From positions 1 to 60,472 of the forward strand of contig JAJPJE010000011.1 in the NCBI GenBank assembly GCA_021324365.1: 60,472 nt of DNA. Direction: 5' to 3'. The translations under genes and the position numbers were made by a program. The stretch is from Terriglobia bacterium. GTDB lineage: Bacteria; Acidobacteriota; Terriglobia; Terriglobales; Acidobacteriaceae. Numbering within the stretch: the first letter of the stretch is position 1; every line of letters starts with the position of its first letter. Shown here piece by piece: positions 1 to 60,472 of the stretch. A model generated the notes under the pieces. The model saw nothing but the letters and a program-made list of their open reading frames with translations. It was not told where the DNA came from and did no database searches.

Positions 1-1612
1 AAACGCTTTCCAGGATCGAGTACGGCCACTCATTCTCGACCACGGGGGCCGAGGGCCCGCCATAGATGTATAAGATCACCGGATATTTCTCTCGCGGATC
101 GAAATTCGCTGGTTTCAGGATCGACGCAGGCATGGGGAATCCGTCCGAGGCAGGAATAGTTGTCAGTTCGGGATAAACCAGTCCCGCTGGAAGCAGTCGC
201 GTCTTGGGCGCCGCAAATGTCGCGACTCGCTTGCCGCTCGATGCGTGCAACGTGACCCCGGGCGGAGTACGAATGTCGGAAAAGGTATCGAAATAGAAAC
301 GCGTGTCAGGCGACATCTCAATTCCATGCGTTCCCGACTTCTGAGAAATGCGCTGCAGATCGCTGCCGTCGATCTTCACTCGATAGAGTTGGCGCTCCAC
401 GGACGAATCCTTCATCGCGGTGAAATAAATCCAGCCGTTCTGCTCGTCGATGCCGGTAACCGCCTGTCTGACCCAGAAGGCCACTCCTCCGGAAGACGCA
501 ATCGCCCAATCTCCATTGGTAATTCTGTTTACCAGCGTTCCATCCATCGCAAAGCGATACAGATGCATGTAGCCGTCGCGCTCCGAGGCCCAGAGGAAAT
601 GCTGCCCGTCAGCGAGGAAGTACAGGTCGTCGGTCACATTTACCCATCCAGGGTCGGTCTCGGTGAGGACAGGTTTAGCCTGGCCGTTTTCTTTGTCCGC
701 AAAGTAAAGCCTTAGTTCTGTCTGCATGCGGTTCATGGTCTCGACGGCTACGCGCCGCGAATCCGGCAGCCACTTCACCCGCAACAGCCATTCGAACGGC
801 TGCGGAATGGAAATCCATTCCGTGCGTGCCTCGTTGATCCCCACCACTCCCACTTTAACCACCGGATCCTTCTCGCCCGCCTTCGGATATACCTGGTGAA
901 GAATCCTGGGATTCTGCGGTTCGAAATCCACGAACGTGCTCACTGGTACTCCAGTGGTGTCGGTTTGAAGGTATGCGATTGATTTGGAATCCGGAGACCA
1001 CCAGTAGCCCAGGTCTTTGCGCCCGAATACCTCCTCCCAGTACACCCATGTGAGAGTTCCATTTAGCAGATTCTCCGAACCGTCATGGGTCAACCGCGTT
1101 TCTTTGTCAGTCGCAAGGTCATAAACATAAAGATCATTGCTACGCACGAATGACACTAACCTGCCATTCGGCGAGAATTGCGCATCCTTCTCCTCTTCGG
1201 GAGTGTTCGTAATGCGAGTGAAGCTCGATTTCGCGAAATCGAGGACGTACACATCCCCTCCCAACTCGTACAATGCCTGCTTGCCTGCGCGGTCGAAAGA
1301 GTCCGGCCAGTCCAGCGCCGCCGCAACACCGATGTTCGGATTCAGCGCGCTCAGCGAAGCGATAGCCGCGGCCATGTTCAGGATCGGGTGCCGCTCCCCC
1401 GTACGCGGATTCACGGATTCGAAGGTGCGCTCATTTTCAGCCTTATTGGTGTCGTACAAGATCGCCGTTCCATCATTTAGCCAAATGAAGTCGGGAACGC
1501 GTGAGATTTCCGGGCCGTGATTGATTGCCCATTCGATGGTCAAGTCGGGACGCTGGGCCAGCAACAGAACGGGAAATACGAAAATGGCAAAAATGCAGAG
1601 ACACTTACGCAT
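1..1612 (-). CDS. S9B dipeptidyl-peptidase IV-like serine peptidase, 3' end outside window
   Basis: About 537 codons are visible; the C-terminus lies off the left edge. The ATG at 1612 follows a good AGGAG ribosome site and begins a signal peptide (MRKCLCIFAIFVFPVLLLAQ). The rest reads as the DPP-IV N-terminal beta-propeller, with repeated 'SPDSKSIAYL' and 'LPDSRRVAVE' blades. The loop TWVYWEEVFGR near residue 185 corresponds to the double-Glu substrate-anchoring loop of DPP-IV. The segment VILYIYGGP near residue 510 starts the alpha/beta-hydrolase domain. The catalytic Ser, Asp and His would lie beyond the window, so activity cannot be judged. By family it should cleave X-Pro or X-Ala dipeptides from peptides in the periplasm. 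It faces no close partner gene; DUF4142 lies upstream on the same strand beyond a terminator. Confidence 0.9.
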   Translation of the reverse strand, partial: MRKCLCIFAIFVFPVLLLAQRPDLTIEWAINHGPEISRVPDFIWLNDGTAILYDTNKAENERTFESVNPRTGERHPILNMAAAIASLSALNPNIGVAAALDWPDSFDRAGKQALYELGGDVYVLDFAKSSFTRITNTPEEEKDAQFSPNGRLVSFVRSNDLYVYDLATDKETRLTHDGSENLLNGTLTWVYWEEVFGRKDLGYWWSPDSKSIAYLQTDTTGVPVSTFVDFEPQNPRILHQVYPKAGEKDPVVKVGVVGINEARTEWISIPQPFEWLLRVKWLPDSRRVAVETMNRMQTELRLYFADKENGQAKPVLTETDPGWVNVTDDLYFLADGQHFLWASERDGYMHLYRFAMDGTLVNRITNGDWAIASSGGVAFWVRQAVTGIDEQNGWIYFTAMKDSSVERQLYRVKIDGSDLQRISQKSGTHGIEMSPDTRFYFDTFSDIRTPPGVTLHASSGKRVATFAAPKTRLLPAGLVYPELTTIPASDGFPMPASILKPANFDPREKYPVILYIYGGPSAPVVENEWPYSILESV

Positions 1613-1676
1613 CCGGATCTCCTGGAGAAACCAACTAGATTATGCAAGCAGATGAGATGAAAGGAAATTGCAGACG

Positions 1677-1710
1677 AAACAAAATGGCCCCATGCTTCAC
1701 GCACGGGGCC
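1677..1710 (-). terminator. Rho-independent terminator after the DUF4142 gene
   Basis: On the minus strand GGCCCC and GGGGCC arms (1705-1710 and 1686-1691) form a GC-rich hairpin, and the transcript continues into ATTTTGTTT. It lies 30 bases past the DUF4142 stop codon and before the S9 peptidase start, so the two genes are probably separate units. Confidence 0.6.
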
Positions 1711-1740
1711 GATCTCAACATCCAGAACGTGGGATGATCG

Positions 1741-2289
1741 TCACTTCTTAGCCGACATTTCATGTGCGACCTGCGGCTGAGTTTTCTTCGCCAACTCGGC
1801 TGCATTTCGAACTGGAGTCTCTTCTTGTTGCGCGAAGGCTTTCACCTTCTCATTCCTGGTGCTGTTGATTTCGTGCTGAACCATCGCTACGTCTTCCTGT
1901 TGCCGGGTAGCCTCGTAGTTGATGTACGCATGATCAAAGTTGTGACCTGACAATTTCGACAGGCGGTCGTACTCTGCCTTCTGCTGCGGTGTTACGTTGG
2001 CATCAATAGGATGTTTGGCATCCTGGGCAATGGTCTTCGCCTGCTCTTCCATGCTCGGGTCGGCCGACAGTATGCTCTTCGCGTACTGCTGAACCTGCGG
2101 ATCGTTAGACTTCTTCACGGCCATCTTCGCGATGTCGATCTCCGATTGATCTTCCTTGCCGAGTTTCTGCAGGAATTCGTGATCGGTGGTTGATAGATGC
2201 TCATTCGTCTTGGTGCTGGCTGCCGTCTGCCCAAAGACCGCCAGAGGAAAACTAAGCGCCAGGGTCAGGATGAGTGGCTGCACTTTCAT
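1741..2289 (-). CDS. DUF4142 exported protein
   Basis: 182 residues. The chosen ATG at 2289 has a near-perfect AAGGAGGA ribosome site; longer upstream reading has none. Residues 1-21 (MKVQPLILTLALSFPLAVFGQ) are a Sec signal peptide. The mature part is helical and matches the DUF4142 pattern: 'FLQKLGKEDQSEIDIAKMA', then 'VQQYAKSILSADPSMEEQAK', then 'LSGHNFDHAYINYEATRQQED', then a final helix with 'VKAFAQQEETPVRNAAELAK'. The family is a ferritin-like four-helix fold of unknown biochemical role, common in the periplasm of soil bacteria and often stress-induced. The Lys/Gln-rich C-terminus is typical. It is probably a single-gene unit, given the terminator just downstream. Confidence 0.9.
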   Translation of the reverse strand: MKVQPLILTLALSFPLAVFGQTAASTKTNEHLSTTDHEFLQKLGKEDQSEIDIAKMAVKKSNDPQVQQYAKSILSADPSMEEQAKTIAQDAKHPIDANVTPQQKAEYDRLSKLSGHNFDHAYINYEATRQQEDVAMVQHEINSTRNEKVKAFAQQEETPVRNAAELAKKTQPQVAHEMSAKK

Positions 2290-2465
2290 GAATCCTCCTT
2301 CGTATGCCCGGACAGAAACTCTGCGGCACAAGGTCTCACGAAGTCCGGGTTAATTAGTTGGATGGCGCCACGCGTAATAATGTGGTCCCCGCTTCCCTCG
2401 AATCAAGGCAACCCTGAGCCAGAATGTGTTGAACCGCCAGCTCTTGAGGGCAGGCAAGCGAATCG

Positions 2466-2906
2466 CTATTTCGAAATCTTCACGCGCACCTGTTCCGGTA
2501 TGCGATTTCGGATTTCCTCGGGAAGTCGATCATGTACGCGGCGCGCCCCCATCTTTGCTACATCGACCATCACCACGGGAGCGGGCGTCGCTACCGCCAC
2601 GATCAGCCAGATAAGTGCTGATAACGAAAACCCTACGAGCGAGATGAGTTCGAAGATGAACGTATGCCGAGGCTCGAAATGCCGGATGACGGCAAATGCA
2701 AGTAAAAACAAGAACGCAGAAAACGTGGCAAGCACGATCAGCCCGATATCAATCGTGCGATGCAGGCGCTGGCGGTTACGGCAGTGCTCGCATTCGGCGA
2801 AGTGCGCTTCGTAATCGGCGCTCATTTCCGGCGCCAGGTGGGAGATATCGTATCGCCAGCTCGCGAGAATGTCCCCGACTACCTTGTCCACGCACTGTGT
2901 TTTCAT
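2466..2906 (-). CDS. Small two-helix membrane protein with a zinc-finger-like N-terminus
   Basis: 146 residues, start six bases after the stop of the metallo-hydrolase gene, so probably co-transcribed. The N-terminal 45 residues contain 'HFAECEHC', resembling the HxxxCxxC core of anti-sigma-type zinc fingers (zf-HC2), with another Cys at position 5. Two hydrophobic segments follow at about residues 54-70 and 86-108. The C-terminal 35 residues are basic and amphipathic. Anti-sigma-factor-like zinc fingers usually partner an ECF sigma factor, but none is encoded nearby, so I do not assign that role. It could equally be a small membrane adaptor whose Cys pair binds a metal. Confidence 0.6.
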   Translation of the reverse strand: MKTQCVDKVVGDILASWRYDISHLAPEMSADYEAHFAECEHCRNRQRLHRTIDIGLIVLATFSAFLFLLAFAVIRHFEPRHTFIFELISLVGFSLSALIWLIVAVATPAPVVMVDVAKMGARRVHDRLPEEIRNRIPEQVRVKISK

Positions 2907-2912
2907 TCGGAC

Positions 2913-3728
2913 CTAAAACCTGATTGGCTCAAGAGGCTCCGCTTGCCGCGCCAGGAGCAACCGATTACTGAGCAGGCTGCGATGACCTGCCAGGGCACGC
3001 TCGGCTGCTGTGCGCGCAACTTCGGGATGATTGTTCTGCTCCGACAAGTGCGCCAGCACAATGTAAGTTGCACTTCCATCATAGTCGGTCGTCAGGAATT
3101 CTGCGAGAGCGTCATTAGAGAGGTGGCCGAGGCGGCTCAGGACACGTTGCTTCACCGACCACGGATACGGCCCAACGCGAAGCATCTCCAGATCGTGATT
3201 CGACTCGATCATCAGAAAATCGCAGCCGCGAATATGCTGCATGATGCTCGCCGGCATATATCCCAGATCGGTAACTACCGCGAGTTTCACGCCCTCCACG
3301 CGGAACACAAACGCAACGGGATCAGCAGCATCGTGCGGAATCGTGAATGGCAGCACGCTGATGTCGCCAATCCCGAAGCTCCTTCCGGCCTGGAAGTGCT
3401 CACACCGGTCCAGCACGCTCTGATCCTGTCGTCGATCGCGTTCAGTACGCCGCCATTCCTGATGCGTACCGCCCGTCATGTATACGGGGATCTTCAGCTT
3501 GCGCGAAAGTTGATAAACCCCAGAAACATGGTCGCAGTGCTCATGAGACACGATGATGGCGGAAAGCTCCGCTGGGTTTTCACCTGCCGCATGCATTCGG
3601 CGCAGCGTCTCACGGCCCGAAAGGCCGGCATCCACCAGGATCTTGGTTCGTGCGCTGGAAACAACCGAGCAGTTTCCTCGGCTTCCGCTCGCCAGCACAG
3701 TGATGGATGCTGCCATGTTGCGCAGCAT
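2913..3728 (-). CDS. MBL-fold metallo-hydrolase, YycJ/WalJ type
   Basis: 271 residues. It opens with SITVLASGSRGNCSVV, the signature start of the YycJ/WalJ family. The metal-binding motif is SHEHCDH (HxHxDH) near residue 62, followed by later ligands in 'FTIPHDAADPVAFVF' and 'ESNHD'. Homologues are single-domain beta-lactamase-fold enzymes; in Bacillus the gene sits in the WalRK operon and is thought to be an exonuclease or phosphodiesterase. No walK or walR is present here, so only the enzyme class is assigned. ATG at 3728 is used; an internal ATG at 3716 is also possible because the family normally starts just before SITVLASGS. Confidence 0.88.
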   Translation of the reverse strand: MLRNMAASITVLASGSRGNCSVVSSARTKILVDAGLSGRETLRRMHAAGENPAELSAIIVSHEHCDHVSGVYQLSRKLKIPVYMTGGTHQEWRRTERDRRQDQSVLDRCEHFQAGRSFGIGDISVLPFTIPHDAADPVAFVFRVEGVKLAVVTDLGYMPASIMQHIRGCDFLMIESNHDLEMLRVGPYPWSVKQRVLSRLGHLSNDALAEFLTTDYDGSATYIVLAHLSEQNNHPEVARTAAERALAGHRSLLSNRLLLARQAEPLEPIRF

Positions 3729-3799
3729 ACGGGAACTTGCCTTGTGGAAGGGAGTGACTTAGTTGTAACCGGGGGATATTGCCTAGAGCGAGTTCGTGC

Positions 3800-4468
3800 T
3801 TAAGCGGTTCGGTCCAGAGGGAGGCTCAGCTCTTCTGAAGCGTTCAGCATTTGCTTCAACAGCGCTTCTACTCGGCTCAACAGAACGTCGGCAAGCTCAA
3901 TCGACTGCTGCGCCTGCTGGGGCGACGAGCTGTGCTTCAGCAGGTAAACAGTATTCCGGAGCCCCTGCAACGGATTGCTGATCTCATGCGCGATCTCGTT
4001 GTGCACGCGATTAACCGCTTCGGACTTTTCGGCATCTACCAGTTTTCGTTCCGCCAAGCGTTCCTTGGTGAGATCGCGACTGAAGCAGATTACATAATCG
4101 AAACTTCCGTCAGACTTTCTTTCGGGAGCCATGCGGCACTGGAACAGCCTAAGTCCATGCGGCCCGGAAAACGATACGTCGAAGGTCGCTTCTTCTCCGG
4201 TTCGAAACACTTCCTTAAGATTTTGATTGATCAGCTGCGAGATCTCGTTGGTGTGCCCAAGTTGTTCCATGGTTCGGCCATAAAAATCCTCAACCGGACG
4301 ATTGTTTTCCCGCGCCGTTGCAGCATTCACGTATTGATGGCGCAATTGCCGGTCGAACCGCGCGACGGCATCCGGCGAGTTGTCGAGGATCGAGCGCAGT
4401 GACGTCTTGCTGATGGCATCATCGCAGGGAGGGTGCAGTACAGACTTCGAACGACCGCTAGCTGACAT
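3800..4468 (-). CDS. PAS domain protein with a histidine-kinase dimerisation helix but no ATPase domain
   Basis: 222 residues from ATG 4468 (a TTG at 4522 would add 18 residues). Residues 25-130 form a PAS fold ('ILDNSPDAVARFDRQLRHQYVN', then 'MAPERKSDGSFDYVICFSRDLT'). A coiled linker leads to a HisKA-like H-box, 'NEIAHEISNPLQGLRNTVYLL', with the phospho-acceptor-type His. The protein then ends about 45 residues later with a second helix and never reaches the N, G1 or G2 boxes of a HATPase_c domain. The downstream DNA encodes the metallo-hydrolase, so no separate ATPase domain follows. It may be a phosphotransfer or dimerising adaptor for another kinase, or a decayed kinase. The family assignment is firm; the role is inference. 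Confidence 0.8.
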   Translation of the reverse strand: MSASGRSKSVLHPPCDDAISKTSLRSILDNSPDAVARFDRQLRHQYVNAATARENNRPVEDFYGRTMEQLGHTNEISQLINQNLKEVFRTGEEATFDVSFSGPHGLRLFQCRMAPERKSDGSFDYVICFSRDLTKERLAERKLVDAEKSEAVNRVHNEIAHEISNPLQGLRNTVYLLKHSSSPQQAQQSIELADVLLSRVEALLKQMLNASEELSLPLDRTA

Positions 4469-4588
4469 GAGAAGTTGGGCTCTGAAGTGAATGGTGATAC
4501 TGATTGTATCCTGCGGAACCAACGTAGAAGCACACAGAAATAGGAATTTTGCGGGATTAAGCAGAACGCTTTGGCACCGATTAACGAA

Positions 4589-4993
4589 TCAGGGCTGCTT
4601 TTCAAGAAAAAGGGTGTTCACCGCGCGACGAATCACGCTACCACCAAAGCAGGCTGCCAACGCTGGCGCCAATCCGACGAAAGAGCCGTAAATCGCTGCG
4701 CGCGTCGGATGCTCCCGTGTCAGATAGGCGAGCAGCTCCGCTGCCGGAAGGCACAGTGCCGTCAGTAATCCCCAGCGCCATGGCCGCCGAGGACGCATGT
4801 ACGCCAAAAACATGCTGAACGCGACGAGCAGAACCGCAGAGAGCGTCGGGTCTTTCACACGGACTTGCAAATAGCCCGTGATCGCCCCGAGCATCGATCC
4901 GACAATCCAGTACGGCCAGTCACGCGGTTGTAGCGCGGGGGTCCCCGCCGGCTGTTGCGTGGAACTCTGGCCTGCACCCTTTGCGGTCTGCAT
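4589..4993 (-). CDS. Hypothetical inner-membrane protein
   Basis: 134 residues from ATG 4993, starting eight bases after the hydroxybutyryl-CoA dehydrogenase stop, so probably the second gene of that operon. A polar N-terminus rich in Gln, Thr and Pro (residues 1-22) precedes four likely membrane segments: WIVGSMLGAITGYLQ, LSAVLLVAFSMFLAYM, WGLLTALCLPAAELLAYL and IYGSFVGLAPALAACFGG. I do not recognise a family. The codons for the N-terminal Gln/Pro stretch coincide with a copy of a repeat that is otherwise intergenic (4930-4972), which suggests the N-terminus was extended by repeat insertion. Confidence 0.65.
   Translation of the reverse strand: MQTAKGAGQSSTQQPAGTPALQPRDWPYWIVGSMLGAITGYLQVRVKDPTLSAVLLVAFSMFLAYMRPRRPWRWGLLTALCLPAAELLAYLTREHPTRAAIYGSFVGLAPALAACFGGSVIRRAVNTLFLEKQP
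4930..4972. repeat. Dispersed repeat family B, copy inside a gene
   Basis: Starts GTAGCGCGGGGGTCCCCGCC and continues GGCTGTTGCGTGG. Close relatives are at 12166-12213, 20889-20924 and 56508-56558, all intergenic. This copy lies within the N-terminal codons of the membrane-protein gene. Confidence 0.6.
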
Positions 4994-5001
4994 TTCGTTC
5001 T

Positions 5002-5850
5002 TCAATACTTGTAGAATCCTTGTCCGCTCTTGCGGCCCATCCAACCGGCATCCACCATCTTCACCAGCAACGGGCAGGGTCGGTATTTCGGATCGCCCAG
5101 CCCGCTCTCGAGCACGCGCATAATGTCGAGACAAACATCAAGTCCGATGAAGTCAGCGAGCGTGAGTGGACCCATGGGATGCGCCATTCCCAGCTTAAAC
5201 ACTTCATCTACCGCTTCGGGTGTAGCCACGCCTTCCATCACCGCATACATCGCTTCGTTCAGCAGCGGCATCAGCACCCGATTGGATACGAACCCCGGAT
5301 AATCGTTGACCTCTACTGGAGTTTTTTCCAATCTCACTGCCAGCTCGCGCACTCTTTCAAACGCCTCCTGCGAGGTAGCCAGGCCGCGGATGACTTCCAC
5401 CAGCTTCATCACCGGCACGGGATTAAAGAAGTGCATACCGATGACTTGCTGTGGCCGTTTCGTCAGAGCTGCCAGCTTGGTGATGGAAATGGAAGAAGTA
5501 TTGGTGGCAAGGATGATCTCGGGAGGGCAGATACGGTCTAGATCACGAAATAATTGCGCTTTGATCTCGAACTTCTCCGTCGCAGCTTCTATTACAAAAT
5601 CAACGGAACCGAGCGACTCACGATCTGTCGTGGTGCGAATGCGGGCGAGTGCCGCATCCTTGTCGGCAGCGTTGATCTTGCCCTTGCTCGCCTCGCGCTC
5701 CAGGTTCTTGCGGACGGTCTCGAGTGCGCGCTGCAGGAAGCGGTCTTCCACATCGCACAGAGTCACCGAGTATCCCGACTTCGCGAATACATGGGCGATG
5801 CCATTGCCCATCGTTCCGGCGCCCACCACCGCGACCGTTCTGATCTCCAT
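5002..5850 (-). CDS. hbd: 3-hydroxybutyryl-CoA dehydrogenase
   Basis: 282 residues, the standard length for this family, from ATG 5850. The N-terminus [20 protein letters not shown] is the NAD-binding Rossmann motif (GxGxxG). '[19 protein letters not shown]' carries the catalytic His, and '[19 protein letters not shown]' and '[18 protein letters not shown]' form the C-terminal dimerisation domain, ending with the typical '[11 protein letters not shown]'. It oxidises (S)-3-hydroxybutyryl-CoA to acetoacetyl-CoA with NAD(P) in fatty-acid or butanoate metabolism. No thiolase or crotonase is adjacent, so the pathway context (beta-oxidation or polyester turnover) is open. A membrane protein gene follows eight bases downstream. 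Confidence 0.95.
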
Positions 5851-5927
5851 AGCGCGATTACCCTCGGACAAACGAATTAGGGTATCACGCACGCCACGGA
5901 GCGTCTGCGTCAGTCACTTCGAGCGAA

Positions 5928-5960
5928 GAGCCGAACGATCCTCTGTTGGATCTACGGCTC
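5928..5960. other. Long interrupted hairpin between hbd and the TonB receptor gene
   Basis: Two nested arm pairs: GAGCCG (5928-5933) with CGGCTC (5955-5960), and GATCC (5937-5941) with GGATC (5948-5952). It lies in the 142-base gap downstream of the receptor gene on the minus strand. No T-run follows, so it could be a 3'-end stabilising hairpin or a terminator. Confidence 0.45.
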
Positions 5961-5992
5961 CGGGTCGAGAATCCCTGCATTGACAACGGAAT

Positions 5993-8794
5993 TTATCTCG
6001 CCGGCGTATAGGTCCACTGCAAGCCGAACGAGAAGGTACGATTGTAGTACTCACGCTGGATTGGATAGCGTTCGCTCCCGTTATAAAAGCCGAACACCTC
6101 ATTGGTCAGGTTCAGCATTGACACTAGCGCTTTCAGCCCATGTCCGTTCGGGATAAGATAGCTCGCCTGGGCATCTACCTGTGTATGCGGATAGAGGTAG
6201 GTGTCGCCGAGTGGGCCATTGATTCCGCCCGTGGCGCCGTCCTGATAACCGTACGACCAGATATACGCATCGTTATGCGTCAATCCCATGCGTGCGGAAA
6301 TGCCCCATTTGTCGTAAGTAAAATCGAGGTTGTAGTTGTTCGGCGCCTGGCGAATCAGTGCTGGGCTATCCGTGCGCCCGAACCCACTTGGGAAACTTGC
6401 CTGCGAGGTTGTGTAGCTGTAGTTCGCGCGAACGCCCATGCCGTTGAGCACGCCGGGCAGGAAGCGGAGAGGTTGCGCCCAACTTAGTTCCACCCCCGCG
6501 ACATGCGCGCTGGGACCGTTCACTGGCTGTGTCTGCTGAGAACCCGCATAGGGGGCGATCGCGCGCGTGGTGGTTACGACGTAAATCGGATCCGTCAGGT
6601 ACTTGTAAAAGAAACCACCCTGCAGGATTCCCACCGGCTTGAGATACCGCTCAACCAGCAGATCGAAATTTTGCGAGTGAGTCGGCGTCAAGTTTGGATT
6701 CCCCGCTGACACCGGCGGTACTGAGGTAGGGTCGTACGTAACGTAGGGAGCGAGATCGCCAAAGTTCGGACGCGCAATTCCCATGCCCCACGCTGCACGT
6801 AAAATCGTGTCGTCGTTCAACCGGTACGCCAGGTTAGTGCTCGGGAAGAAGTTCGTGTAGGAGTTATTCGCCGGAAACGGGCCCGATGATGCAAAGTTGC
6901 CGCTGTTGTCGAGGTTTACGATATTTCCGAGCAGGGAATCCTGCGTCGACTCGACGCGCAGCCCCATCTGCCAGCGGAACTTGCCCAGCGTCACTGTATT
7001 CATCGCATACCCGGCGTAGATGCGTTCGCTGATGTCGAAATCATTCGAGAGATTCGCTGCAAGATTTGGACCACCAGAGAATTGCCCTGGGTTGGCGTTG
7101 TAATATGCCAGAATGGAGTTGTAATTCGTAACCGGTCCATAATTGAAGTTGTTGAAGTAGTAATTTGTATTCCTAAACGAGGTAAGGAACGAGTTCATCA
7201 GAATGTTGCCTGTATTCGGAGAAAACGACGACTCGTCGTAGTTCTGCGTCTTGCGCGCGTCTGCAATCTTCAGCCCCATCTCGAATGCGCTGAAGTGCGA
7301 TCCCAGCGAATACTGCTTCGCCATCGAGGCCGCTCCCACCACATCGCGTTCGAATGTGCTGTCGTTCTGGAAATTCAAATTGCTTAGGGCATACGTCGTC
7401 GGGTCGTTAATATTCACGCCGTTCAGCACCGGAAACTTCGGCACAAACGGGTCGGTCACATCCGCTCCAAAAGCAATTCCTGTTGGACCGTTGAAGCTGG
7501 CCCGCGGATAACCGCCACTCGATTTCGCCTGCGACAGGCCAAGCTCATAGTTCAGCAAATAGGTTCTCAAAACTTGGTGCGCTCCGGCACTGAGGCTGAA
7601 TATCTGCTGCTCGGGTTGACGGTAGATGTCGGTGAAGCTCATGCTTCCTGTGTTGTCAGTTGTTGTCGGCGAGAGAAAATTTCCAGCCGTCGGCGTGTAT
7701 ATCCAATCCTGGCCATAATCGTTAAAGCGCGAAAAGAGCCCGCGCAGATATGCCGATGACATGTCGCCCAACTTGTAGTCGATCCCGCCGCCGAATCCAT
7801 AGCGTGTGCGGTTATACAAATACTGGCGAATATCTTCGGTATTTGGTCCAAGATACGTCCCTCCGCCTACGATCGGATTCGCCGCCTGCCCTGGCTCCAG
7901 GTCTTCAATCGCGCGCTGATTCCAATCGTAGCTGCCGCCCAACATCACCCCGAACTTCTTCTGCTTGCCGAAACGCTCGCCCACAGTACCCGCGAACTGA
8001 TCGTTCCAGCGGCCGTTCGAAATAGGTGTGTATCCACCGAGCATGACAATATTGATGTAGGGAAAATCCGGGGCCGTCTTCATCACCAGGTTCACCGATC
8101 CGCCAATCGCGCCGGCGTCCTGGTTGGCGGCGAGCGTCTTGCTGAGTTCGACGGAATCCACCAGGTCGGCCGGGATCACGTCGAGCTTCACATTGCGCAC
8201 ATTTTCCGGCGAAGGCAGATGAATTCCGTCTACCGTCACGTTACTCAACCGTGGCTCTGTGCCGCGAATTTGAATGTATTTGCCTTCACCCTCATCGCGC
8301 TCCAGTGAAACGCTTGGCAGTCGCCCAATCGCATCTGCGACGTTGGTGTTCGGCAGGCTGGTAATCACCTCCGACGGAAGCACCTGCAAAATGTTGTCGG
8401 CCGTGCGCTCGCGATTCAGAGCCTCTACTTCTCCGAACTGCCGTCCGGCGGTGACGGTAACCTGCTCGTTATGCTTCGCCACCTCCAGGACCGCATCTAC
8501 GTTCGCAATTTGCCCTCCCGCAACCGTTATCTCTTTGGAAAGCGAATCGAATCCGAGATAATAAACCTTGATTGTGTAGTTGCCTGGGGCCAGGCCTGAA
8601 ATCGTGAACTGCCCTTTCGCATCCGATACGACAACCTGATCGCCGGGCACAATTTGGACACGTGCGCCCTGCAGCATAGCCTGGCTTGCATCCATAACGC
8701 GGCCAGTAACAATCCCTCTGCGCTCCTGCGCGGAAGCGACGCCGACCAAGAGCACTAGAAGGAAAGCGAAGAAACGGTTCTGATTACGCAGCAT
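5993..8794 (-). CDS. TonB-dependent outer-membrane receptor with N-terminal carboxypeptidase-like domain
   Basis: 933 residues; ATG 8794 has a GGGGAG ribosome site. Residues 1-22 are a signal peptide. Residues 27-110 are a carboxypeptidase-D regulatory-like beta-sandwich ('GIVTGRVMDASQAMLQGARV', then 'GQFTISGLAPGNYTIKVYYLGF'). The plug follows, with 'LPNTNVADAIGRLPSVSLERD' and 'IQIRGTEPRLSNVTVDGI', and then a 22-strand-type barrel ending in the aromatic-rich 'TFSFGLQWTY'. It resembles the TIGR01782 subfamily, which often serves uptake of carbohydrates or other complex substrates. The substrate cannot be read from sequence. No SusD partner is present, as usual in Acidobacteriota. The gene stands alone on the minus strand. 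Confidence 0.95.
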   Translation of the reverse strand: MLRNQNRFFAFLLVLLVGVASAQERRGIVTGRVMDASQAMLQGARVQIVPGDQVVVSDAKGQFTISGLAPGNYTIKVYYLGFDSLSKEITVAGGQIANVDAVLEVAKHNEQVTVTAGRQFGEVEALNRERTADNILQVLPSEVITSLPNTNVADAIGRLPSVSLERDEGEGKYIQIRGTEPRLSNVTVDGIHLPSPENVRNVKLDVIPADLVDSVELSKTLAANQDAGAIGGSVNLVMKTAPDFPYINIVMLGGYTPISNGRWNDQFAGTVGERFGKQKKFGVMLGGSYDWNQRAIEDLEPGQAANPIVGGGTYLGPNTEDIRQYLYNRTRYGFGGGIDYKLGDMSSAYLRGLFSRFNDYGQDWIYTPTAGNFLSPTTTDNTGSMSFTDIYRQPEQQIFSLSAGAHQVLRTYLLNYELGLSQAKSSGGYPRASFNGPTGIAFGADVTDPFVPKFPVLNGVNINDPTTYALSNLNFQNDSTFERDVVGAASMAKQYSLGSHFSAFEMGLKIADARKTQNYDESSFSPNTGNILMNSFLTSFRNTNYYFNNFNYGPVTNYNSILAYYNANPGQFSGGPNLAANLSNDFDISERIYAGYAMNTVTLGKFRWQMGLRVESTQDSLLGNIVNLDNSGNFASSGPFPANNSYTNFFPSTNLAYRLNDDTILRAAWGMGIARPNFGDLAPYVTYDPTSVPPVSAGNPNLTPTHSQNFDLLVERYLKPVGILQGGFFYKYLTDPIYVVTTTRAIAPYAGSQQTQPVNGPSAHVAGVELSWAQPLRFLPGVLNGMGVRANYSYTTSQASFPSGFGRTDSPALIRQAPNNYNLDFTYDKWGISARMGLTHNDAYIWSYGYQDGATGGINGPLGDTYLYPHTQVDAQASYLIPNGHGLKALVSMLNLTNEVFGFYNGSERYPIQREYYNRTFSFGLQWTYTPAR

Positions 8795-8899
8795 ACGACT
8801 CCCCTCTGGTTGTGTTCGGCGAAAACCTCATCGGCGCAGCCATGTTGCGGCTTTGAGGAATTCACCCTGCAGTACAGGAAAGTCAAACAGCTGGATGTG

Positions 8900-8932
8900 A
8901 ACGCAACCTGAAGAAAGTTTTTAAGTTGCGTT
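8900..8932. promoter_or_regulatory. Inverted repeat upstream of the TonB receptor gene
   Basis: AACGCAAC at 8900-8907 and GTTGCGTT at 8925-8932 are perfect 8-base arms separated by 17 bases, about 105 bases upstream of the receptor start. The spacing suits an operator or a leader hairpin; nothing shows which protein would bind. Confidence 0.35.
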
Positions 8933-8998
8933 ACAAACGTGAAGAGACTGTGAAGGGAACCACTGATTCACAATGAAAGGAGACCGGGTACGGAACGC

Positions 8999-9841
8999 TC
9001 ACCGCGCCGCGATCAGCGGCACGGCAACGATTGCCGCGGCCATGCTGGTTGTCTGCAACGCTGACATTCGTTCCTTCAGCACGAGACGAGCGAGTACAAC
9101 TGTCGTAGCAGGATACAAGGAAGACAGCACAGCGGCGACATCGAGGCGCCCGTGTCGAGTCGCGGCAACGAACAGCGCGTTGCCCACGGAATCGAGCACG
9201 CCTGCCACAGCAATGAACTTCAATGCACTACGAGCGGGAACCCACGGCCGCCGCGCAACTACGCAGATCAGCAGCATGGTTGACATCGACGTCATGCGCG
9301 CAATCACCAAAGGCCAGAACACGGCTTCCACAGCGGCTTGCTTACTGAGCACGAGAAACGCGCTGAAACCAATTCCGGCCAGCACAGCCGCCCCAAGGCC
9401 TTTGGGTCGCCCGATCTCCCCTGCGGGCATTGCGATCAGCCAGATGCTGACCAGCGCGATAGCGAATCCTGCCAACTGGATCCATGTCGGCCATCCCTCG
9501 ATCTGAAAGCTGCAGACCACGGGTAGGGCTGCTGTCAGCACCGCAGCAACCGGAGCATTGATTCCCATCTTGCCGACCGACAGCGAGCGGTACAAAGCAG
9601 CGAGGCCGAGTCCGCCGGCAACTCCCGCTGCGGCACCGAATATGAGCGCACGATGCGATGGCACCCCTTCGCCTGCGGCTAGCGCCGAGGCAAGCATGCA
9701 GAGTAATCCGATTCCATGCGCGATCACGACAACGCCAAACGGATTCTCGCCCTTGGTGCCTAGGCCACCATTGAAGTCGGCTGCTCCCCAGCACGCGGCT
9801 GCAGCCAGGCTCAAACCTGCGCCTGCGAGCTCTCCTGCCAT
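8999..9841 (-). CDS. EamA/DMT-family transporter
   Basis: 280 residues with about ten hydrophobic segments arranged as two EamA repeats (first from 'GLSLAAAACWGAADFNGG', second from 'GLGAAVLAGIGFSAFLVLSK'). The helix with 'RLDVAAVLSSLYPATTVVLARLVLKERMS' is the typical conserved end of the second EamA repeat. The family moves small metabolites such as amino acids or nucleobases across the inner membrane. The ATG at 9841 lies 81 bases from the oppositely oriented exported-protein gene, so the two share a promoter region. Confidence 0.88.
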   Translation of the reverse strand: MAGELAGAGLSLAAAACWGAADFNGGLGTKGENPFGVVVIAHGIGLLCMLASALAAGEGVPSHRALIFGAAAGVAGGLGLAALYRSLSVGKMGINAPVAAVLTAALPVVCSFQIEGWPTWIQLAGFAIALVSIWLIAMPAGEIGRPKGLGAAVLAGIGFSAFLVLSKQAAVEAVFWPLVIARMTSMSTMLLICVVARRPWVPARSALKFIAVAGVLDSVGNALFVAATRHGRLDVAAVLSSLYPATTVVLARLVLKERMSALQTTSMAAAIVAVPLIAAR

Positions 9842-9921
9842 CCATGCCTCCGAACCGCAGTATAGTCGAGAGCTCTTTCCTGCCCGCTGTTCTAGAATCG
9901 TCTCCCAAGTCAGAGGTATTC

Positions 9922-10455
9922 TTGCTCCTCCGGATATTTCTCGCGTTCCTTCTCGTCACATCGCTCAACGTTCAAAGTACCCAGCCTGAGCGCAAGGTAC
10001 ACCACAACGTAATCGTATCGGAGCGCGATCCACCAGTACGGATTGAATTGCCGCCAGCGGACGAGAAGTTCGAGGCTGGTTCTGACCGCGAGCACATCGA
10101 GTCGCTGGTTCACAACAAGGGCTACCAAATGCCTTCCTGGATGATGTACGTGCGCCTGGTACATCTGCTCGATCCGCAAAAGCGCCAAGAACTGATGATC
10201 ATCTACGGGGAAAATCTTGCGGTAACAGGAGTTACCGAGGCCGATCTGCAGCAGGGCGGTAAAGCCTACCAGCAGTGGCCGGATCTTGCGAAACGGTTAA
10301 CCGAACGGGCGAAACAGCACATCACGATCGAGCCGCTGGAAGCCCCCAAACTGAGTTCATTTCTGCCGGCACACCAAGTAACACTTCAAGCGTCCCACCA
10401 TGGAAATCCGCCACTGGAGCGCGGAATCATGTGGTCCCGGCACCAACGTAACTAG
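9922..10455 (+). CDS. Exported protein of unknown function
   Basis: 177 residues when started at the TTG at 9922, which is preceded by AGAGG with five-base spacing and gives a clean signal peptide (LLLRIFLAFLLVTSLNVQS). The ATG at 9844 has no ribosome site and puts 26 polar residues before the signal. The mature protein has a conserved-looking core, 'MPSWMMYVRLVHLLDPQKRQEL' then 'MIIYGENLAVTGVTEADL', and no Cys. I do not recognise the family. It is likely periplasmic. The next gene (10504) follows after 48 bases on the same strand. Confidence 0.6.
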   Translation: MLLRIFLAFLLVTSLNVQSTQPERKVHHNVIVSERDPPVRIELPPADEKFEAGSDREHIESLVHNKGYQMPSWMMYVRLVHLLDPQKRQELMIIYGENLAVTGVTEADLQQGGKAYQQWPDLAKRLTERAKQHITIEPLEAPKLSSFLPAHQVTLQASHHGNPPLERGIMWSRHQRN

Positions 10456-10503
10456 GATCAGGCGGAGTCATCCCCTAGACTTCTGGTTTTACGGAGTCTT
10501 TAC

Positions 10504-11160
10504 ATGAAAACAGCAATTGTTGGCACCGCCGTCTTCGGATTAGCGCTGGCAACCGGTATCGCCTACGCCCAGCACGATCGCGGCGACGATCACCGCGGCA
10601 GCGCACAATATCATCCTGACAAGGGCGACAGAGACCACGGCCGCCCGGCTCCTCAAGGGCATCGCGATCGTCGAGACGATTACCGGCCCGAAGCACGGCA
10701 TGATGTCCGTCCTCCGCAGCAGGCCTACCGGCAAGATTCACATCAACCGCACTACCGTCCTGCCGACGAGCATGTGCGCGACTATCATTACGAGCCGCCA
10801 CATCCGCGTGGTGGCGATGTTTGGGCGCGCGAACGTGCGCATCACTGGGAACGTGAGCACCACTCGTGGCGCGAACGCGGTGGATATGTCGGCTATCGCA
10901 TCCCGGACCGCGACTTCCACGAGCATTTCGGGCGCGGACACTTTTTCCGCGTTTACGGTGCCCCCATGGTCGTGGTCGATGGACGGCCCCGATTCCACTA
11001 TGGTGGTTTCTGGTTTGCAATCATCGATCCATGGCCGGAAACTTGGGCCGCCAACTGGTATCAGACCGATGACGTTTACGTCGACTACCTGAACGATGGC
11101 TACTATCTCTGCAACCGTAGCCATCCCGGCGTGCATATTGCAATTAACGTCTCGTTGTAG
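10504..11160 (+). CDS. Exported His/Arg/Asp-rich protein
   Basis: 218 residues. MKTAIVGTAVFGLALATGIAYAQ is a clear Sec signal peptide. Residues 24-130 are very rich in His, Arg, Asp and Tyr ('QHDRGDDHRGSAQYHPDKGD' type sequence), which could bind divalent metals or be unstructured. The C-terminal 80 residues look folded: 'FFRVYGAPMVVVDGRPRFHY', 'GGFWFAIIDPWPETWAANWY' and 'DVYVDYLNDGYYLCNRSHPG'. Such His-rich exported proteins are frequent in Acidobacteriota and Proteobacteria, and no function is established that I can apply. A strong terminator follows at 11193. Confidence 0.75.
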   Translation: MKTAIVGTAVFGLALATGIAYAQHDRGDDHRGSAQYHPDKGDRDHGRPAPQGHRDRRDDYRPEARHDVRPPQQAYRQDSHQPHYRPADEHVRDYHYEPPHPRGGDVWARERAHHWEREHHSWRERGGYVGYRIPDRDFHEHFGRGHFFRVYGAPMVVVDGRPRFHYGGFWFAIIDPWPETWAANWYQTDDVYVDYLNDGYYLCNRSHPGVHIAINVSL

Positions 11161-11192
11161 CTGGAAGAATCTCTTTCTCATGACGTACACCA

Positions 11193-11225
11193 GGGCAGGT
11201 CGATGTCGGACCTGCCCACGTTTTT
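11193..11225 (+). terminator. Strong rho-independent terminator
   Basis: Perfect 9-bp stem GGGCAGGTC (11193-11201) and GACCTGCCC (11209-11217), 7-base loop, then ACG and TTTTT. It ends transcription of the His-rich exported-protein gene. Confidence 0.85.
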
Positions 11226-11271
11226 GAGAGGCCGCAACGCTTTTCGACCCACGCGCTAGAATGGCCCTGCG

Positions 11272-11724
11272 ATGAAGAAGGCTCGCCGCAAAACGAACCT
11301 GATTGCTCCTGATCCTTTCGCCCTTAAGAACCGCAAGGCCCTGCCTCACGCGTTTGTACTTGATGCTCTCGCATCCCTAGATCCTGTTACGCGTCCGATG
11401 TTCGGCTGTACCGCCGTCTACATCGGAGAGAAAATTGCGCTCATCCTGCGTGATAAGGCAACCTACCCTGGCGACAATGGCGTCTGGCTCGCAACTACAC
11501 ACGAACACCACGACAGCTTGCGCCGCGAGTTCCCGAATATGCGTTCCATCGCGCTGCTTGGGGAAAAAGTCACGAGTTGGCAGGTGCTTCCCGCCGACTC
11601 AGCCGATTTCGAAGAGGCGGCGCTTCGCGCCTGCGAACTAGTGATTGCCGGCGACCCGCGGGTTGGCAAGATTCCGAAATCGCGACAACCGCGCATGTCG
11701 AAACAGAGCCGAAAAAGACTCTGA
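11272..11724 (+). CDS. TfoX N-terminal-like domain protein
   Basis: 150 residues. The central part resembles the TfoX/Sxy N-terminal fold: 'DPVTRPMFGCTAVYIGEKIA' corresponds to the family's 'xxRxMFGGxxVYxxGK' stretch, followed by 'GVWLATTHEHHDSLRREFPN'. TfoX proteins are competence or cAMP-CRP co-regulators in gamma-proteobacteria, but stand-alone TfoX_N proteins are widespread and uncharacterised. The N-terminal 25 and C-terminal 20 residues are Lys/Arg-rich and may contact nucleic acid. ATG 11272 is the only plausible start. The Hsp15 gene follows 50 bases later on the same strand. Confidence 0.6.
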   Translation: MKKARRKTNLIAPDPFALKNRKALPHAFVLDALASLDPVTRPMFGCTAVYIGEKIALILRDKATYPGDNGVWLATTHEHHDSLRREFPNMRSIALLGEKVTSWQVLPADSADFEEAALRACELVIAGDPRVGKIPKSRQPRMSKQSRKRL

Positions 11725-11774
11725 GAGTGGCCGCTTCTGACTTCTGAGGACTGATAGACTGAGCAACTGTTTTT

Positions 11775-12158
11775 ATGCGCATCGATAAATGGCTCTGGGC
11801 TGCCCGCTTTTTCAAGACGCGCGCTCTCGCTTCAAAGGCCTGTGAACTCGGACGAGTTCAGTCGCACAACATGCCGGTGAAACCCGCGCGTGAGGTGCGA
11901 GTCGGGGACTTGTTTCAGATTCGCACTGAAGGCGGAGACTTCATTGTGGAAGTGCTGCAGCTCAGCGAAGTTCGCGGGCCAGCCTCCCTCGCGCAGACAC
12001 TCTATCGCGAGACCGACGCCAGCCGCGAAGCCCGACTGAAAGCTACCGAAGAACGTAAAGCCCTGAAGCAATACATGCCCGCACCGGAGGGTCGCCCCTC
12101 GAAACGCGATCGGCGACGGATTATTCAGTTCAGGTCGGATCGGGATAGGAACTTCTGA
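11775..12158 (+). CDS. hslR: S4-domain RNA-binding protein, Hsp15 family
   Basis: 127 residues. MRIDKWLWAARFFKTRALAS is the invariant start of the S4 domain in Hsp15, followed by 'ACELGRVQSHNMPVKPAREV' and 'VGDLFQIRTEGGDFIVEVL'. The tail is basic (KRDRRRIIQFRSDRDRNF). In E. coli Hsp15 binds free 50S subunits carrying a nascent chain and helps recycle them after heat stress. Length matches the family (about 130). No other heat-shock gene is adjacent, although ClpC lies 6 kb further on. Confidence 0.92.
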   Translation: MRIDKWLWAARFFKTRALASKACELGRVQSHNMPVKPAREVRVGDLFQIRTEGGDFIVEVLQLSEVRGPASLAQTLYRETDASREARLKATEERKALKQYMPAPEGRPSKRDRRRIIQFRSDRDRNF

Positions 12159-12165
12159 TTCTATG

Positions 12166-12213
12166 TAGCGTCGGCGTCCCGCCGGCTGTTGTGTGGGCCT
12201 ACGGCACGCGCCA
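12166..12213. repeat. Dispersed repeat family B, intergenic copy
   Basis: GTAGCGTCGGCGTCCCGCCG then GCTGTTGTGTGGGCCTACGG and CACGCGCC. It lies just past the Hsp15 stop. The rest of the gap, 12214-12427, shows no gene. Confidence 0.6.
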
Positions 12214-12427
12214 AAGATACATGCGGGATGGTGCCCCATGTTCAGGACGCGCTGTTCGGCGCTAACCTCGGATTGGGTCTTGCGGCTGGCGCATGTTTAG
12301 CTCCTCGGGAGCTTCGGAGAGTGTCCTCTTACGTTGCCGCTCACTCGGCGCGAAAATGTCTTAGTCACGCTTGCGAGTTCTGGCTATTGACGATGACTTC
12401 AATTAGTAGCGCCACATCTGAACCCCT

Positions 12428-13180
12428 TCACTCCGCCAGCGAGAAGGCCATCTTCACCCCTGCTACTTCCAGCGTGTCGCCGTCGTTTATAGCCTGCTGG
12501 GCGCTGACGTCTTCGCCATTGATTTTCAGCTTCACGTCTTTCTCCGATGGCGCAACAAAGTACTTCCCCTCGCGACGATTCACAACCGCGGCGACTTTTG
12601 GAGCAAACCATCCCTTCAGGCGAATCGAAGCCATGTCGGATTTCCCAATCACATTCAGATCGTCGCTCAGCATGTAGTGATCCTGGTCGGTCTTGCCTTC
12701 GACCACCGTCAACACGCCGACCGGAGTTCTCATCGGTGCCGGTAACTCGCCGCCATCCGCGCCTTCAATCCGCTTTGCGAGTTGTTGCTTCCCTTCTTTC
12801 GATCCGAGCACTACGGTCTCTTGAATGGTCTGCATACCAGCGGCTTCCACGTGCGTTTCCCCAACTGCCGGTCGAGGCACATTGCGCCGCGCTTCGTCTT
12901 CAAAACCCAGGCTGTGCTTGCCGATCAGCACAACCTCCCCGTGATATAGCGTGGCTTTGGGCACGCGCTTACCGGCAATCCAAACACCGTTCAGGCTGTT
13001 GTTGTCTTCGATGACGAAATGGTCGGTATCCCAGTGGATGCGCGCATGGTGACCGGAAACCGCCAGGTTGTCGATTTGCACATCGTTGTCCGGCATGCGC
13101 CCGATCTTCAGGCTCGCCCCATCTGGCAGATCAAATGTTTTCAGCACCGACTGCCCGAACTTTAAATGTACTTTCGCCAT
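12428..13180 (-). CDS. FHA-domain protein
   Basis: 250 residues from ATG 13180, which has an AAGGA ribosome site; longer upstream reading runs into the PP2C gene. Residues 1-90 are an FHA domain: 'LKIGRMPDNDVQIDNLAVSG' (G-R core), 'HHARIHW' (the S/H motif that contacts phosphothreonine) and 'NNSLNGVWIAGKRV' (N-G motif). The C-terminal part (about residues 155-250) looks like a second, degenerate FHA-type fold ('DDLNVIGKSDMASIRLKGWF', 'VNRREGKYFVAP', 'VKLKINGEDVSAQQAINDGD'). FHA proteins bind Thr-phosphorylated partners. The gene directly follows a PP2C phosphatase gene (26-base gap), so the pair probably reads and erases Ser/Thr phosphorylation; no kinase gene is in the window. Confidence 0.9.
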   Translation of the reverse strand: MAKVHLKFGQSVLKTFDLPDGASLKIGRMPDNDVQIDNLAVSGHHARIHWDTDHFVIEDNNSLNGVWIAGKRVPKATLYHGEVVLIGKHSLGFEDEARRNVPRPAVGETHVEAAGMQTIQETVVLGSKEGKQQLAKRIEGADGGELPAPMRTPVGVLTVVEGKTDQDHYMLSDDLNVIGKSDMASIRLKGWFAPKVAAVVNRREGKYFVAPSEKDVKLKINGEDVSAQQAINDGDTLEVAGVKMAFSLAE

Positions 13181-13206
13181 TGTCGTTCCTTCCTGATCGC
13201 GATCGC

Positions 13207-13998
13207 CTACTGCCCGTTTCGGCCAGCAGAATCGTTCCTGAAGCGCAGCAGCATGCAGGTGATGTTGTCTTCCCCGCCCGCATCGTTGGCGCCTTCCACT
13301 AGCATGTCGCAGGCTGCCTTCAGATCCGCGATTTGCACCACCACGTCGCAAATGCTCTCGTCCGGAATATGACGCGTCAGCCCGTCGGAGCACATCACCA
13401 GCACATCTCCACTCTGGATCGTAATGTCTTCGAGGTCCGGATCCACCGTTGGTTCCGTCCCCAAGGCGCGCATGATGATGTTCTGCATGCTCGAGGTACG
13501 CGCCTCCTGCAGCGTCATCATGCCGCGCCGCACCTGTTCCATCACTAGCGAATGATCGTTGGTTAACTGCCGGATCTCTCCAGCCCGCACCAGGTAAATG
13601 CGGCTGTCACCAACGTGACCGAAGGAAACGCCTTCCTCTTCCGCCAGCACGCAAATAATGGTGCTTCCCATGCCAGCATTTTCAGGATCGCGTGCGGCTG
13701 CATCGTAGACCATCCGGTTCGCCCGAAAGATTGCATTGCCAAGTCGGTTCGCTCGCTCCGACAATCCATCTACCAGGTCCAGCGTGATGGGATATTTCCC
13801 ACCGCGGCGTCCCTCGCGAAAATAGTCCAGCACCGCTTCCACTCCGAGGTGACTCGCAATTTCGCCAGCCGCTTGTCCGCCCATTCCATCGCAGACCACG
13901 TAGATTCCGCATGCGGCGTCGTAGCCCCATGCGTCTTCGTTTTTTAGACGCACGCAGCCGACGTCCGTCCGGCCTGCCACCTCAACACTGAGAGCCAT
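13207..13998 (-). CDS. PP2C-family Ser/Thr protein phosphatase
   Basis: 263 residues from ATG 13998 with a GAGGTGAG ribosome site. It has all core PP2C motifs: 'GCVRLKNEDAWGYD' (NEDA), 'VVCDGMGGQAAGEIAS' (DGMGG, metal-binding Asp), 'VSFGHVGDSRIYLVR' (GDSR), 'ITIQSGDVLVMCSDGLTRHI' (SDGL) and 'GGEDNITCMLLRF' (DNIT). It should dephosphorylate Ser/Thr in an Mn or Mg-dependent way in the cytoplasm. It is the first gene of a two-gene unit with the FHA protein. Confidence 0.95.
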   Translation of the reverse strand: MALSVEVAGRTDVGCVRLKNEDAWGYDAACGIYVVCDGMGGQAAGEIASHLGVEAVLDYFREGRRGGKYPITLDLVDGLSERANRLGNAIFRANRMVYDAAARDPENAGMGSTIICVLAEEEGVSFGHVGDSRIYLVRAGEIRQLTNDHSLVMEQVRRGMMTLQEARTSSMQNIIMRALGTEPTVDPDLEDITIQSGDVLVMCSDGLTRHIPDESICDVVVQIADLKAACDMLVEGANDAGGEDNITCMLLRFRNDSAGRNGQ

Positions 13999-14411
13999 TC
14001 TCACCTCAGGTGTTTGCGGGCACAGCAATGCCCGCGCTCATGCTAACCCAAATTGACCCAAGCTGTAGTGCTGCCGAAGAGACCTGCCACCACCGTGGAA
14101 CATGGCTGAGAGTAATGGAGTGCAAAAGAAATCGGAGGATCCCAAAGACGCTGGTGGATCCTCCGTCAGTGCGGATAGGCCGATGAGGCCATATGAAGTT
14201 TTCGCCCAGTCGGTCGCTAGCGCCCAGACCGACCCGTGATTATCCCCATTTTTTGCCGTTAGTCAATCGTTTTTCTGAACGATCGTTCGAATTTCTAAAA
14301 ATAAGACTCCTTGCTTATAAGACGACCTGCCGCCTGAAAGATGCACTCATAAGCAACGGTAATAGTGCCGATTGAAACTACGGCACCGGCTCCAGTGGCT
14401 ACAATCTACTG
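13999..14411. other. Intergenic region between PP2C and the methyltransferase-like gene
   Basis: 413 bases between divergent genes with no coding signal. It holds a 9-bp hairpin, GGAGGATCC (14134-14142) with GGATCCTCC (14156-14164), and a 12-base palindrome GAACGATCGTTC (14277-14288) next to AT-rich sequence. Both are possible regulatory sites for the flanking promoters. Confidence 0.4.
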
Positions 14412-14999
14412 ATGGCTTTCTTGCGAACCGTGGGGTGGATTTTGTGCGTGGTGTATTCCACCGTCCCGTTGTTCTGGATCGTTATCCATCCCAACATCGC
14501 GTGGTGGCGGCGGCGTAAGAAGCAAGGGCACCCCGCGTACAAGGCTGTGCTCCCGCTCTGGGTGGGGATGTGGATCTGCATCGGAGCGGTTAGCTGGCCA
14601 TGGCGCAACCTTTTTCTCTACCGGACTCCGCTCGCCTGGATTGCCGGCGTATTGCTGATCTTCAGCGGACTGTTCCTGTATTCACGCGGCAGGCAAGGCT
14701 TTTCTCCGCTGCAGTTCAGTGGACAACACGAAATCGAAATCGATCGGCATGAGCAGGTATTGGTGATCTCCGGCATTCGCCGCCGCATGCGGCATCCCAT
14801 TTATTGCGGGCATCTCTGTGAAATGCTGGGATGGGCGATTGGAACTGGGGGAGTTGCCATGTTTGCACTGGCTGCTTTTGCCGTACTCACAGGAGCAGTC
14901 ATGATTCGCATGGAAGATGCAGAATTAGAGCAGAGGTTTGGCGAGCAGTACTTAGTCTATCGCCGCGAAGTGCCAGCGTTTCTGCCCAGGTTCTGGTGA
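14412..14999 (+). CDS. Isoprenylcysteine carboxyl methyltransferase-like membrane protein
   Basis: 195 residues, four to five membrane segments. The C-terminal signature of the ICMT/PEMT family is present: 'SGIRRRMRHPIYCGHLCEML' (R-HP-Y, S-adenosylmethionine-binding turn), then 'MEDAELEQRFGEQYLVYRRE' (E-L-RFG--Y--Y), and VPAFLPRFW at the end. Bacterial members are SAM-dependent methyltransferases of lipids or of unknown small substrates; true prenyl-Cys substrates are not expected. It may form an operon with the methionine aminopeptidase gene 70 bases downstream. Confidence 0.85.
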   Translation: MAFLRTVGWILCVVYSTVPLFWIVIHPNIAWWRRRKKQGHPAYKAVLPLWVGMWICIGAVSWPWRNLFLYRTPLAWIAGVLLIFSGLFLYSRGRQGFSPLQFSGQHEIEIDRHEQVLVISGIRRRMRHPIYCGHLCEMLGWAIGTGGVAMFALAAFAVLTGAVMIRMEDAELEQRFGEQYLVYRREVPAFLPRFW

Positions 15000-15069
15000 G
15001 TTTCCTCTTTTGGGGTAGCCTGTCGCAGGTACGAGCTGCGCCGGTTGGAATCGACAGGAGTGAACATAC

Positions 15070-15813
15070 GTGTCCATCAAGTCTCTCCGGGACCTCGAAG
15101 GCTTAAGCGGCATCGGCAAAATTGTGGCCCGGGTGCTGGTCCAAATCTCCCAACTCGTCTCAGCAGGCATATCCACGGCCGCGCTCGACGATGCCTGTGA
15201 GCGGATGCTTCGGGAAGAGGGCGCGAAAGCCACGCCACGGGAAGTCTACGGATATCCACGTCATCTGATGGTCAGCATCAATGACGAGGCTGTTCACGGT
15301 TTACCCGGAACCCGCATTATTCAACCTGGAGATCTGGTCAGCCTGGACTTGACCGCCGATAAAAACGGCTACGTCGCGGACGCGGCGGTCACGATTGCCG
15401 TAGAAGGCGCGAACAACACACGCCGCAAACTGGCGGCCTGCGCAAAGGCGGCTTTCGAGTGCGGATTGGCAGAGGCGCGACCCGGTGTGAGCATTCGCCG
15501 AATCGGGCGCGCCGTGGAGGCCGAGGTCCAACGCCAGGGCTTCAGCGTCATTCGCGAATTGACCGGACACGGAGTGGGACGCACGATCCACGAAGCCCCG
15601 ACTGTTCCTAATTTCGACGATCCTTCCGCGAACACCATTCTCACCGAAGGACTGGTGCTGACGATTGAGCCGATTATTTGTGCGGGAACAGGACGAGTCT
15701 ATACGGCGGCCGATCACTGGACCTTGAAAACGCAGGATCGCTCGCCCGCAGCCCATTTCGAGCACACCATTGTGGTGCGGCAGGAAGGCCCGCTGATTCT
15801 TACAGCGGCCTGA
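15070..15813 (+). CDS. map: Methionine aminopeptidase, type I
   Basis: 247 residues from the GTG at 15070, preceded by AGGAG. Both substrate-pocket and metal residues are visible: 'YPRHLMVSINDEAVHGLPGT' (His of the pocket), 'VSLDLTADKNGYVADAAVTI' (the two metal-binding Asp), 'TGHGVGRTIHEAPTVPNF' (His), 'LTIEPII' (Glu) and 'HFEHTIVV' (Glu). It removes initiator Met from nascent proteins in the cytoplasm. It is not linked to secY or infA here, where map usually lies, which suggests an additional copy. Confidence 0.95.
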   Translation: MSIKSLRDLEGLSGIGKIVARVLVQISQLVSAGISTAALDDACERMLREEGAKATPREVYGYPRHLMVSINDEAVHGLPGTRIIQPGDLVSLDLTADKNGYVADAAVTIAVEGANNTRRKLAACAKAAFECGLAEARPGVSIRRIGRAVEAEVQRQGFSVIRELTGHGVGRTIHEAPTVPNFDDPSANTILTEGLVLTIEPIICAGTGRVYTAADHWTLKTQDRSPAAHFEHTIVVRQEGPLILTAA

Positions 15814-15823
15814 GGGCTGTGTG

Positions 15824-15845
15824 GCGCGGACACTCCTGTCCGCGC
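15824..15845. repeat. Palindromic repeat family A (GCGCGGACA hairpin)
   Basis: GCGCGGACA (15824-15832) and TGTCCGCGC (15837-15845) with a 4-base loop, just past the map stop. Relatives are at 29639-29660, 34908-34929 and 34984-35006. It may also act as a terminator or mRNA 3'-end stabiliser. Confidence 0.7.
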
Positions 15846-15892
15846 AAGTGGCTCAGTCACAAGACGGTTTGTATACTCATGAAAGCGGTTTG

Positions 15893-15926
15893 GCTGAGTG
15901 CTGATTGCTGACTGCTAAGTACTGAT
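15893..15926. repeat. Tandem 7-base repeat (GCTGANT) directly before the lolC-like gene
   Basis: Successive copies of GCTGAGT, GCTGATT, GCTGACT, then GCTAAGT and a partial unit. A related tract is at 47562-47589. The tract ends one base before the TTG start of the permease gene. Confidence 0.55.
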
Positions 15927-15927
15927 C

Positions 15928-17226
15928 TTGCGATTCGAATTTTTCATAGCCGCGCGGTATCTCCGCGCGAAAAGACGACAGGCTGTAATCGGTATCATCA
16001 CCGCGATCTCGGTCGTTGGAGTCGCGGCGGGTGTGGCGTCGCTCATCATCGCCCTGGCGATCAATAACGGCTTCCGACAGGACTTGCAAACGCATCTGCT
16101 TGGGTCGATGTCGAACGTGAATGTGATCCGCATCGAAGGCGACGGGATTAGGGATTGGCCGCCGCTTCTCGAACGCTTATCGAAGATGCCGCACATCATT
16201 GCCGGTTCTCCCACGATGTACGATCCCGTCCTGATCTCCCGCGGTGCCCGCGCTCGCGGAGCCGAGCTAAAGGGCATCGTTCCCAAGTATGAAAACAAAG
16301 TCAGTGACCTGTTGAAGTCCATCAAGAGCGGCTCGGACGATGCACTCGCCCCGGATCAGGAGAAGTCACCAGCGCCAGTTGCTGAAGCGCACTCTCCAGA
16401 CTCGCTGGAAGGCGTTCAGGCACGAATCGCGGCCATGCCACCCATTATTCTTGGCCAGGATCTTGCCGACGGGCTCGGCGTGAAGGTTGGCGACCAGGTG
16501 CTGGTAACCAGTCCTCAGGGAGATCTGACACCGTTTGGCCTGGTCCCAAAATATCAGCGGTTTCGCGTGGTGGGGATTTTCAACTCAGGTTTCTATGACT
16601 ATGACGCCGGATGGGCATTCACCAGCCTGCGGGCCAGCCAGCAACTGTTTGGCCTCGGCGACATTATCTCGGACTTGCAGTTCAAGATTGATGACATCTA
16701 TCAGGCCCCGCAGGTCGGCGAGGAACTGGCCAAGGCAGCCGGGCCCGGATACATGGCCACCAACTGGATCGAGCAGAACCGGCCTATCTTTCACGCCCTC
16801 AAACTTGAGCGGGTAGTTACTTTCATTACCATTGGCCTGATTGTGATGGTGGCGGCACTGAATATCCTGATCTCATTGATCATGATGGTCATGGAGAAGA
16901 CTAAAGACATTGCCGTGCTCCGCTCGATGGGCGCCAGGCGCCAGCAGGTCCGTAATGTCTTCATCGCCCAAGGCTTCTTGATTGGCATGATCGGGACGGT
17001 TCTGGGGCTGATTGTGGGTTATCTAGCCTCCTGGGCGGGTGGTCACTACCACTTCCTCTCGCTCTCCCCTGAGGTTTACTCCATCGATTATGTTCCTTTT
17101 GCGCCCAGGGCAATTGACGGCGTCATTGTGGCACTGGTTTCGATCGGGGTATCGCTGATTGCAACCATTTATCCCTCAATTTCCGCCTCGCGGGTATATC
17201 CGGCGGAGGCGTTGAGGTACGAGTAG
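15928..17226 (+). CDS. lolC: Lipoprotein-releasing ABC transporter permease, LolC/LolE type
   Basis: 432 residues. The N-terminus 'FFIAARYLRAKRRQAVIGII' plus 'AGVASLIIALAINNGF' is the classic first membrane segment of LolC/E. A large periplasmic domain follows (about residues 50-280), then three C-terminal FtsX-type membrane helices ('FITIGLIVMVAALNILISLI' and 'DIAVLRSMGARRQQVRNVFI'), ending 'SASRVYPAEALRYE'. It works with LolD to extract lipoproteins from the inner membrane for delivery to the outer membrane. The start is a TTG with no evident ribosome site, directly after a tandem repeat, so the true start is uncertain. LolD follows 174 bases later. One LolC/E-type gene suggests a homodimeric permease. 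Confidence 0.9.
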   Translation: MRFEFFIAARYLRAKRRQAVIGIITAISVVGVAAGVASLIIALAINNGFRQDLQTHLLGSMSNVNVIRIEGDGIRDWPPLLERLSKMPHIIAGSPTMYDPVLISRGARARGAELKGIVPKYENKVSDLLKSIKSGSDDALAPDQEKSPAPVAEAHSPDSLEGVQARIAAMPPIILGQDLADGLGVKVGDQVLVTSPQGDLTPFGLVPKYQRFRVVGIFNSGFYDYDAGWAFTSLRASQQLFGLGDIISDLQFKIDDIYQAPQVGEELAKAAGPGYMATNWIEQNRPIFHALKLERVVTFITIGLIVMVAALNILISLIMMVMEKTKDIAVLRSMGARRQQVRNVFIAQGFLIGMIGTVLGLIVGYLASWAGGHYHFLSLSPEVYSIDYVPFAPRAIDGVIVALVSIGVSLIATIYPSISASRVYPAEALRYE

Positions 17227-17400
17227 CCTGCGGGTGGAGCAATGGACTCTCTCTAAAGCGCACGCGCTCAAAGCCGATTTGAGAGATTGCTCGATAGCTT
17301 CCTCAAACTGAAAGCCGAAAGCCGGTAGCCTATGCACGCCTCTGCCGTATCGCTTTAATGGCGAAGCAACTGACGCGCTGGTGTGGTCTAATCTAGATGT

Positions 17401-18195
17401 GTGCTTCGTCGCAAAGCCAGCGTTTTCAGTGGCTGGCACGGACGGGCATGGGCGGAATCTGCACCTTTGGAGTTGAGACTGCATCCAATTGAACAGACCG
17501 AGGTTCTGCGCGCTGAAAAGCTGAGCAAGGTTTTCCGCTCCGGCAGTTCCGACCTCGTGATCTTTGACAACCTGTCTTTTCAGATTTACGAGGGTGAACT
17601 GGTCGCGATTGTAGGTCAGTCGGGTGCCGGCAAAAGTACCTTATTACATATCCTTAGCGCGCTTGATAGCGCTTCTGAAGGTGACGTATACTGCGCCCAA
17701 CAAAAGCTGAGATCGCTCTCCGAAGAAGCCGCGGCCGGCTTCCGGAACCGGGAGATTGGGTTCGTTTGGCAGTTTCACTATCTGCTACCCGAATTCAATG
17801 CGGTGGAGAACGTGGCGATGCCTCTCTTAATGAGAGGAATGAACCGCGGAAAGGCCGAAGAGGAAGCAAGTAGATGGTTGCGGGAAGTCGGTTTATCCGA
17901 TCGAGCGCACCATAGGTCGGGAGAATTATCCGGGGGTGAGCAACAGCGCGTGGCGATTGCACGCGCCCTGGTAACCAGGCCAAGATTGCTCCTTGCGGAT
18001 GAACCAACCGGCGACCTCGACAACCAGACCGCCGAGGCGGTATTTGAATTGATCGCTAGGCTGCATCGCGACTATCGGCTTACCTCCCTCATAGCTACAC
18101 ATAATCTCGCGTTCGCGCGGCGCTGCGACCGGGTATTCCGGTTGGAGCGGAAACAGCTATTGGAGGTAACACCCGCGAGTTTGCTGTTGGATTAG
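17401..18195 (+). CDS. lolD: Lipoprotein-releasing ABC transporter ATP-binding protein LolD
   Basis: Up to 264 residues; the GTG at 17401 gives a 35-residue extension unlike other LolD proteins, and a TTG near 17467 is an alternative start. Domain motifs are Walker A GQSGAGKST, Q-loop 'IGFVWQFHYLLPEFNAVENV', signature LSGGEQQRVAIARAL, Walker B 'LLLADEPTGDLD' and H-loop 'LIATHNLAFA'. The wording of the Q-loop and the Walker B is specific to the LolD/MacB group. It powers the LolC/E permease encoded upstream. Confidence 0.9.
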   Translation: MLRRKASVFSGWHGRAWAESAPLELRLHPIEQTEVLRAEKLSKVFRSGSSDLVIFDNLSFQIYEGELVAIVGQSGAGKSTLLHILSALDSASEGDVYCAQQKLRSLSEEAAAGFRNREIGFVWQFHYLLPEFNAVENVAMPLLMRGMNRGKAEEEASRWLREVGLSDRAHHRSGELSGGEQQRVAIARALVTRPRLLLADEPTGDLDNQTAEAVFELIARLHRDYRLTSLIATHNLAFARRCDRVFRLERKQLLEVTPASLLLD

Positions 18196-18309
18196 CCGGT
18201 TTGCTGGAAAGACGGTTCCCGCTGAGTGATTTTCAGCGGGTGGGTAAGAACACAGAGGCTGGCGACGAGAAGTCATCGTCCCCTGGGGTCATTAGGAGAG
18301 GGAGACTCA

Positions 18310-20757
<2,448 letters not shown>

Positions 20758-20826
20758 GCTGGAGCCTCACCTTCGCCGCGTCCGTTGCGGCTAAGGTGGG
20801 TTCAAAATCCACATCATGAAGCAAAA

Positions 20827-20854
20827 GGGGAGCCGCAAGGCTCCCCAGCTTTTT
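20827..20854 (+). terminator. Rho-independent terminator of clpC
   Basis: GGGGAGCC (20827-20834), loop GCAA, GGCTCCCC (20839-20846), then AGC and TTTTT. It lies 70 bases past the clpC stop. Confidence 0.85.
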
Positions 20855-20888
20855 GTTGCGCTATTCCTCTTTTTCTCTGCCTTGCGAG

Positions 20889-20924
20889 TATCGTCGGCTC
20901 TTGCGTGGGCCTATGGCCCGCGCC
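20889..20924. repeat. Dispersed repeat family B, partial copy
   Basis: CGTCGGCTCTTGCGTGGGCC followed by TATGGCCCGCGCC. It shares the right half of the family B consensus, with the small palindrome GGGCCTATGGCCC. Confidence 0.55.
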
Positions 20925-21166
20925 ACCCCACGGATTCCTTGCCTGCGGTCATTCTGAGCGAAGCTCGGCGCTTCTGTTTCGCGTCAGCAGGACGCGGCCG
21001 AGCTGCGGGAGGAATGTGTGCATCGCTGGCAGGCTGTCGCGGAGTTTACACCGAAGTTCACCGTCCTTCCCTAAATGGAACTCCCCGGCTAAACTTACGC
21101 CAGCATCGTGCCTCGCGTTATTGGCGATCCTCAAGGCATATCGACACCCTTCATTTGGAGAGGACT

Positions 21167-21685
21167 ATGAGCTTTCTTCTAAAGTCGTCGCGGTTCTGTG
21201 TTGCGCTATGGGTTGCGGTCGCCACGCTGACTGCGCTTCCGGCGTTGGCAGCCAATTTCAGCATCACGCTACAGATCGCGGGCCTGCCTGGGGCTTACGA
21301 AGGCAGTTACAACGCACTGGCATTTGCCTGGGGGCCGGAAGGGGCAGAGACACAACACGGTGTGGCGCCAGAGCTCACGGTTACGATTCCTGATGATGCC
21401 AGCAGCGTCACCCTCATGCAGTCTGCCAATTCGCGGCAGACGTTCGCAACCGCAGACCTGCAGGCTGTGACATCAGGTTTGGCAGTGGTTTCGATTCACA
21501 TGACCAACGTGCGCATTCAATCCGTTCACGTGGCTGCCAACATCGCAGGTCTGTATACGCAGCCGGTACAGATGGTGACACTCGTCTTCGATAGCGTCGA
21601 ATACACGTATCAGCCCGTCAATGTCATTGGTCAGAAAAATGGGCCTCCAGTGACATATTCGGCGACATTCCATCGAAATCGGTAA
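21167..21685 (+). CDS. Exported protein resembling the Hcp (type VI secretion tube) fold
   Basis: 172 residues from ATG 21167, preceded by GGAGAGG. MSFLLKSSRFCVALWVAVAT plus 'LTALPALAA' is a strong Sec signal peptide. The mature part has an Hcp-like layout: an opening beta strand 'FSITLQIAGLPGAYEGSYNA', an 'AFAWGPEG' strand-turn where Hcp has a Ser/Trp-Gly motif, and a closing 'VQMVTLVFDSVEYTYQPVNV' strand pair like the conserved 'VxLxFxKVExxYxP' of Hcp. Family Hcp proteins have no signal peptide and are secreted through T6SS; this one would be exported by Sec, and no T6SS gene is in the window. The assignment is by pattern only and could be wrong. Confidence 0.55.
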   Translation: MSFLLKSSRFCVALWVAVATLTALPALAANFSITLQIAGLPGAYEGSYNALAFAWGPEGAETQHGVAPELTVTIPDDASSVTLMQSANSRQTFATADLQAVTSGLAVVSIHMTNVRIQSVHVAANIAGLYTQPVQMVTLVFDSVEYTYQPVNVIGQKNGPPVTYSATFHRNR

Positions 21686-21759
21686 AACAAGCATTCCACA
21701 CCTTTTTGGTGGCTGGGGACGCTGACAAACAAGCGTGGTCGAGTGGAGCGCCGTATTCT

Positions 21760-22293
21760 TCATTTCTGCAGCAACTGCTTGAACTCCTCCTCGATCTGCG
21801 GCAGGTCTGTTCCGCCAACGTGCTTGTGATAGATCTGGCCGTCGCGTCCGATGACGAAGGTTACTGGCAAACCGAGCACACCGCCGTAGGCATCGGCCAG
21901 CTTAGCGTCCCCAACTGCCACCGGGTAATCGATTCCAAACTGCTGCACAAATCCGGGCACTGGTTTCTCACTGTCGTCCATGGAAATGCCGATCACCTGC
22001 AGTCCCTGCGGGCCGTATTGCTTCTGCCACCCGACCAGTTTGGGGATCTCAGCGCGGCACGGCGCGCACCATGTGGCCCAGAAATCGAGAAGCACGACTT
22101 TTCCTTTGTAATCAGCAAGTGTGAGGGGCTGGCCACTGATGGCTTTCAGCGTGAAGTCGGGTGCAGGTCCGAGTGTGGCCGTGTTGCCGGCGGCCGCGGT
22201 GGCGACTGGAGTGCGACGGCGCGGCCGGAACCCGAAATAGACGCCAACGGCAATCGCAAGAATAAACAGAGCGACAAGCAGCTTCCTGGGCAA
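21760..22293 (-). CDS. TlpA/ResA-like thiol-disulfide oxidoreductase
   Basis: 177 residues. An N-terminal membrane anchor or signal (KLLVALFILAIAVGVYFGF) precedes a thioredoxin fold: 'LGPAPDFTLKAISGQPLTLA' , active site 'FWATWCAPCRAEIP' (WCxPC), cis-Pro in 'GLPVTFVIGRDGQIY'. It is expected to reduce disulfides in the periplasm, for instance in c-type cytochrome assembly. The start is a TTG one base after the stop of the rhodanese gene, with GGGGGAG overlapping that stop, so translation of the two genes is tightly coupled. Confidence 0.92.
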   Translation of the reverse strand: MPRKLLVALFILAIAVGVYFGFRPRRRTPVATAAAGNTATLGPAPDFTLKAISGQPLTLADYKGKVVLLDFWATWCAPCRAEIPKLVGWQKQYGPQGLQVIGISMDDSEKPVPGFVQQFGIDYPVAVGDAKLADAYGGVLGLPVTFVIGRDGQIYHKHVGGTDLPQIEEEFKQLLQK

Positions 22294-22294
22294 G

Positions 22295-22756
22295 CTACTC
22301 CCCCTTCTCGGTGGGATAGCCCTTGCTCACCCAGTCCGCACCGAAGTTCTGAGCGATATAGAGCACTTTCACGTTCGTAAAACCCATCGAGTGCAATAAC
22401 TGATACGCAGGTTGCACGTTTGGACAGTGCCACCAGGGACAGCAGCCGCAATAAAGAACAATGGCCTTGTTTTTCGGCAAGCTCGCCACGCGCTTTTCCA
22501 GTTGCTGGATTCCTTCAGCCTGACTTGCGGCGCCGACATATTCCGCACCAGGAATACGCGCCTGCTGATAGAGCTTTTGAAATCCGACCTGAAAGATCAG
22601 CGGCTTGGTGGCAGAGTTCTTCTGAAGAATTTTCGCAAGTTCTTCTGGCTGAACGAGAGCGGAGTTTGGAATGTCTGCGGCAGCGGAGCGACCAGACGCA
22701 GCGATCACTGCCAGAAGAATTGCGGGCAAGAGAAACAGCCGATTTTGCTTTCTCAT
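22295..22756 (-). CDS. Exported rhodanese-like protein with Cys-rich active-site loop
   Basis: 153 residues from ATG 22756, which has a GGAG site. Residues 1-29 are a signal peptide (RLFLLPAILLAVIAASGRSA). The rhodanese fold begins 'VQPEELAKILQKNSATKPLI', and the expected active-site loop reads 'IVLYCGCCPWWHCPNVQPAY', with four Cys where classical rhodaneses have one, followed by 'LHSMGFTNVKVLY'. The extra Cys could form a disulfide or bind a metal. The downstream TlpA-like gene is its likely redox partner in the periplasm. Sulfur-transfer chemistry is inferred from the fold only. Confidence 0.82.
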   Translation of the reverse strand: MRKQNRLFLLPAILLAVIAASGRSAAADIPNSALVQPEELAKILQKNSATKPLIFQVGFQKLYQQARIPGAEYVGAASQAEGIQQLEKRVASLPKNKAIVLYCGCCPWWHCPNVQPAYQLLHSMGFTNVKVLYIAQNFGADWVSKGYPTEKGE

Positions 22757-22900
22757 GAGCAGCTCCATTATCGGCAAGATGCAGGCAAGCCCGCAACTTC
22801 GGCGTTAGTCACGTGACGAGAGTACGCTGTCTTGCGGCAACTACACGGAAACCCTGAAAATTAGGTACTATCAATAGAAAGTATTCTTATCGGAGTATTC

Positions 22901-23131
22901 ATGGTAAAACGTCGTGGCAATCCGAACTGGGGTAAGCCGGAAGTGGCACCAGTCACCGCAGCTCCCAGTGCCTTTGAACAGATCGTAAGACGACTTAAAT
23001 TGTCTCCACACGAGTATGTAGATTCCCAGGCGCTCCGCGATTGGGTTCTGAAGAACAAAGACTCGAAGTACGTCCCGCAGGATTTGCTGAAGGCATGGGG
23101 ATTTGGCGTGCGAAGCGATATCGACGGATAG
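22901..23131 (+). CDS. Small conserved-looking protein, unknown
   Basis: 76 residues; ATG 22901 follows CGGAG. The N-terminus MVKRRGNPNWGKP is basic and looks like a motif shared by small uncharacterised bacterial proteins. The rest, 'FEQIVRRLKLSPHEYVDSQA' and 'LRDWVLKNKDSKYVPQDLLK', is predicted helical, and the protein ends 'AWGFGVRSDIDG'. No Cys or membrane segment is present. It may be a small nucleic-acid-binding or regulatory protein. It is divergent from the rhodanese gene, with a 144-base shared promoter region. Confidence 0.6.
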   Translation: MVKRRGNPNWGKPEVAPVTAAPSAFEQIVRRLKLSPHEYVDSQALRDWVLKNKDSKYVPQDLLKAWGFGVRSDIDG

Positions 23132-23281
23132 CCCACTTGCTGGTCAACGCCGTACCTGCATGCGACTCCTTTTTTGGCTGTCATGTCGAACGCAGCAAGA
23201 CAGCCCTATTCCGGCAAGGTTGTTTAGGTAGCGATTCCTCGCTTTGTGCGGAATGAGTATCTCACCCCCGGCTCGGAGCAA

Positions 23282-24379
23282 TCAGCCCCACACCTCTCCA
23301 AACACCCGGTACCAGTTCCCTCCCAACACTTTCTCGATCGTCGCGCCCTTATACCCGCGCTTCTGTAACTCGCCAGCAATCAGCTCGAACTTTCTCGGCC
23401 CGTTGAAATCCGGAACATAGGGATAGCGGTCCTCTTCCGGCGCGCTGATTCCTGCGGCTTTGCGTCGCGCTACGTCTTCTTTGAACGCCTTTTCCTGATC
23501 GGGCGTAAGCTCTACCTTCTCGATCCCACCGTCGGTGCCTATGCCCACATGATCCTCGCCGCACACTTTTAGCATGTGCTCCAGGTGCTGCATCACCAAC
23601 TCTTTCGATGGCTGATTGGGTGCGCCGCCAAGGTAAGGCATGAGATAAAGGCCGACCATGCCGCCTTTGTCGGCTGCGGCTTTCAGTTCGCTGTCGTATT
23701 TATTGCGCGGATGTTCGTGAACAGCATTGCACCCGGTATGCGTGATCAGAGGAGGCTTCGTTGACGCCGCGATTCCCTCAGCAGTCGTTTTGTGACCGCA
23801 ATGGCTCAGGTCGACGGCAACTCCTTCCGCATTCATCCTCGCGATTGCTTCCTGACCAGCCTTGCTCAGCCCCGCATTGGCTGGTTCCAGACAACCATCG
23901 CCGAGCAAACTGCGCCGGTTATAAGTAAGCTGCATGATGCGCACTCCGAGACGGCGGAACGTTGTAATGCGCTCAAGGTCGCTGTCGAATGGTTGCGGAT
24001 GCTGGAACGCGAAAATAAAGCCGAGCTTCTTCTCCTTCTTTGCCGCTGCAAGGTCGGCCTGCTTACGAATCAACATGAACTGTGACGGATACGCTTCTGC
24101 GATCTGTTGCACGAATGCTATGTAAGGAACCGTCGCCTCGAAGCTGGGCATTGAGACCGTCCAATTGATCGCCGTGATTCCCGACTCAGCCGCCGCCTTC
24201 AATGCGGCTTGCTTAAGGGGAAGCCCTTCGGAAGGATCAGCCAATTCCGACGAAGAATCGATTACCATCGCTCCGTCGTAAACTGCAGCGATTGAAGTAT
24301 CCGCGAACATCTCCTCCCGTTTTAGTGTTGCGGCAAGTGCAGCACTTCCGGTAACCGCAAGAAAGGCTCTGCGATCCAT
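23282..24379 (-). CDS. M19 membrane-dipeptidase homologue lacking metal ligands
   Basis: 365 residues with an RR-containing N-terminal signal (MDRRAFLAVTGSAALAATL), possibly Tat. The TIM-barrel of peptidase family M19 is clear: 'FRRLGVRIMQLTYNRRSLLG', 'GVAVDLSHCGHKTTAEGIAA', 'PLITHTGCNAVHEHPRN' and 'DHVGIGTDGGIEKV'. Two of the usual ligand positions are altered: the family's DGHND motif reads VIDSSSEL, and the bridging Glu after strand 3 reads Gln in 'FIFAFQHPQPFD'. The two later His and the Asp are kept. It is therefore either inactive as a dinuclear zinc peptidase or specialised. Renal-dipeptidase-type enzymes cleave dipeptides, including D-residues. Confidence 0.87.
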   Translation of the reverse strand: MDRRAFLAVTGSAALAATLKREEMFADTSIAAVYDGAMVIDSSSELADPSEGLPLKQAALKAAAESGITAINWTVSMPSFEATVPYIAFVQQIAEAYPSQFMLIRKQADLAAAKKEKKLGFIFAFQHPQPFDSDLERITTFRRLGVRIMQLTYNRRSLLGDGCLEPANAGLSKAGQEAIARMNAEGVAVDLSHCGHKTTAEGIAASTKPPLITHTGCNAVHEHPRNKYDSELKAAADKGGMVGLYLMPYLGGAPNQPSKELVMQHLEHMLKVCGEDHVGIGTDGGIEKVELTPDQEKAFKEDVARRKAAGISAPEEDRYPYVPDFNGPRKFELIAGELQKRGYKGATIEKVLGGNWYRVFGEVWG

Positions 24380-24602
24380 AGGGTCCTCTGGGTTGGGTTA
24401 AGCGGTACATTACCTGATGGGATCGAACCGTCGGGCGTCACAAACTTTTCACCACAATTGCGCCCGCAGTATAGCAACTTAGCAGTAGACTTCAGGGAAA
24501 GGCAATCTCTGGCGAAGCGGCTTATCCTGCTGAAACTACAGCTATCGTGTGAGAACCGAGATGTTCCCAATCTGCACCGTTTCTGCGACAATAAAGAGAC
24601 AC

Positions 24603-24866
24603 ATGGAATTGCTCCTCTACTCCAGCAAGTGGTGCCCCGACTGCCGCGAAGCCAAGCGCTTCCTGGCCCAACACAACATCCTTTATCGCGAAATCGATAT
24701 CGAGCACACTCCCGGCGCCGCCGACGAAGTGATTCGCCGCACAGGAAAACGTGCCATTCCTCAGTTTGTCATCAACGGCCAGTGGGTGCAGCCGTATCGC
24801 CCGGGTGAGGGCTTTTTGTACGAAGAGATGAGCGAGTTGCTTGGCGTCGGCCAACGCGGGCAGTAA
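24603..24866 (+). CDS. Glutaredoxin-like protein
   Basis: 87 residues from ATG 24603, giving the usual glutaredoxin length. The fold signature is MELLLYSSKWCPDCREAKRF (active site CPDC), then 'ILYREIDIEHTPGAADEV' and the cis-Pro loop 'KRAIPQFVINGQWVQPYRPG'. The active site CPDC rather than CPYC resembles NrdH/thioredoxin-like small redox proteins. It is cytosolic and would reduce disulfides or glutathionylated targets. The ComEA-like gene follows after 61 bases. Confidence 0.88.
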   Translation: MELLLYSSKWCPDCREAKRFLAQHNILYREIDIEHTPGAADEVIRRTGKRAIPQFVINGQWVQPYRPGEGFLYEEMSELLGVGQRGQ

Positions 24867-24927
24867 TTAGCCGCTTCCTACCACCTCAGCTACAATACCC
24901 GCGCAGTTTAGACAGGAGGAATACGTA

Positions 24928-25257
24928 ATGAAGAACGTACGTTCCGTTTCCCGCCTTGTTCTGCTGCTGATGCTGGCACTCAGCCTTGCTTCGCCGGTCT
25001 TCAGCCAAACCAGTTCAAAGAAGTCGACCAAACCGAGCGCGGCGTCGGCTGCGCCCGCCACCGAGAAGCTGGATATCAACACTGCCACCAAGGAGCAGTT
25101 GGACAATCTGCCCGGCATCGGCGCAGCGTATTCACAGAAGATCATCGATCACCGCCCTTACAGGTCAAAAAGTGATCTGGTTACGAAGAAAGTCATTCCT
25201 CAATCCACCTATAACAAGATCAAAGACCAGATCATCGCGAAACAGGCGGCTAAATAG
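24928..25257 (+). CDS. ComEA-like exported helix-hairpin-helix DNA-binding protein
   Basis: 109 residues; ATG 24928 follows AGGAGGA. Residues 1-27 are a signal peptide ([17 protein letters not shown]). After a Ser/Lys/Ala linker comes a HhH repeat pair: '[20 protein letters not shown]' is the ComEA signature, then '[20 protein letters not shown]' and '[15 protein letters not shown]'. ComEA binds incoming double-stranded DNA in the periplasm during natural transformation; short single-HhH versions are also common in genomes without competence. ComF is encoded about 6 kb away. Confidence 0.88.
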
Positions 25258-25454
25258 AAGGTCAACACACTGGCCCGGTTGCGATTTTTGTCAGCCGGGC
25301 TCTCCATCCCGATTTGTTCGACTGTATTCGCGAGCTCACCATTTCCCTGCTATTTAGGCATCTCTGTACCAGCGGCGCGAAACAAATAAGTAGATTCGTC
25401 GGCGTCCGGCTCGGCAGATCTCGCGCGAGTGTTTAGGCCCGATGGTGGTGATGC

Positions 25455-26351
25455 ATGTCGCGCTTGATCCAACTGGTCGCCCCAACCTTCCTTGCTCTTC
25501 TATTAGGAATTCAACTCGTTCCCGCACACCCCGACACCGAAAATCTGCAGAAACAGGTCAACCACCTTTCTGCGGAAATCAACCGCTTGCACCAGGAACA
25601 GGCGATGCCGTCACTGGTGCTGCAGCAGCACCGCGATTCCATCTGCTACATCTACAGCGTCTACAGCTTCCAGGTTCCAGGTTCGGCGCAGTCAGAACAT
25701 CGCACCCGGGTTTCCGGCACCGGATTCGTAATCGGAAGCGGCCTGATCGCCACAAACCGGCATGTCGTGCAACCGTGGTACGAAGATCCGGACGACGAAG
25801 CACGCATCAGCAGTGGCGAGAAGCCCAGGGTTGAAAGGATCATCGCATTTTTCCCGACCATGGCGAAATACGTTCCGCTGTTCGACGTACAGGTATCGCC
25901 TGACCAGGATCTCGCGGTAGCGCGCTTTTTCCCGACCGCCGCAATGAAAGGAATCCACCCCATCGCGCTCGCGGCGAACAAGCCCACACCCGGAGATCCC
26001 GTCGTAGTCGTGGGATATCCCCTCGGCGTCTCTGCCATGCTCGCCAAATCACCGCGAAATGTATTCAGCCGGCTCGCCTCCAAGAAAGATGCCATCGAGA
26101 TTGCAACCGATCTCGCGCAGCACGATCTGATCCGGCCTTCCTCCACTTGTGGACACGTCAGCGACCTGGTGGGTGAAAAAGTCATTTACGACGCGCCCAC
26201 AGCGCAAGGCGGAAGTGGCGGACCTGTGTTCAACTCCAATGGCGAAGTAATCGCCGTGAACGCAGCCTATATCGACGGTTTTTCCGGCGGCACAATCGGC
26301 ATTACGACGGAGGCGCTGAAGCCACTACTGAAGAAAGCAGAGAGTCAGTAG
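25455..26351 (+). CDS. Exported trypsin-like serine protease without PDZ domain
   Basis: 298 residues. Signal peptide LVAPTFLALLLGIQLVPA, a short coiled segment, then a chymotrypsin-fold protease. The triad is visible: His in 'LIATNRHVVQPWYE', Asp in 'SPDQDLAVARF' and Ser in 'APTAQGGSGGPVFNSNGEVI'. It resembles HtrA/DegP protease domains but stops after the protease domain (no PDZ), and has an unusual insertion of about 40 residues between His and Asp. ATG at 25455 is assumed. It should act in the periplasm on misfolded or specific proteins. Confidence 0.88.
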   Translation: MSRLIQLVAPTFLALLLGIQLVPAHPDTENLQKQVNHLSAEINRLHQEQAMPSLVLQQHRDSICYIYSVYSFQVPGSAQSEHRTRVSGTGFVIGSGLIATNRHVVQPWYEDPDDEARISSGEKPRVERIIAFFPTMAKYVPLFDVQVSPDQDLAVARFFPTAAMKGIHPIALAANKPTPGDPVVVVGYPLGVSAMLAKSPRNVFSRLASKKDAIEIATDLAQHDLIRPSSTCGHVSDLVGEKVIYDAPTAQGGSGGPVFNSNGEVIAVNAAYIDGFSGGTIGITTEALKPLLKKAESQ

Positions 26352-26374
26352 CATCTTGCCGTTGCTGCGGCAAA

Positions 26375-28468
26375 TCACTTCACATGCTCATCTACCCACC
26401 CGTTCACCGTCTCATACCACAACTTGCTGTTTTGCGGCTTGAGCACCCAGTGGCCTTCGTCTGGGAAATAGAGCATCTTTGACGGCACCTTCAGCAGTTG
26501 CAAGTACGTGAACAACTCAAGGCCCTGCGAGACATCGAGGCGGTAATCGAGTTGGCCATGGACAACGAGCGTTGGGGTCTTGAACTTCGTGGCGAAGTTA
26601 TTCGGCGACCACTTTTCGTAGGTCTTGCGATTAGTCCAGGGGGTGCCCTGGAACTCCCATAGCGGGAACCATAGTTCTTCGGTTGAACCGAATGCCGAGA
26701 TGGTGTCGAACATACCATCATGCGAGACGAGGCACTTGAAACGATCGGTGTGGCCGAGAATCCAGTCGATCATGTAGCCACCATACGACGCGCCCAGAGC
26801 GCACTCGCGCGTCTTGTCGATGAACGGATACTTCTGCTCCGCGTAGTCGAGGCCCTTCATCAGGTCGACATACGGCTTGCCGCCCCAGTCGCCGTTGATC
26901 TCATCGATGAACTTCTGCCCGTATCCGGTCGAGCCGCGCGGGTTGATCATGATGACGACGTAGCCATTTGCCGCAAACAGTTCGGGATTCCAGCGGAAGG
27001 ACCAGTCATTGCCCCACGCGCCTTGTGGTCCGCCGTGGATCAGGAATTTCACTGGATACTTCTTGTGGGCATCGAAGTTTGGCGGCTTGAGCAGAAACCC
27101 TTGGACTTTGGTTTTGCTCGCGCCGGTGAACCAGAAGGATTCGAGCGGCTGCATGGAGACCTGGGAGAGAACGCCGTCATTGAGATGAGTCAGCGCTGCT
27201 ATATTCGTCACCGACGTACAGTTCAAATCAACATAGTCGGGAGGAGTGGCATCGCAAGGTTTGCCTTGCGGCTTTGCTGTGTAAATCTCGTTGGGCGCAG
27301 CTATCGTCATCCGGTCAAAAAACAGGCTGCCATCAGGACCAACCTGAAGACTGTCATTGAATCCAGCGACTACTTCTTCAGGTACCGTCCCTGGGCTCGC
27401 GCTGACTTGCAATCGGAAAATCGGGGCGTCGCCTCGATTTTCGGCTGTGAAGAAGATGCGCTGCGAATCCGGCGCCCACGCAAAGCTCTCTACCCAACGA
27501 TCAAAGCCCTCCGTCAGGTTCTTTATCTCACCCGACTGCCGGTTGTAGATCACCAGGCGAAACCGGTCGCTCTCGTAACCAGCGCGCTTTTGCATCCGCC
27601 AGGCGATCCATTTGCCATCAGGCGAATAAAGCGGTGTCGAATCACTCCCCGGGCTGGTGCTGATCTTCTTTGGCGTGCCACCTGCCGTCGGCACAATGAA
27701 GATCTCATTGTTCGTCGACGCCGCCGGAACCTCGTCGATGTTGCTGGTGAACGCCACTTCCTTCCCGTCCGGCGAGAAGGCATACATGTCTTGCCCGCCC
27801 AACGAGAATGGTGGAGCATCGTGTTCACCCGGCGTCAGATCGCGCGCAACGCCCCCGGTCGCGGCCACTGCGAAAATATGCGTCCGCTTCCCGAGGTTAT
27901 AGCTCGACCAGTGCCGATAAAACAGGTGCGTCCAGATCTGGGCCTTTACAGGCGAAGAGGCTCTCTCCTCATTGCGCTTTTTGTTGCACGCATCGTCCGG
28001 ACAATCCGGATACACCTCTGACGTAAACAGGATGGTCGATCCATCGGGGGACCAGATCTCTCCATCGGCGCCCGTCGAAATCGAGGTGATCTTCGTGGGC
28101 TCTCCCCGCAATGTCACTGTGTTTGGATCGAAATCCCATGCCCATACCTGCTGCGCTCCATCGCGATCCGATAGAAAAGCCAGCTTCTTCCCATCCGGCG
28201 ACCACCGCGGACGATCTTCTCCCGGTCCTGAGGTGAGCTGCTTCGCCTCGCCACCGGCGGCGGGAATAACCCAGAGATGTGGCGTTTTGGTGTTCTTCTC
28301 GAGATTCACATCAGTCGCGCTGAAGGCAACCCACTTGCCATCTGGCGAAAGTACCGGCTCGTTCACCCTTTTTAACGCCATCATGTCTTCGAAGGTAAAA
28401 GGCCGCTTGGCCTGCGCAACCCCGAACCCGCTGAACAGGACTAAGTACGTGATGAGGCGACGGATCAT
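26375..28468 (-). CDS. S9C-type prolyl oligopeptidase/acylaminoacyl-peptidase
   Basis: 697 residues with a signal peptide (LITYLVLFSGFGVAQAKRPF). An N-terminal WD/TolB-like propeller ('VNEPVLSPDGKWVAFSATDV', 'RPRWSPDGKKLAFLSDRDGA', 'MYAFSPDGKEVAFTSNID') leads to an alpha/beta-hydrolase domain. Catalytic Ser lies in 'ECALGASYGGYMIDW', Asp in 'TPTLVVHGQLDYRLDVSQ' and His in 'FPDEGHWVLKPQN'. It hydrolyses short peptides or acyl-peptides, probably in the periplasm. It is divergent from the LolA-like gene with a 162-base gap. Confidence 0.95.
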   Translation of the reverse strand: MIRRLITYLVLFSGFGVAQAKRPFTFEDMMALKRVNEPVLSPDGKWVAFSATDVNLEKNTKTPHLWVIPAAGGEAKQLTSGPGEDRPRWSPDGKKLAFLSDRDGAQQVWAWDFDPNTVTLRGEPTKITSISTGADGEIWSPDGSTILFTSEVYPDCPDDACNKKRNEERASSPVKAQIWTHLFYRHWSSYNLGKRTHIFAVAATGGVARDLTPGEHDAPPFSLGGQDMYAFSPDGKEVAFTSNIDEVPAASTNNEIFIVPTAGGTPKKISTSPGSDSTPLYSPDGKWIAWRMQKRAGYESDRFRLVIYNRQSGEIKNLTEGFDRWVESFAWAPDSQRIFFTAENRGDAPIFRLQVSASPGTVPEEVVAGFNDSLQVGPDGSLFFDRMTIAAPNEIYTAKPQGKPCDATPPDYVDLNCTSVTNIAALTHLNDGVLSQVSMQPLESFWFTGASKTKVQGFLLKPPNFDAHKKYPVKFLIHGGPQGAWGNDWSFRWNPELFAANGYVVIMINPRGSTGYGQKFIDEINGDWGGKPYVDLMKGLDYAEQKYPFIDKTRECALGASYGGYMIDWILGHTDRFKCLVSHDGMFDTISAFGSTEELWFPLWEFQGTPWTNRKTYEKWSPNNFATKFKTPTLVVHGQLDYRLDVSQGLELFTYLQLLKVPSKMLYFPDEGHWVLKPQNSKLWYETVNGWVDEHVK

Positions 28469-28630
28469 GAAGCCATTCTCCTGGGCAAACCCGTAACTCT
28501 ACCGGGCCAAACGGAGAAAAGTCTAGGACTTGCAACAGCAACCCTCGACGGAGACTGTTTTCGGCCTAATACATATGTTTTGGGGCAGTTGGAAAACAAA
28601 CTTCCGGCGCTTGCGTTTACACTAGAAGCT

Positions 28631-29605
28631 ATGGAAACGCGCAGCACTCGTGTGCTCCTGCTTCTGTTCCTTCTGGCCCTGCTCACGCCTGGTCTCCGCG
28701 CCGATGAGCGCGGCGAAGGTCCCATTCGCAAGGATCCGCCGAAAGGCGGCATTACTCCCGAGCAAATCATTCAGAAATTCGCCGCCAAGGAAAAAGAATT
28801 CAAGACAGCCCGTGAAAACTACACGTACCGGCAAGACGTGCGGGTGCAGACGCTGGACGACGGCGGCTCGCCAGACGGGGAGTACCGCATGGTTACCGAC
28901 GTGCTCTTCGATCCGCAGGGGAAACGCACCGAGCAGGTTGTTTTTGCCCCACAGTCGACCCTCGAGCGCATTTCCATGACGAAAGAAGACATGGACGATA
29001 TTCAGCATCGTCTGCCTTTCGTGCTCACCACCGATGAAATTCCTGAGTACGACATTCTCTATGTAGGGCAGCAGCAGGAAGACGAACTCAACACCTACGT
29101 CTTTGACATAGCGCCGAAAAAAATCGAAAAGGGTAAGCGCTATTTCCAAGGACGAATCTGGGTTGACGACACCGATTTCCAGATCGTGAAAACGCGCGGT
29201 AAGAACGTACCGGATATCAGAAGCCGGGGAGGAGAGAACCTCTTTCCCGAATTTACCACCTGGCGCGAACAGATCGATTCACAGGATGGAACCGGACGCA
29301 AATTCTGGTTTCCAACCTTCACAAAGATCGACGACACCTTACATTTCTCCAATGGCGACGTTCACGTTCGCGAGATCGTGAAGTACGAGAATTACAAACG
29401 TTTCGGATCGAATGTGAAGATTACCTACGAGGGTCAGGACATCAACTCCGCCCCCAACAATCAGCAACCGCAACCGACAGCGCCGCAAACAAACCCATCG
29501 CCCGCTCCTGCGCAGTCCGCTCCGCAGGGCACTCCGAAACAGGCATCTCCGAGCAGCCAGCAGCCGGTGTACACGGGCGACGGACCGCCACCAGCGCCGA
29601 AGTAA
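28631..29605 (+). CDS. Exported LolA/MucB-like fold protein of unknown function
   Basis: 324 residues from ATG 28631. Signal peptide 'RVLLLLFLLALLTPGLRADE'. The region of residues 40-260 resembles outer-membrane lipoprotein-sorting proteins of the LolA/MucB superfold, with repeated beta strands ('DVRVQTLDDGG', 'EYRMVTDVLFDPQGKRTEQV', 'EDELNTYVFDIAPKKIEKGK', 'YFQGRIWVDDTDFQIVKTRG'). The last 60 residues are a Pro/Gln/Ala-rich low-complexity tail. Proteins of this layout are frequent in Acidobacteriota. A role in envelope lipid or lipoprotein handling is only a possibility. Confidence 0.7.
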   Translation: METRSTRVLLLLFLLALLTPGLRADERGEGPIRKDPPKGGITPEQIIQKFAAKEKEFKTARENYTYRQDVRVQTLDDGGSPDGEYRMVTDVLFDPQGKRTEQVVFAPQSTLERISMTKEDMDDIQHRLPFVLTTDEIPEYDILYVGQQQEDELNTYVFDIAPKKIEKGKRYFQGRIWVDDTDFQIVKTRGKNVPDIRSRGGENLFPEFTTWREQIDSQDGTGRKFWFPTFTKIDDTLHFSNGDVHVREIVKYENYKRFGSNVKITYEGQDINSAPNNQQPQPTAPQTNPSPAPAQSAPQGTPKQASPSSQQPVYTGDGPPPAPK

Positions 29606-29638
29606 TAAAGATCAACCGGGAACAACGAAGGGGGGTTA

Positions 29639-29660
29639 GCGCGGACGGGGCCGTCCGCGC
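29639..29660. repeat. Palindromic repeat family A, convergent-gene copy
   Basis: A 10-bp stem, GCGCGGACGG (29639-29648) with CCGTCCGCGC (29651-29660), and a 2-base loop. It sits between the LolA-like gene and the pseudokinase gene, whose stop codon it touches, and could terminate both. Confidence 0.65.
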
Positions 29661-30679
29661 TACGCCGCGGGTGCCATCGACCGTTGTGCAGCTTGCTGGA
29701 TGAAGCGCTTCATCACGGTCGCCCACATTACTTTTTTCCGAATAGCGCTCTCTTTTCCATTGCGGCCTTGCGCGAACATTCCCAATAAGGCTTTCATTTT
29801 GAAAACGCGCAGCATCGCCTCTTCGGTTTCGTTTACGCCGTAAGCTTGCAGGAACTCTTCCTGCACCTGGCTCGTGATGGTACGGTTGCAGAACGGGTAT
29901 TTTTCCAGCGCCTCCACGGAAGCCATGAACTGTGCGACATCCTGGAAGGAACTTCCGCTTGGCATCATGCGCGCATAATCCGAGATGCCGATGCCCTCTT
30001 CCGTTACGATCACGTTCAGCGGGGTGAATTCGTTCAGCACAGCCGAACTGGGTAGCAGTTTTTTGGATCTCAGCAGGATTGCGCGTGCCCCGCTCAGAAT
30101 GGTTCGGATCGCCTCGTCATCGAGTCCCTCGCCCTTGCAGTTGACGCACAATTTTTCAAGTTCCAGGAGCAATTGGTTAGCGTCGAAGGGTTGCGGCAGA
30201 CTCGCCGTACAACGATGAAAATTGCGGAGCCATAACCCGGTCTGTCGCGCTGCCACCTGCAGGCATCCGTGATCGGCATATCCCGGAAGCAAGGCCGCTT
30301 TCATGATGATCGACTGCAGGGGAAGCCCAGTAATCTTTTCGGTAACCACCGCTCCCAGTTCGGTGAAATCGCCGAGCGGACGCGGTACGCCATTCAGTTT
30401 TTTCTCTTCGAAAACTCCATACACCCGGCGCAGATTCTCGGTTTCCACTTTTGCCGTGTTGCGAGCGCCCTGGGTCCCGCACTTGCTTGAACGATAGACT
30501 TTCGCCGCAAGCCGCTCGCTGCTGTCGGCAAAATCGATCACGATGTCGTAAATGTAATGGTCAGCCTTCGGGGTATGACCCACGACCCGTACCGTTCGTA
30601 GCTCGCCACGGCCGGGGTAATAGCTGCTTCCCGAGCGCTTCAGTTCTGAAACAATTTGATCCATTACGCTTTCCGGCAT
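29660..30679 (-). CDS. APH/choline-kinase-fold protein with degenerate catalytic loop
   Basis: 339 residues from ATG 30679 with an AGGAG site. The N-lobe has 'VVGHTPKADHYIYDIVIDFA' and the Lys strand 'SERLAAKVYRSSK'; 'VVTEKITGLPLQSI' is the hinge. In phosphotransferases of the aminoglycoside kinase family the catalytic loop reads HGDxxxxN; here it is 'VLNEFTPLNVIV', so the catalytic Asp is replaced by Phe although the Asn and the later Asp (GIGISDYARM) remain. The C-lobe continues 'SFQDVAQFMASVEALEKY'. It is probably a pseudokinase or a kinase with altered chemistry. A structured leader precedes it. Confidence 0.72.
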   Translation of the reverse strand: MPESVMDQIVSELKRSGSSYYPGRGELRTVRVVGHTPKADHYIYDIVIDFADSSERLAAKVYRSSKCGTQGARNTAKVETENLRRVYGVFEEKKLNGVPRPLGDFTELGAVVTEKITGLPLQSIIMKAALLPGYADHGCLQVAARQTGLWLRNFHRCTASLPQPFDANQLLLELEKLCVNCKGEGLDDEAIRTILSGARAILLRSKKLLPSSAVLNEFTPLNVIVTEEGIGISDYARMMPSGSSFQDVAQFMASVEALEKYPFCNRTITSQVQEEFLQAYGVNETEEAMLRVFKMKALLGMFAQGRNGKESAIRKKVMWATVMKRFIQQAAQRSMAPAA

Positions 30680-30799
30680 TCTTACTCCTGATGGGGTGTG
30701 TCAGCGCACAATCGAGCGAAGGCGCGCAAGAAGAGATGCAGTTGGCGTTCCAGCTTCAGGGAAAAATTCGCTTTGTAAGTAATTGAAAAATATAGAAGG

Positions 30800-30930
30800 A
30801 GATCGGCTGCCAAAAAATGGGGCCGATCGGGTGGAATACCGCTACCTAATCTTGGTAATCGGAAACCAGCTATCGGGCAACAGCTTGCCCGTGCAGCCAC
30901 GAAACTTTGCGAGGTGTGCGATGCAGGAAC
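30800..30930 (-). ncRNA. Structured leader upstream of the pseudokinase gene (candidate cis-regulatory RNA)
   Basis: Reading the minus strand from 30930, the sequence holds a very stable hairpin (CGGGCAA/TTGCCCG, 30873-30879 with 30884-30890), a weaker one (TGGT/ACCA, 30852-30867), then a 7-bp hairpin (GATCGGC 30800-30806 with GCCGATC 30821-30827) followed by a pyrimidine-rich stretch and ATATTTTT. The last could be a weak terminator. Words resembling the c-di-GMP-I (GEMM) riboswitch appear (CGCAAAG, AGGTAGCGG) but their spacing and the closing stem do not fit well. It could simply be the 3' end of the HNH gene. Confidence 0.3.
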
Positions 30931-30951
30931 GGCTTCGGCTGGCGCGTTAGC

Positions 30952-31461
30952 TCAGTAGAAGAGGTACTTCCGCCACTTCTCGTCAGAGTGTCCCAACAAT
31001 CGCATGATGTGCCGGCTGGTATGCAGGTTGAATGGTCGAGGCTCCCGCATCAGCTTCATACCGGCCTCGGTCGGATAGCGATTCCCCTTCTTCCGATTGC
31101 AGGGATGGCAGCACGCGACGAGGTTCTCCCAACTGGAGTTACCGCCGCGAGAGCGCGGAATGACATGGTCCAGAGTCAATTCACTCGAAGCCAGGATCGT
31201 CCCGCAATACTGGCAGCAATTGCGGTCCCGCAGGAGTATATTCTTGCGCGACAACGCTCTCGTCTGGTGGGGAATGCGACGGTACTCAAGCAGACGAATC
31301 ACTGACGGCACACGCATTGCCATGCGGGCGGCATGAAGGTGCGCACCATCGACCTCTTCCGCCATCGCGACACCTTTCAGTACCAGCACGATCGCACGGC
31401 GTGCGGCACACACGTTGATAGGTTCATAGGACGCGTTCAAAACCAGGACCGGCTGATTCAT
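30952..31461 (-). CDS. HNH endonuclease
   Basis: 169 residues from ATG 31461 with a GGGGAG site. The N-terminus '[20 protein letters not shown]' and '[20 protein letters not shown]' match the stand-alone HNH family of Cyanobacteria and Acidobacteria. The nuclease site follows: '[20 protein letters not shown]', '[20 protein letters not shown]' and 'PCNRKKGNR', i.e. CxxC, catalytic DH, N, and CxxC zinc ligands. These proteins are housekeeping-like and of unclear biological role (DNA repair or processing has been suggested). ComF lies 96 bases upstream on the same strand. Confidence 0.92.
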
Positions 31462-31557
31462 AACTCCCCGACCATTTCCCCGATAAGCAGTGGTCTGCGG
31501 ATCTGTGCTCGTTAGCGAAAAACTTCGTGCGAAATTGTGGATTCTCGCTGCCATCCT

Positions 31558-32472
31558 TCAGCCCGCATGCGCCGACATCGCCAGCGCCTCCTCTGCTTCG
31601 AGCGGCTCCAGGGCCGCTGTCATTTCGGGTTTCATAACTCTTGCGACTGTCGCCACCCAGACGCCTGCGGCGCCTGCCTTGCGCAATACGCGCGCACACT
31701 CGCCCACCGTGGTGCCGGTGGTGAGCACGTCGTCTACAACTAAGATGTTCTTGCCACGAACCTCGTCTGGCACGGTCACCGCAAAGGCGCCACGCACATT
31801 CGCCTGACGCTGCTCACGAGTCAATCCCACCTGCGATTCCGTCGCGCGGACCCGCTTTAACAGCTGCGGACGCAGCTTCATCACCCGCAACTCCGGAGCA
31901 CCCTTCAGCCCCGCCTCGGCGATCAACTCAGATTGATTGAACCCGCGTGAATGGAGCTTGCTGGAATGTAATGGAACCGGGATCACCACCGCGTCGTGGA
32001 TGTCGAACTCCTGGCGTAGATCCGTAACTGCTTCTGCAAGCATCCGCCCGAGAACTCGCGCGGCAGTGCGTATTCGATCGTACTTCAGCAGGTGGATTAG
32101 TTCGCGCAAGCCGGCATCGTAGCTGCCGTATGCTGAGGCTTTTCGAAACGCTGGCTGCTCCGCGAGGCACTCACCGCAGAGCTGCTCCCCTGCTTCGTCG
32201 CTAAAGCTGAACATCCGTTCACCACAGATCGCGCACGTCCTCCCTTGAAAGCGCGCCATCGTGTCCAGGCACTCTGGGCAAACCGGCAGTCGCGAAATAT
32301 TTGTCAGTGGAAGCGAACAAATGCGGCAATCGGAGGGGAAGAAAACGCTAAACAGGCTGGATGCGGTGTAACGCAGGCTGGAGACGAGCAGGGCACTTCG
32401 TTCTGGACCCTGCTGGCGCTGTTGCGGAGACCGCTCTGGATGCGGCCCGGCTTGCGCCTTCCCGGGCGGCAT
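31558..32472 (-). CDS. comF: ComF-family phosphoribosyltransferase-like protein
   Basis: 304 residues from ATG 32472; the first 40 residues are Pro/Gln/Arg-rich and not part of the family, so the real start may be further in. A zinc-binding region is seen: 'FFPSDCRICSLPLTNISRLP' , 'VCPECLDTM', 'CAICGERM' and 'CGECLAE' (four CxxC pairs). The PRTase fold has 'AVVIPVPLHSSKLHSRGFNQ' and the PRPP-binding loop 'NILVVDDVLTTGTTVGECA'. ComF is needed for DNA uptake in competent bacteria, where it is thought to act with PriA/ComFA; in others it is an uncharacterised phosphoribosyltransferase. The ComEA-like gene at 24928 is the only other competence-type gene. Confidence 0.9.
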   Translation of the reverse strand: MPPGKAQAGPHPERSPQQRQQGPERSALLVSSLRYTASSLFSVFFPSDCRICSLPLTNISRLPVCPECLDTMARFQGRTCAICGERMFSFSDEAGEQLCGECLAEQPAFRKASAYGSYDAGLRELIHLLKYDRIRTAARVLGRMLAEAVTDLRQEFDIHDAVVIPVPLHSSKLHSRGFNQSELIAEAGLKGAPELRVMKLRPQLLKRVRATESQVGLTREQRQANVRGAFAVTVPDEVRGKNILVVDDVLTTGTTVGECARVLRKAGAAGVWVATVARVMKPEMTAALEPLEAEEALAMSAHAG

Positions 32473-32850
32473 GGCTTCCCTGCCATTCCCCCGGACCGGG
32501 TTTAGGTCACCAATACTGCTGAAGACGACCCTCCTGGCGCTGGCCCCCCGCCCTATGCGGGAAGCATCATCATCCTTGTTCAGTATAGTCGCGGTCTGGA
32601 AGTGAGCGCAATCGTCTCTGCCACATTTTCGGTGCAAAAGTTGTTGTCCAAGCGTGCATCTCGTTTGCGCGTAGAATTCCCCTAACTGTCACGCGAGAGG
32701 TCGAATTCCCGGCGGCGTTTTGAAAAGCCGGCACTTGTACTTGTCTCGCATGGCGCGCACGTGCGACACTTTCGCGGCTTTAATCGCCCGGAGTTCAGAG
32801 CCAGGACCCGGGGTTGTTTCGCAACCCACTCTCGTTCCAGAGGACCCTGA
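32473..32850. other. Intergenic region between comF and the OPT transporter gene
   Basis: 378 bases between divergent genes. I see no coding signal, tRNA or repeat family here. Small inverted repeats exist (TCGCA/TGCGA around 32747-32767). Both promoters probably lie in it. Confidence 0.4.
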
Positions 32851-34899
32851 ATGAGCACTCAAACTCAAGTTCCTACGCCGACCAAGTTCAAGCCTTATGT
32901 CCCGGCCAGCATGCTAATGCCGGAATTCACCCTCCGCGCCATCATCCTTGGTCTCTTTCTTACGGGCATTCTTGGAGCTGCCAATGCATATCTGGGCCTG
33001 AAAGCCGGCATGACAATCGCTGCAACGTATCCTGCAGCGGTCATCGGAATGTCGATCCTGCGCCTTTTTAAGGGATCTTTGCTGGAAGAAAACATTACCC
33101 GAACCATCGGGTCGATCGGCGAATCTGTGGCCGCAGGCGCCATCTTCACTATCCCGGCATTCGTGCTCGCCGGTCTCTGGCCTGGTCTTACCGGTGCGAA
33201 ATACTGGCAATGTGTCGCGCTGATGGTGATTGGCGGAACGCTCGGAATCCTATTCGTGACGCTGTTGCGACGCGTGATGGTGGAAGATCCTGAACTTCCC
33301 TTTCCTGAATCCGTCGCCGCTTCGGAAATCCATAAAGCCGGTCAGCAAGGCAGTCGCGCTGCCAAAATCCTGTTCGCCAATATGGGATTCGGCGCCCTGG
33401 TCAATGCACTCGGACAGCTGAACGTGTTCAGTTACCAGAATGCATTCAGCAATATCAACATCGGCGCGCTCGGGAAGAGATTGCTGCTGCGCACGTCCAC
33501 GAATCCGAACGTCGCGACCACAATTACGGGGGGAGCGACGACTTTCTCGCTTCCCGATATCAGCCCCGCCTATCTCGGCGTGGGTTACATCATTGGGCCG
33601 CGTCTCGCCGCGCTGAACTTTGCCGGCGGCCTGCTCGCCTGGGGATTGCTGGTGCCACTCTTGACGTTCACCATCGGCCCTTATATTCAGGCAACCATGC
33701 CTCCCGGACAACCGGTCTCCTGGATGCTTCTGGCCAACTCTGTATATTTCTCTATCGTTCGGCCGATCGCGGTGGGAGGCATGCTCGTTGGCGCTTGCTT
33801 CACGCTGTTCCGCATGCGCAAACAGTTGATGGCTGGCATCTCCCGCGCAATTTCCGACCTGAAGAAATCGGCGCAGGCGCACGAAGCCACCGACCGAACC
33901 GAGCGCGACCTGAGCTCGAAGATCGTCTTCCTCGGTGTGGCCGTCGTGTTTGTGGCGATGATTGCGCTCTACTACTTCTTCATCAACGGTGCAGGCACAT
34001 TAACCAGCACGAAGGTGATCTCTGGTGCGCTGGTTGCTGCCGGTGTCATGGTCATCCTGGGCTTCTTTTTTGCCGCTGTCTCCGGAAATCTCGTCGGCAT
34101 GATCGGCTCCTCGAACAATCCTGTCTCCGGTCTCACGCTCTGCACGCTGGTTGTGGCAGCGCTGCTGATGGTTGCGCTTGGTGTGTCCGGGATCGGAGGT
34201 GTCGCTGCGGTACTGGGCGTCGCAGCAGTCGTTTGCGTTTCGTCCGCTGTCGCTGGAGAGATGCTCCAGGATTTGAAGGTCGGTCACATTCTCGGCGGTA
34301 CTCCCGCGAAAATGCAGATGGGCGACATGCTCGGCATTATCGTCGCCTCTCTAGTGCTTTTTGTGCCGCTTTCCGTGCTTGATCGCGCCTACCACTTCGG
34401 CAGCGCCGCGCTACCAGCGCCGCAGGCCGGCTTGATGGCAATGCTCGCGCAAGGCATCGTCGGCGGAAACATGGCGTGGCCACTGGTGATCGTCGGCATT
34501 CTTATGGGATTCGCGCTAATTATGGTGGAAGTGAAGAGTCCCATGCTCTTCTCTGTCGGTATGTATCTCCCGGTTGGGACCACGTTCGCCATCTTCATCG
34601 GTGGACTGATTCGCTGGATAACGGACAAAATGCGCGACCGTCGCGGCCTGAATGACGCTCAGAAGGCACGTGTCGACAACGCCGGCGTGCTCACCGCATC
34701 CGGCCTTATCGCAGGGGAAGCGCTTTGCGGCCTCGTGATAGCCGGTGTATGGCGCGGGAATACGCCACAGTTACTGAAATCGCCGCCGATCGTTGCCGCA
34801 GTCATCGCTGCCGCTGCGCTGATTTTCGTGATGATCCGGGTGCCCCTGGCAAACGCAGGACGTCCGGAAGAACCGGCACCGCCGACGGCAATCATGTAA
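32851..34899 (+). CDS. OPT-family oligopeptide/metal-chelate transporter
   Basis: 682 residues, ATG 32851. The N-terminal region 'PEFTLRAIILGLFLTGILGA' then 'ANAYLGLKAGMTIAATYPAA' is the OPT family start. Some fourteen membrane segments follow, including 'LPFPESVAASEIHKAGQQGS' and 'GSSNNPVSGLTLCTLVVAAL', both family hallmarks (the NPVSGxT loop). OPT proteins import oligopeptides, and a subgroup (YSL) imports metal-nicotianamine chelates. Bacterial members of this layout are usually assigned to oligopeptide uptake. No peptidase is adjacent. Two family A hairpins follow the stop. Confidence 0.95.
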   Translation: MSTQTQVPTPTKFKPYVPASMLMPEFTLRAIILGLFLTGILGAANAYLGLKAGMTIAATYPAAVIGMSILRLFKGSLLEENITRTIGSIGESVAAGAIFTIPAFVLAGLWPGLTGAKYWQCVALMVIGGTLGILFVTLLRRVMVEDPELPFPESVAASEIHKAGQQGSRAAKILFANMGFGALVNALGQLNVFSYQNAFSNINIGALGKRLLLRTSTNPNVATTITGGATTFSLPDISPAYLGVGYIIGPRLAALNFAGGLLAWGLLVPLLTFTIGPYIQATMPPGQPVSWMLLANSVYFSIVRPIAVGGMLVGACFTLFRMRKQLMAGISRAISDLKKSAQAHEATDRTERDLSSKIVFLGVAVVFVAMIALYYFFINGAGTLTSTKVISGALVAAGVMVILGFFFAAVSGNLVGMIGSSNNPVSGLTLCTLVVAALLMVALGVSGIGGVAAVLGVAAVVCVSSAVAGEMLQDLKVGHILGGTPAKMQMGDMLGIIVASLVLFVPLSVLDRAYHFGSAALPAPQAGLMAMLAQGIVGGNMAWPLVIVGILMGFALIMVEVKSPMLFSVGMYLPVGTTFAIFIGGLIRWITDKMRDRRGLNDAQKARVDNAGVLTASGLIAGEALCGLVIAGVWRGNTPQLLKSPPIVAAVIAAAALIFVMIRVPLANAGRPEEPAPPTAIM

Positions 34900-34907
34900 G
34901 CCTTATG

Positions 34908-34929
34908 GCGCGGATGCCCTCGTCCGCGC
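34908..34929. repeat. Palindromic repeat family A, first of a close pair
   Basis: GCGCGGA (34908-34914) and TCCGCGC (34923-34929) with an 8-base loop, directly after the OPT stop. A second copy lies 55 bases on. Confidence 0.65.
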
Positions 34930-34983
34930 ACTGCCTCTGCGCGACCGCGAACGCGGTCGGCTAAAGCAGTATTTTCTTGTGTG

Positions 34984-35006
34984 GCGCGGACATTTCCTGT
35001 CCGCGC
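34984..35006. repeat. Palindromic repeat family A, second of a close pair
   Basis: GCGCGGACA (34984-34992) and TGTCCGCGC (34998-35006) with a 5-base loop. It lies between the convergent OPT and EVE-domain genes. Confidence 0.7.
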
Positions 35007-35073
35007 TAACCTCGGTTGAAAGTCGCACGCACTTTAAACATGGGCACTGTTCGGCGACATCTGCCTCGCCCCT

Positions 35074-35451
35074 CTATTCCGTTAAGAACTTGTATTGTGC
35101 TTCGTTCAACGGGACTACGGAGAGCCGTCCCTGCCGTACCAGCGGCGAATCAGCAAACAGCTTGTTCGCTTTGATCTCATCCAGACGCCTGGGGCTGGGC
35201 GCTGGCTTAGCTGCCTTGATCTTCACGATCGGTTTCTTCGGATCGCTTGCGTCGACAGAAACAATCGTCGCCGTCCCCACTGCCGTGCGCTCGTCTCCCG
35301 TGTGATAGATGATGGCGTGATCGCCGGATTTCATTCCGCGTAGGTTCTTCAACGCCACCGGATTTGTCACACCGTCCCACACTGTAGTTCCGTCGCGCTG
35401 CAAATCAGCAAATGAGTATTCAGAAGGTTCAGTCTTCAGAAGGTAGTACAT
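35074..35451 (-). CDS. EVE-domain protein
   Basis: 125 residues; ATG 35451. The EVE (thymocyte nuclear protein 1-like, PUA-related) fold is clear from 'MYYLLKTEPSEYSFADLQRD', 'TVWDGVTNPVALKNLRGMKS', 'GDHAIIYHTGDERTAVGTAT' and 'RLDEIKANKLFADSPLVRQG'. EVE domains bind modified bases in DNA or RNA through an aromatic cage. Stand-alone bacterial versions have no settled role but may read hypermodified nucleotides. The gene is 26 bases upstream of the exported-protein gene's stop and could be in the same unit. Confidence 0.95.
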   Translation of the reverse strand: MYYLLKTEPSEYSFADLQRDGTTVWDGVTNPVALKNLRGMKSGDHAIIYHTGDERTAVGTATIVSVDASDPKKPIVKIKAAKPAPSPRRLDEIKANKLFADSPLVRQGRLSVVPLNEAQYKFLTE

Positions 35452-35477
35452 GGTTATCCTGGTGCCTCAAAAAGAAC

Positions 35478-36248
35478 CTAATGGGCCGGCACTGGTGCCG
35501 GAGCTGTCGCGGCCGGCTTGAAGAGCTTGTCGCGCACGTCCGGCCAGAATTCTTTCATCACGTTGAAGGCAGCATCAAGAGCGATTTGCTGTCCCCATTT
35601 TGAAGCAGTATTGCTGAACGACCGATCTGCTGCCGGATAGTACGCGTTGGAAATACCGGCAGCGACAAGGTTGCCAGCCAGCTCGGAAACATTCAACTGG
35701 GCGTGGCCATTGTCTCCCTTGGTAATCACTTCGCGATTGAGCGCGTACCAGGTCCGGTCCCAAAACCCGTGTCCCTTGCCTAAGTAGAAATATCGAGGAT
35801 CCTGCTTAAGAAATGTGGGGAAAAGGCCTTCCGTCATGAAATTGCCGATCGCCTGATCAGCGAATGCTCCGCCGTAATACTTTGCAAATTCAGAGACGCC
35901 GTCGTCGTGAAATGAATACTGCCCCTGCAGTACGGAGCTTCCTGCAAACACGCCGGCCACGAGGAATGCAGAAGGATCGAAAGAATCCTGAAATGCAACC
36001 TTGAACTTCGCGCCAGGTGTTAGCGGGCGGAAGATGCGACCTTCATCCTCGCGGTAGTTAGGGATAACCCAGAAGATATGGTTGCTGCTGGGTTTATGTT
36101 TCTGGCCGTTCTGATCGGGATTGTTTTGCTTGACTTGGGGCGGAGGTGGATTGGGCGAATCGGCCGCGGGTTGCTGTGCACTTGCATTTGCCACGAGCAG
36201 TACGACTCCCAGACACACCCATGCGGAATCCCAAACCTTCATTAACAT
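35478..36248 (-). CDS. Exported acidobacterial-type protein of unknown function
   Basis: 256 residues from ATG 36248 (an ATG two codons later is equally possible). Signal peptide 'VWDSAWVCLGVVLLVANASA', then a Pro/Asn/Gln linker. The body includes 'WVIPNYREDEGRIFRPLTPG', 'FKVAFQDSFDPSAFLVAGVF', 'FAKYYGGAFADQAIGNFMTE', 'GLFPTFLKQDPRYFYLGKGH' and 'NREVITKGDNGHAQLNVSEL'. The Phe/Tyr-rich sequence with short amphipathic strands suggests an outer-membrane or periplasmic protein. I recognise the pattern as recurrent in Acidobacteriota, but not a function. It follows the glucan-synthase-like gene by 66 bases on the same strand, so it may be the third gene of that operon. Confidence 0.65.
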   Translation of the reverse strand: MLMKVWDSAWVCLGVVLLVANASAQQPAADSPNPPPPQVKQNNPDQNGQKHKPSSNHIFWVIPNYREDEGRIFRPLTPGAKFKVAFQDSFDPSAFLVAGVFAGSSVLQGQYSFHDDGVSEFAKYYGGAFADQAIGNFMTEGLFPTFLKQDPRYFYLGKGHGFWDRTWYALNREVITKGDNGHAQLNVSELAGNLVAAGISNAYYPAADRSFSNTASKWGQQIALDAAFNVMKEFWPDVRDKLFKPAATAPAPVPAH

Positions 36249-36314
36249 AAAGCATCTTGGATGATGGTGCAGTGCGCAGGGACCCAAATCTTCGGAATTT
36301 CGAACCCACTCGCG

Positions 36315-39300
36315 TCAGGAAGTTGCGACGCTCAATCCGGCCCGTCCGGCGCGAACATGAGCAACCGGTTTTTCATGCAACAGTAATTCGCTCGCCTGTA
36401 CGCGCGGGTCGGCATGGAACCACTCCTGCACAACCCCACCACGCAGAAAATTCGTGATCGAAAGCAGAGTCATGCCCTGGTGATGCGCCATCCAACAGCG
36501 CACTAGCTCATAACGGTGCCAACGCGAACGCCGTGCCGAGGGCGTAAAGTCCGCTGCCTCATAGAATCCGTAGGAAGCAAACCAGCCCTCGCGATGCATG
36601 CGGCGCAGGTCTTTCACGGCTTCCGAACCGACAGCGCCAAGCGCAAGTGCCGCGGAGTATGGTGAGATGACCAAAGCCTTCATCTCATCTTTGTGCAGCG
36701 CAAGTCCCGGCAAGCCGAACGCGTGGTACTGGTAATTGCCTGCCTCATCGAGCTTGAAATAGGCGGACTCGGAAATTCCCCATGGAACGCCCTTGCGTGT
36801 CGCGTATGCCTGCTGCGCCCGCACCGCTGCCGCACGTGAACGATCCAGAAGCGTATTCGGATACGAGCGCATCCACAGCGCCGGCATCAGGTATTCAAAC
36901 ATCGTGCCGGTCCAGGAGACGAGCACGGGACGCCCATCTTCAACCGTATGCGTTCGGCCAAGCAGGAACCAGCAATCCTGTTCGATATCTTCCTTAGCGA
37001 TCGCAACAAAAGCAGCGATGCGCGATTCCGATGCGAGCAGGTCGTAACAGGCGGAATGCAGTTTCTCAACCTCCGCATCATAGCCAACCGAAAGAAGCTT
37101 ACGGCGCGGATCAAGCAGCATTCCAAAATCCATCTCGTCTGCCAGCTCCCCGGCCTGGTTTGCAATCGACCGGATTTGATTAATAAGCCGGATGGCGTTG
37201 GCACGAGCTTGCGCCAGCAATGCCGCCAGTTGCTGAACCGCGGATTGACGCTCAGGGGAGCTGCCCGTGCGAAACATTGTCATGCGCACCAGTGCCTCGA
37301 TGCGTTCGATGAACTCGGGCATAGACCGCAACGCCGGCAGGTTCTCCCAGTCACTGGCTGCCAGCACCTGCTCCTTGCGTAGCGATGCAAATTCCGGCAG
37401 CAGCCAGGGCGTGAAATCGCGGACCGCCTCGCGTATGGAGGTTGCACGACGGCGCAATTCCGCCGCAAACCAGACTGCATCCGCCGGACGCGGCCGTCCC
37501 GCCGCGGATGCCTCCAATTCACTCAAGCAGTCTTCCTCTGTGGAAAACGCAAACTTCAATGCATCGGCGCCGCGCAACCCGCGCTGCAGAACCCGTGCAT
37601 TTCGGCGGGTGCACGCTCGCAAGTCGCGCAATGCAACCAGGATGTCAAAAGCTCCTTCCGCCAGCGACGCTTGCAACAGCGGTTTGCGAAGCAGGTTGAG
37701 GCAACCTTGCTGCAGCGTCCACAGCGACGCAACCAGGTTACCGTTATCCACTGATGAAACAAATTTCGGCGGCAGAGGCTGCAGGGTTTGCGTGTCGTAC
37801 CAGTTCAGGAAATGACCATGGGCGCGTTCCAGACTTCTCATCGTCTGCAACGTCCTCGCATTCAGAGCGGCAAATTCAGGTAACGTCAGATACCCGAATT
37901 CATGAGCCGCCTGCCTTGCGTTCAGCAGGAATCCCATGTTCGTCGGCGAAATGCGAGGCGCAATTTTCGCGGGATCTTCCTGCACATTGTCGGGAACCAG
38001 CCAATTATGTTCGGCAGTGCTGAATTCCGCAAAGTACCGCCACGTTCGCAACGCAGTCTGCTTCAGGAACATTTCGTCCGTCTTCGAAACTTCCTTCCGC
38101 AGAGCTCGCGGCGACCGGTTCAGCCAGCTGGAAACAAGCTTGCTAAACGCCCACAAAATGAGGATCGGGAGCGCGGCCCAGAACGACTCGCGACGCCAGT
38201 AGTAAATTGCCAGGCCAAGTACAACCGCTACAATCGGCGTCCAGTCCAGATATACATCGACCGCAGTTCGCTTCTGATGCCCTAATTCCGCTTGCGCAGC
38301 CGTCTCCCACTCCAACAATCCACGCCGCGTAATCAAGCGCCGCACCAGCGCCCGAAGAATTGCATCCAGCGATAGCAGCGCCTGGTGTGCAAGGAAGGTC
38401 AACGTCAGCAGCACATTCACATTAGCCGTAAACAATCCGCTGACCGCGTCCAGCGCCACGTTTATGCTTCGTTCCGCCAACGCTCGGCCCAGCGTAAAGA
38501 GGAAGTGGAACCACGACGGCAGGAATAAGATGATGACGGTCGCAATGGTCCAGTAACGTGCCGGTTCCGGCAGCGCAAACCATCCCAACAGGAGGAACAG
38601 GAAGGTCCCTGGCTCGACAAGGCTGCGTCGCAGATTATCGAGAATCTTCCATTGCGACGAAATTGAAATCGGATTACGCTCGCGTTCTCCCGCTTCATTC
38701 GTTACGTGCGAGCCCAGCCAGCCGGCAATTTGCCAGTCACCGCGCAGCCAACGATGCTTCCGGCGATTATAGGCACTGTAATGCGACGGATAATCGTCAA
38801 TCACTTCGATGTCGGTGACCAGTCCAGCTCTCGCGTAGGCGCCCTCGATCAGGTCATGGCTCAGCAGAGCGTTACGTGGGAAGCGCTCATTGAGAACCTG
38901 GTGCAGCGTCTCGACTTCGAAAATGCCCTTGCCCGTATAAATGCCTTCGCCGTACAAGTCCTGGTAAACGTCCGAAATCGCGCGGGTATAGATATCGAAG
39001 CCAGTCTGCCCGGAATAGATATTGGCAAGTCGCGAGCGGGAAGCGCTCTGCACACTCACGCCCACGCGCGGCTGCAGAATTCCATATCCCGATACCACAA
39101 CGTTTCTGACAGGATCGATAATTGCCTGGTTAAGTGGATGCGCGATGGCGCCGACCATGCGGTGCGCCGATCCTCGAGGCAGTTCGGTATCGGAGTCGAG
39201 CGTAATCACGTAACGAACACGCGGCAGGATCGACAGATCGCCAACTTTCACCGGAAAACTGTCGTATTCGTTCTTTAGCAGCTTATTGAGATCGAGCAGC

Positions 39301-40817
39301 TTTCCTCGCTTGCGCTCCCAACCCATCCACACCTGCTCGCGCGGATTGTAGATGCGGTGCCGATGCAGGAGCAGGAAGGAGCCCGCATTCTTTGCCGCGT
39401 ACTTGTCGTTCAACGCTGAAATCAAATCGCTGCAAAGTTTCACCAGCGGATCGTCCTCATTGGGCGGCTCCTGCGAGTCCGCCAGATCCGTCAGCAAAGC
39501 AAAATGCAGGTTGCGATCATGGTTTCCGAGATACCGGACTTCCAGATCGTCTACCAGCCGTCGTACCTGCTTCTCGTTCAATAAGAGCGTCGGAACAACG
39601 ATCATGGTGAGGCATTCGTCGGGAATGCCGTCCGACAGGTCCAGCTTTGGCAGAATCTTGGGTTTCAGCAGTGTGGTGACAAGATAATTGATCAGTTCCG
39701 TCGCACTCTGGGAGCATGGCAATACCGCAATCACCATGGCGAACAGTACCAGTGCCAGTGAACTGGAACTGCTGAGCAGAGGCCGCAGGATTGCAGCCAT
39801 GATGCCCAAAGTCAGCAATTCGATCGCGGGAAGATAGAATTCGTCCGGGTGCCGCCGCAATATCATCTGGATTTGCGTGCCCAGCCCCGGCCTGTATCCC
39901 GCCTTACGGTGCAACAACGTGGCGCCTTCGGCAACCAGGTAGTAGCCCACATGTGAGCGCCGCATGGCCAGTCGCGGATTGGCGTGCGACCAATGCCGAG
40001 CATCTTTCGCCAACTCCAGCGCCGCACCAGCTACCTCCACTTCGCTCATATCGGAATGTGCGGAAATCTCAACAACGGCGTCTCGATATAGTTCGCGGCT
40101 TTGAAAATCCATCTGCGCGTAGGCGCCTGCCGGGTCTTGCTTCAAAATCTGGTCGAAACAAACCAGTGGCTCGACTATATCCTTCCAGGGCGCCTGTCCG
40201 GCATCCCGAAGACTTCGCACACACACACCAACCCTGTTTTCTGCCGTGCGATCTCGCAGCACCTCCGGAGCGCGATGCGCGATCTGCTCCAGCAAACTAA
40301 GCTTCAATGCTGCCGGCAATGCCCACAACTCCGCCATTTGCAACGGCGAGTGTTCCTGAAACGCCGTCACAAATGCAGAAAAGCCTTCATCGCTGAATTC
40401 GAGATTTGCACTCTGGATGAACTGATCGGCAATGGCGGCAACTCGCGGAACAATCGCTCCACTCACATCACGAACATGGGGAAGCTTGCGCAGGAGTTGC
40501 AGGGCCGAGGACGTGTCCTGAATTGAGGCAATCACGAGCCGGATGTTGTCATGAAGCCAGCGAAAATCCTCCGAGGAGGGTTCGTCTGCATTGACCTTGT
40601 CCAACTCTGGGAAAACCGGCAGCAGGGCCTTCTCCATCGCATTGAAGCGATTCTGGAAGGAATCCGAGGATACCGTCTTCGGAATCCACGCCAGCAGCTT
40701 TGCCAGTTCTGCGCCTTTCGCTCGCAACAACGACAGCTCTAACTCGACGTGGATCGCATGCTCAGGCAGCCGTTCAGCTTCCGCAGTCGCTATTTCCAGA
40801 TGAGTATTCTTGGGCAT
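36315..40817 (-). CDS. Cyclic beta-1,2-glucan synthase-like protein (GT84 plus GH189-type domain, no GH94)
   Basis: 1500 residues; ATG 40817 with AGGA upstream, nine bases after the ABC exporter stop. Membrane segments lie near 320-380. The glycosyltransferase part (about 400-720) has 'YVITLDSDTELPRGSAHRMV' (DxD, near 540), 'RNALLSHDLIEGAYARAGLV' and 'RKHRWLRGDWQIAGWL' (near 690). Further membrane helices are near 730-900. The C-terminal half (about 920-1480) carries the glycoamylase-like region now linked to cyclisation (GH189), with 'VLVSWTGTMFEYLMPALWMR' and 'WMAHHQGMTLLSITNF'. Characterised synthases are about 2800 residues and end in a GH94 phosphorylase domain that sets chain length; this protein stops just after 'VQASELLLHEKPV', where GH94 would follow. 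No GH94 fragment is in the following DNA. Confidence 0.85.
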   Translation of the reverse strand: MPKNTHLEIATAEAERLPEHAIHVELELSLLRAKGAELAKLLAWIPKTVSSDSFQNRFNAMEKALLPVFPELDKVNADEPSSEDFRWLHDNIRLVIASIQDTSSALQLLRKLPHVRDVSGAIVPRVAAIADQFIQSANLEFSDEGFSAFVTAFQEHSPLQMAELWALPAALKLSLLEQIAHRAPEVLRDRTAENRVGVCVRSLRDAGQAPWKDIVEPLVCFDQILKQDPAGAYAQMDFQSRELYRDAVVEISAHSDMSEVEVAGAALELAKDARHWSHANPRLAMRRSHVGYYLVAEGATLLHRKAGYRPGLGTQIQMILRRHPDEFYLPAIELLTLGIMAAILRPLLSSSSSLALVLFAMVIAVLPCSQSATELINYLVTTLLKPKILPKLDLSDGIPDECLTMIVVPTLLLNEKQVRRLVDDLEVRYLGNHDRNLHFALLTDLADSQEPPNEDDPLVKLCSDLISALNDKYAAKNAGSFLLLHRHRIYNPREQVWMGWERKRGKLLDLNKLLKNEYDSFPVKVGDLSILPRVRYVITLDSDTELPRGSAHRMVGAIAHPLNQAIIDPVRNVVVSGYGILQPRVGVSVQSASRSRLANIYSGQTGFDIYTRAISDVYQDLYGEGIYTGKGIFEVETLHQVLNERFPRNALLSHDLIEGAYARAGLVTDIEVIDDYPSHYSAYNRRKHRWLRGDWQIAGWLGSHVTNEAGERERNPISISSQWKILDNLRRSLVEPGTFLFLLLGWFALPEPARYWTIATVIILFLPSWFHFLFTLGRALAERSINVALDAVSGLFTANVNVLLTLTFLAHQALLSLDAILRALVRRLITRRGLLEWETAAQAELGHQKRTAVDVYLDWTPIVAVVLGLAIYYWRRESFWAALPILILWAFSKLVSSWLNRSPRALRKEVSKTDEMFLKQTALRTWRYFAEFSTAEHNWLVPDNVQEDPAKIAPRISPTNMGFLLNARQAAHEFGYLTLPEFAALNARTLQTMRSLERAHGHFLNWYDTQTLQPLPPKFVSSVDNGNLVASLWTLQQGCLNLLRKPLLQASLAEGAFDILVALRDLRACTRRNARVLQRGLRGADALKFAFSTEEDCLSELEASAAGRPRPADAVWFAAELRRRATSIREAVRDFTPWLLPEFASLRKEQVLAASDWENLPALRSMPEFIERIEALVRMTMFRTGSSPERQSAVQQLAALLAQARANAIRLINQIRSIANQAGELADEMDFGMLLDPRRKLLSVGYDAEVEKLHSACYDLLASESRIAAFVAIAKEDIEQDCWFLLGRTHTVEDGRPVLVSWTGTMFEYLMPALWMRSYPNTLLDRSRAAAVRAQQAYATRKGVPWGISESAYFKLDEAGNYQYHAFGLPGLALHKDEMKALVISPYSAALALGAVGSEAVKDLRRMHREGWFASYGFYEAADFTPSARRSRWHRYELVRCWMAHHQGMTLLSITNFLRGGVVQEWFHADPRVQASELLLHEKPVAHVRAGRAGLSVATS

Positions 40818-40826
40818 TAATGATTC

Positions 40827-42632
40827 CTAGCGATAACTTGCAGCTTGCATTTCGAACATTTCTGCGTAACGCCCGCCCATTCGGGCAAGTTGATCGTGAT
40901 TCCCTTCTTCTGCGATCTTGCCTTGCTCCAGCACCACAATCCGGTCGGCCATTCGAACCGTCGAAAAACGATGAGAGATAAACAACGCCATCTTTCCCGT
41001 TGTTAACTCCGCAAAACGCTGGAAGACCTCGAACTCGCTCTTCGCATCGAGTGCGGCGGTTGGCTCATCAAGAATGAGTAACTGCGCATCTCGTAGATAC
41101 GCTCGCGCCAAGGCAACTTTCTGCCACTCGCCTCCCGACAGATCGACTCCCCCTTCGAAGCGCCTGCCCAGCATTTGCTCATAACTGTTCGGCAGCTTTG
41201 CAATCACATCATCGGCCAGGCTCTTGTGAGCCGCGGTTTTGACGAGTGGTACGTTCTCTATGTCTTCGATGCGGCCAACAGCGATGTTTTCGCGCGCCGT
41301 CATCTCGTAGCGCATGAAGTCCTGGAAAATGACACCAATCTCCCGATAGAGATCCTCCAAGTCGTACTCTCGCAGGTCCACTCCGTCCAGCAGGATTTGT
41401 CCTTCTGTCGGGTCGTATAGCCGGGTTATCAACTTGACGATTGTCGTTTTGCCCTGACCGTTCTCGCCAATCAGCGCAACTCGCTCGCCTGGCTGCAAAT
41501 GGAAATCCAATTGGTTCAGAATCAATCGCGGACTGCCGGGGTAGCTGAATGACACTTTCCGAAATTCAAATCCGCGCTTGATGGGCCGTGGCGCCTTCAA
41601 GGCATTGGGCTTCGACCGGATCGTTGGCTGCATCTGGAAGAAGGCCAGCAGGTCAGTCAGGAAAAGTGCCTGATCAGCCACTCCCGCCAGTGTCGAGAAC
41701 GTTTGCTGAATATTCGAGCTCGCCTGCTGAATGGCTGCAGCCAGCAACGTCAGTGTGCCTAGGGTGAACGCACCTATTACTGTCTTCCAGATTACAAAAA
41801 CGTAGGCTAAGTAATAACCAAGTGTGCCAATGATGGACAGCAAACCGCCAGCAACCAGCCGGCGCCGCGCCAGCGCAACATCTTCTTCGTAAATGCCGTT
41901 CGCGAGCTGCGTGAATCGGTTGGTCAGGAAATTCTTCAGCCCGAATAGTCGCAGTTCCTTTGCGGCTTCCTTGCTGCCGCCCAATACCCTTAGGTAGTCC
42001 AACTGCCGCTTGATCGGCGTCTGGCGGAAATTTTTCGCATATCCTAAGAAAGCGAAGTGACTCTCGCCCAGGAATGCGGGCACCACGCCGGCAATCAGCA
42101 GGAGGATCAGCCACGGCGAGAACGCCATGATTGTCACTGACATCGAGATCGCGGTGATCACCTGTTGCACCAGCCGGCCGAGTGACTGGATCATGGCCAG
42201 CCGGTCTGTCGCCTGTACGCGGGCGCGTTCGAGCCGGTCGTAGAAAACCGGGTCTTCATAGGCAATTACATCCAGCTCCGACGCATGCTTCATTACCTGG
42301 ATGCTGACGTGACGCGTATATCTCTCCGCCAGTAGCGTGTCGGAATAATCAATCGAACGGGAAAGAACGCTGATCAGCAGGGCAAGTCCAAACTCGATTC
42401 CCACCAGTTCCCATATGTGCCGGCCCGGGGCATGGTGGACGATCCCATCAATAATCAGCTTCGTAATCCAGTAAAGACCAACGGGCAGTACTGAGATGAA
42501 AAGGCGCGCGATCAGTCCATACGTGACCACCCCAGGCCCTGAGTCCCACACGATCTTCAGGACGGGAGGTACGTTACGGAGTGCAGACAGCCGTTCCTGC
42601 CAGCTTTCCCAGAAACTGCCTTTTTTTGACAT
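40827..42632 (-). CDS. ABC exporter (fused membrane and ATPase domains), candidate glucan exporter
   Basis: 601 residues from ATG 42632. Six membrane helices in the first 310 residues are followed by an ATPase domain with Walker A GENGQGKT (near 392), Q-loop 'IGVIFQDFMRYEMTARENIA', signature LSGGEWQKVALARAY, Walker B 'LLILDEPTAALD' and H-loop 'LFISHRFSTVR'. This half-transporter acts as a homodimer in the inner membrane. Its position directly upstream of the beta-1,2-glucan synthase-like gene, with translational-coupling spacing, parallels the ndvA-ndvB/chvA-chvB pairing. However, its sequence is closer to the generic lipid/peptide exporter group than to NdvA, so glucan export is an inference from context. 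Confidence 0.9.
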   Translation of the reverse strand: MSKKGSFWESWQERLSALRNVPPVLKIVWDSGPGVVTYGLIARLFISVLPVGLYWITKLIIDGIVHHAPGRHIWELVGIEFGLALLISVLSRSIDYSDTLLAERYTRHVSIQVMKHASELDVIAYEDPVFYDRLERARVQATDRLAMIQSLGRLVQQVITAISMSVTIMAFSPWLILLLIAGVVPAFLGESHFAFLGYAKNFRQTPIKRQLDYLRVLGGSKEAAKELRLFGLKNFLTNRFTQLANGIYEEDVALARRRLVAGGLLSIIGTLGYYLAYVFVIWKTVIGAFTLGTLTLLAAAIQQASSNIQQTFSTLAGVADQALFLTDLLAFFQMQPTIRSKPNALKAPRPIKRGFEFRKVSFSYPGSPRLILNQLDFHLQPGERVALIGENGQGKTTIVKLITRLYDPTEGQILLDGVDLREYDLEDLYREIGVIFQDFMRYEMTARENIAVGRIEDIENVPLVKTAAHKSLADDVIAKLPNSYEQMLGRRFEGGVDLSGGEWQKVALARAYLRDAQLLILDEPTAALDAKSEFEVFQRFAELTTGKMALFISHRFSTVRMADRIVVLEQGKIAEEGNHDQLARMGGRYAEMFEMQAASYR

Positions 42633-42997
42633 ATAAATGAGAGCCGCTAACGACGCCGAAGACTTCCGGGAGGGATCAAGCCCCGCATGGCACAACTAGC
42701 CCCAGCCGAAGTCCTTACCAATGAGAGATGCCGGAACAATTATTATAGTTTGTCGGCCTTCCAGCCCCCTTCCTCCCCTCATTACACCTGCGACTTAGGT
42801 CGCTGCACTTTCGTTTCCTTCGCCCGTGTACTTTCAGTACACCCCTAAGCAGTTTGCCTGATTAGACATTAAGCAGAGTCAGGCGATACTGCTCAAGTGC
42901 TGAGGCGGAAGCTGGACTTACATAACTGGAAGTTTTTGCGAATCCAGCAGCTTCTCTGGAGCATTAATTCAGGTAAGTTTTGCGCGCTACTGAAAAA
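42633..42997. promoter_or_regulatory. Divergent promoter region of the glucan genes, rich in hairpins
   Basis: 365 bases between the exporter (minus) and the GH144 gene (plus). A minus-strand TATAAT box is at 42742-42747. Three perfect small hairpins follow: GCGAC/GTCGC (42790-42803), GTGTAC/GTACAC (42826-42842) and GCCTGA/TCAGGC (42856-42884). No open frame is supported. These may be operators or leader structures for the GH144 gene. Confidence 0.4.
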
Positions 42998-44365
42998 ATG
43001 ACTTCGTCAAGACGTGATTTTCTAAGAACATGTCTGACAGGTGCTCTGGTTATTCCTCTGGCCGGGAAGAGCATGGCATCAGATTTGTTCCTACCCGACG
43101 ACCCCGTCACCGCGGAGATCGACTCCGCGCTTCTGGACGACCTCGAGCGCGCTGCCTTTGATTTCTTCTGGAACGAATCGGATCCGAATACCGGGTTAGT
43201 CCGCGACCGTGCCCTCGCCGAGGGCGGTGACAAACGCCTGATGGGCAGTATTGCCGCCACTGGCTTTGGCCTGACCGCTTTGTGCATCGGCCACCGCCGT
43301 CACTATGGAAATCCCAGGGAAATCACCAACCGGGTTCGAAACACTCTGCACTTCCTGCTGACCGAAGCCCACCAGGTAAACGGCTTCCTCTATCACTTCG
43401 TAGACATTCACACAGGCAATCGCTACGGTGTCTCGGAAATTTCTCCCATCGATATGGCGATCCTGCTCTGCGGCGTACTTACCTGCCGCGAGTACTTCCA
43501 CGACTCGCAAATCCGCCATGAAGCACATGAGTTCTATCGGCGTGTGGACTGGACATGGATGCTGAACGACGGCAACTCGTTCGCCCTCGAGTGGACTCCG
43601 GAGTTCGGCTTTAGCCCACTGCGCTGGAGCGAGTACAGCGAATCCATGATGCTGTACCTTCTCGCCCTGGGTTCGCCGCGGCACCCGATCCCCGTAGAAT
43701 GCTGGAACGACATTCAACGTCCTTGGCTGGTGTACGACAATTATCGCTACATTTCCTCCCACGCGCCATTGTTCATTCACCAGTTCTCGCATGCGTGGTT
43801 CGATTTCCGCGGCAAACGCGACAAGCATACTGACTACTTCGGCAACTCCGTTCTGGCTTCTCAGGCGCACCGCGACTTCTGCCAGAAACTCAGCTCAAAG
43901 TTCCCTTGCTATTCCGGAGAAGTATGGGGAATCACTTCGTCGGATTCCAGCAGAGGATATGTCGCCTGGGGTGGACCGCCGGTTCTTGGGCCGATCGACG
44001 GCACCATCGTGCCCGCCGCATCGGCAGGATCTCTTCCCTTTATCCCTGCCGAGTCGGCTTCGGTGTTGCGTAACCTTCGCGGCTATTACGGACACCAGAT
44101 TTGGAAGAGATATGGATTCGTAGACGCCTTCAACCCGTTGACCGGTTGGGCAAGTTCCGACGTGGTCGGCATTGATGTCGGCATCAGCATGCTGATGGCA
44201 GAAAACGCCCGCAGCCAGTTCGTTTGGAATACCTTCATGCGCAGCCGTGAAGCGCAGCTTGGCATGGAGCGCGCCGGCTTTCACGAAGTTCCGCCTCCGT
44301 CGAACCTCTACGCATACCAGCAGAGGCCTCCCCGGTCGCTGTTCGCGCGGTTTGATGCAATCTAA
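42998..44365 (+). CDS. Tat-exported GH144-type endo-beta-1,2-glucanase
   Basis: 455 residues from ATG 42998. The N-terminus MTSSRRDFLRTCLTGALVIP is a textbook Tat signal (SRRDFL). The mature protein is an (alpha/alpha)6-type hydrolase: 'LLDDLERAAFDFFWNESDPN', 'GLVRDRALAEGGDKRLMGSI', 'ATGFGLTALCIGHRRHYGNP', 'LNDGNSFALEWTPEFGFSPL', 'RWSEYSESMMLYLLALGSPR', 'FIHQFSHAWFDFRGKRDKH' and 'GWASSDVVGIDVGISMLMAE'. This set matches the 'glucoamylase family protein' group that includes GH144 beta-1,2-glucanases. It should cut beta-1,2-glucan in the periplasm. Its location beside a beta-1,2-glucan synthase-like gene strongly supports the substrate. Confidence 0.85.
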   Translation: MTSSRRDFLRTCLTGALVIPLAGKSMASDLFLPDDPVTAEIDSALLDDLERAAFDFFWNESDPNTGLVRDRALAEGGDKRLMGSIAATGFGLTALCIGHRRHYGNPREITNRVRNTLHFLLTEAHQVNGFLYHFVDIHTGNRYGVSEISPIDMAILLCGVLTCREYFHDSQIRHEAHEFYRRVDWTWMLNDGNSFALEWTPEFGFSPLRWSEYSESMMLYLLALGSPRHPIPVECWNDIQRPWLVYDNYRYISSHAPLFIHQFSHAWFDFRGKRDKHTDYFGNSVLASQAHRDFCQKLSSKFPCYSGEVWGITSSDSSRGYVAWGGPPVLGPIDGTIVPAASAGSLPFIPAESASVLRNLRGYYGHQIWKRYGFVDAFNPLTGWASSDVVGIDVGISMLMAENARSQFVWNTFMRSREAQLGMERAGFHEVPPPSNLYAYQQRPPRSLFARFDAI

Positions 44366-44396
44366 ATATTCTCTGCGCCTCTGTCTGGAAACAGGC

Positions 44397-47081
44397 TCAA
44401 TGCAGGAAATCGAAATCTACCAGGAAGTGCCGATGGTAGTTTCCAAAGAACGTCCCATACATCGGATCGGCAATATTGGAGTGCACGTCCAGCGCATTGA
44501 AGTGATTGGTGAGATTGATTCCACTGAGTGAGAAGCGCACCAGATGCTTTCCGACCTGTACCTCTTTTGACACGCGCATATCGAGTGAGAAGTAGCGCGG
44601 AAAACGCGGCTGCGGCCCGAACGTTTGAACATACTGCTGAAGGACGTCGGTTGGCTGATATGGGAAACCGTCCCGCAATTCCACTTTGGGCATGACGCTA
44701 ATTTGCTTTGGGAGGGCATAGGCGCCCCACAGCAAGAAACGATTTGGAACTTCACTTGGCATGCTTGCCGTCATCCCAGGCCGCACAACCGGAAACGGAA
44801 AATTTCCCAGGTAACTGGTTGCATCCGTCACGGTTCCCCGCGCGTGCTGGCGCACGTAGGAAAAGAAGAACTGCCGCTTGCTTTCCGCGCCGATCTTCGC
44901 CGTAAACTCTATCTGCCGCGTGTGAGCCCAGCCAGACGAACCCAGCAACAGAGCATTCTGTCCGTTGAGGGTCTCCGGGGTCAGCGTAATCATGTCATTC
45001 GCTGAACTATGGAGATACTTCAAACGCACCACCACTTCCCTCATGACTGCGCGTTCTACTTCCACGTTCCAAGCAACACTGTAAGGGGCAAAATTGCCGG
45101 CGTTCTGACTGTCGCGATCGATGAACGGAAAGTTGCTCATGCCGGCAGGCTGCATGAGGTTCAGATACGTAATGGGCGATCCGAGCACCGTGCCGCCTGG
45201 TCCGTAGTTCGTAATCGTCTGCTGCGGATAACTGTTGAACGCATACACGTTCAGCGGCACGTAGTCATAAAAGACCCCTGCGCCACCTCGAATCACCGTT
45301 CGCGAGCTTGCATTCGGACTCCACGAAAAGCCGGCGCGTGGCGCGCTGCGGAAGGTGTGCGTCACGCTTTGCGACTCGAGACGAATGCCCGCATCCAGCG
45401 CAAACTTGTTGTTCAGCATCCAGTGATCCTGGACATACCCGGCCGGCGCCACATCGGAAATCGCAAACGGATTTCCACCGCTGTAGTCGACGCGCTGAAT
45501 CAGTTGCCCGCTTGCATCCTGGATCAGGACAGGCGAGGCGTGGAAATCTCCTTCGTTCTCGCTGCGCGCGATCACCGATCCGATCTGCAAGGTGTGCGTC
45601 CCAAGAAAGCGCAGGTTATGCGGAGTCCAGTTCTCGATCCACTGCAGCCGATTTGCGCCGCGCGTCTGCTGGCTGAAGTAGTTGCCCTGATTTCCCGTCG
45701 GGGTCAGGATCATTTCGCCAACCGCTTGCGGTTGCACCGCGCTGGCGTCGCTGGTTGTCGCAAACGTGCTCTGCAGCAGTCCACCGCCGATCTGCCAGCG
45801 ATGAATCATGGTTCCGGTGTACTCCTGCAAATCCGCATTGGGAGTCGTAGGCTGCTGGTTGAAGAAATTAAGCCCGACGTACTGCAGGTTATGGGGTGCG
45901 AAGTGAAAACTGCCGGTCAGCGTTTGATTCGGCGTAAGAATCGCATCCACCTGGGTGAACGAATTCACCGCTTCCGACTTGGTTTCGTTAACTGGAAAAG
46001 GAAGCGTGAACACTTCCTGTTTGTAGAGGAGGTATTCGATTCCTTCCGAAAAGAATACTTTGTCTGAAATCAACGGCCCGCTCACATTGAAGCGCGGTGA
46101 AGCGTCGCGAACGCCTTGTAGGTGCGCGCTGCGAATGCGGAAATCGGGAAACGGATCGTTGAGGCTGAAGTCCCACTTGTCGCCGCCCCGCCGCGTCTCA
46201 GCCGAGACAACACCTGCGGTGAATCGCCCATACTGCGCAAGATACGGCATCTCTGCCACCGAGAGCGTCTCCACTGTGTCGATCGGAATGCTTAAGCCAA
46301 ACTGTCCGGTAGCCGGATCCGTCACATCCACCGAGTTCACCAGCAGCGCGCTATGGCTCTCGCCCATTCCCGCGATCTGCACCGTGCCATTCGTCCCCCG
46401 GATCACTCCGGGGATCAGCGGAAGAGATTCACTCAGCGTCGCAGGCTTTGTGGGCGTCTGCGCTGCCTGCTTGGTGTCGAGCGTCGTCGTGCTCGCTGAA
46501 GCCTCGGTCACGGGACTTGACGCGGTTGCATTCACCTCAATTTTTTGTTCGCTCAGACCTGCCGCCGCAAGGATGAGATCTATTTCTTGCGGAGCTGCAC
46601 CCTCCGTCAGTTGCAGCGAGCTTTCGTTGGCAAGGTACCCCTTCTTGGCAACACTCAAGGTGTAGTCGCCGGCGGTTGCGACGGAAATCGTGGCCCTTCC
46701 CGCTGCATCGGTTACCGCGTCGGCAACGACTTTGTCTCGCGATTTGACTTGAGCCTGCGCGCCTGCAACCGGTTGATTCTTTTCATCGACGACACTTAAA
46801 GAAACCGTGATGGACCCGCCCGCCAGCATCGGCAGAGTGATTCCCATGAAGGATGCAATAGCGACGAGCTTTGCGACGAGCGCAAAGTGTCCTCCACATT
46901 TGTGGGCGCTTAAAAGCAAATCAATATTCCTGCGAGCTGTATTCGCAAACGATAACTGCTCGACCAACACCCAGCTAAAGATTGTACCCTGTTGTTTAAC
47001 ACTAAATTGAATTGCCAGGTTGCGCAAATGACAGATTCTTAATTGTTTACATCGTGCAGACATTCCCGGAACGGTAATCAC
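44397..47081 (-). CDS. TonB-dependent receptor (Oar type) with N-terminal carboxypeptidase-like domain
   Basis: Up to 894 residues, but the start is unclear: no start codon near 47081 has a ribosome site, and about 65 residues precede the hydrophobic signal segment 'FALVAKLVAIASFMGITLPM'. A beta-sandwich repeat follows ('VSLSVVDEKNQPVAGAQAQV', 'GDYTLSVAKKGYLANESSLQ'), then a plug region ('LSESLPLIPGVIRGTNGTVQ', 'HSALLVNSVDVTDPATGQFG') and a long barrel ending 'HRHFLVDFDFLH'. It lacks an obvious TonB box. Its 3' end is 31 bases from the GH144 stop, so the two genes are convergent and not co-transcribed. It could import glucan fragments, but that is only suggested by position. Confidence 0.88.
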   Translation of the reverse strand: MITVPGMSARCKQLRICHLRNLAIQFSVKQQGTIFSWVLVEQLSFANTARRNIDLLLSAHKCGGHFALVAKLVAIASFMGITLPMLAGGSITVSLSVVDEKNQPVAGAQAQVKSRDKVVADAVTDAAGRATISVATAGDYTLSVAKKGYLANESSLQLTEGAAPQEIDLILAAAGLSEQKIEVNATASSPVTEASASTTTLDTKQAAQTPTKPATLSESLPLIPGVIRGTNGTVQIAGMGESHSALLVNSVDVTDPATGQFGLSIPIDTVETLSVAEMPYLAQYGRFTAGVVSAETRRGGDKWDFSLNDPFPDFRIRSAHLQGVRDASPRFNVSGPLISDKVFFSEGIEYLLYKQEVFTLPFPVNETKSEAVNSFTQVDAILTPNQTLTGSFHFAPHNLQYVGLNFFNQQPTTPNADLQEYTGTMIHRWQIGGGLLQSTFATTSDASAVQPQAVGEMILTPTGNQGNYFSQQTRGANRLQWIENWTPHNLRFLGTHTLQIGSVIARSENEGDFHASPVLIQDASGQLIQRVDYSGGNPFAISDVAPAGYVQDHWMLNNKFALDAGIRLESQSVTHTFRSAPRAGFSWSPNASSRTVIRGGAGVFYDYVPLNVYAFNSYPQQTITNYGPGGTVLGSPITYLNLMQPAGMSNFPFIDRDSQNAGNFAPYSVAWNVEVERAVMREVVVRLKYLHSSANDMITLTPETLNGQNALLLGSSGWAHTRQIEFTAKIGAESKRQFFFSYVRQHARGTVTDATSYLGNFPFPVVRPGMTASMPSEVPNRFLLWGAYALPKQISVMPKVELRDGFPYQPTDVLQQYVQTFGPQPRFPRYFSLDMRVSKEVQVGKHLVRFSLSGINLTNHFNALDVHSNIADPMYGTFFGNYHRHFLVDFDFLH

Positions 47082-47148
47082 GCTTCGCTGTTCCCGTCAT
47101 CACCGAATTTGCAATTCATCCCAGTTAAAACACTAATAACGGAGGCTC

Positions 47149-47337
47149 GTGCGCAAGCACGAGATGCAAATGTCAGCACAGGCGGAGAAACTTCATTGCG
47201 TTATTTGTCGTCAGCCGGCTCAAACCATGGTCGACGGCGAACCCAGTTGCCAAGAACACATCGAACTCGTCTACGAGAACCAGGTCGAGGACTACACCGC
47301 CGAACACCTGAAGAAGAACGAGTATCTGGAGCCGTGA
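47149..47337 (+). CDS. Small Cys/His protein, zinc-ribbon-like
   Basis: 62 residues from a GTG at 47149 after GGAGG (short spacing); an ATG at 47164 is an alternative. The core 'KLHCVICRQPAQTMVDGEPS' with 'CQEHIELVYENQVEDY' has CxxC and CxxH, enough for one zinc site. The C-terminal half is acidic and helical. I do not recognise a characterised family. It is too short for more than a protein- or nucleic-acid-binding adaptor. Confidence 0.5.
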   Translation: MRKHEMQMSAQAEKLHCVICRQPAQTMVDGEPSCQEHIELVYENQVEDYTAEHLKKNEYLEP

Positions 47338-47378
47338 GGAGAGCAGTAGCCAGTAGAGCTGGTTTCTTAAATGCGATT

Positions 47379-47459
47379 TGAAGGGGCGCGGCTTCAAGTG
47401 CGCCGTTCCGAACTTCAGATTGTAGGGCTTTAGCCCTGGAGGTCTGGCGCCCCTGCCGG
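47379..47459. repeat. Dispersed repeat family D, composite copy
   Basis: GAAGGGGCGCGGCTTCAAG-type start at 47380, then the small palindrome AGGGCTTTAGCCCT near 47424. A related element (GAAGGGGCGTGGCTTCAGCC) is at 53954. Confidence 0.45.
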
Positions 47460-47561
47460 AATCCGCTCGTGAAACCGGTTCTAGTGATTGGCAATTCGTA
47501 ATTAGCAGGGAGTGCCACTGACAGCCAGAGTTGCGCTTCTGGGAAGCGAAGGCATCCTCCT

Positions 47562-47589
47562 GGCTAACTGCTGAGTGCTGACTGCTACT
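47562..47589. repeat. Tandem 7-base repeat (GCTGANT), second tract
   Basis: GCTAACT, GCTGAGT, GCTGACT and a partial unit, overlapping the 3' end of the YkgJ-type gene. It is a relative of the tract at 15893-15926. Confidence 0.5.
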
Positions 47590-48241
47590 TCAAACAGAAC
47601 GCTACAATCGTCTTGCCCGGATCATTGACTTCGCGCAGTAGCTCGTCTTCGAGGCCGTCGGGATCGACTATCATCTCGCAGGCCGCGATCTCTTCCGGAC
47701 TAGCACCTTCAAAGCATAGCTCGCACGTGCCCAATCCGCCTTCTGATCGAATGGGTGGACCAAAGACCCGGCACGTCATCGGGCGGTATTCATAAAGATC
47801 GCACCTCCCGGTCCGTGGATCGAGTGCCGGGCACGGCTCGTCATCACCAAATTCTTCGAACACCGCACGAGACGTCTCATCTTCTCCCAGTACGCCAGAT
47901 TTTGGATCGCCCGGGAACTGACGACTCAACTGCTTTACGGATTCCAGCGCTCGGTCCCGAACCCGCTCGGCGCGCTCAGGATCAGTTCGTCTTAACTGTG
48001 CCAGCCCTCCCTTCAGCCGTAAAGCATCAAGTGCGTTAATCTCGAAAACGCCGATGCAGCACTGGGTACACCCTGGACGACACAGCAGCCACTCCCCGCT
48101 CCGCTGGGCGGCATCGGCGAACGCGGCGTCAATGATCTGTACGAACTCCTTGTCCGCCGCTGGAAGTCTCGCGCACCGGGCCACCTTAATAGGATACTGC
48201 CACGCCAATGTGTCCGATAGCGGGCAAAATCCCGCTGGCAA
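47585..48241 (-). CDS. YkgJ-family Fe-S/zinc cysteine-cluster protein
   Basis: Up to 218 residues; the start is uncertain (TTG at 48241, or GTG about 19 codons later). The family's cysteine cluster is present: 'WLLCRPGCTQCCIGVFEINA' (CxxxCxxCC), 'DDEPCPALDPRTGRCDLYEY', 'RPMTCRVFGPPIRSEGGLGT' and 'CELCFEGASPEEI'. YkgJ-type proteins are thought to bind an iron-sulfur or zinc cluster; their substrates are unknown in most bacteria. The gene is flanked by a tandem repeat at its stop and stands alone. Confidence 0.88.
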   Translation of the reverse strand: MPAGFCPLSDTLAWQYPIKVARCARLPAADKEFVQIIDAAFADAAQRSGEWLLCRPGCTQCCIGVFEINALDALRLKGGLAQLRRTDPERAERVRDRALESVKQLSRQFPGDPKSGVLGEDETSRAVFEEFGDDEPCPALDPRTGRCDLYEYRPMTCRVFGPPIRSEGGLGTCELCFEGASPEEIAACEMIVDPDGLEDELLREVNDPGKTIVAFCLK

Positions 48242-48341
48242 GAAATCGGGAATCAGTCGGTTCGCGGTACAGCAGGTTTGTGCAGCTTGCGAAAACTGTT
48301 AGGGTCACCGCACCACATCGCTTACGGGCCGTGCTCGAACT

Positions 48342-49061
48342 TCATAAGAAAAGCGTCTGGAGTGTGACGTCCGCTCCGGCTGAGTGGCATGCATCGATGA
48401 CTCGCACAAGCTCTCCGAATAATGTCTGACCATCGGCTTTGACGAGTACACTTCTGTCGCTTCGGCCACCAGACTGTTCCGCCAAGGCGCGTCGTAACTG
48501 ATCTAAGGTGGTGTTGCTGTCGTTCAGCATAAACACAGGGCTCTGCCGCCCCGTACTGAGGACGTGGACGACAACTGCCCCTCCCGAAGGTCGATGTTCC
48601 GAATCTACCCCTATCCTGATGCCCTGCGGCAGAACCGCAGTTTGAGCTTGCGCGATGTGCGCCTGAGCCGTCAGCAGAACAATATTGGAGACGCCGGCGC
48701 TGTGCAGTGCAGAGAGCACTTTCGCAATCTCACCGTAGCTCGCATGTATGTCACCCTTCATGTACACCTGTTTCGATGGCGTGTATCGAATAACATTGTG
48801 AATCTGTTCTTCCAAGCCACCGACACTGATCAGCTCGACTCCCAAATAGGTACTGCCGTCTTCTGCAACGGTAACGATAAAGGCATCGTCTTTGTCCGCC
48901 TCCGGCATCGGGGTGGCACTGGTTGTCGATGGCAGCTCCACATGGAGCCCAACTTCCAGCTTCTGCGCTGCCGCCTCACCGCTTAAGACGAGTGCCATCG
49001 CGAACAACGCAAATGCGGCACCTGCGAGCGTCCTTTCACCTGAGGTCGATTGCGAATTCAC
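48342..49061 (-). CDS. Exported protein with two tandem ExbD/TolR-like periplasmic domains
   Basis: 239 residues from GTG 49061 with GGAGGGG upstream. Residues 10-32 (LAGAAFALFAMALVLSGEAA) end in AAAQ, which looks like a cleavable signal peptide. Domain 1 (about 34-135) has 'GLHVELPSTTSATPMPEADK', 'FIVTVAEDGSTYLGVELISV', 'QVYMKGDIHASYGEIAKVLS' and 'ALHSAGVSNIVLLTA', the layout of ExbD/TolR periplasmic domains. Domain 2 (about 160-239) repeats it: 'SPVFMLNDSNTTLDQLRRAL', 'RSVLVKADGQTLFGELVRVI', 'DACHSAGADVTLQTLF'. ExbD normally has one such domain on a membrane helix and works with ExbB. Here no ExbB is encoded nearby. It follows the slipin gene by 27 bases. Confidence 0.75.
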   Translation of the reverse strand: MNSQSTSGERTLAGAAFALFAMALVLSGEAAAQKLEVGLHVELPSTTSATPMPEADKDDAFIVTVAEDGSTYLGVELISVGGLEEQIHNVIRYTPSKQVYMKGDIHASYGEIAKVLSALHSAGVSNIVLLTAQAHIAQAQTAVLPQGIRIGVDSEHRPSGGAVVVHVLSTGRQSPVFMLNDSNTTLDQLRRALAEQSGGRSDRSVLVKADGQTLFGELVRVIDACHSAGADVTLQTLFL

Positions 49062-49088
49062 AAGCCCCTCCGCTTTCCGTGTGGTTTG

Positions 49089-49955
49089 CTACTGCGTTTT
49101 CGCCACGGCCGCGGTAGCTAAAGTGCCACCTAGTCCCATCGTCTCGACCACTGAAGAAGGCACGATCACCATTGATCCGCGCTCTTTGATGGCCTCGTAC
49201 AGCATGTTCATGGCGCGAAGATGCAACGCCGTTGGATTTTCCGAATAGGCTGCCGCTGCCTGTACGAACTTATCCGAGATTTCAGTTTCTGCTTGTCCCA
49301 GGATGATCCGCGCCTGCCGTTCGCGCTCGGCCTGCGCCTGGCGCGACATCGCGTCCTCCAGACCTTGCGGAATGCGCACATCGCGCACCTCCACCGACTG
49401 CACCGTGATGCCCCATGGATTCGTCTTTTCGTCGAGGATGTGCTGCAGTTCCCGGCCAAGAATTTCACGCTCGGTAATCATCTGGGCCAATTCGTGACGG
49501 CCGATCGATTCCCGCAAAGCCGTCTGCGCGCTCATATTGATCGCCTCGAGAAAGTCTTCGACTTCAAGGATTGCTTTCTCCGCGTTCCAGACCATCCAGA
49601 AGACGATCGCATCCACGTTGACCGGAACGGTGTCGCGCGTAAGCGTCGACTCGGCCGTGACGCTGGCCACGCGAACCCGCTGATCCACAAACGGGCTTAG
49701 GCTCTCAATTACCGGAAGGATGAAGAAGAGCCCCGGTCCGCGCAATCCCACATATTCGCCCAACCGTAAAAGCGCGACCTTCTCCCACTGTCGAACCACT
49801 TTAATGGCAAACAGGAGATATACGCCGGCCAGAATGCCTGAGATGATCGGCGCCGGATGGTGCAGTGCAGCCGTTGCCAGAGCCCCTGCTGAAATGCAAA
49901 CCGCGCAAGCGGTAACTGCCACACCATTGATTGGAGCAACTGCGATCTTTGTCAT
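49089..49955 (-). CDS. Slipin (SPFH/Band 7 family) membrane protein
   Basis: 288 residues; ATG 49955, four bases after the GntR stop. Two N-terminal hydrophobic segments anchor it ('GVAVTACAVCISAGALATAA', 'APIISGILAGVYLLFAIKVV'). The SPFH domain starts 'QWEKVALLRLGEYVGLRGPG' and continues 'QRVRVASVTAESTLTRDTVP', 'QMITEREILGRELQHILDEK', 'WGITVQSVEVRDVRIPQGLE' and the coiled 'DAMSRQAQAERERQARIILG'. Slipins form ring-shaped scaffolds that organise membrane microdomains or regulate proteases. The usual NfeD partner is missing. It is the second gene of a three-gene operon. Confidence 0.95.
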   Translation of the reverse strand: MTKIAVAPINGVAVTACAVCISAGALATAALHHPAPIISGILAGVYLLFAIKVVRQWEKVALLRLGEYVGLRGPGLFFILPVIESLSPFVDQRVRVASVTAESTLTRDTVPVNVDAIVFWMVWNAEKAILEVEDFLEAINMSAQTALRESIGRHELAQMITEREILGRELQHILDEKTNPWGITVQSVEVRDVRIPQGLEDAMSRQAQAERERQARIILGQAETEISDKFVQAAAAYSENPTALHLRAMNMLYEAIKERGSMVIVPSSVVETMGLGGTLATAAVAKTQ

Positions 49956-49959
49956 ACGC

Positions 49960-50367
49960 TCATCTCCTGCGAACTGGTTCGCGACTCACTGCGCGTAATT
50001 CCTGAATCAACTCGTCAACGGTAAATCCCGCCGCGCCTGCACGCGCGATGCAATCACTCACAATCTGCGCCAATTGCCGTTTACGTTCGCCTTCGCCATC
50101 TGAAAGCCTTTGTACACTTATGAATGTGCCCGTGCCCTGATGCGTTTCAAGAAGACCGCCAAGTTCAAGTTCGCGGTACGCACGAACGACCGTGTTCGGA
50201 TTGATCGAAAGGTCGACCGCGAGCTGCCGAACTGTAGGCAACTGGTCTCCTACCGAAAGCAAGCCCGAGGCAATGGCGCCCCGCACCTGATCGATGATTT
50301 GCCGATAGACGGGAACGCCGCTGTGCAGATCGAGCCGAAATCGAAATGAGGCACGCCGGGAATTCAT
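49960..50367 (-). CDS. GntR-family transcription regulator, YtrA type
   Basis: 135 residues from ATG 50367. An N-terminal winged helix ('GVPVYRQIIDQVRGAIASGL', 'SVGDQLPTVRQLAVDLSINP', 'NTVVRAYRELELGGLLETHQ', 'GTGTFISVQR') is followed by a short C-terminal tail of about 50 residues and no ligand-binding domain, the layout of the YtrA subfamily. These usually repress ABC transporter or membrane-protein operons in response to cell-envelope stress. It heads an operon with the slipin and ExbD-like genes and has a palindromic operator just upstream, so autorepression is likely. Confidence 0.93.
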   Translation of the reverse strand: MNSRRASFRFRLDLHSGVPVYRQIIDQVRGAIASGLLSVGDQLPTVRQLAVDLSINPNTVVRAYRELELGGLLETHQGTGTFISVQRLSDGEGERKRQLAQIVSDCIARAGAAGFTVDELIQELRAVSREPVRRR

Positions 50368-50377
50368 TCCGCGGCTT

Positions 50378-50408
50378 ATTGTACTATAACTATAGTACAA
50401 TATGTCAA
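50378..50408 (-). promoter_or_regulatory. Promoter with internal palindromic operator for the GntR-slipin operon
   Basis: On the minus strand TTGACA (50403-50408) and TACAAT (50378-50383) are 19 bases apart. The spacer is filled by the perfect palindrome TTGTACTATA / TATAGTACAA (50379-50400, 2-base centre). The predicted transcription start is only a few bases before the ATG at 50367, so the mRNA would be nearly leaderless. The layout is that of a self-repressing GntR promoter. Confidence 0.8.
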
Positions 50409-50539
50409 TAAGAATCTGCGCGCTTCTTCCCCTCTAAACCTGACGGTCTTCTCCGCCAAGTGGTCACGGAGGCTGTTGCTGGCAATGACGGATTTGCACA
50501 AGCCGCTATACTCAAAAATTACCGACAGGAAAACCGACC

Positions 50540-51310
50540 ATGGAAACGTTCCCTCGATTCGACTTGACCGGTCAGGTTGCGCTCGTAACCGGGGCTGCGC
50601 GCGGCCTGGGCCATGCCATTGCGCTCGCGCTTGCAAATGCCGGAGCAGATGTCGCCGTTGGCTTGCGCGATCTTAAAGCCGACGGCAACCTGCCGCACAA
50701 GATCACTGGCCTGCGCCGCCGAGCCCTACCGTTGCAGATGGACCTCACTCGCCAGGACCAGATTTCGCGTGCCGTCGACGACACCGTGAAGCACTTCGGG
50801 CGGCTCGACATACTTGTGAACAATGCTGGCATTGCTCCCGGCAATCTGGCCGAAGACGTCACCGAGAACGACTACGACCTGACCATGCAGGTGAACCTCA
50901 AGGCGACATTTTTCGCCTCGCAAGCCGCGGGACGGGTCATGATCCGGCAAAAGAGCGGCCGCATCATCAATATGAGTTCGCAGGCGGGATTTGTGGCGTT
51001 ACCGACCGAGTCAATCTATTGCACGACCAAGGCTGCCATCGTTCACCTTACGAAATGCCTTGCAGTCGAATGGGGTAAATACAACATCACTGTGAACGCT
51101 GTTGCGCCCACTTTCATTCACACTCCTGGAACACAAGAGGCTCTGTCCGACCCTGCATTCGAGAAAGATGTGATCGAGCGCATTGCTGGCCTGCATCGCA
51201 TTGGCGAGCCCGTGGACGTTGCGGGCGCGGTCGTATTCCTCGCATCACCGGCAGCCTCGCTGATTACCGGCCATACGATTGTGATCGACGGAGGGTGGAC
51301 AGCGCGCTAG
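50540..51310 (+). CDS. Short-chain dehydrogenase/reductase
   Basis: 256 residues, ATG 50540. Rossmann motif 'VALVTGAARGLGHAIALALA' (TGxxxGxG), 'LDILVNNAGIAPGNLAED' (NNAG), catalytic Ser in 'GRIINMSSQAGFVALPTESI', and Tyr-Lys in 'IYCTTKAAIVHLTKCLAVEW' (YxxxK). The C-terminus 'ITGHTIVIDGGWTAR' is standard. It is an NAD(P)-dependent oxidoreductase related to 3-oxoacyl-ACP reductases and sugar or gluconate dehydrogenases. The substrate is not determinable from context. The glycosyltransferase gene is convergent, 29 bases away. Confidence 0.95.
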   Translation: METFPRFDLTGQVALVTGAARGLGHAIALALANAGADVAVGLRDLKADGNLPHKITGLRRRALPLQMDLTRQDQISRAVDDTVKHFGRLDILVNNAGIAPGNLAEDVTENDYDLTMQVNLKATFFASQAAGRVMIRQKSGRIINMSSQAGFVALPTESIYCTTKAAIVHLTKCLAVEWGKYNITVNAVAPTFIHTPGTQEALSDPAFEKDVIERIAGLHRIGEPVDVAGAVVFLASPAASLITGHTIVIDGGWTAR

Positions 51311-51339
51311 CGCCTCGCTAGCTCGCCCTGAGCCAGGCG

Positions 51340-52578
51340 TTAGCTACCCGCACCCAGCGCGCTCTCCAGATACTCTGCGAGCTCGCGAAAGACCTTCTTG
51401 CGTTCGTACTCTCGACATACCATCGAGCGTCCATTCAGAGCGCGCCGCTTCGCTTCTTCAGGATCATCCAGCGCTTCAGCAATCTTGATAGCGAGATCCT
51501 GTGCGTTCCCCGGCTGGTGCGTCCAGCCGGTTGCTCCATCGATTATGGTCTCCCGAAGTCCGCCCACGGCTGTTGCAACCACCGGTGTGCCGCATGCAAG
51601 TGCTTCCAGCGGCGAGAATCCCAATCCCTCGGCACGGCTGGCCTGAACGCAAACATCGGCAGCCTGGTAGTACGCCGGTAACTCCGCAGTCGGATGAACT
51701 GCCTCAACGGCAATCACTCGGTCAGCAATGCCAGCTTTTCTTGCCAGCGCCAGGAACTCTTGATGTTTTCCAGTCAGGCACAGCAACCAAACGTTCCGAC
51801 CTTTCTCGCGAAGCAGGTGCATGGCCCGCAACAACGCTCTCGTATCCTTTTCAGGCGCCACCCGGCTGCTGGACAAGATCAGCGACCCATTTGTCGGCAA
51901 TCCGAGCCTGCCTCTCAGCAACTCACGACTCGATTCTGTGGGCTGAAAAATGGTCGTGTCCACGCCATAAAGTGGAATGATCCGAACGTCGGAACGTGAT
52001 CCGTGCGACCGCACCACAGATTCGAGGTGCTGGCTGAGGACAATGTAACTCCCCCCGGCCCGCGCATTCAGTCGAGCCAGCATTCGCAGGGCATAATCTT
52101 CGGCGCGCCGATAGCAGCGGCCCTCGTCCTTCGCCTGCAGTCGGCAGCGGTAATACTCCTCGATCGCTGAGCACACGATCATGAGTGTGGGCTTGCCGGT
52201 GATCTTTGCGGCAGCATTCGCCGCCACCGCCGCCATTCCGTAGCCTTGCACGAGGCAGCCGTCGTAGTCATGCCTGTCATTCACGAGCATACGAAACACC
52301 AGCTCCGCGAATCGCACCCGTGAACTCGGTCCCACCGCTACTTCCACCGGAACTGAAGGAACCCGGCTGATCTCCCTGCCTTGCTCTATCTTGCGGGCAA
52401 CGATGCGGAGATCGGAAATCTCCTGTAATCCTTCTACCAGACGAACATCCGTTCCACTTTCGACGATGAACAGAATGCGGCCACGTCGCTGACGTGCAGG
52501 AGCAATGAAGGCCCGAAGCGGATCCTCTGTTGCCGCCAACTCGACAGTTTCTGCAGGAATGGTGTCGAGTTGCTTCAT
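51340..52578 (-). CDS. GT4-family glycosyltransferase
   Basis: 412 residues from ATG 52578 (GGAAGAG upstream). N-terminal domain begins 'RRGRILFIVESGTDVRLVEG'. The C-terminal GT4 domain has 'LILSSSRVAPEKDTRALLRA', 'GIADRVIAVEAVHPTAELPA', 'YYQAADVCVQASRAEGLGFS' and 'PLEALACGTPVVATAVGGLR' (E-G-x-G-F-x-x-x-E), the retaining GT4 donor-binding motif. It transfers a nucleotide-activated sugar to an envelope glycan or glycolipid. A second GT4 gene starts 105 bases away on the opposite strand, so the pair shares a promoter region. Confidence 0.92.
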   Translation of the reverse strand: MKQLDTIPAETVELAATEDPLRAFIAPARQRRGRILFIVESGTDVRLVEGLQEISDLRIVARKIEQGREISRVPSVPVEVAVGPSSRVRFAELVFRMLVNDRHDYDGCLVQGYGMAAVAANAAAKITGKPTLMIVCSAIEEYYRCRLQAKDEGRCYRRAEDYALRMLARLNARAGGSYIVLSQHLESVVRSHGSRSDVRIIPLYGVDTTIFQPTESSRELLRGRLGLPTNGSLILSSSRVAPEKDTRALLRAMHLLREKGRNVWLLCLTGKHQEFLALARKAGIADRVIAVEAVHPTAELPAYYQAADVCVQASRAEGLGFSPLEALACGTPVVATAVGGLRETIIDGATGWTHQPGNAQDLAIKIAEALDDPEEAKRRALNGRSMVCREYERKKVFRELAEYLESALGAGS

Positions 52579-52682
52579 AGCTTCTCTTCCATCACGCAAT
52601 GTGTTCGGAATCGCAGTCACCAGCAGTTATTCTTGGCGTGTTTGCCCGGCAGGGTCAATGCACAGGCATGTACTGAGCTGTT

Positions 52683-53945
52683 TTGTTTACCTCTCAGAGA
52701 CCTGTCCTTGATTCCGATTTGTCGACTCTAGTGATTTGTAACAATGTATGCACGTTGAGCGCTTCCGCCGAAATAAGTAGCTGCTTTCGCGCAATCGCTG
52801 CCGCTCGCGATTGCTCCCGGCAGACCTCCGTTTTGCACCTGCACAGTGGCAATCTGTTCGGGGGAATTGAGCGCGCCATCATCACTTGTGTGCGTAATCT
52901 GCAATTTGCTCCGCACCTCCGATTCGAGTTCGCCGTTTGCTTCTCCGGAACTTTTCGAGGGGAACTCTCGGCACTGAAACAACCCATTCATGTCTTGCCC
53001 GAAGTACGGGTCCGAAATCCTCTTTCGCTGATCCGCGCGCGCCGGCAACTCGCTCGCATCCTCCGCATGCGCACTTATGACGCGGTAGTCTGCCATTCAA
53101 CCTGGACGCATTCCATTTTCGCTCCTGTAATTCAGGGACTTGGAATGCCGGAGCTATTTTGGGCGCACGATCACTATGACGGCCGGCATTGGCTGGAACG
53201 GTGGGCCAGCAGAACGGCTCCGAACCTTGTCATCAGCAATGGCGAGTTCAGCAATGAGTCAGTTGAGAAGCTGTTTCCAGGTGTTGCTCGCCAGATCGTT
53301 CGTAACCCAGTGGAGATCCAGCGACGACATTGGTCTGCCGCGGAACGCCGCCAGATCCGTGCTGAGTTCGGTACCGCCGATAATACCGTTGCGATCGTGC
53401 AGGTCAGCCGCATGGAAGCCTGGAAAGGACACGATCTGCTGCTCGAAGCGGCGACCCGACTACGCACTTCCGCACCCTGGAAGATATGGTTTATCGGCGG
53501 AGCACAACGCCCCCAAGAACTCAGTTACCTGGAAACGTTGAAAACAAAAGCCAAACATCTCGGCATCGCCGATCGAGTAACATTCGGTGGGCAACATAGC
53601 GATGTTCCCCGCGTACTCGCCGCCGCCGATATTTTTTGCCAGCCGAATCGTGCTGCTGAACCTTTTGGAATTGTGTTTATCGAAGCCTTATCGCAAGGAT
53701 TGCCCGTTGTCACATTCAACATGGGAGGACCCGCGGAAATTGTCGACCCAACTTGCGGCGTGCTGGTCGAACCCGGCAACCTCAAAACGCTCGCGGCCGA
53801 ACTCGATTGGCTCATTTCTGATGGCGCGCTGCGGCGATCGCTTGGCGAAGCCGGTCCAGCCCGCGCCCGGCAACTGTGTGATCCGGCAGTTGTGCTACCA
53901 CGATTGCAACAGGTGATAACCAGCCTTGTCGGAAATTCCCCTTAA
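52683..53945 (+). CDS. GT4-family glycosyltransferase
   Basis: Up to 420 residues from a TTG at 52683; the first 48 residues lack family character, so the true start is likely further in, just before 'TSVLHLHSGNLFGGIERAII' (GG-E-R acceptor-binding strand). The GT4 donor domain has 'VAIVQVSRMEAWKGHDLLLE' (R-K), 'HLGIADRVTFGGQHSDVPRV', 'LAAADIFCQPNRAAEPFGIV' and 'FIEALSQGLPVVTFNMGGPA' (E-P-F-G-x-x-x-x-E). It is probably involved in polysaccharide or glycolipid assembly together with the divergent GT4 gene. No polymerase or export genes are close. Confidence 0.9.
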   Translation: MFTSQRPVLDSDLSTLVICNNVCTLSASAEISSCFRAIAAARDCSRQTSVLHLHSGNLFGGIERAIITCVRNLQFAPHLRFEFAVCFSGTFRGELSALKQPIHVLPEVRVRNPLSLIRARRQLARILRMRTYDAVVCHSTWTHSIFAPVIQGLGMPELFWAHDHYDGRHWLERWASRTAPNLVISNGEFSNESVEKLFPGVARQIVRNPVEIQRRHWSAAERRQIRAEFGTADNTVAIVQVSRMEAWKGHDLLLEAATRLRTSAPWKIWFIGGAQRPQELSYLETLKTKAKHLGIADRVTFGGQHSDVPRVLAAADIFCQPNRAAEPFGIVFIEALSQGLPVVTFNMGGPAEIVDPTCGVLVEPGNLKTLAAELDWLISDGALRRSLGEAGPARARQLCDPAVVLPRLQQVITSLVGNSP

Positions 53946-53953
53946 CAGGTTCT

Positions 53954-53982
53954 GAAGGGGCGTGGCTTCAGCCACGCCGGCC
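53954..53982. repeat. Dispersed repeat family D (GGGGCGTGGCTTCAGCC)
   Basis: GAAGGGGCGTGGCTTCAGCC then ACGCCGGCC; a 6-bp hairpin CGTGGC/GCCACG sits inside. It is related to 47379-47459. Confidence 0.5.
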
Positions 53983-53997
53983 GAATTCTTTTATTTC

Positions 53998-54070
53998 TGT
54001 CATTCCGAGCCGACGTAGGTCTGGGCTTCACCCCAGACTCGCGAATCGAGCGGCGAGGAATCCCTGTTCC
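53998..54070. repeat. Dispersed repeat family E (GTCATTCCGAGC ... GAGGAATCCCT)
   Basis: It starts GTCATTCCGAGCCGACGTAG, includes a CTGGG/CCCAG hairpin and ends GCGGCGAGGAATCCCTG. A shorter relative, GTCATTCTGAGCGAAGC, lies at 20948. Confidence 0.5.
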
Positions 54071-54285
54071 AACCACGAATTCGACTTTTTCCGCCACCAA
54101 TTCAGCCACGTGGCACAAATTCTTTACTCTTGTCATGAGCACTTGAGTGCTCGAGGAATCTCCATTCTTGGTTTTTCCGCAGCCCATTAGGGGACCAACT
54201 CAGCAGGGCACTCCGAATTTGCGACCAACTTCACTCAAGGTCGCAATACCATATGCTCATACAAGCGTGAAGTGCTGTGGCGTTG

Positions 54286-55947
54286 ATGAACGACAGCCAG
54301 CAATTCGATTTCGACTTCATCGTCGTTGGTTCGGGCTTCGGTGGGAGTGTCTCCGCCCATCGTCTAACGGAGAAGGGATACCGCGTCGCAGTTATCGAAA
54401 TGGGGCGCCGCTGGAATCCCGACAACCTGCCAAAGACGAGCTGGTCTCTTCACCGTTGGTTTTGGCGCCCGAAGCTCGCGTTGCGCGGCTTTTTTAACAT
54501 GCGATTCTTCCGCCACGTCACCATCCTGCATGGCTGCGCTGTCGGCGGAGGCTCGCTCACCTATGCCACGACCATGCTCAGGCCGCCGGACAAGGTCTGG
54601 AACATGGGATCGTGGGCTGGTCTCGCCGACTGGCAGCGCGAGATGCCGCAATACTATGACATTGCTTCGCGCATGCTTGGTGTTATCGAGAACCGCATTC
54701 TCGGCCTCTCCGATCACTTACTGAAAGAAGTTGCCGATGCCGTTGGGGTCGGCCACACTTATTACCGAACCCACGCGGCTGTGCTTCAGTCGCCAGAGGG
54801 AGAGCCCGGCGGACAACTCGTCCGCGATCCGTTCTTCGGCGGCGAGGGTCCAGAACGCACCACCTGCATTGCCTGCGGCGGCTGCATGATGGGTTGCCGC
54901 CACGGCGCAAAAAACACGCTGGATCTGAACTACCTGTATCTGGCGGAAAAGCATGGCGCTCAGGTTTTCGCGGAAACACAAGTGGTCGATGTGAAGCCAC
55001 TCGCGGGAACGCCCGATGGGAGCGCCGGGTACGAGGTTCAAACGGTTCCTTCCACATCTCCGTTCGCTCTCCGCAGACACCGGTTCACCTGTCGCGCCGT
55101 GGTGTTCTCCGCGTCGTCGTTGGGAACTATGGAGTTGCTCTTTCAGTTGAAAGAAAGACGCTCGCTGCCGGCGATAAGCTCTCAACTCGGTAAGTTTGTG
55201 CGCACCAATTCCGAATCGCTGATCGGCGTACGCATTCCCAAATCGGAGGAAGATCTTTCCAAAGGCATTGCCATCGGGTCAGGGATTTATATTGACGAGC
55301 ACACACACATCGAAGCCGTGCGCTATCCAAGTGGTTCCGATGCCATGAGCGTCCTCGCGACACTACTGACCGGCGGCCGCCCCGGACCGACTCGCATCCT
55401 GGGCTGGATCAGGAATCTCTGTTTCTCGACCATCCGCCACCCCATCAGCACATTCAGAGCTTTTCGCCCGTTCGGATGGGCGCGGGAAAGTGTAATCCTT
55501 CTCTGCATGCAAGCCCTGGAAGGGCATATCGACATGTGCTGGAAACGGCTGTGGTTCTGGCCATTTCGGAAATTCCTTTCCAGCCGCGGCAAGAAGGTGC
55601 CGACCTACATCCCGGCAGCCAATGAATTCGCGCAGAAATTCGCAGCGCTCACGGGTGGCGTCGCCATGAGCATGGTTCCGGAAATTCTCTTCAACGTCCC
55701 CAGTACGGCGCACTGCCTGGGAGGATGCGCAATGGGAACTTCCGCGAGCACGGGTGTGGTCGATTCACGCAACCGGGTTTTTGGCTACAAGAACATGTAC
55801 ATTTGCGATGGCTCGGTCGTCTCCGCGAATCTTGGCGTAAATCCCAGCCTGACCATCACCGCACTGAGCGAACGGGCCATGAGTTTCATCCCCAGCGCGG
55901 CCAAGAACAGATGGGACGATTCAGCTTCGCCCGACACCTTATTATGA
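54286..55947 (+). CDS. GMC-family FAD oxidoreductase with Cys cluster
   Basis: 553 residues from ATG 54286 (a GTG at 54277 would add three). FAD motif 'FDFIVVGSGFGGSVSAHRLT' (GxGxxG), 'LHGCAVGGGSLTYATTMLRP', and a C-terminal GMC region 'STAHCLGGCAMGTSASTGVV' and 'DGSVVSANLGVNPSLTITAL' (His and Asn of the active site). Between them lies 'ERTTCIACGGCMMGCRHGAK', a CxxCxxCxxxC cluster like a ferredoxin half-site. This layout is found in bacterial cholesterol-oxidase-like GMC proteins. The substrate (sterol, alcohol or long-chain lipid) is not clear. The adenosine-specific kinase gene follows after 22 bases. Confidence 0.9.
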   Translation: MNDSQQFDFDFIVVGSGFGGSVSAHRLTEKGYRVAVIEMGRRWNPDNLPKTSWSLHRWFWRPKLALRGFFNMRFFRHVTILHGCAVGGGSLTYATTMLRPPDKVWNMGSWAGLADWQREMPQYYDIASRMLGVIENRILGLSDHLLKEVADAVGVGHTYYRTHAAVLQSPEGEPGGQLVRDPFFGGEGPERTTCIACGGCMMGCRHGAKNTLDLNYLYLAEKHGAQVFAETQVVDVKPLAGTPDGSAGYEVQTVPSTSPFALRRHRFTCRAVVFSASSLGTMELLFQLKERRSLPAISSQLGKFVRTNSESLIGVRIPKSEEDLSKGIAIGSGIYIDEHTHIEAVRYPSGSDAMSVLATLLTGGRPGPTRILGWIRNLCFSTIRHPISTFRAFRPFGWARESVILLCMQALEGHIDMCWKRLWFWPFRKFLSSRGKKVPTYIPAANEFAQKFAALTGGVAMSMVPEILFNVPSTAHCLGGCAMGTSASTGVVDSRNRVFGYKNMYICDGSVVSANLGVNPSLTITALSERAMSFIPSAAKNRWDDSASPDTLL

Positions 55948-55969
55948 TTAGCTCCGGAAGGAGAACCTG

Positions 55970-56455
55970 ATGCTGGAATTGCAATCTGTCGCCGTAGAAG
56001 TCCCCGCCGAGTCGAACATCATCATCGGTCAGAGCCACTTTATTAAAACCGTCGAGGATATTTACGAAGCGGTGGTGAACACAGTTCCGCAGGCCCGGTT
56101 CGCCGTCGCTTTCAACGAAGCGTCCGGGCCGTGCCTTACTCGCGCCGATGGCAATGATGACGAACTCAAGGCTGTCGCGATCCGCAACGCTCAGGCGATC
56201 GCTGCCGGACACATTTTCGTTCTCCTGATTCGTTCCGCCTATCCTGTCAACTTACTGAACACGCTGCAAAACGTTCCGGAAGTCTGCTCGATTTATTGTG
56301 CGACCGCCAATCCGCTTCAGGTGATAGTTGCAAAATCGGAGCAGGGCCGCGGCATCATGGGTGTAATCGACGGCTCGTCGCCGAAAGGAATCGAAACGTC
56401 CCAGGATGTCGAAACTCGCAGACAGTTCCTGCGCAAAATCGGCTATAAGCGCTGA
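55970..56455 (+). CDS. Adenosine-specific kinase family protein
   Basis: 161 residues; ATG 55970 follows AAGGAG. The family (DUF355, archaeal adenosine-specific kinase type) is recognisable from 'IIIGQSHFIKTVEDIYEAVV', 'ARFAVAFNEASGPCLTRADG', 'NDDELKAVAIRNAQAIAAGH', 'VCSIYCATANPLQVIVAKSE' and 'GRGIMGVIDGSSPKGIETSQ'. An archaeal homologue was crystallised with AMP, but the physiological role in bacteria is unsettled. It is 22 bases from the GMC stop, so probably in the same operon. Confidence 0.9.
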   Translation: MLELQSVAVEVPAESNIIIGQSHFIKTVEDIYEAVVNTVPQARFAVAFNEASGPCLTRADGNDDELKAVAIRNAQAIAAGHIFVLLIRSAYPVNLLNTLQNVPEVCSIYCATANPLQVIVAKSEQGRGIMGVIDGSSPKGIETSQDVETRRQFLRKIGYKR

Positions 56456-56507
56456 TACAGTTACGTCGCATCAGCTTTCGAACATCCCGCCGTTCTCGCA
56501 GCCGTAC

Positions 56508-56558
56508 GTAGCGCCGGCGCCTCGCTGGCTGTTGCGTTGGCCTTCAGGCCCGCGCCTG
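56508..56558. repeat. Dispersed repeat family B, intergenic copy
   Basis: GTAGCGCCGGCGCCTCGCTG then GCTGTTGCGTTGGCCTTCAG and GCCCGCGCCTG. It lies between the adenosine-specific kinase and Nudix genes. Confidence 0.6.
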
Positions 56559-56623
56559 GCTCTTGACCATGGCCCACGCTTTCTTCCGGCATGAGTGGGA
56601 CAGTAAGGCTCTACAATTTCCGC

Positions 56624-57157
56624 ATGAGCATCAAGACACTGGGAACGCGCGAGGTCTATCGCAATCGATGGATTCGTGTCCGCGAAGATCGCATTCTGCG
56701 CGATAACGGCGTCGAAGGAATCTACGGCGTCGTCGACAAAGAAGACTGCGCCATCATCATTCCCCTTGACGGCGATCATGTGTACCTGGTCGAACAGTTT
56801 CGTTACACCGTACAGCAACGGCTCCTCGAGTTTCCCCAAGGCGGATGGGAAACCCGGGACGTCGAACCCGAAGTCCTTGCGCGTGGCGAGCTGAAAGAAG
56901 AGACAGGACTGATCGCCGATCGCATGCAATTCCTCGGCACCAGTTATGTTGCTTACGGGTACGCCAATCAGAAGATGCACATCTTCGTCGCAACCGGACT
57001 GACGCACAGCGACAAAACGCCCGATCCCGAGGAGCACGATCTGCAACTCCACCGTATTCCGATCGCTGAGTTTGAGACCATGTTGCGCGACGGTCGCATC
57101 CCCGACGTCTGCACAATCGCTGCCTGGGGAATGTATTTACTGGCGAGTAAGCAGTAG
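56624..57157 (+). CDS. Nudix hydrolase (ADP-ribose/nucleoside diphosphate-sugar pyrophosphatase type)
   Basis: 177 residues from ATG 56624 (an upstream ATG at 56591 is possible). It begins 'TLGTREVYRNRWIRVREDRI', typical of the ADPRase group, with 'QQRLLEFPQGGWETRDVEPE' and the Nudix-box half 'VLARGELKEETGLIADRMQF'. The metal-binding EExG is intact. The consensus R before that Glu pair is shifted (ARGELKEET), a form I have seen as a subfamily trait rather than a defect. It hydrolyses ADP-ribose or related nucleotide-sugars. No SD is evident. Confidence 0.88.
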   Translation: MSIKTLGTREVYRNRWIRVREDRILRDNGVEGIYGVVDKEDCAIIIPLDGDHVYLVEQFRYTVQQRLLEFPQGGWETRDVEPEVLARGELKEETGLIADRMQFLGTSYVAYGYANQKMHIFVATGLTHSDKTPDPEEHDLQLHRIPIAEFETMLRDGRIPDVCTIAAWGMYLLASKQ

Positions 57158-57171
57158 AGATAAGCTGGTGC

Positions 57172-57204
57172 CCCAGGTTCGCCCTTCTGTTGGGCTGACC
57201 TGGG
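57172..57204. terminator. Hairpin shared by the convergent Nudix and tRNA-Sec genes
   Basis: CCCAGGT (57172-57178) pairs with ACCTGGG (57198-57204), with an inner GCCC/GGGC stem (57181-57184, 57192-57195). It lies between the Nudix stop and the tRNA 3' end. There is no T-run in either direction, so termination is likely but not certain. Confidence 0.4.
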
Positions 57205-57231
57205 TTGAAAGCTCGTCGTGGAAGCGTGTAT

Positions 57232-57330
57232 TGGCGGAAGCGTGTCGGAGTCGAACCGACCAGACCCAGGACAAACCTGACTCTCACCGGTTTTGAAGAC
57301 CGGGGGCATCACCGGACACCCTGCGCTTCC
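57232..57330 (-). tRNA. selC: tRNA-Sec (selenocysteine, anticodon TCA)
   Basis: 99 bases including an encoded CCA. On the minus strand the 5' end GGAAGCG pairs with CGCTTCC before GCCA. The D stem has six pairs (GGGTGT/ATGCCC), a hallmark of tRNA-Sec. The anticodon arm CCGGT-CTTCAAA-ACCGG exposes TCA. A long variable arm (CAGG...CCTG around the centre) and a T arm GTCGG-TTCGACT-CCGAC complete it. The eighth acceptor pair would be C-A. The tRNA lets UGA be read as selenocysteine together with SelA, SelB and SelD, none of which is in the window. Confidence 0.95.
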
Positions 57331-57341
57331 TCCCCAAGACT

Positions 57342-57369
57342 CACATATCACCTTATCAAAGACACTCAA
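57342..57369 (-). promoter_or_regulatory. Candidate promoter of tRNA-Sec
   Basis: On the minus strand TTGAGT (57364-57369) and TATGTG (57342-57347) are 16 bases apart, and the expected start is near 57335, five bases before the tRNA. The match to consensus is moderate. Confidence 0.35.
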
Positions 57370-57466
57370 CCGAGTGAAATTCGCGAGACTGTACAACAGA
57401 TCGGGCCGAAGGTACGAGAGCGATCAGGGCCTCGTCTTTAGAGAGGCATTGCCACTTCCGTCCGGG

Positions 57467-58186
57467 CTACCCGCGGGATTGCATTCGTAATAGCAAAGAA
57501 TAGGAAAACTTACTGCGGCCGCCGATACCGGCCAGGTCCCCTTTTCCCATCCCACCTGGGCTTCTCAGATAAGCGCCGACTTTGCAATCACGACCCAACT
57601 CGGCAATCTGGTCTTTGGCCACCGTCATCTTCTTTTCGCAACCGCTCACGCTGACCTCGCCTTCGTACACGCGAACCCGGCCGCCGTCGTGAGCCCACAT
57701 CACTTCGTATCGATCGTAAGGCGGTTTCCCAGGGACAGCCATGGGCTGCACGGTGTAATGATGCACATGAACCGCTACTCCCGTTTTCGTGCTGACGCTG
57801 GCCGTCCCTTGCCTCAACTCGATCAGGTTCGCATTCACATACGCGGCCGAGGAGAGCGGCTCGACATGCACTTCATCGCCACTCGGTTGCAGCACCACTT
57901 TGTCGTTGGCGGGAATTTCGATGAGATCGCCGGGGAGCACTTCATGAGCCAGTGACTTCTGCCCGTTCACCAGAACGTTCGGTCCAGAGTATATCGGCGC
58001 TGCCTGATTCTGCCCCTCGGACGGCGAACAGAGCGTCAGGCCGGACAAAAACACGAGTGCGGCGCCGGCTTTCAGAAGACCCGACACACGACCACCCACG
58101 ATTTCAGAATGCTTGCCAATGTGCCAGATATTAGTGCGGGACGAAGGGGAAAACCAGCGATTGCTGGTTACTGGAAAGGCACTCAT
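57467..58186 (-). CDS. Exported FecR-like domain protein
   Basis: Up to 239 residues. The first ~30 residues may not be translated: a GTG just before 'GGRVSGLLKAGAALVFLSGL' gives a better signal peptide. The mature part contains a FecR-type beta-helix fold: 'GQKSLAHEVLPGDLIEIPAN', 'DKVVLQPSGDEVHVEPLSSA', 'ANLIELRQGTASVSTKTGVA' and 'GGRVRVYEGEVSVSGCEKKM'. Classical FecR proteins pair with an ECF sigma factor; there is none here, and there is no membrane helix other than the signal. Such proteins are often part of surface or polysaccharide gene sets in Acidobacteriota. The role is unknown. Confidence 0.7.
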   Translation of the reverse strand: MSAFPVTSNRWFSPSSRTNIWHIGKHSEIVGGRVSGLLKAGAALVFLSGLTLCSPSEGQNQAAPIYSGPNVLVNGQKSLAHEVLPGDLIEIPANDKVVLQPSGDEVHVEPLSSAAYVNANLIELRQGTASVSTKTGVAVHVHHYTVQPMAVPGKPPYDRYEVMWAHDGGRVRVYEGEVSVSGCEKKMTVAKDQIAELGRDCKVGAYLRSPGGMGKGDLAGIGGRSKFSYSLLLRMQSRG

Positions 58187-58216
58187 GCCTCTCGACGGTA
58201 CACGGTCGGCTGGCCG

Positions 58217-59083
58217 TCAGGACTTGGCAGCCGATGGCGAAGGCGGCAATTCCTGGCCCAGTTCCTGGTTCGAGGCACGCGGCGTGGCGAAGCGCTTGTG
58301 AGCCAGGCTCCCCTCCGCATTACGCTTGCACGCAATCAACTCGGCGACAATCGAAACCGCAATCTCCTCTGGTGTGACCGCTCCGATTTCCAGGCCAACC
58401 GGCGCCATCACCCGTTCGAATAATTCTGGTGCAAGCCCTTCGTTCTGCAATTCCCTGAAGATGGTCAGAACTTTCCGTTTGGACCCGATCATACCGATGT
58501 AGCGCGCCTCCGTTTGCACCGCCCAACGAAGCACACGCATGTCGTCGCGATGCCCGCGAGTGACAATCACGATGTAGGTGTTTCCGTTCGGTGTAATGCG
58601 CGCAAGGGCCTTTTCGAAATCCTCGGCGATCACTTCGCGCGCTTCCGGAAACCGCTCCGCATTGGCATAGCTTTCACGATCGTCGACCACCACCACGTCG
58701 AAACCCGCAGTTCGCGCCACTCTGTAAACGTTGTAGGCGACGTGTCCGGCGCCAAACAGACAAATCAACGGCACAGGTAGAATTGGCTCCACGTAGATCT
58801 CCAGAGTTCCACCGCAGACCAACCCGGTGTCGTACCGCGGATTCTGGTTCAGATTGAAAGTCAGCGAGCGAGGTTTTTCCTGTTCCATCACTTCGCGAGC
58901 TGCCTGCCAGACGTCGGCTTCGACGCATCCGCCGCCCACGGTGCCAACGATCGAGCCATCGTCGCGAACCAGCATCTTCGCCGTTTGAAAAGACGGAATC
59001 GAGCCGCGCACATTCACGATGGTCGCCAGAGCTCCGCGTCTTCCCTGCCGCCGCAGACTCACGATCTCTTCCCAAAGATCCAT
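58217..59083 (-). CDS. xdhC: XdhC-family molybdenum-hydroxylase maturation protein
   Basis: 288 residues from ATG 59083. Both XdhC domains are present: the N-terminal CoxI part ('RRGALATIVNVRGSIPSFQT', 'MLVRDDGSIVGTVGGGCVEA', 'YDTGLVCGGTLEIYVEPI', the last with the conserved Cys-Gly-Gly) and the C-terminal Rossmann part ('LICLFGAGHVAYNVYRVART', 'IVIVTRGHRDDMRVLRWAVQ', 'ARYIGMIGSKRKVLTIFREL', 'VGLEIGAVTPEEIAVSIVAE'). XdhC binds molybdenum cofactor, protects it and aids its sulfuration before insertion in xanthine-dehydrogenase-type enzymes. No such enzyme is in the window. Confidence 0.94.
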   Translation of the reverse strand: MDLWEEIVSLRRQGRRGALATIVNVRGSIPSFQTAKMLVRDDGSIVGTVGGGCVEADVWQAAREVMEQEKPRSLTFNLNQNPRYDTGLVCGGTLEIYVEPILPVPLICLFGAGHVAYNVYRVARTAGFDVVVVDDRESYANAERFPEAREVIAEDFEKALARITPNGNTYIVIVTRGHRDDMRVLRWAVQTEARYIGMIGSKRKVLTIFRELQNEGLAPELFERVMAPVGLEIGAVTPEEIAVSIVAELIACKRNAEGSLAHKRFATPRASNQELGQELPPSPSAAKS

Positions 59084-59168
59084 AAAAAGATTATCTGGAA
59101 TGCTGGATGGCAAGTCAAAAGCGGCTTTGCCGCGATTTCCTCCGCAAACGTTCATGAAGTCTCTGGTT

Positions 59169-59174
59169 TATAAT
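59169..59174 (+). promoter_or_regulatory. TATAAT box before the peptidyl-prolyl isomerase gene
   Basis: A consensus -10 box lies 36 bases upstream of the ATG at 59211. No good -35 box is seen at the expected spacing. Confidence 0.45.
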
Positions 59175-59210
59175 CGTAGTTTCGCCTACAACGTCTGGAG
59201 TTTCTAGAAG

Positions 59211-60472
59211 ATGATCAAGTTCCTTCAAACCCCCGGGAAAACCAAGAAAATCGTACTCGGCGGGCTTCTCGTAATCATTTGCGGCGCCATGGTAGTTACC
59301 CTCATCCCCGGCGGCATCCTCGGTGACGCTCTCGGCTTCGGTACTCTTGGCCAGGATGTGGTCGCCCGCATCGGAGACCAGGATGTCACTACCCAGGACA
59401 TCAACCAGATGGCGCGCCAAATCGCGCAACAACAGTTTGGCGGACGCTCGGTCCCGCCGATGTTAATGGGTTTCCTGCGGCAGAATGCCGCAGAACAACT
59501 GCTCATTAAAGGAGCGATCCTGTCGGAAGCCGAACGCCTCGGACTGCAGGCCACTGATGCCGAGTTGCGCGACGAATTGGAACATGGCGTCTACAGCCAG
59601 ACGTTCTTTCCCAACGGTCAGTTCATTGGACAGGAAGCTTACGAAAACCTCATTACCAGCCGCGCCCAGATTTCGGTGGCACAGTTCGAACAGAGCGTGA
59701 AGGAACAGCTCACCATTAGCAATTTGCGTGCTGCTGTTGTCGCCCCGGTATCAGTCACGCCAGCCGAAGTAGAGGCCGCCTACAAGAAGGACAACACAAA
59801 GATCAAGTTTGACTATGCCGTCCTCACGCCTGAGGACATAGAGAAACAGATTCATCCCACCGACGCCGAACTGAAATCCTTTTACGACAGCAATAAGAAT
59901 CTGTACACGAACTCCATTCCCGAGAAGCGGCAGATTCGCTACGTCGTTGTCGACACCAACAAGCTCGCCGACAACATTCAGGTCTCCGAGCAAGACCTGC
60001 AACGCTACTACAACCAGCACCAGGACGAGTACCGTGTTCCTGAAGAAGTCAAGGTTTCCCACATTCTCATCAAGACTCCGCTGCCCGGTCCCGACGGCAA
60101 GGTCGACCAGAAGGGTGTTACCGACGCGAAAGCGAAGGCAGAAGACATTCTGAAGAAGTTGCAGGCTGGTGCGAACTTCGCTGATATGGCGAAGAAGTAT
60201 TCCGAGGACCCTGGAAGCGCCAGCCAGGGAGGCGAACTGGGATGGATCGGTCGTGGCCGTACCGTGCCTGAGTTTGAAAAGGCGGCATTCAGCCTAAAGC
60301 CAGGTCAGATGAGCGGTTTGGTGCAAAGTAGCTACGGCTTCCACATCATCAAAGTGGAAGATCGCCACGATGCGCACCTGAAAACGCTCGACGAAGTAAA
60401 GGCGCAGATCGAACCTCTCATCAAACGCGAGAAGGCTGCAGGCGCCGCGCAAGCACTCGCCAGCAAGGTTTA
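59211..60472 (+). CDS. PpiD/SurA-type periplasmic peptidyl-prolyl isomerase, 3' end outside window
   Basis: 420 codons visible, reading off the right edge. ATG 59211. A membrane anchor (IVLGGLLVIICGAMVVTLIP) is followed by a SurA-like N-terminal chaperone domain ('VARIGDQDVTTQDINQMARQ', 'LMGFLRQNAAEQLLIKGAIL', 'SEAERLGLQATDAELRDELE'). A parvulin rotamase domain comes next: 'EEVKVSHILIKTPLPGPDGK', 'ADMAKKYSEDPGSASQGGEL', 'GWIGRGRTVPEFEKAAFSLK' and 'SYGFHIIKVEDRHDAHLKT'. The anchored layout is that of PpiD. It folds outer-membrane and secreted proteins at the inner-membrane surface. Confidence 0.93.
   Translation, partial: MIKFLQTPGKTKKIVLGGLLVIICGAMVVTLIPGGILGDALGFGTLGQDVVARIGDQDVTTQDINQMARQIAQQQFGGRSVPPMLMGFLRQNAAEQLLIKGAILSEAERLGLQATDAELRDELEHGVYSQTFFPNGQFIGQEAYENLITSRAQISVAQFEQSVKEQLTISNLRAAVVAPVSVTPAEVEAAYKKDNTKIKFDYAVLTPEDIEKQIHPTDAELKSFYDSNKNLYTNSIPEKRQIRYVVVDTNKLADNIQVSEQDLQRYYNQHQDEYRVPEEVKVSHILIKTPLPGPDGKVDQKGVTDAKAKAEDILKKLQAGANFADMAKKYSEDPGSASQGGELGWIGRGRTVPEFEKAAFSLKPGQMSGLVQSSYGFHIIKVEDRHDAHLKTLDEVKAQIEPLIKREKAAGAAQALASKV

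Follow-up and report, generated by a model that had tools for sequence, protein, structure and literature searches.

A GT84–GH189 glucan synthase lacking the GH94 half, encoded beside an ABC exporter and a GH144-type glucanase in Terriglobia

Results

The window analysed here is a stretch of 60,472 nucleotides from a soil-dwelling Terriglobia bacterium of the phylum Acidobacteriota (GCA_021324365.1, contig JAJPJE010000011.1), in which a synthase gene and an ABC exporter gene on the minus strand lie back to back with a divergent glucanase gene (Table 1). Judged by eye and by the starts of homologues, the exporter probably begins at ATG 42632 and not at the listed TTG, and the glucanase at ATG 42998 and not at the listed TTG 42980. 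The original prediction described the exporter as translationally coupled upstream of the synthase; what the sequence supports is adjacency, with 9 nt between the ABC stop and the synthase ATG. The region between the divergent genes, described as hairpin-rich, gave only a weak folding signal (z of −2.8 on the plus and −1.8 on the minus strand, equalled by 1 and 4, respectively, of 100 shuffled sequences) and no Rfam match. Only a minority of relatives have the divergent glucanase/exporter layout, and the idea of a single regulatory region serving both gene halves does not generalize.

Table 1. Coordinates of the features of the locus within the window
Feature	Position	Strand	Basis
GT84–GH189 synthase, 1500 aa	36315-40817	-	ORF list
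GH189 cyclisation domain, residues 905-1487	36357..38105	-	phmmer, model, residue tally
GT84 core, residues ~399-735 (approximate boundaries)	38613..39623	-	sequence matches, alignment, model
Junction, residues about 196-201, site of missing ~85-residue N-terminal-domain block	40215..40232	-	alignment
ABC exporter half-transporter (MsbA/ChvA-like)	ORF 40827-42695; probable 40827..42632	-	profile scores, neighbourhood
Intergenic region between divergent genes	42633..42997	.	weak secondary-structure signal
GH144-type beta-1,2-glucanase with twin-arginine signal	ORF 42980-44365; probable 42998..44365	+	homology

By phmmer, synthase residues 195–1085 and 1210–1487, and more weakly 46–198, match A. 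tumefaciens Cgs (AtCgs, ChvB/NdvB; PDB 8rf0 and 8rf9), with which the protein shares an N-terminal domain, a GT84 domain with membrane helices, a priming tyrosine and a GH189 domain. Residues 908–1487 match the cyclisation domain of T. italicus CGS (8wy1) at 387 bits, and PF10091 was the sole domain found in a search of the Pfam library. The ORF, phmmer and Pfam thus agree on the predicted 1500-residue GT84-type synthase that ends just after its GH189-type domain, and no other GT family aligned better. Structure prediction fits the solved folds: the GH189 domain model (pLDDT 87) superposes on 8wy1 with TM scores of 0.86/0.90, and a model of residues 1–905 on AtCgs with a TM score of 0.84. Foldseek gave 35% identity between the GH189 domain and 8wy1; the domain is natively C-terminal here, whereas it lies mid-protein in T. 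italicus CGS.

We located the GH189 residues using catalytic roles taken from PMC10834661: acid/base E1264, supporting E1308, nucleophile E1350 and the pair H1445-H1446, all of which align by hand with their counterparts in 8wy1. The synthase thereby shows the (α/α)6 fold, the two catalytic glutamates and the conserved HH by which GH189 members are recognized. Its GT84 part carries the motifs D541xD543 and R686xxRW690 and a putative priming tyrosine, Y610 (38988-38990, minus strand), aligned by hand to AtCgs Y694. In a tally of 77 short and 25 long rows, from which six short fragments of at most 1420 aa had been dropped, Y610, R686 and all three GH189 glutamates show no substitution (77/77 and 25/25), and the leading histidine of the HH pair is kept in 77/77 short and 24/25 long rows. 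Both histidines are invariant in 38 rows, and D541, D543 and W690 in 39 aligned rows. By alignment, the key residues for priming, elongation and cyclisation are intact.

AtCgs continues from residue ~1536 into a C-terminal GH94 half, all of which the synthase here lacks. The same Pfam library identified PF06165 and PF17167 (GH94) in two long relatives and GH94 in neither of two short ones. A tblastn search of the window, using C-terminal segments from 25 long forms, detected no GH94 remnant: the sole significant match (8.7e-19), from a query row trimmed too early, fell on the GH189 tail of the synthase (36369-36674), and the other matches had E values of at least 0.15. The predicted absence of GH94 from this protein is confirmed by these searches. 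A genome-wide search for a stand-alone GH94 returned a single PF17167 match, a full-length chitobiose phosphorylase (1190 bits), and no free-standing substitute for the missing half was recognized in this genome. Across 80 same-family genomes that half occurs only inside three long genes, besides this chitobiose phosphorylase, and the other short-form genomes lack it.

The synthase is present in 41 of these 80 genomes (38 short, 3 long) and absent from 39. Relatives with the synthase include cultured Edaphobacter, Silvibacterium and Acidipila. Nearly all named relatives (76/80) end 0–46 residues past the match, and the other four are cut by contig ends; together with the lack of a remnant in the window, these like ends led us to reject a misassembly or frameshift hiding GH94. 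In a tree built from 47 of the 102 aligned rows by a quick method without bootstrap, the short rows (22, drawn from the 77) group as a single clade among the long ones with an SH-aLRT of 100, so that the GH94 half was probably lost a single time and any co-losses are not independent events but a single one. Parsimony is the basis for the direction of change, because the proteobacterial outgroup is split, two plasmid sequences falling among acidobacterial long forms. Seven plasmid-borne proteobacterial relatives (7 of 131 records matched) were examined as candidate short forms outside Acidobacteriota; all are long, with frames of 2812–2918 residues. The phylum survey extends to the matches listed; for families other than this one, fragmentary genomes leave the short frames ambiguous.

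Short forms also lack a block of ~85 residues in the N-terminal domain that each of the 25 long forms compared possesses (~204–284 in AtCgs, placed by hand). The stretch at the junction measures 16–48 residues in the 77 short rows versus 94–106 in the 25 long ones. The RFL subdomain of AtCgs is reported to interact with the N-terminal domain (PMC10901819), and on that basis we guess that in AtCgs the block touches the C-terminal half. Its loss may be an adaptation letting the synthase work without that half.

In rhizobia, a half-transporter gene (ChvA/NdvA/Cgt) lies beside the synthase gene. The exporter here occupies the same position, but its score against the ChvA/NdvA model TIGR01192 is far below the cut-off (184.2 versus 585.4 bits). 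It falls below the cut-offs of all models listed, including NF010178 (233 versus 733) and the highest-scoring one, MsbA (275 versus 602). The exporter tracks the short synthase form: at E 1e-100 a homologue occurs in 37/38 short-form genomes, 0/3 long-form genomes and 1/39 genomes lacking the synthase, and in this last genome the contig ends inside the exporter. Of 82 short loci, 75 have it next to the synthase and the remaining seven start at contig edges.

The best solved relative of the glucanase is 8xul (213 bits), which is XCC2207 of X. campestris, the GH144 enzyme XcSGL (PMC12102758); 5gzh scores 140 bits and 8xuk (PgSGL3, Group 3 = GH194) 50 bits. Among solved structures, which are all that was compared, the protein is therefore nearest to GH144 and not to its sister families, and we rejected a GH192–194 identity, as well as GH186, since this genome has no GH186/MdoG match. 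By alignment it has the general acid E221, the clan residues F265 and Y327 and a candidate base D158 (numbered from TTG 42980), each also found in XcSGL by hand mapping with an offset of 14. The predicted GH144 type therefore holds, as does Tat export in so far as a twin-arginine signal, SRRDFLR, can be read by eye. Unlike XcSGL, the enzyme here has this signal and is encoded beside a synthase and an exporter.

The GH144-type gene tracks the short form more loosely than the exporter does. At E 1e-40 a homologue occurs in 36/38 short-form genomes, 0/3 long-form genomes and 14/39 genomes without a synthase (36/38 versus 14/42; Fisher 6e-9, which ignores kinship). A match lies near the synthase in 30 of the 61 short loci with room upstream and in 31 there is none near; the count required upstream room only, so downstream copies can be missed. 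In 20 of those 30 the gene is upstream on the same strand, operon-like, and one more locus has both kinds. Five cases are upstream and divergent, of which one (L016) is a distant match at 28% identity. Short loci without GH144 have no common alternative neighbour by eye, the longest upstream frames of ten loci looking unrelated.

Discussion

A 2024 structural study of the A. tumefaciens enzyme ascribes chain-length control to the GH94 half, acting both as a binding landscape and as a phosphorylase (PMC10901819). With the chain-trimming part gone, product size must be set by something else. According to the same source the GH94 catalytic residue is not essential, yet Cgs 1–1587, from which the whole C-terminal half is deleted, loses function in vivo, from which one would predict that a short architecture fails if it has not been adapted. 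A GT domain is reported to make glucan without GH94 (PMC3960220), and an isolated GH189 domain to yield rings with a minimum DP of 17 (PMC10834661).

From the sequence evidence, we think it probable that the two-domain synthase still makes a cyclic glucan, which phosphorolysis does not trim, a dedicated exporter transports and the GH144 enzyme turns over. We prefer a ring-making enzyme because the residues for priming, elongation and cyclisation are intact. The GT84 domain would prime itself on Y610 and extend β-1,2-glucan from UDP-glucose in the cytoplasm, and the GH189 domain would cut the chain and close it into a free ring, with the primer left behind. Lacking a GH94 half for phosphorolytic shortening or as a surface laying out the chain, the enzyme would set ring size by the GH189 domain itself and the primer chamber, and we would expect a broader or larger range of sizes than the rhizobial one. 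Passage across the inner membrane would fall to the adjacent ABC protein, and in the periplasm the GH144 enzyme, exported by Tat, would turn over or clear the glucan.

Other readings overlap with this one and with each other, and our degrees of belief in them are not meant to add up to one. The mildest, which we regard as possible though rather doubtful, is an ordinary lineage variant in which GH94 is dispensable, the rings are those of rhizobia (~DP 17–25) and size control is unchanged. It draws on the small effect of GH94 active-site mutation in A. tumefaciens and the DP 17–26 rings of isolated GH189 (PMC10901819, PMC11842490), but it has to accommodate the fate of Cgs 1–1587 and the shortening of the A. 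tumefaciens product by added phosphate (PMC10901819), and the N-terminal loss and exporter partnership suggest re-engineering. It is less likely that the synthase–exporter pair delivers a long glucan that periplasmic GH144 cuts to size; the original prediction named GH144 as a possible size-setter. The co-occurrence in 36/38 short-form genomes (Fisher 6e-9, ignoring kinship), the operon-like upstream genes and the missing GH186/MdoG all fit, and PMC10514313 credits E. coli OpgD with control over the chain length of OPG, but half of the short loci with upstream room have no match nearby, GH144 genes also occur where there is no synthase, and the enzyme bears an export signal whereas AtCgs synthesis is cytoplasmic. 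Clan enzymes are moreover reported to be endolytic, with short oligosaccharide end products (PMC12102758), and would presumably destroy rings. Sizing by GH144 is thus possible but unproven; the tight co-occurrence may nonetheless mean that the enzyme helps to make the product and does not just clear it away.

Chain-to-chain transfer with linear products is a further activity of GH189 (PMC10834661), so the domain might act as a transferase that releases chains, the product being linear or of another linkage. We consider this improbable: key positions of GT84 are conserved, the nucleophile, acid/base and supporting residue of GH189 do not vary across the 77 short rows, disfavouring the linear product raised earlier, and the neighbouring enzyme is of the β-1,2-specific GH144 type. 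We judge it very improbable that decay or misassembly of a long synthase gene produced the short one. The gene is half the length of characterized enzymes and a few relatives have an internal stop or are in pieces (e.g. G084, G435, G439), but its key residues are invariant, the window holds no GH94 remnant and the relatives end at the same place unless cut by a contig end.

The ring-making, two-domain reading could be extended, more tentatively and with less than even confidence, to a distinct, self-contained β-1,2-glucan system of Terriglobia, in which the N-terminal scaffold was re-engineered after GH94 loss, length depends either on the geometry of GH189 alone or on cutting by GH144 in the periplasm, and a dedicated exporter handles a size class that rhizobia do not make. 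If so, nature would supply a case against the C-terminal half being needed for function. For the question of how cyclic glucan synthases measure chain length, a natural clade that has no GH94 half but keeps the key residues of its other two catalytic domains offers a direct comparison. The locus points to β-1,2-glucan in Acidobacteriota, for which we found no describing paper among the matches listed in the open-access literature. At the level of genes it recalls E. coli OpgGH/OpgD, which likewise combines a membrane β-1,2-glucan synthase with a periplasmic β-1,2-glucanase, although OpgD belongs to GH186, a family unrelated to the GH144 type. At 1500 residues, the synthase should also lend itself better to handling and engineering than one of 2800 residues.

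The synthase ends after its GH189 domain

Reading the open frames of the window recovers the three genes of the locus where the original prediction had placed them, and the claim that the synthase lacks a GH94 domain is borne out: PF10091 is its sole Pfam match, while in control runs two long relatives (those with a C-terminal GH94 half) return two GH94 families besides PF10091, and two short relatives (without that half) return no GH94. A phmmer alignment of the 1500-residue protein to the A. tumefaciens cyclic glucan synthase (AtCgs) spans the N-terminal, GT84 and GH189 regions, and residues 908-1487 match the solved GH189 domain of the T. italicus enzyme (TiCGS) at 387 bits, with the protein ending 13 residues further. 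AlphaFold models that drew on 38 and 39 sequences from the window and the loci are confident, with a pLDDT of 87 for residues 905-1500 (TM 0.86/0.90 against the TiCGS domain, 8wy1) and of 86 for residues 1-905 (TM 0.84 against AtCgs); confidence is low at 604-615, the stretch surrounding the priming tyrosine.

Features of the window and of the genome carrying it
Feature	Location	Strand	Remarks
269-residue ORF	window 35478-36287	-	downstream of synthase
GT84-GH189 synthase	window 36315-40817	-	1500 aa
ABC half-transporter (exporter)	window 40827-42632 (start at 42632 probable)	-
GH144-type glucanase	window 42998-44365 (start at 42998 probable)	+	divergent
Selenocysteine tRNA	window 57236-57330	-	Rfam RF01852, 66.1 bits
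Chitobiose phosphorylase (GH94)	L001:619-3015
Second GH144-type glucanase	L082:844-2217 (contig C108)		457 aa, N-terminal SRREM, away from synthase locus

Mapped by hand from alignments, Y610 is the counterpart of AtCgs Y694, and E1264, E1308, E1350 and H1445 are those of TiCGS E1356, E1400, E1442 and H1536; the roles of the GH189 and GT84 residues follow passages of PMC10834661 and PMC10901819. Residues were tallied over 77 short and 25 long rows, after six short fragments no longer than 1420 residues had been set aside. In these rows Y610, R686 and all three glutamates are invariant, the first histidine of the pair is N in one long row, and the GT motif, scored at its leading L, shows one V. 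D541, D543, R686 and W690 do not vary across 39 rows, nor does either histidine across 38.

The search for a stand-alone GH94 enzyme that the original prediction called for found a single PF17167 match in the carrying genome (95% complete), which aligns with chitobiose phosphorylase over its full length (1190 bits). Querying 80 genomes of the family with the C-terminal half of one long relative (E 1e-10) matched three long synthases and this same phosphorylase, and nothing else. The C-terminal part of 24 of the 25 long forms carries GDWNDG, which we take to mark the GH94 active site.

Passages of the literature describe cyclic glucan synthases (CGS) as having three regions, GH94 among them (PMC11842490), and the GH94 active-site residue as conserved in known homologues (PMC10901819). 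No description of a short natural CGS without GH94 appeared among the open-access matches listed for CGS domains, CGS without GH94, and acidobacterial glucan synthases, GT84 enzymes or cyclic glucans.

Distribution and origin of the short form

A synthase is present in 41 of the 80 family genomes, 38 short and 3 long (2911-2945 residues). Frames of 1461-1626 residues account for 29 of the 38, one with an internal stop (G084); the other nine (G406, G421, G423, G435, G438, G439, G442, G454 and G460) are truncated or fragmented, and were scored as short since they stop near residue 1490 in genomes from which the other half is absent. One genome scan yielded 474 stretches encoding relatives; the best 80 of these (47-60% identity) are all titled Acidobacteriota or genera thereof, and 76 stop 0-46 residues past the match, the remaining four being cut by contig ends. 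Matches occurred in 104 of 396 sampled Acidobacteriota genomes, including 29 of the window's own family (26 with frames of 1454-1560 residues, two smaller pieces and one long, G257). Full-looking frames in other families mostly run to 2.7-3.3 thousand residues, and the shorter frames there sit in fragmentary genomes.

Two genomes of one genus, G125 and G367, hold both kinds. These belong to another acidobacterial family and carry a short synthase with an ABC exporter plus a separate long synthase (loci L101 and L102 in G125, L103 in G367). The synthase is also matched by 131 plasmid records (e.g. L110), and all seven plasmid-borne proteobacterial relatives opened were long.

In an unrooted tree built by a quick method on the GT84 and GH189 columns, one branch (SH-aLRT 100) sets off 22 of the 77 short rows among 25 long ones, amounting to one change of state; two proteobacterial plasmid sequences fall within an acidobacterial long group. 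As long forms occur in Proteobacteria and other Acidobacteriota, the simplest reading of these sequences would be a single loss of the GH94 half. The span between window residues 186 and 204 measures 16-48 residues in the 77 short rows and 94-106 in the 25 long rows, disjoint ranges, and the missing block corresponds to approximately AtCgs 204-284 (placed by hand on the phmmer alignment). Both losses lie on one and the same branch. They may be structurally linked, a conjecture drawn from an excerpt of PMC10901819 in which the C-terminal RFL subdomain of AtCgs interacts with the N-terminal domain.

Exporter and glucanase

Immediately upstream of the synthase, 75 of 82 short loci encode an ABC half-transporter; in the other seven the synthase match begins at a contig edge. 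At 18 of 18 long acidobacterial loci no exporter match was found at E 1e-8 within the fetched stretch, some 2-7 kb on each side (that of L088 stops close to the gene). Across the 80 family genomes (E 1e-100), the exporter occurs in 37 of 38 with the short form, the exception being G438 (70% complete), in none of three with the long form, and in one of 39 lacking a synthase, whose contig breaks off within the exporter. It scores under the ChvA cut-off and is therefore not filed as ChvA, though it may function as glucan exporters do. We conclude that the locus is real and lineage-wide: it encodes a cyclic glucan synthase without GH94 together with a dedicated exporter, and poses a testable question on chain-length control.

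The GH144-type identity proposed for the glucanase holds: its nearest structurally solved relative is the X. campestris enzyme XcSGL, the clan residues are conserved, and a twin-arginine motif stands at its start. Homologues (E 1e-40) occur in 36 of 38 short-form genomes, none of the three long and 14 of 39 without a synthase. Among 61 short loci with at least 2.5 kb upstream of the exporter, the glucanase lies upstream on the same strand in 20, upstream and divergent in five (one a distant match), in both positions in one and downstream in four; 31 have no nearby match. The divergent layout originally described is thus present in the window but is a local arrangement. These counts, with the co-occurrence across genomes, show that the glucanase belongs with the synthase system but is separable from it.

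A possible mechanism without GH94

Because the key residues are intact, the synthase would be expected to prime at Y610, to extend the chain with its GT84 domain and to close it with GH189. Ring size would then follow GH189 geometry; for the isolated T. italicus domain, a passage of PMC10834661 estimates a chain requirement of at least 21 and reports rings of 17 or more. With GH94 missing, phosphorolytic trimming would be absent; excerpts of PMC10901819 report that added phosphate shortens AtCgs products, an effect ascribed to the GH94 domain. The same source, in part, describes AtCgs 1-1587 as non-functional in vivo, which counts against the proposed GH94-free mechanism. A passage of PMC3960220 has the GT domain of CGS making glucan without GH94. 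The GH144 enzyme may clear or cut exported glucan; a precedent is E. coli OpgD, a periplasmic beta-1,2-glucanase by which chain length is regulated, according to part of PMC10514313.

Other features of the window

The 269-residue ORF has no match in Pfam or NCBIfam; it has weak homologues in L046 and L053, both of them short loci. The selenocysteine tRNA hints that the organism makes selenoproteins.
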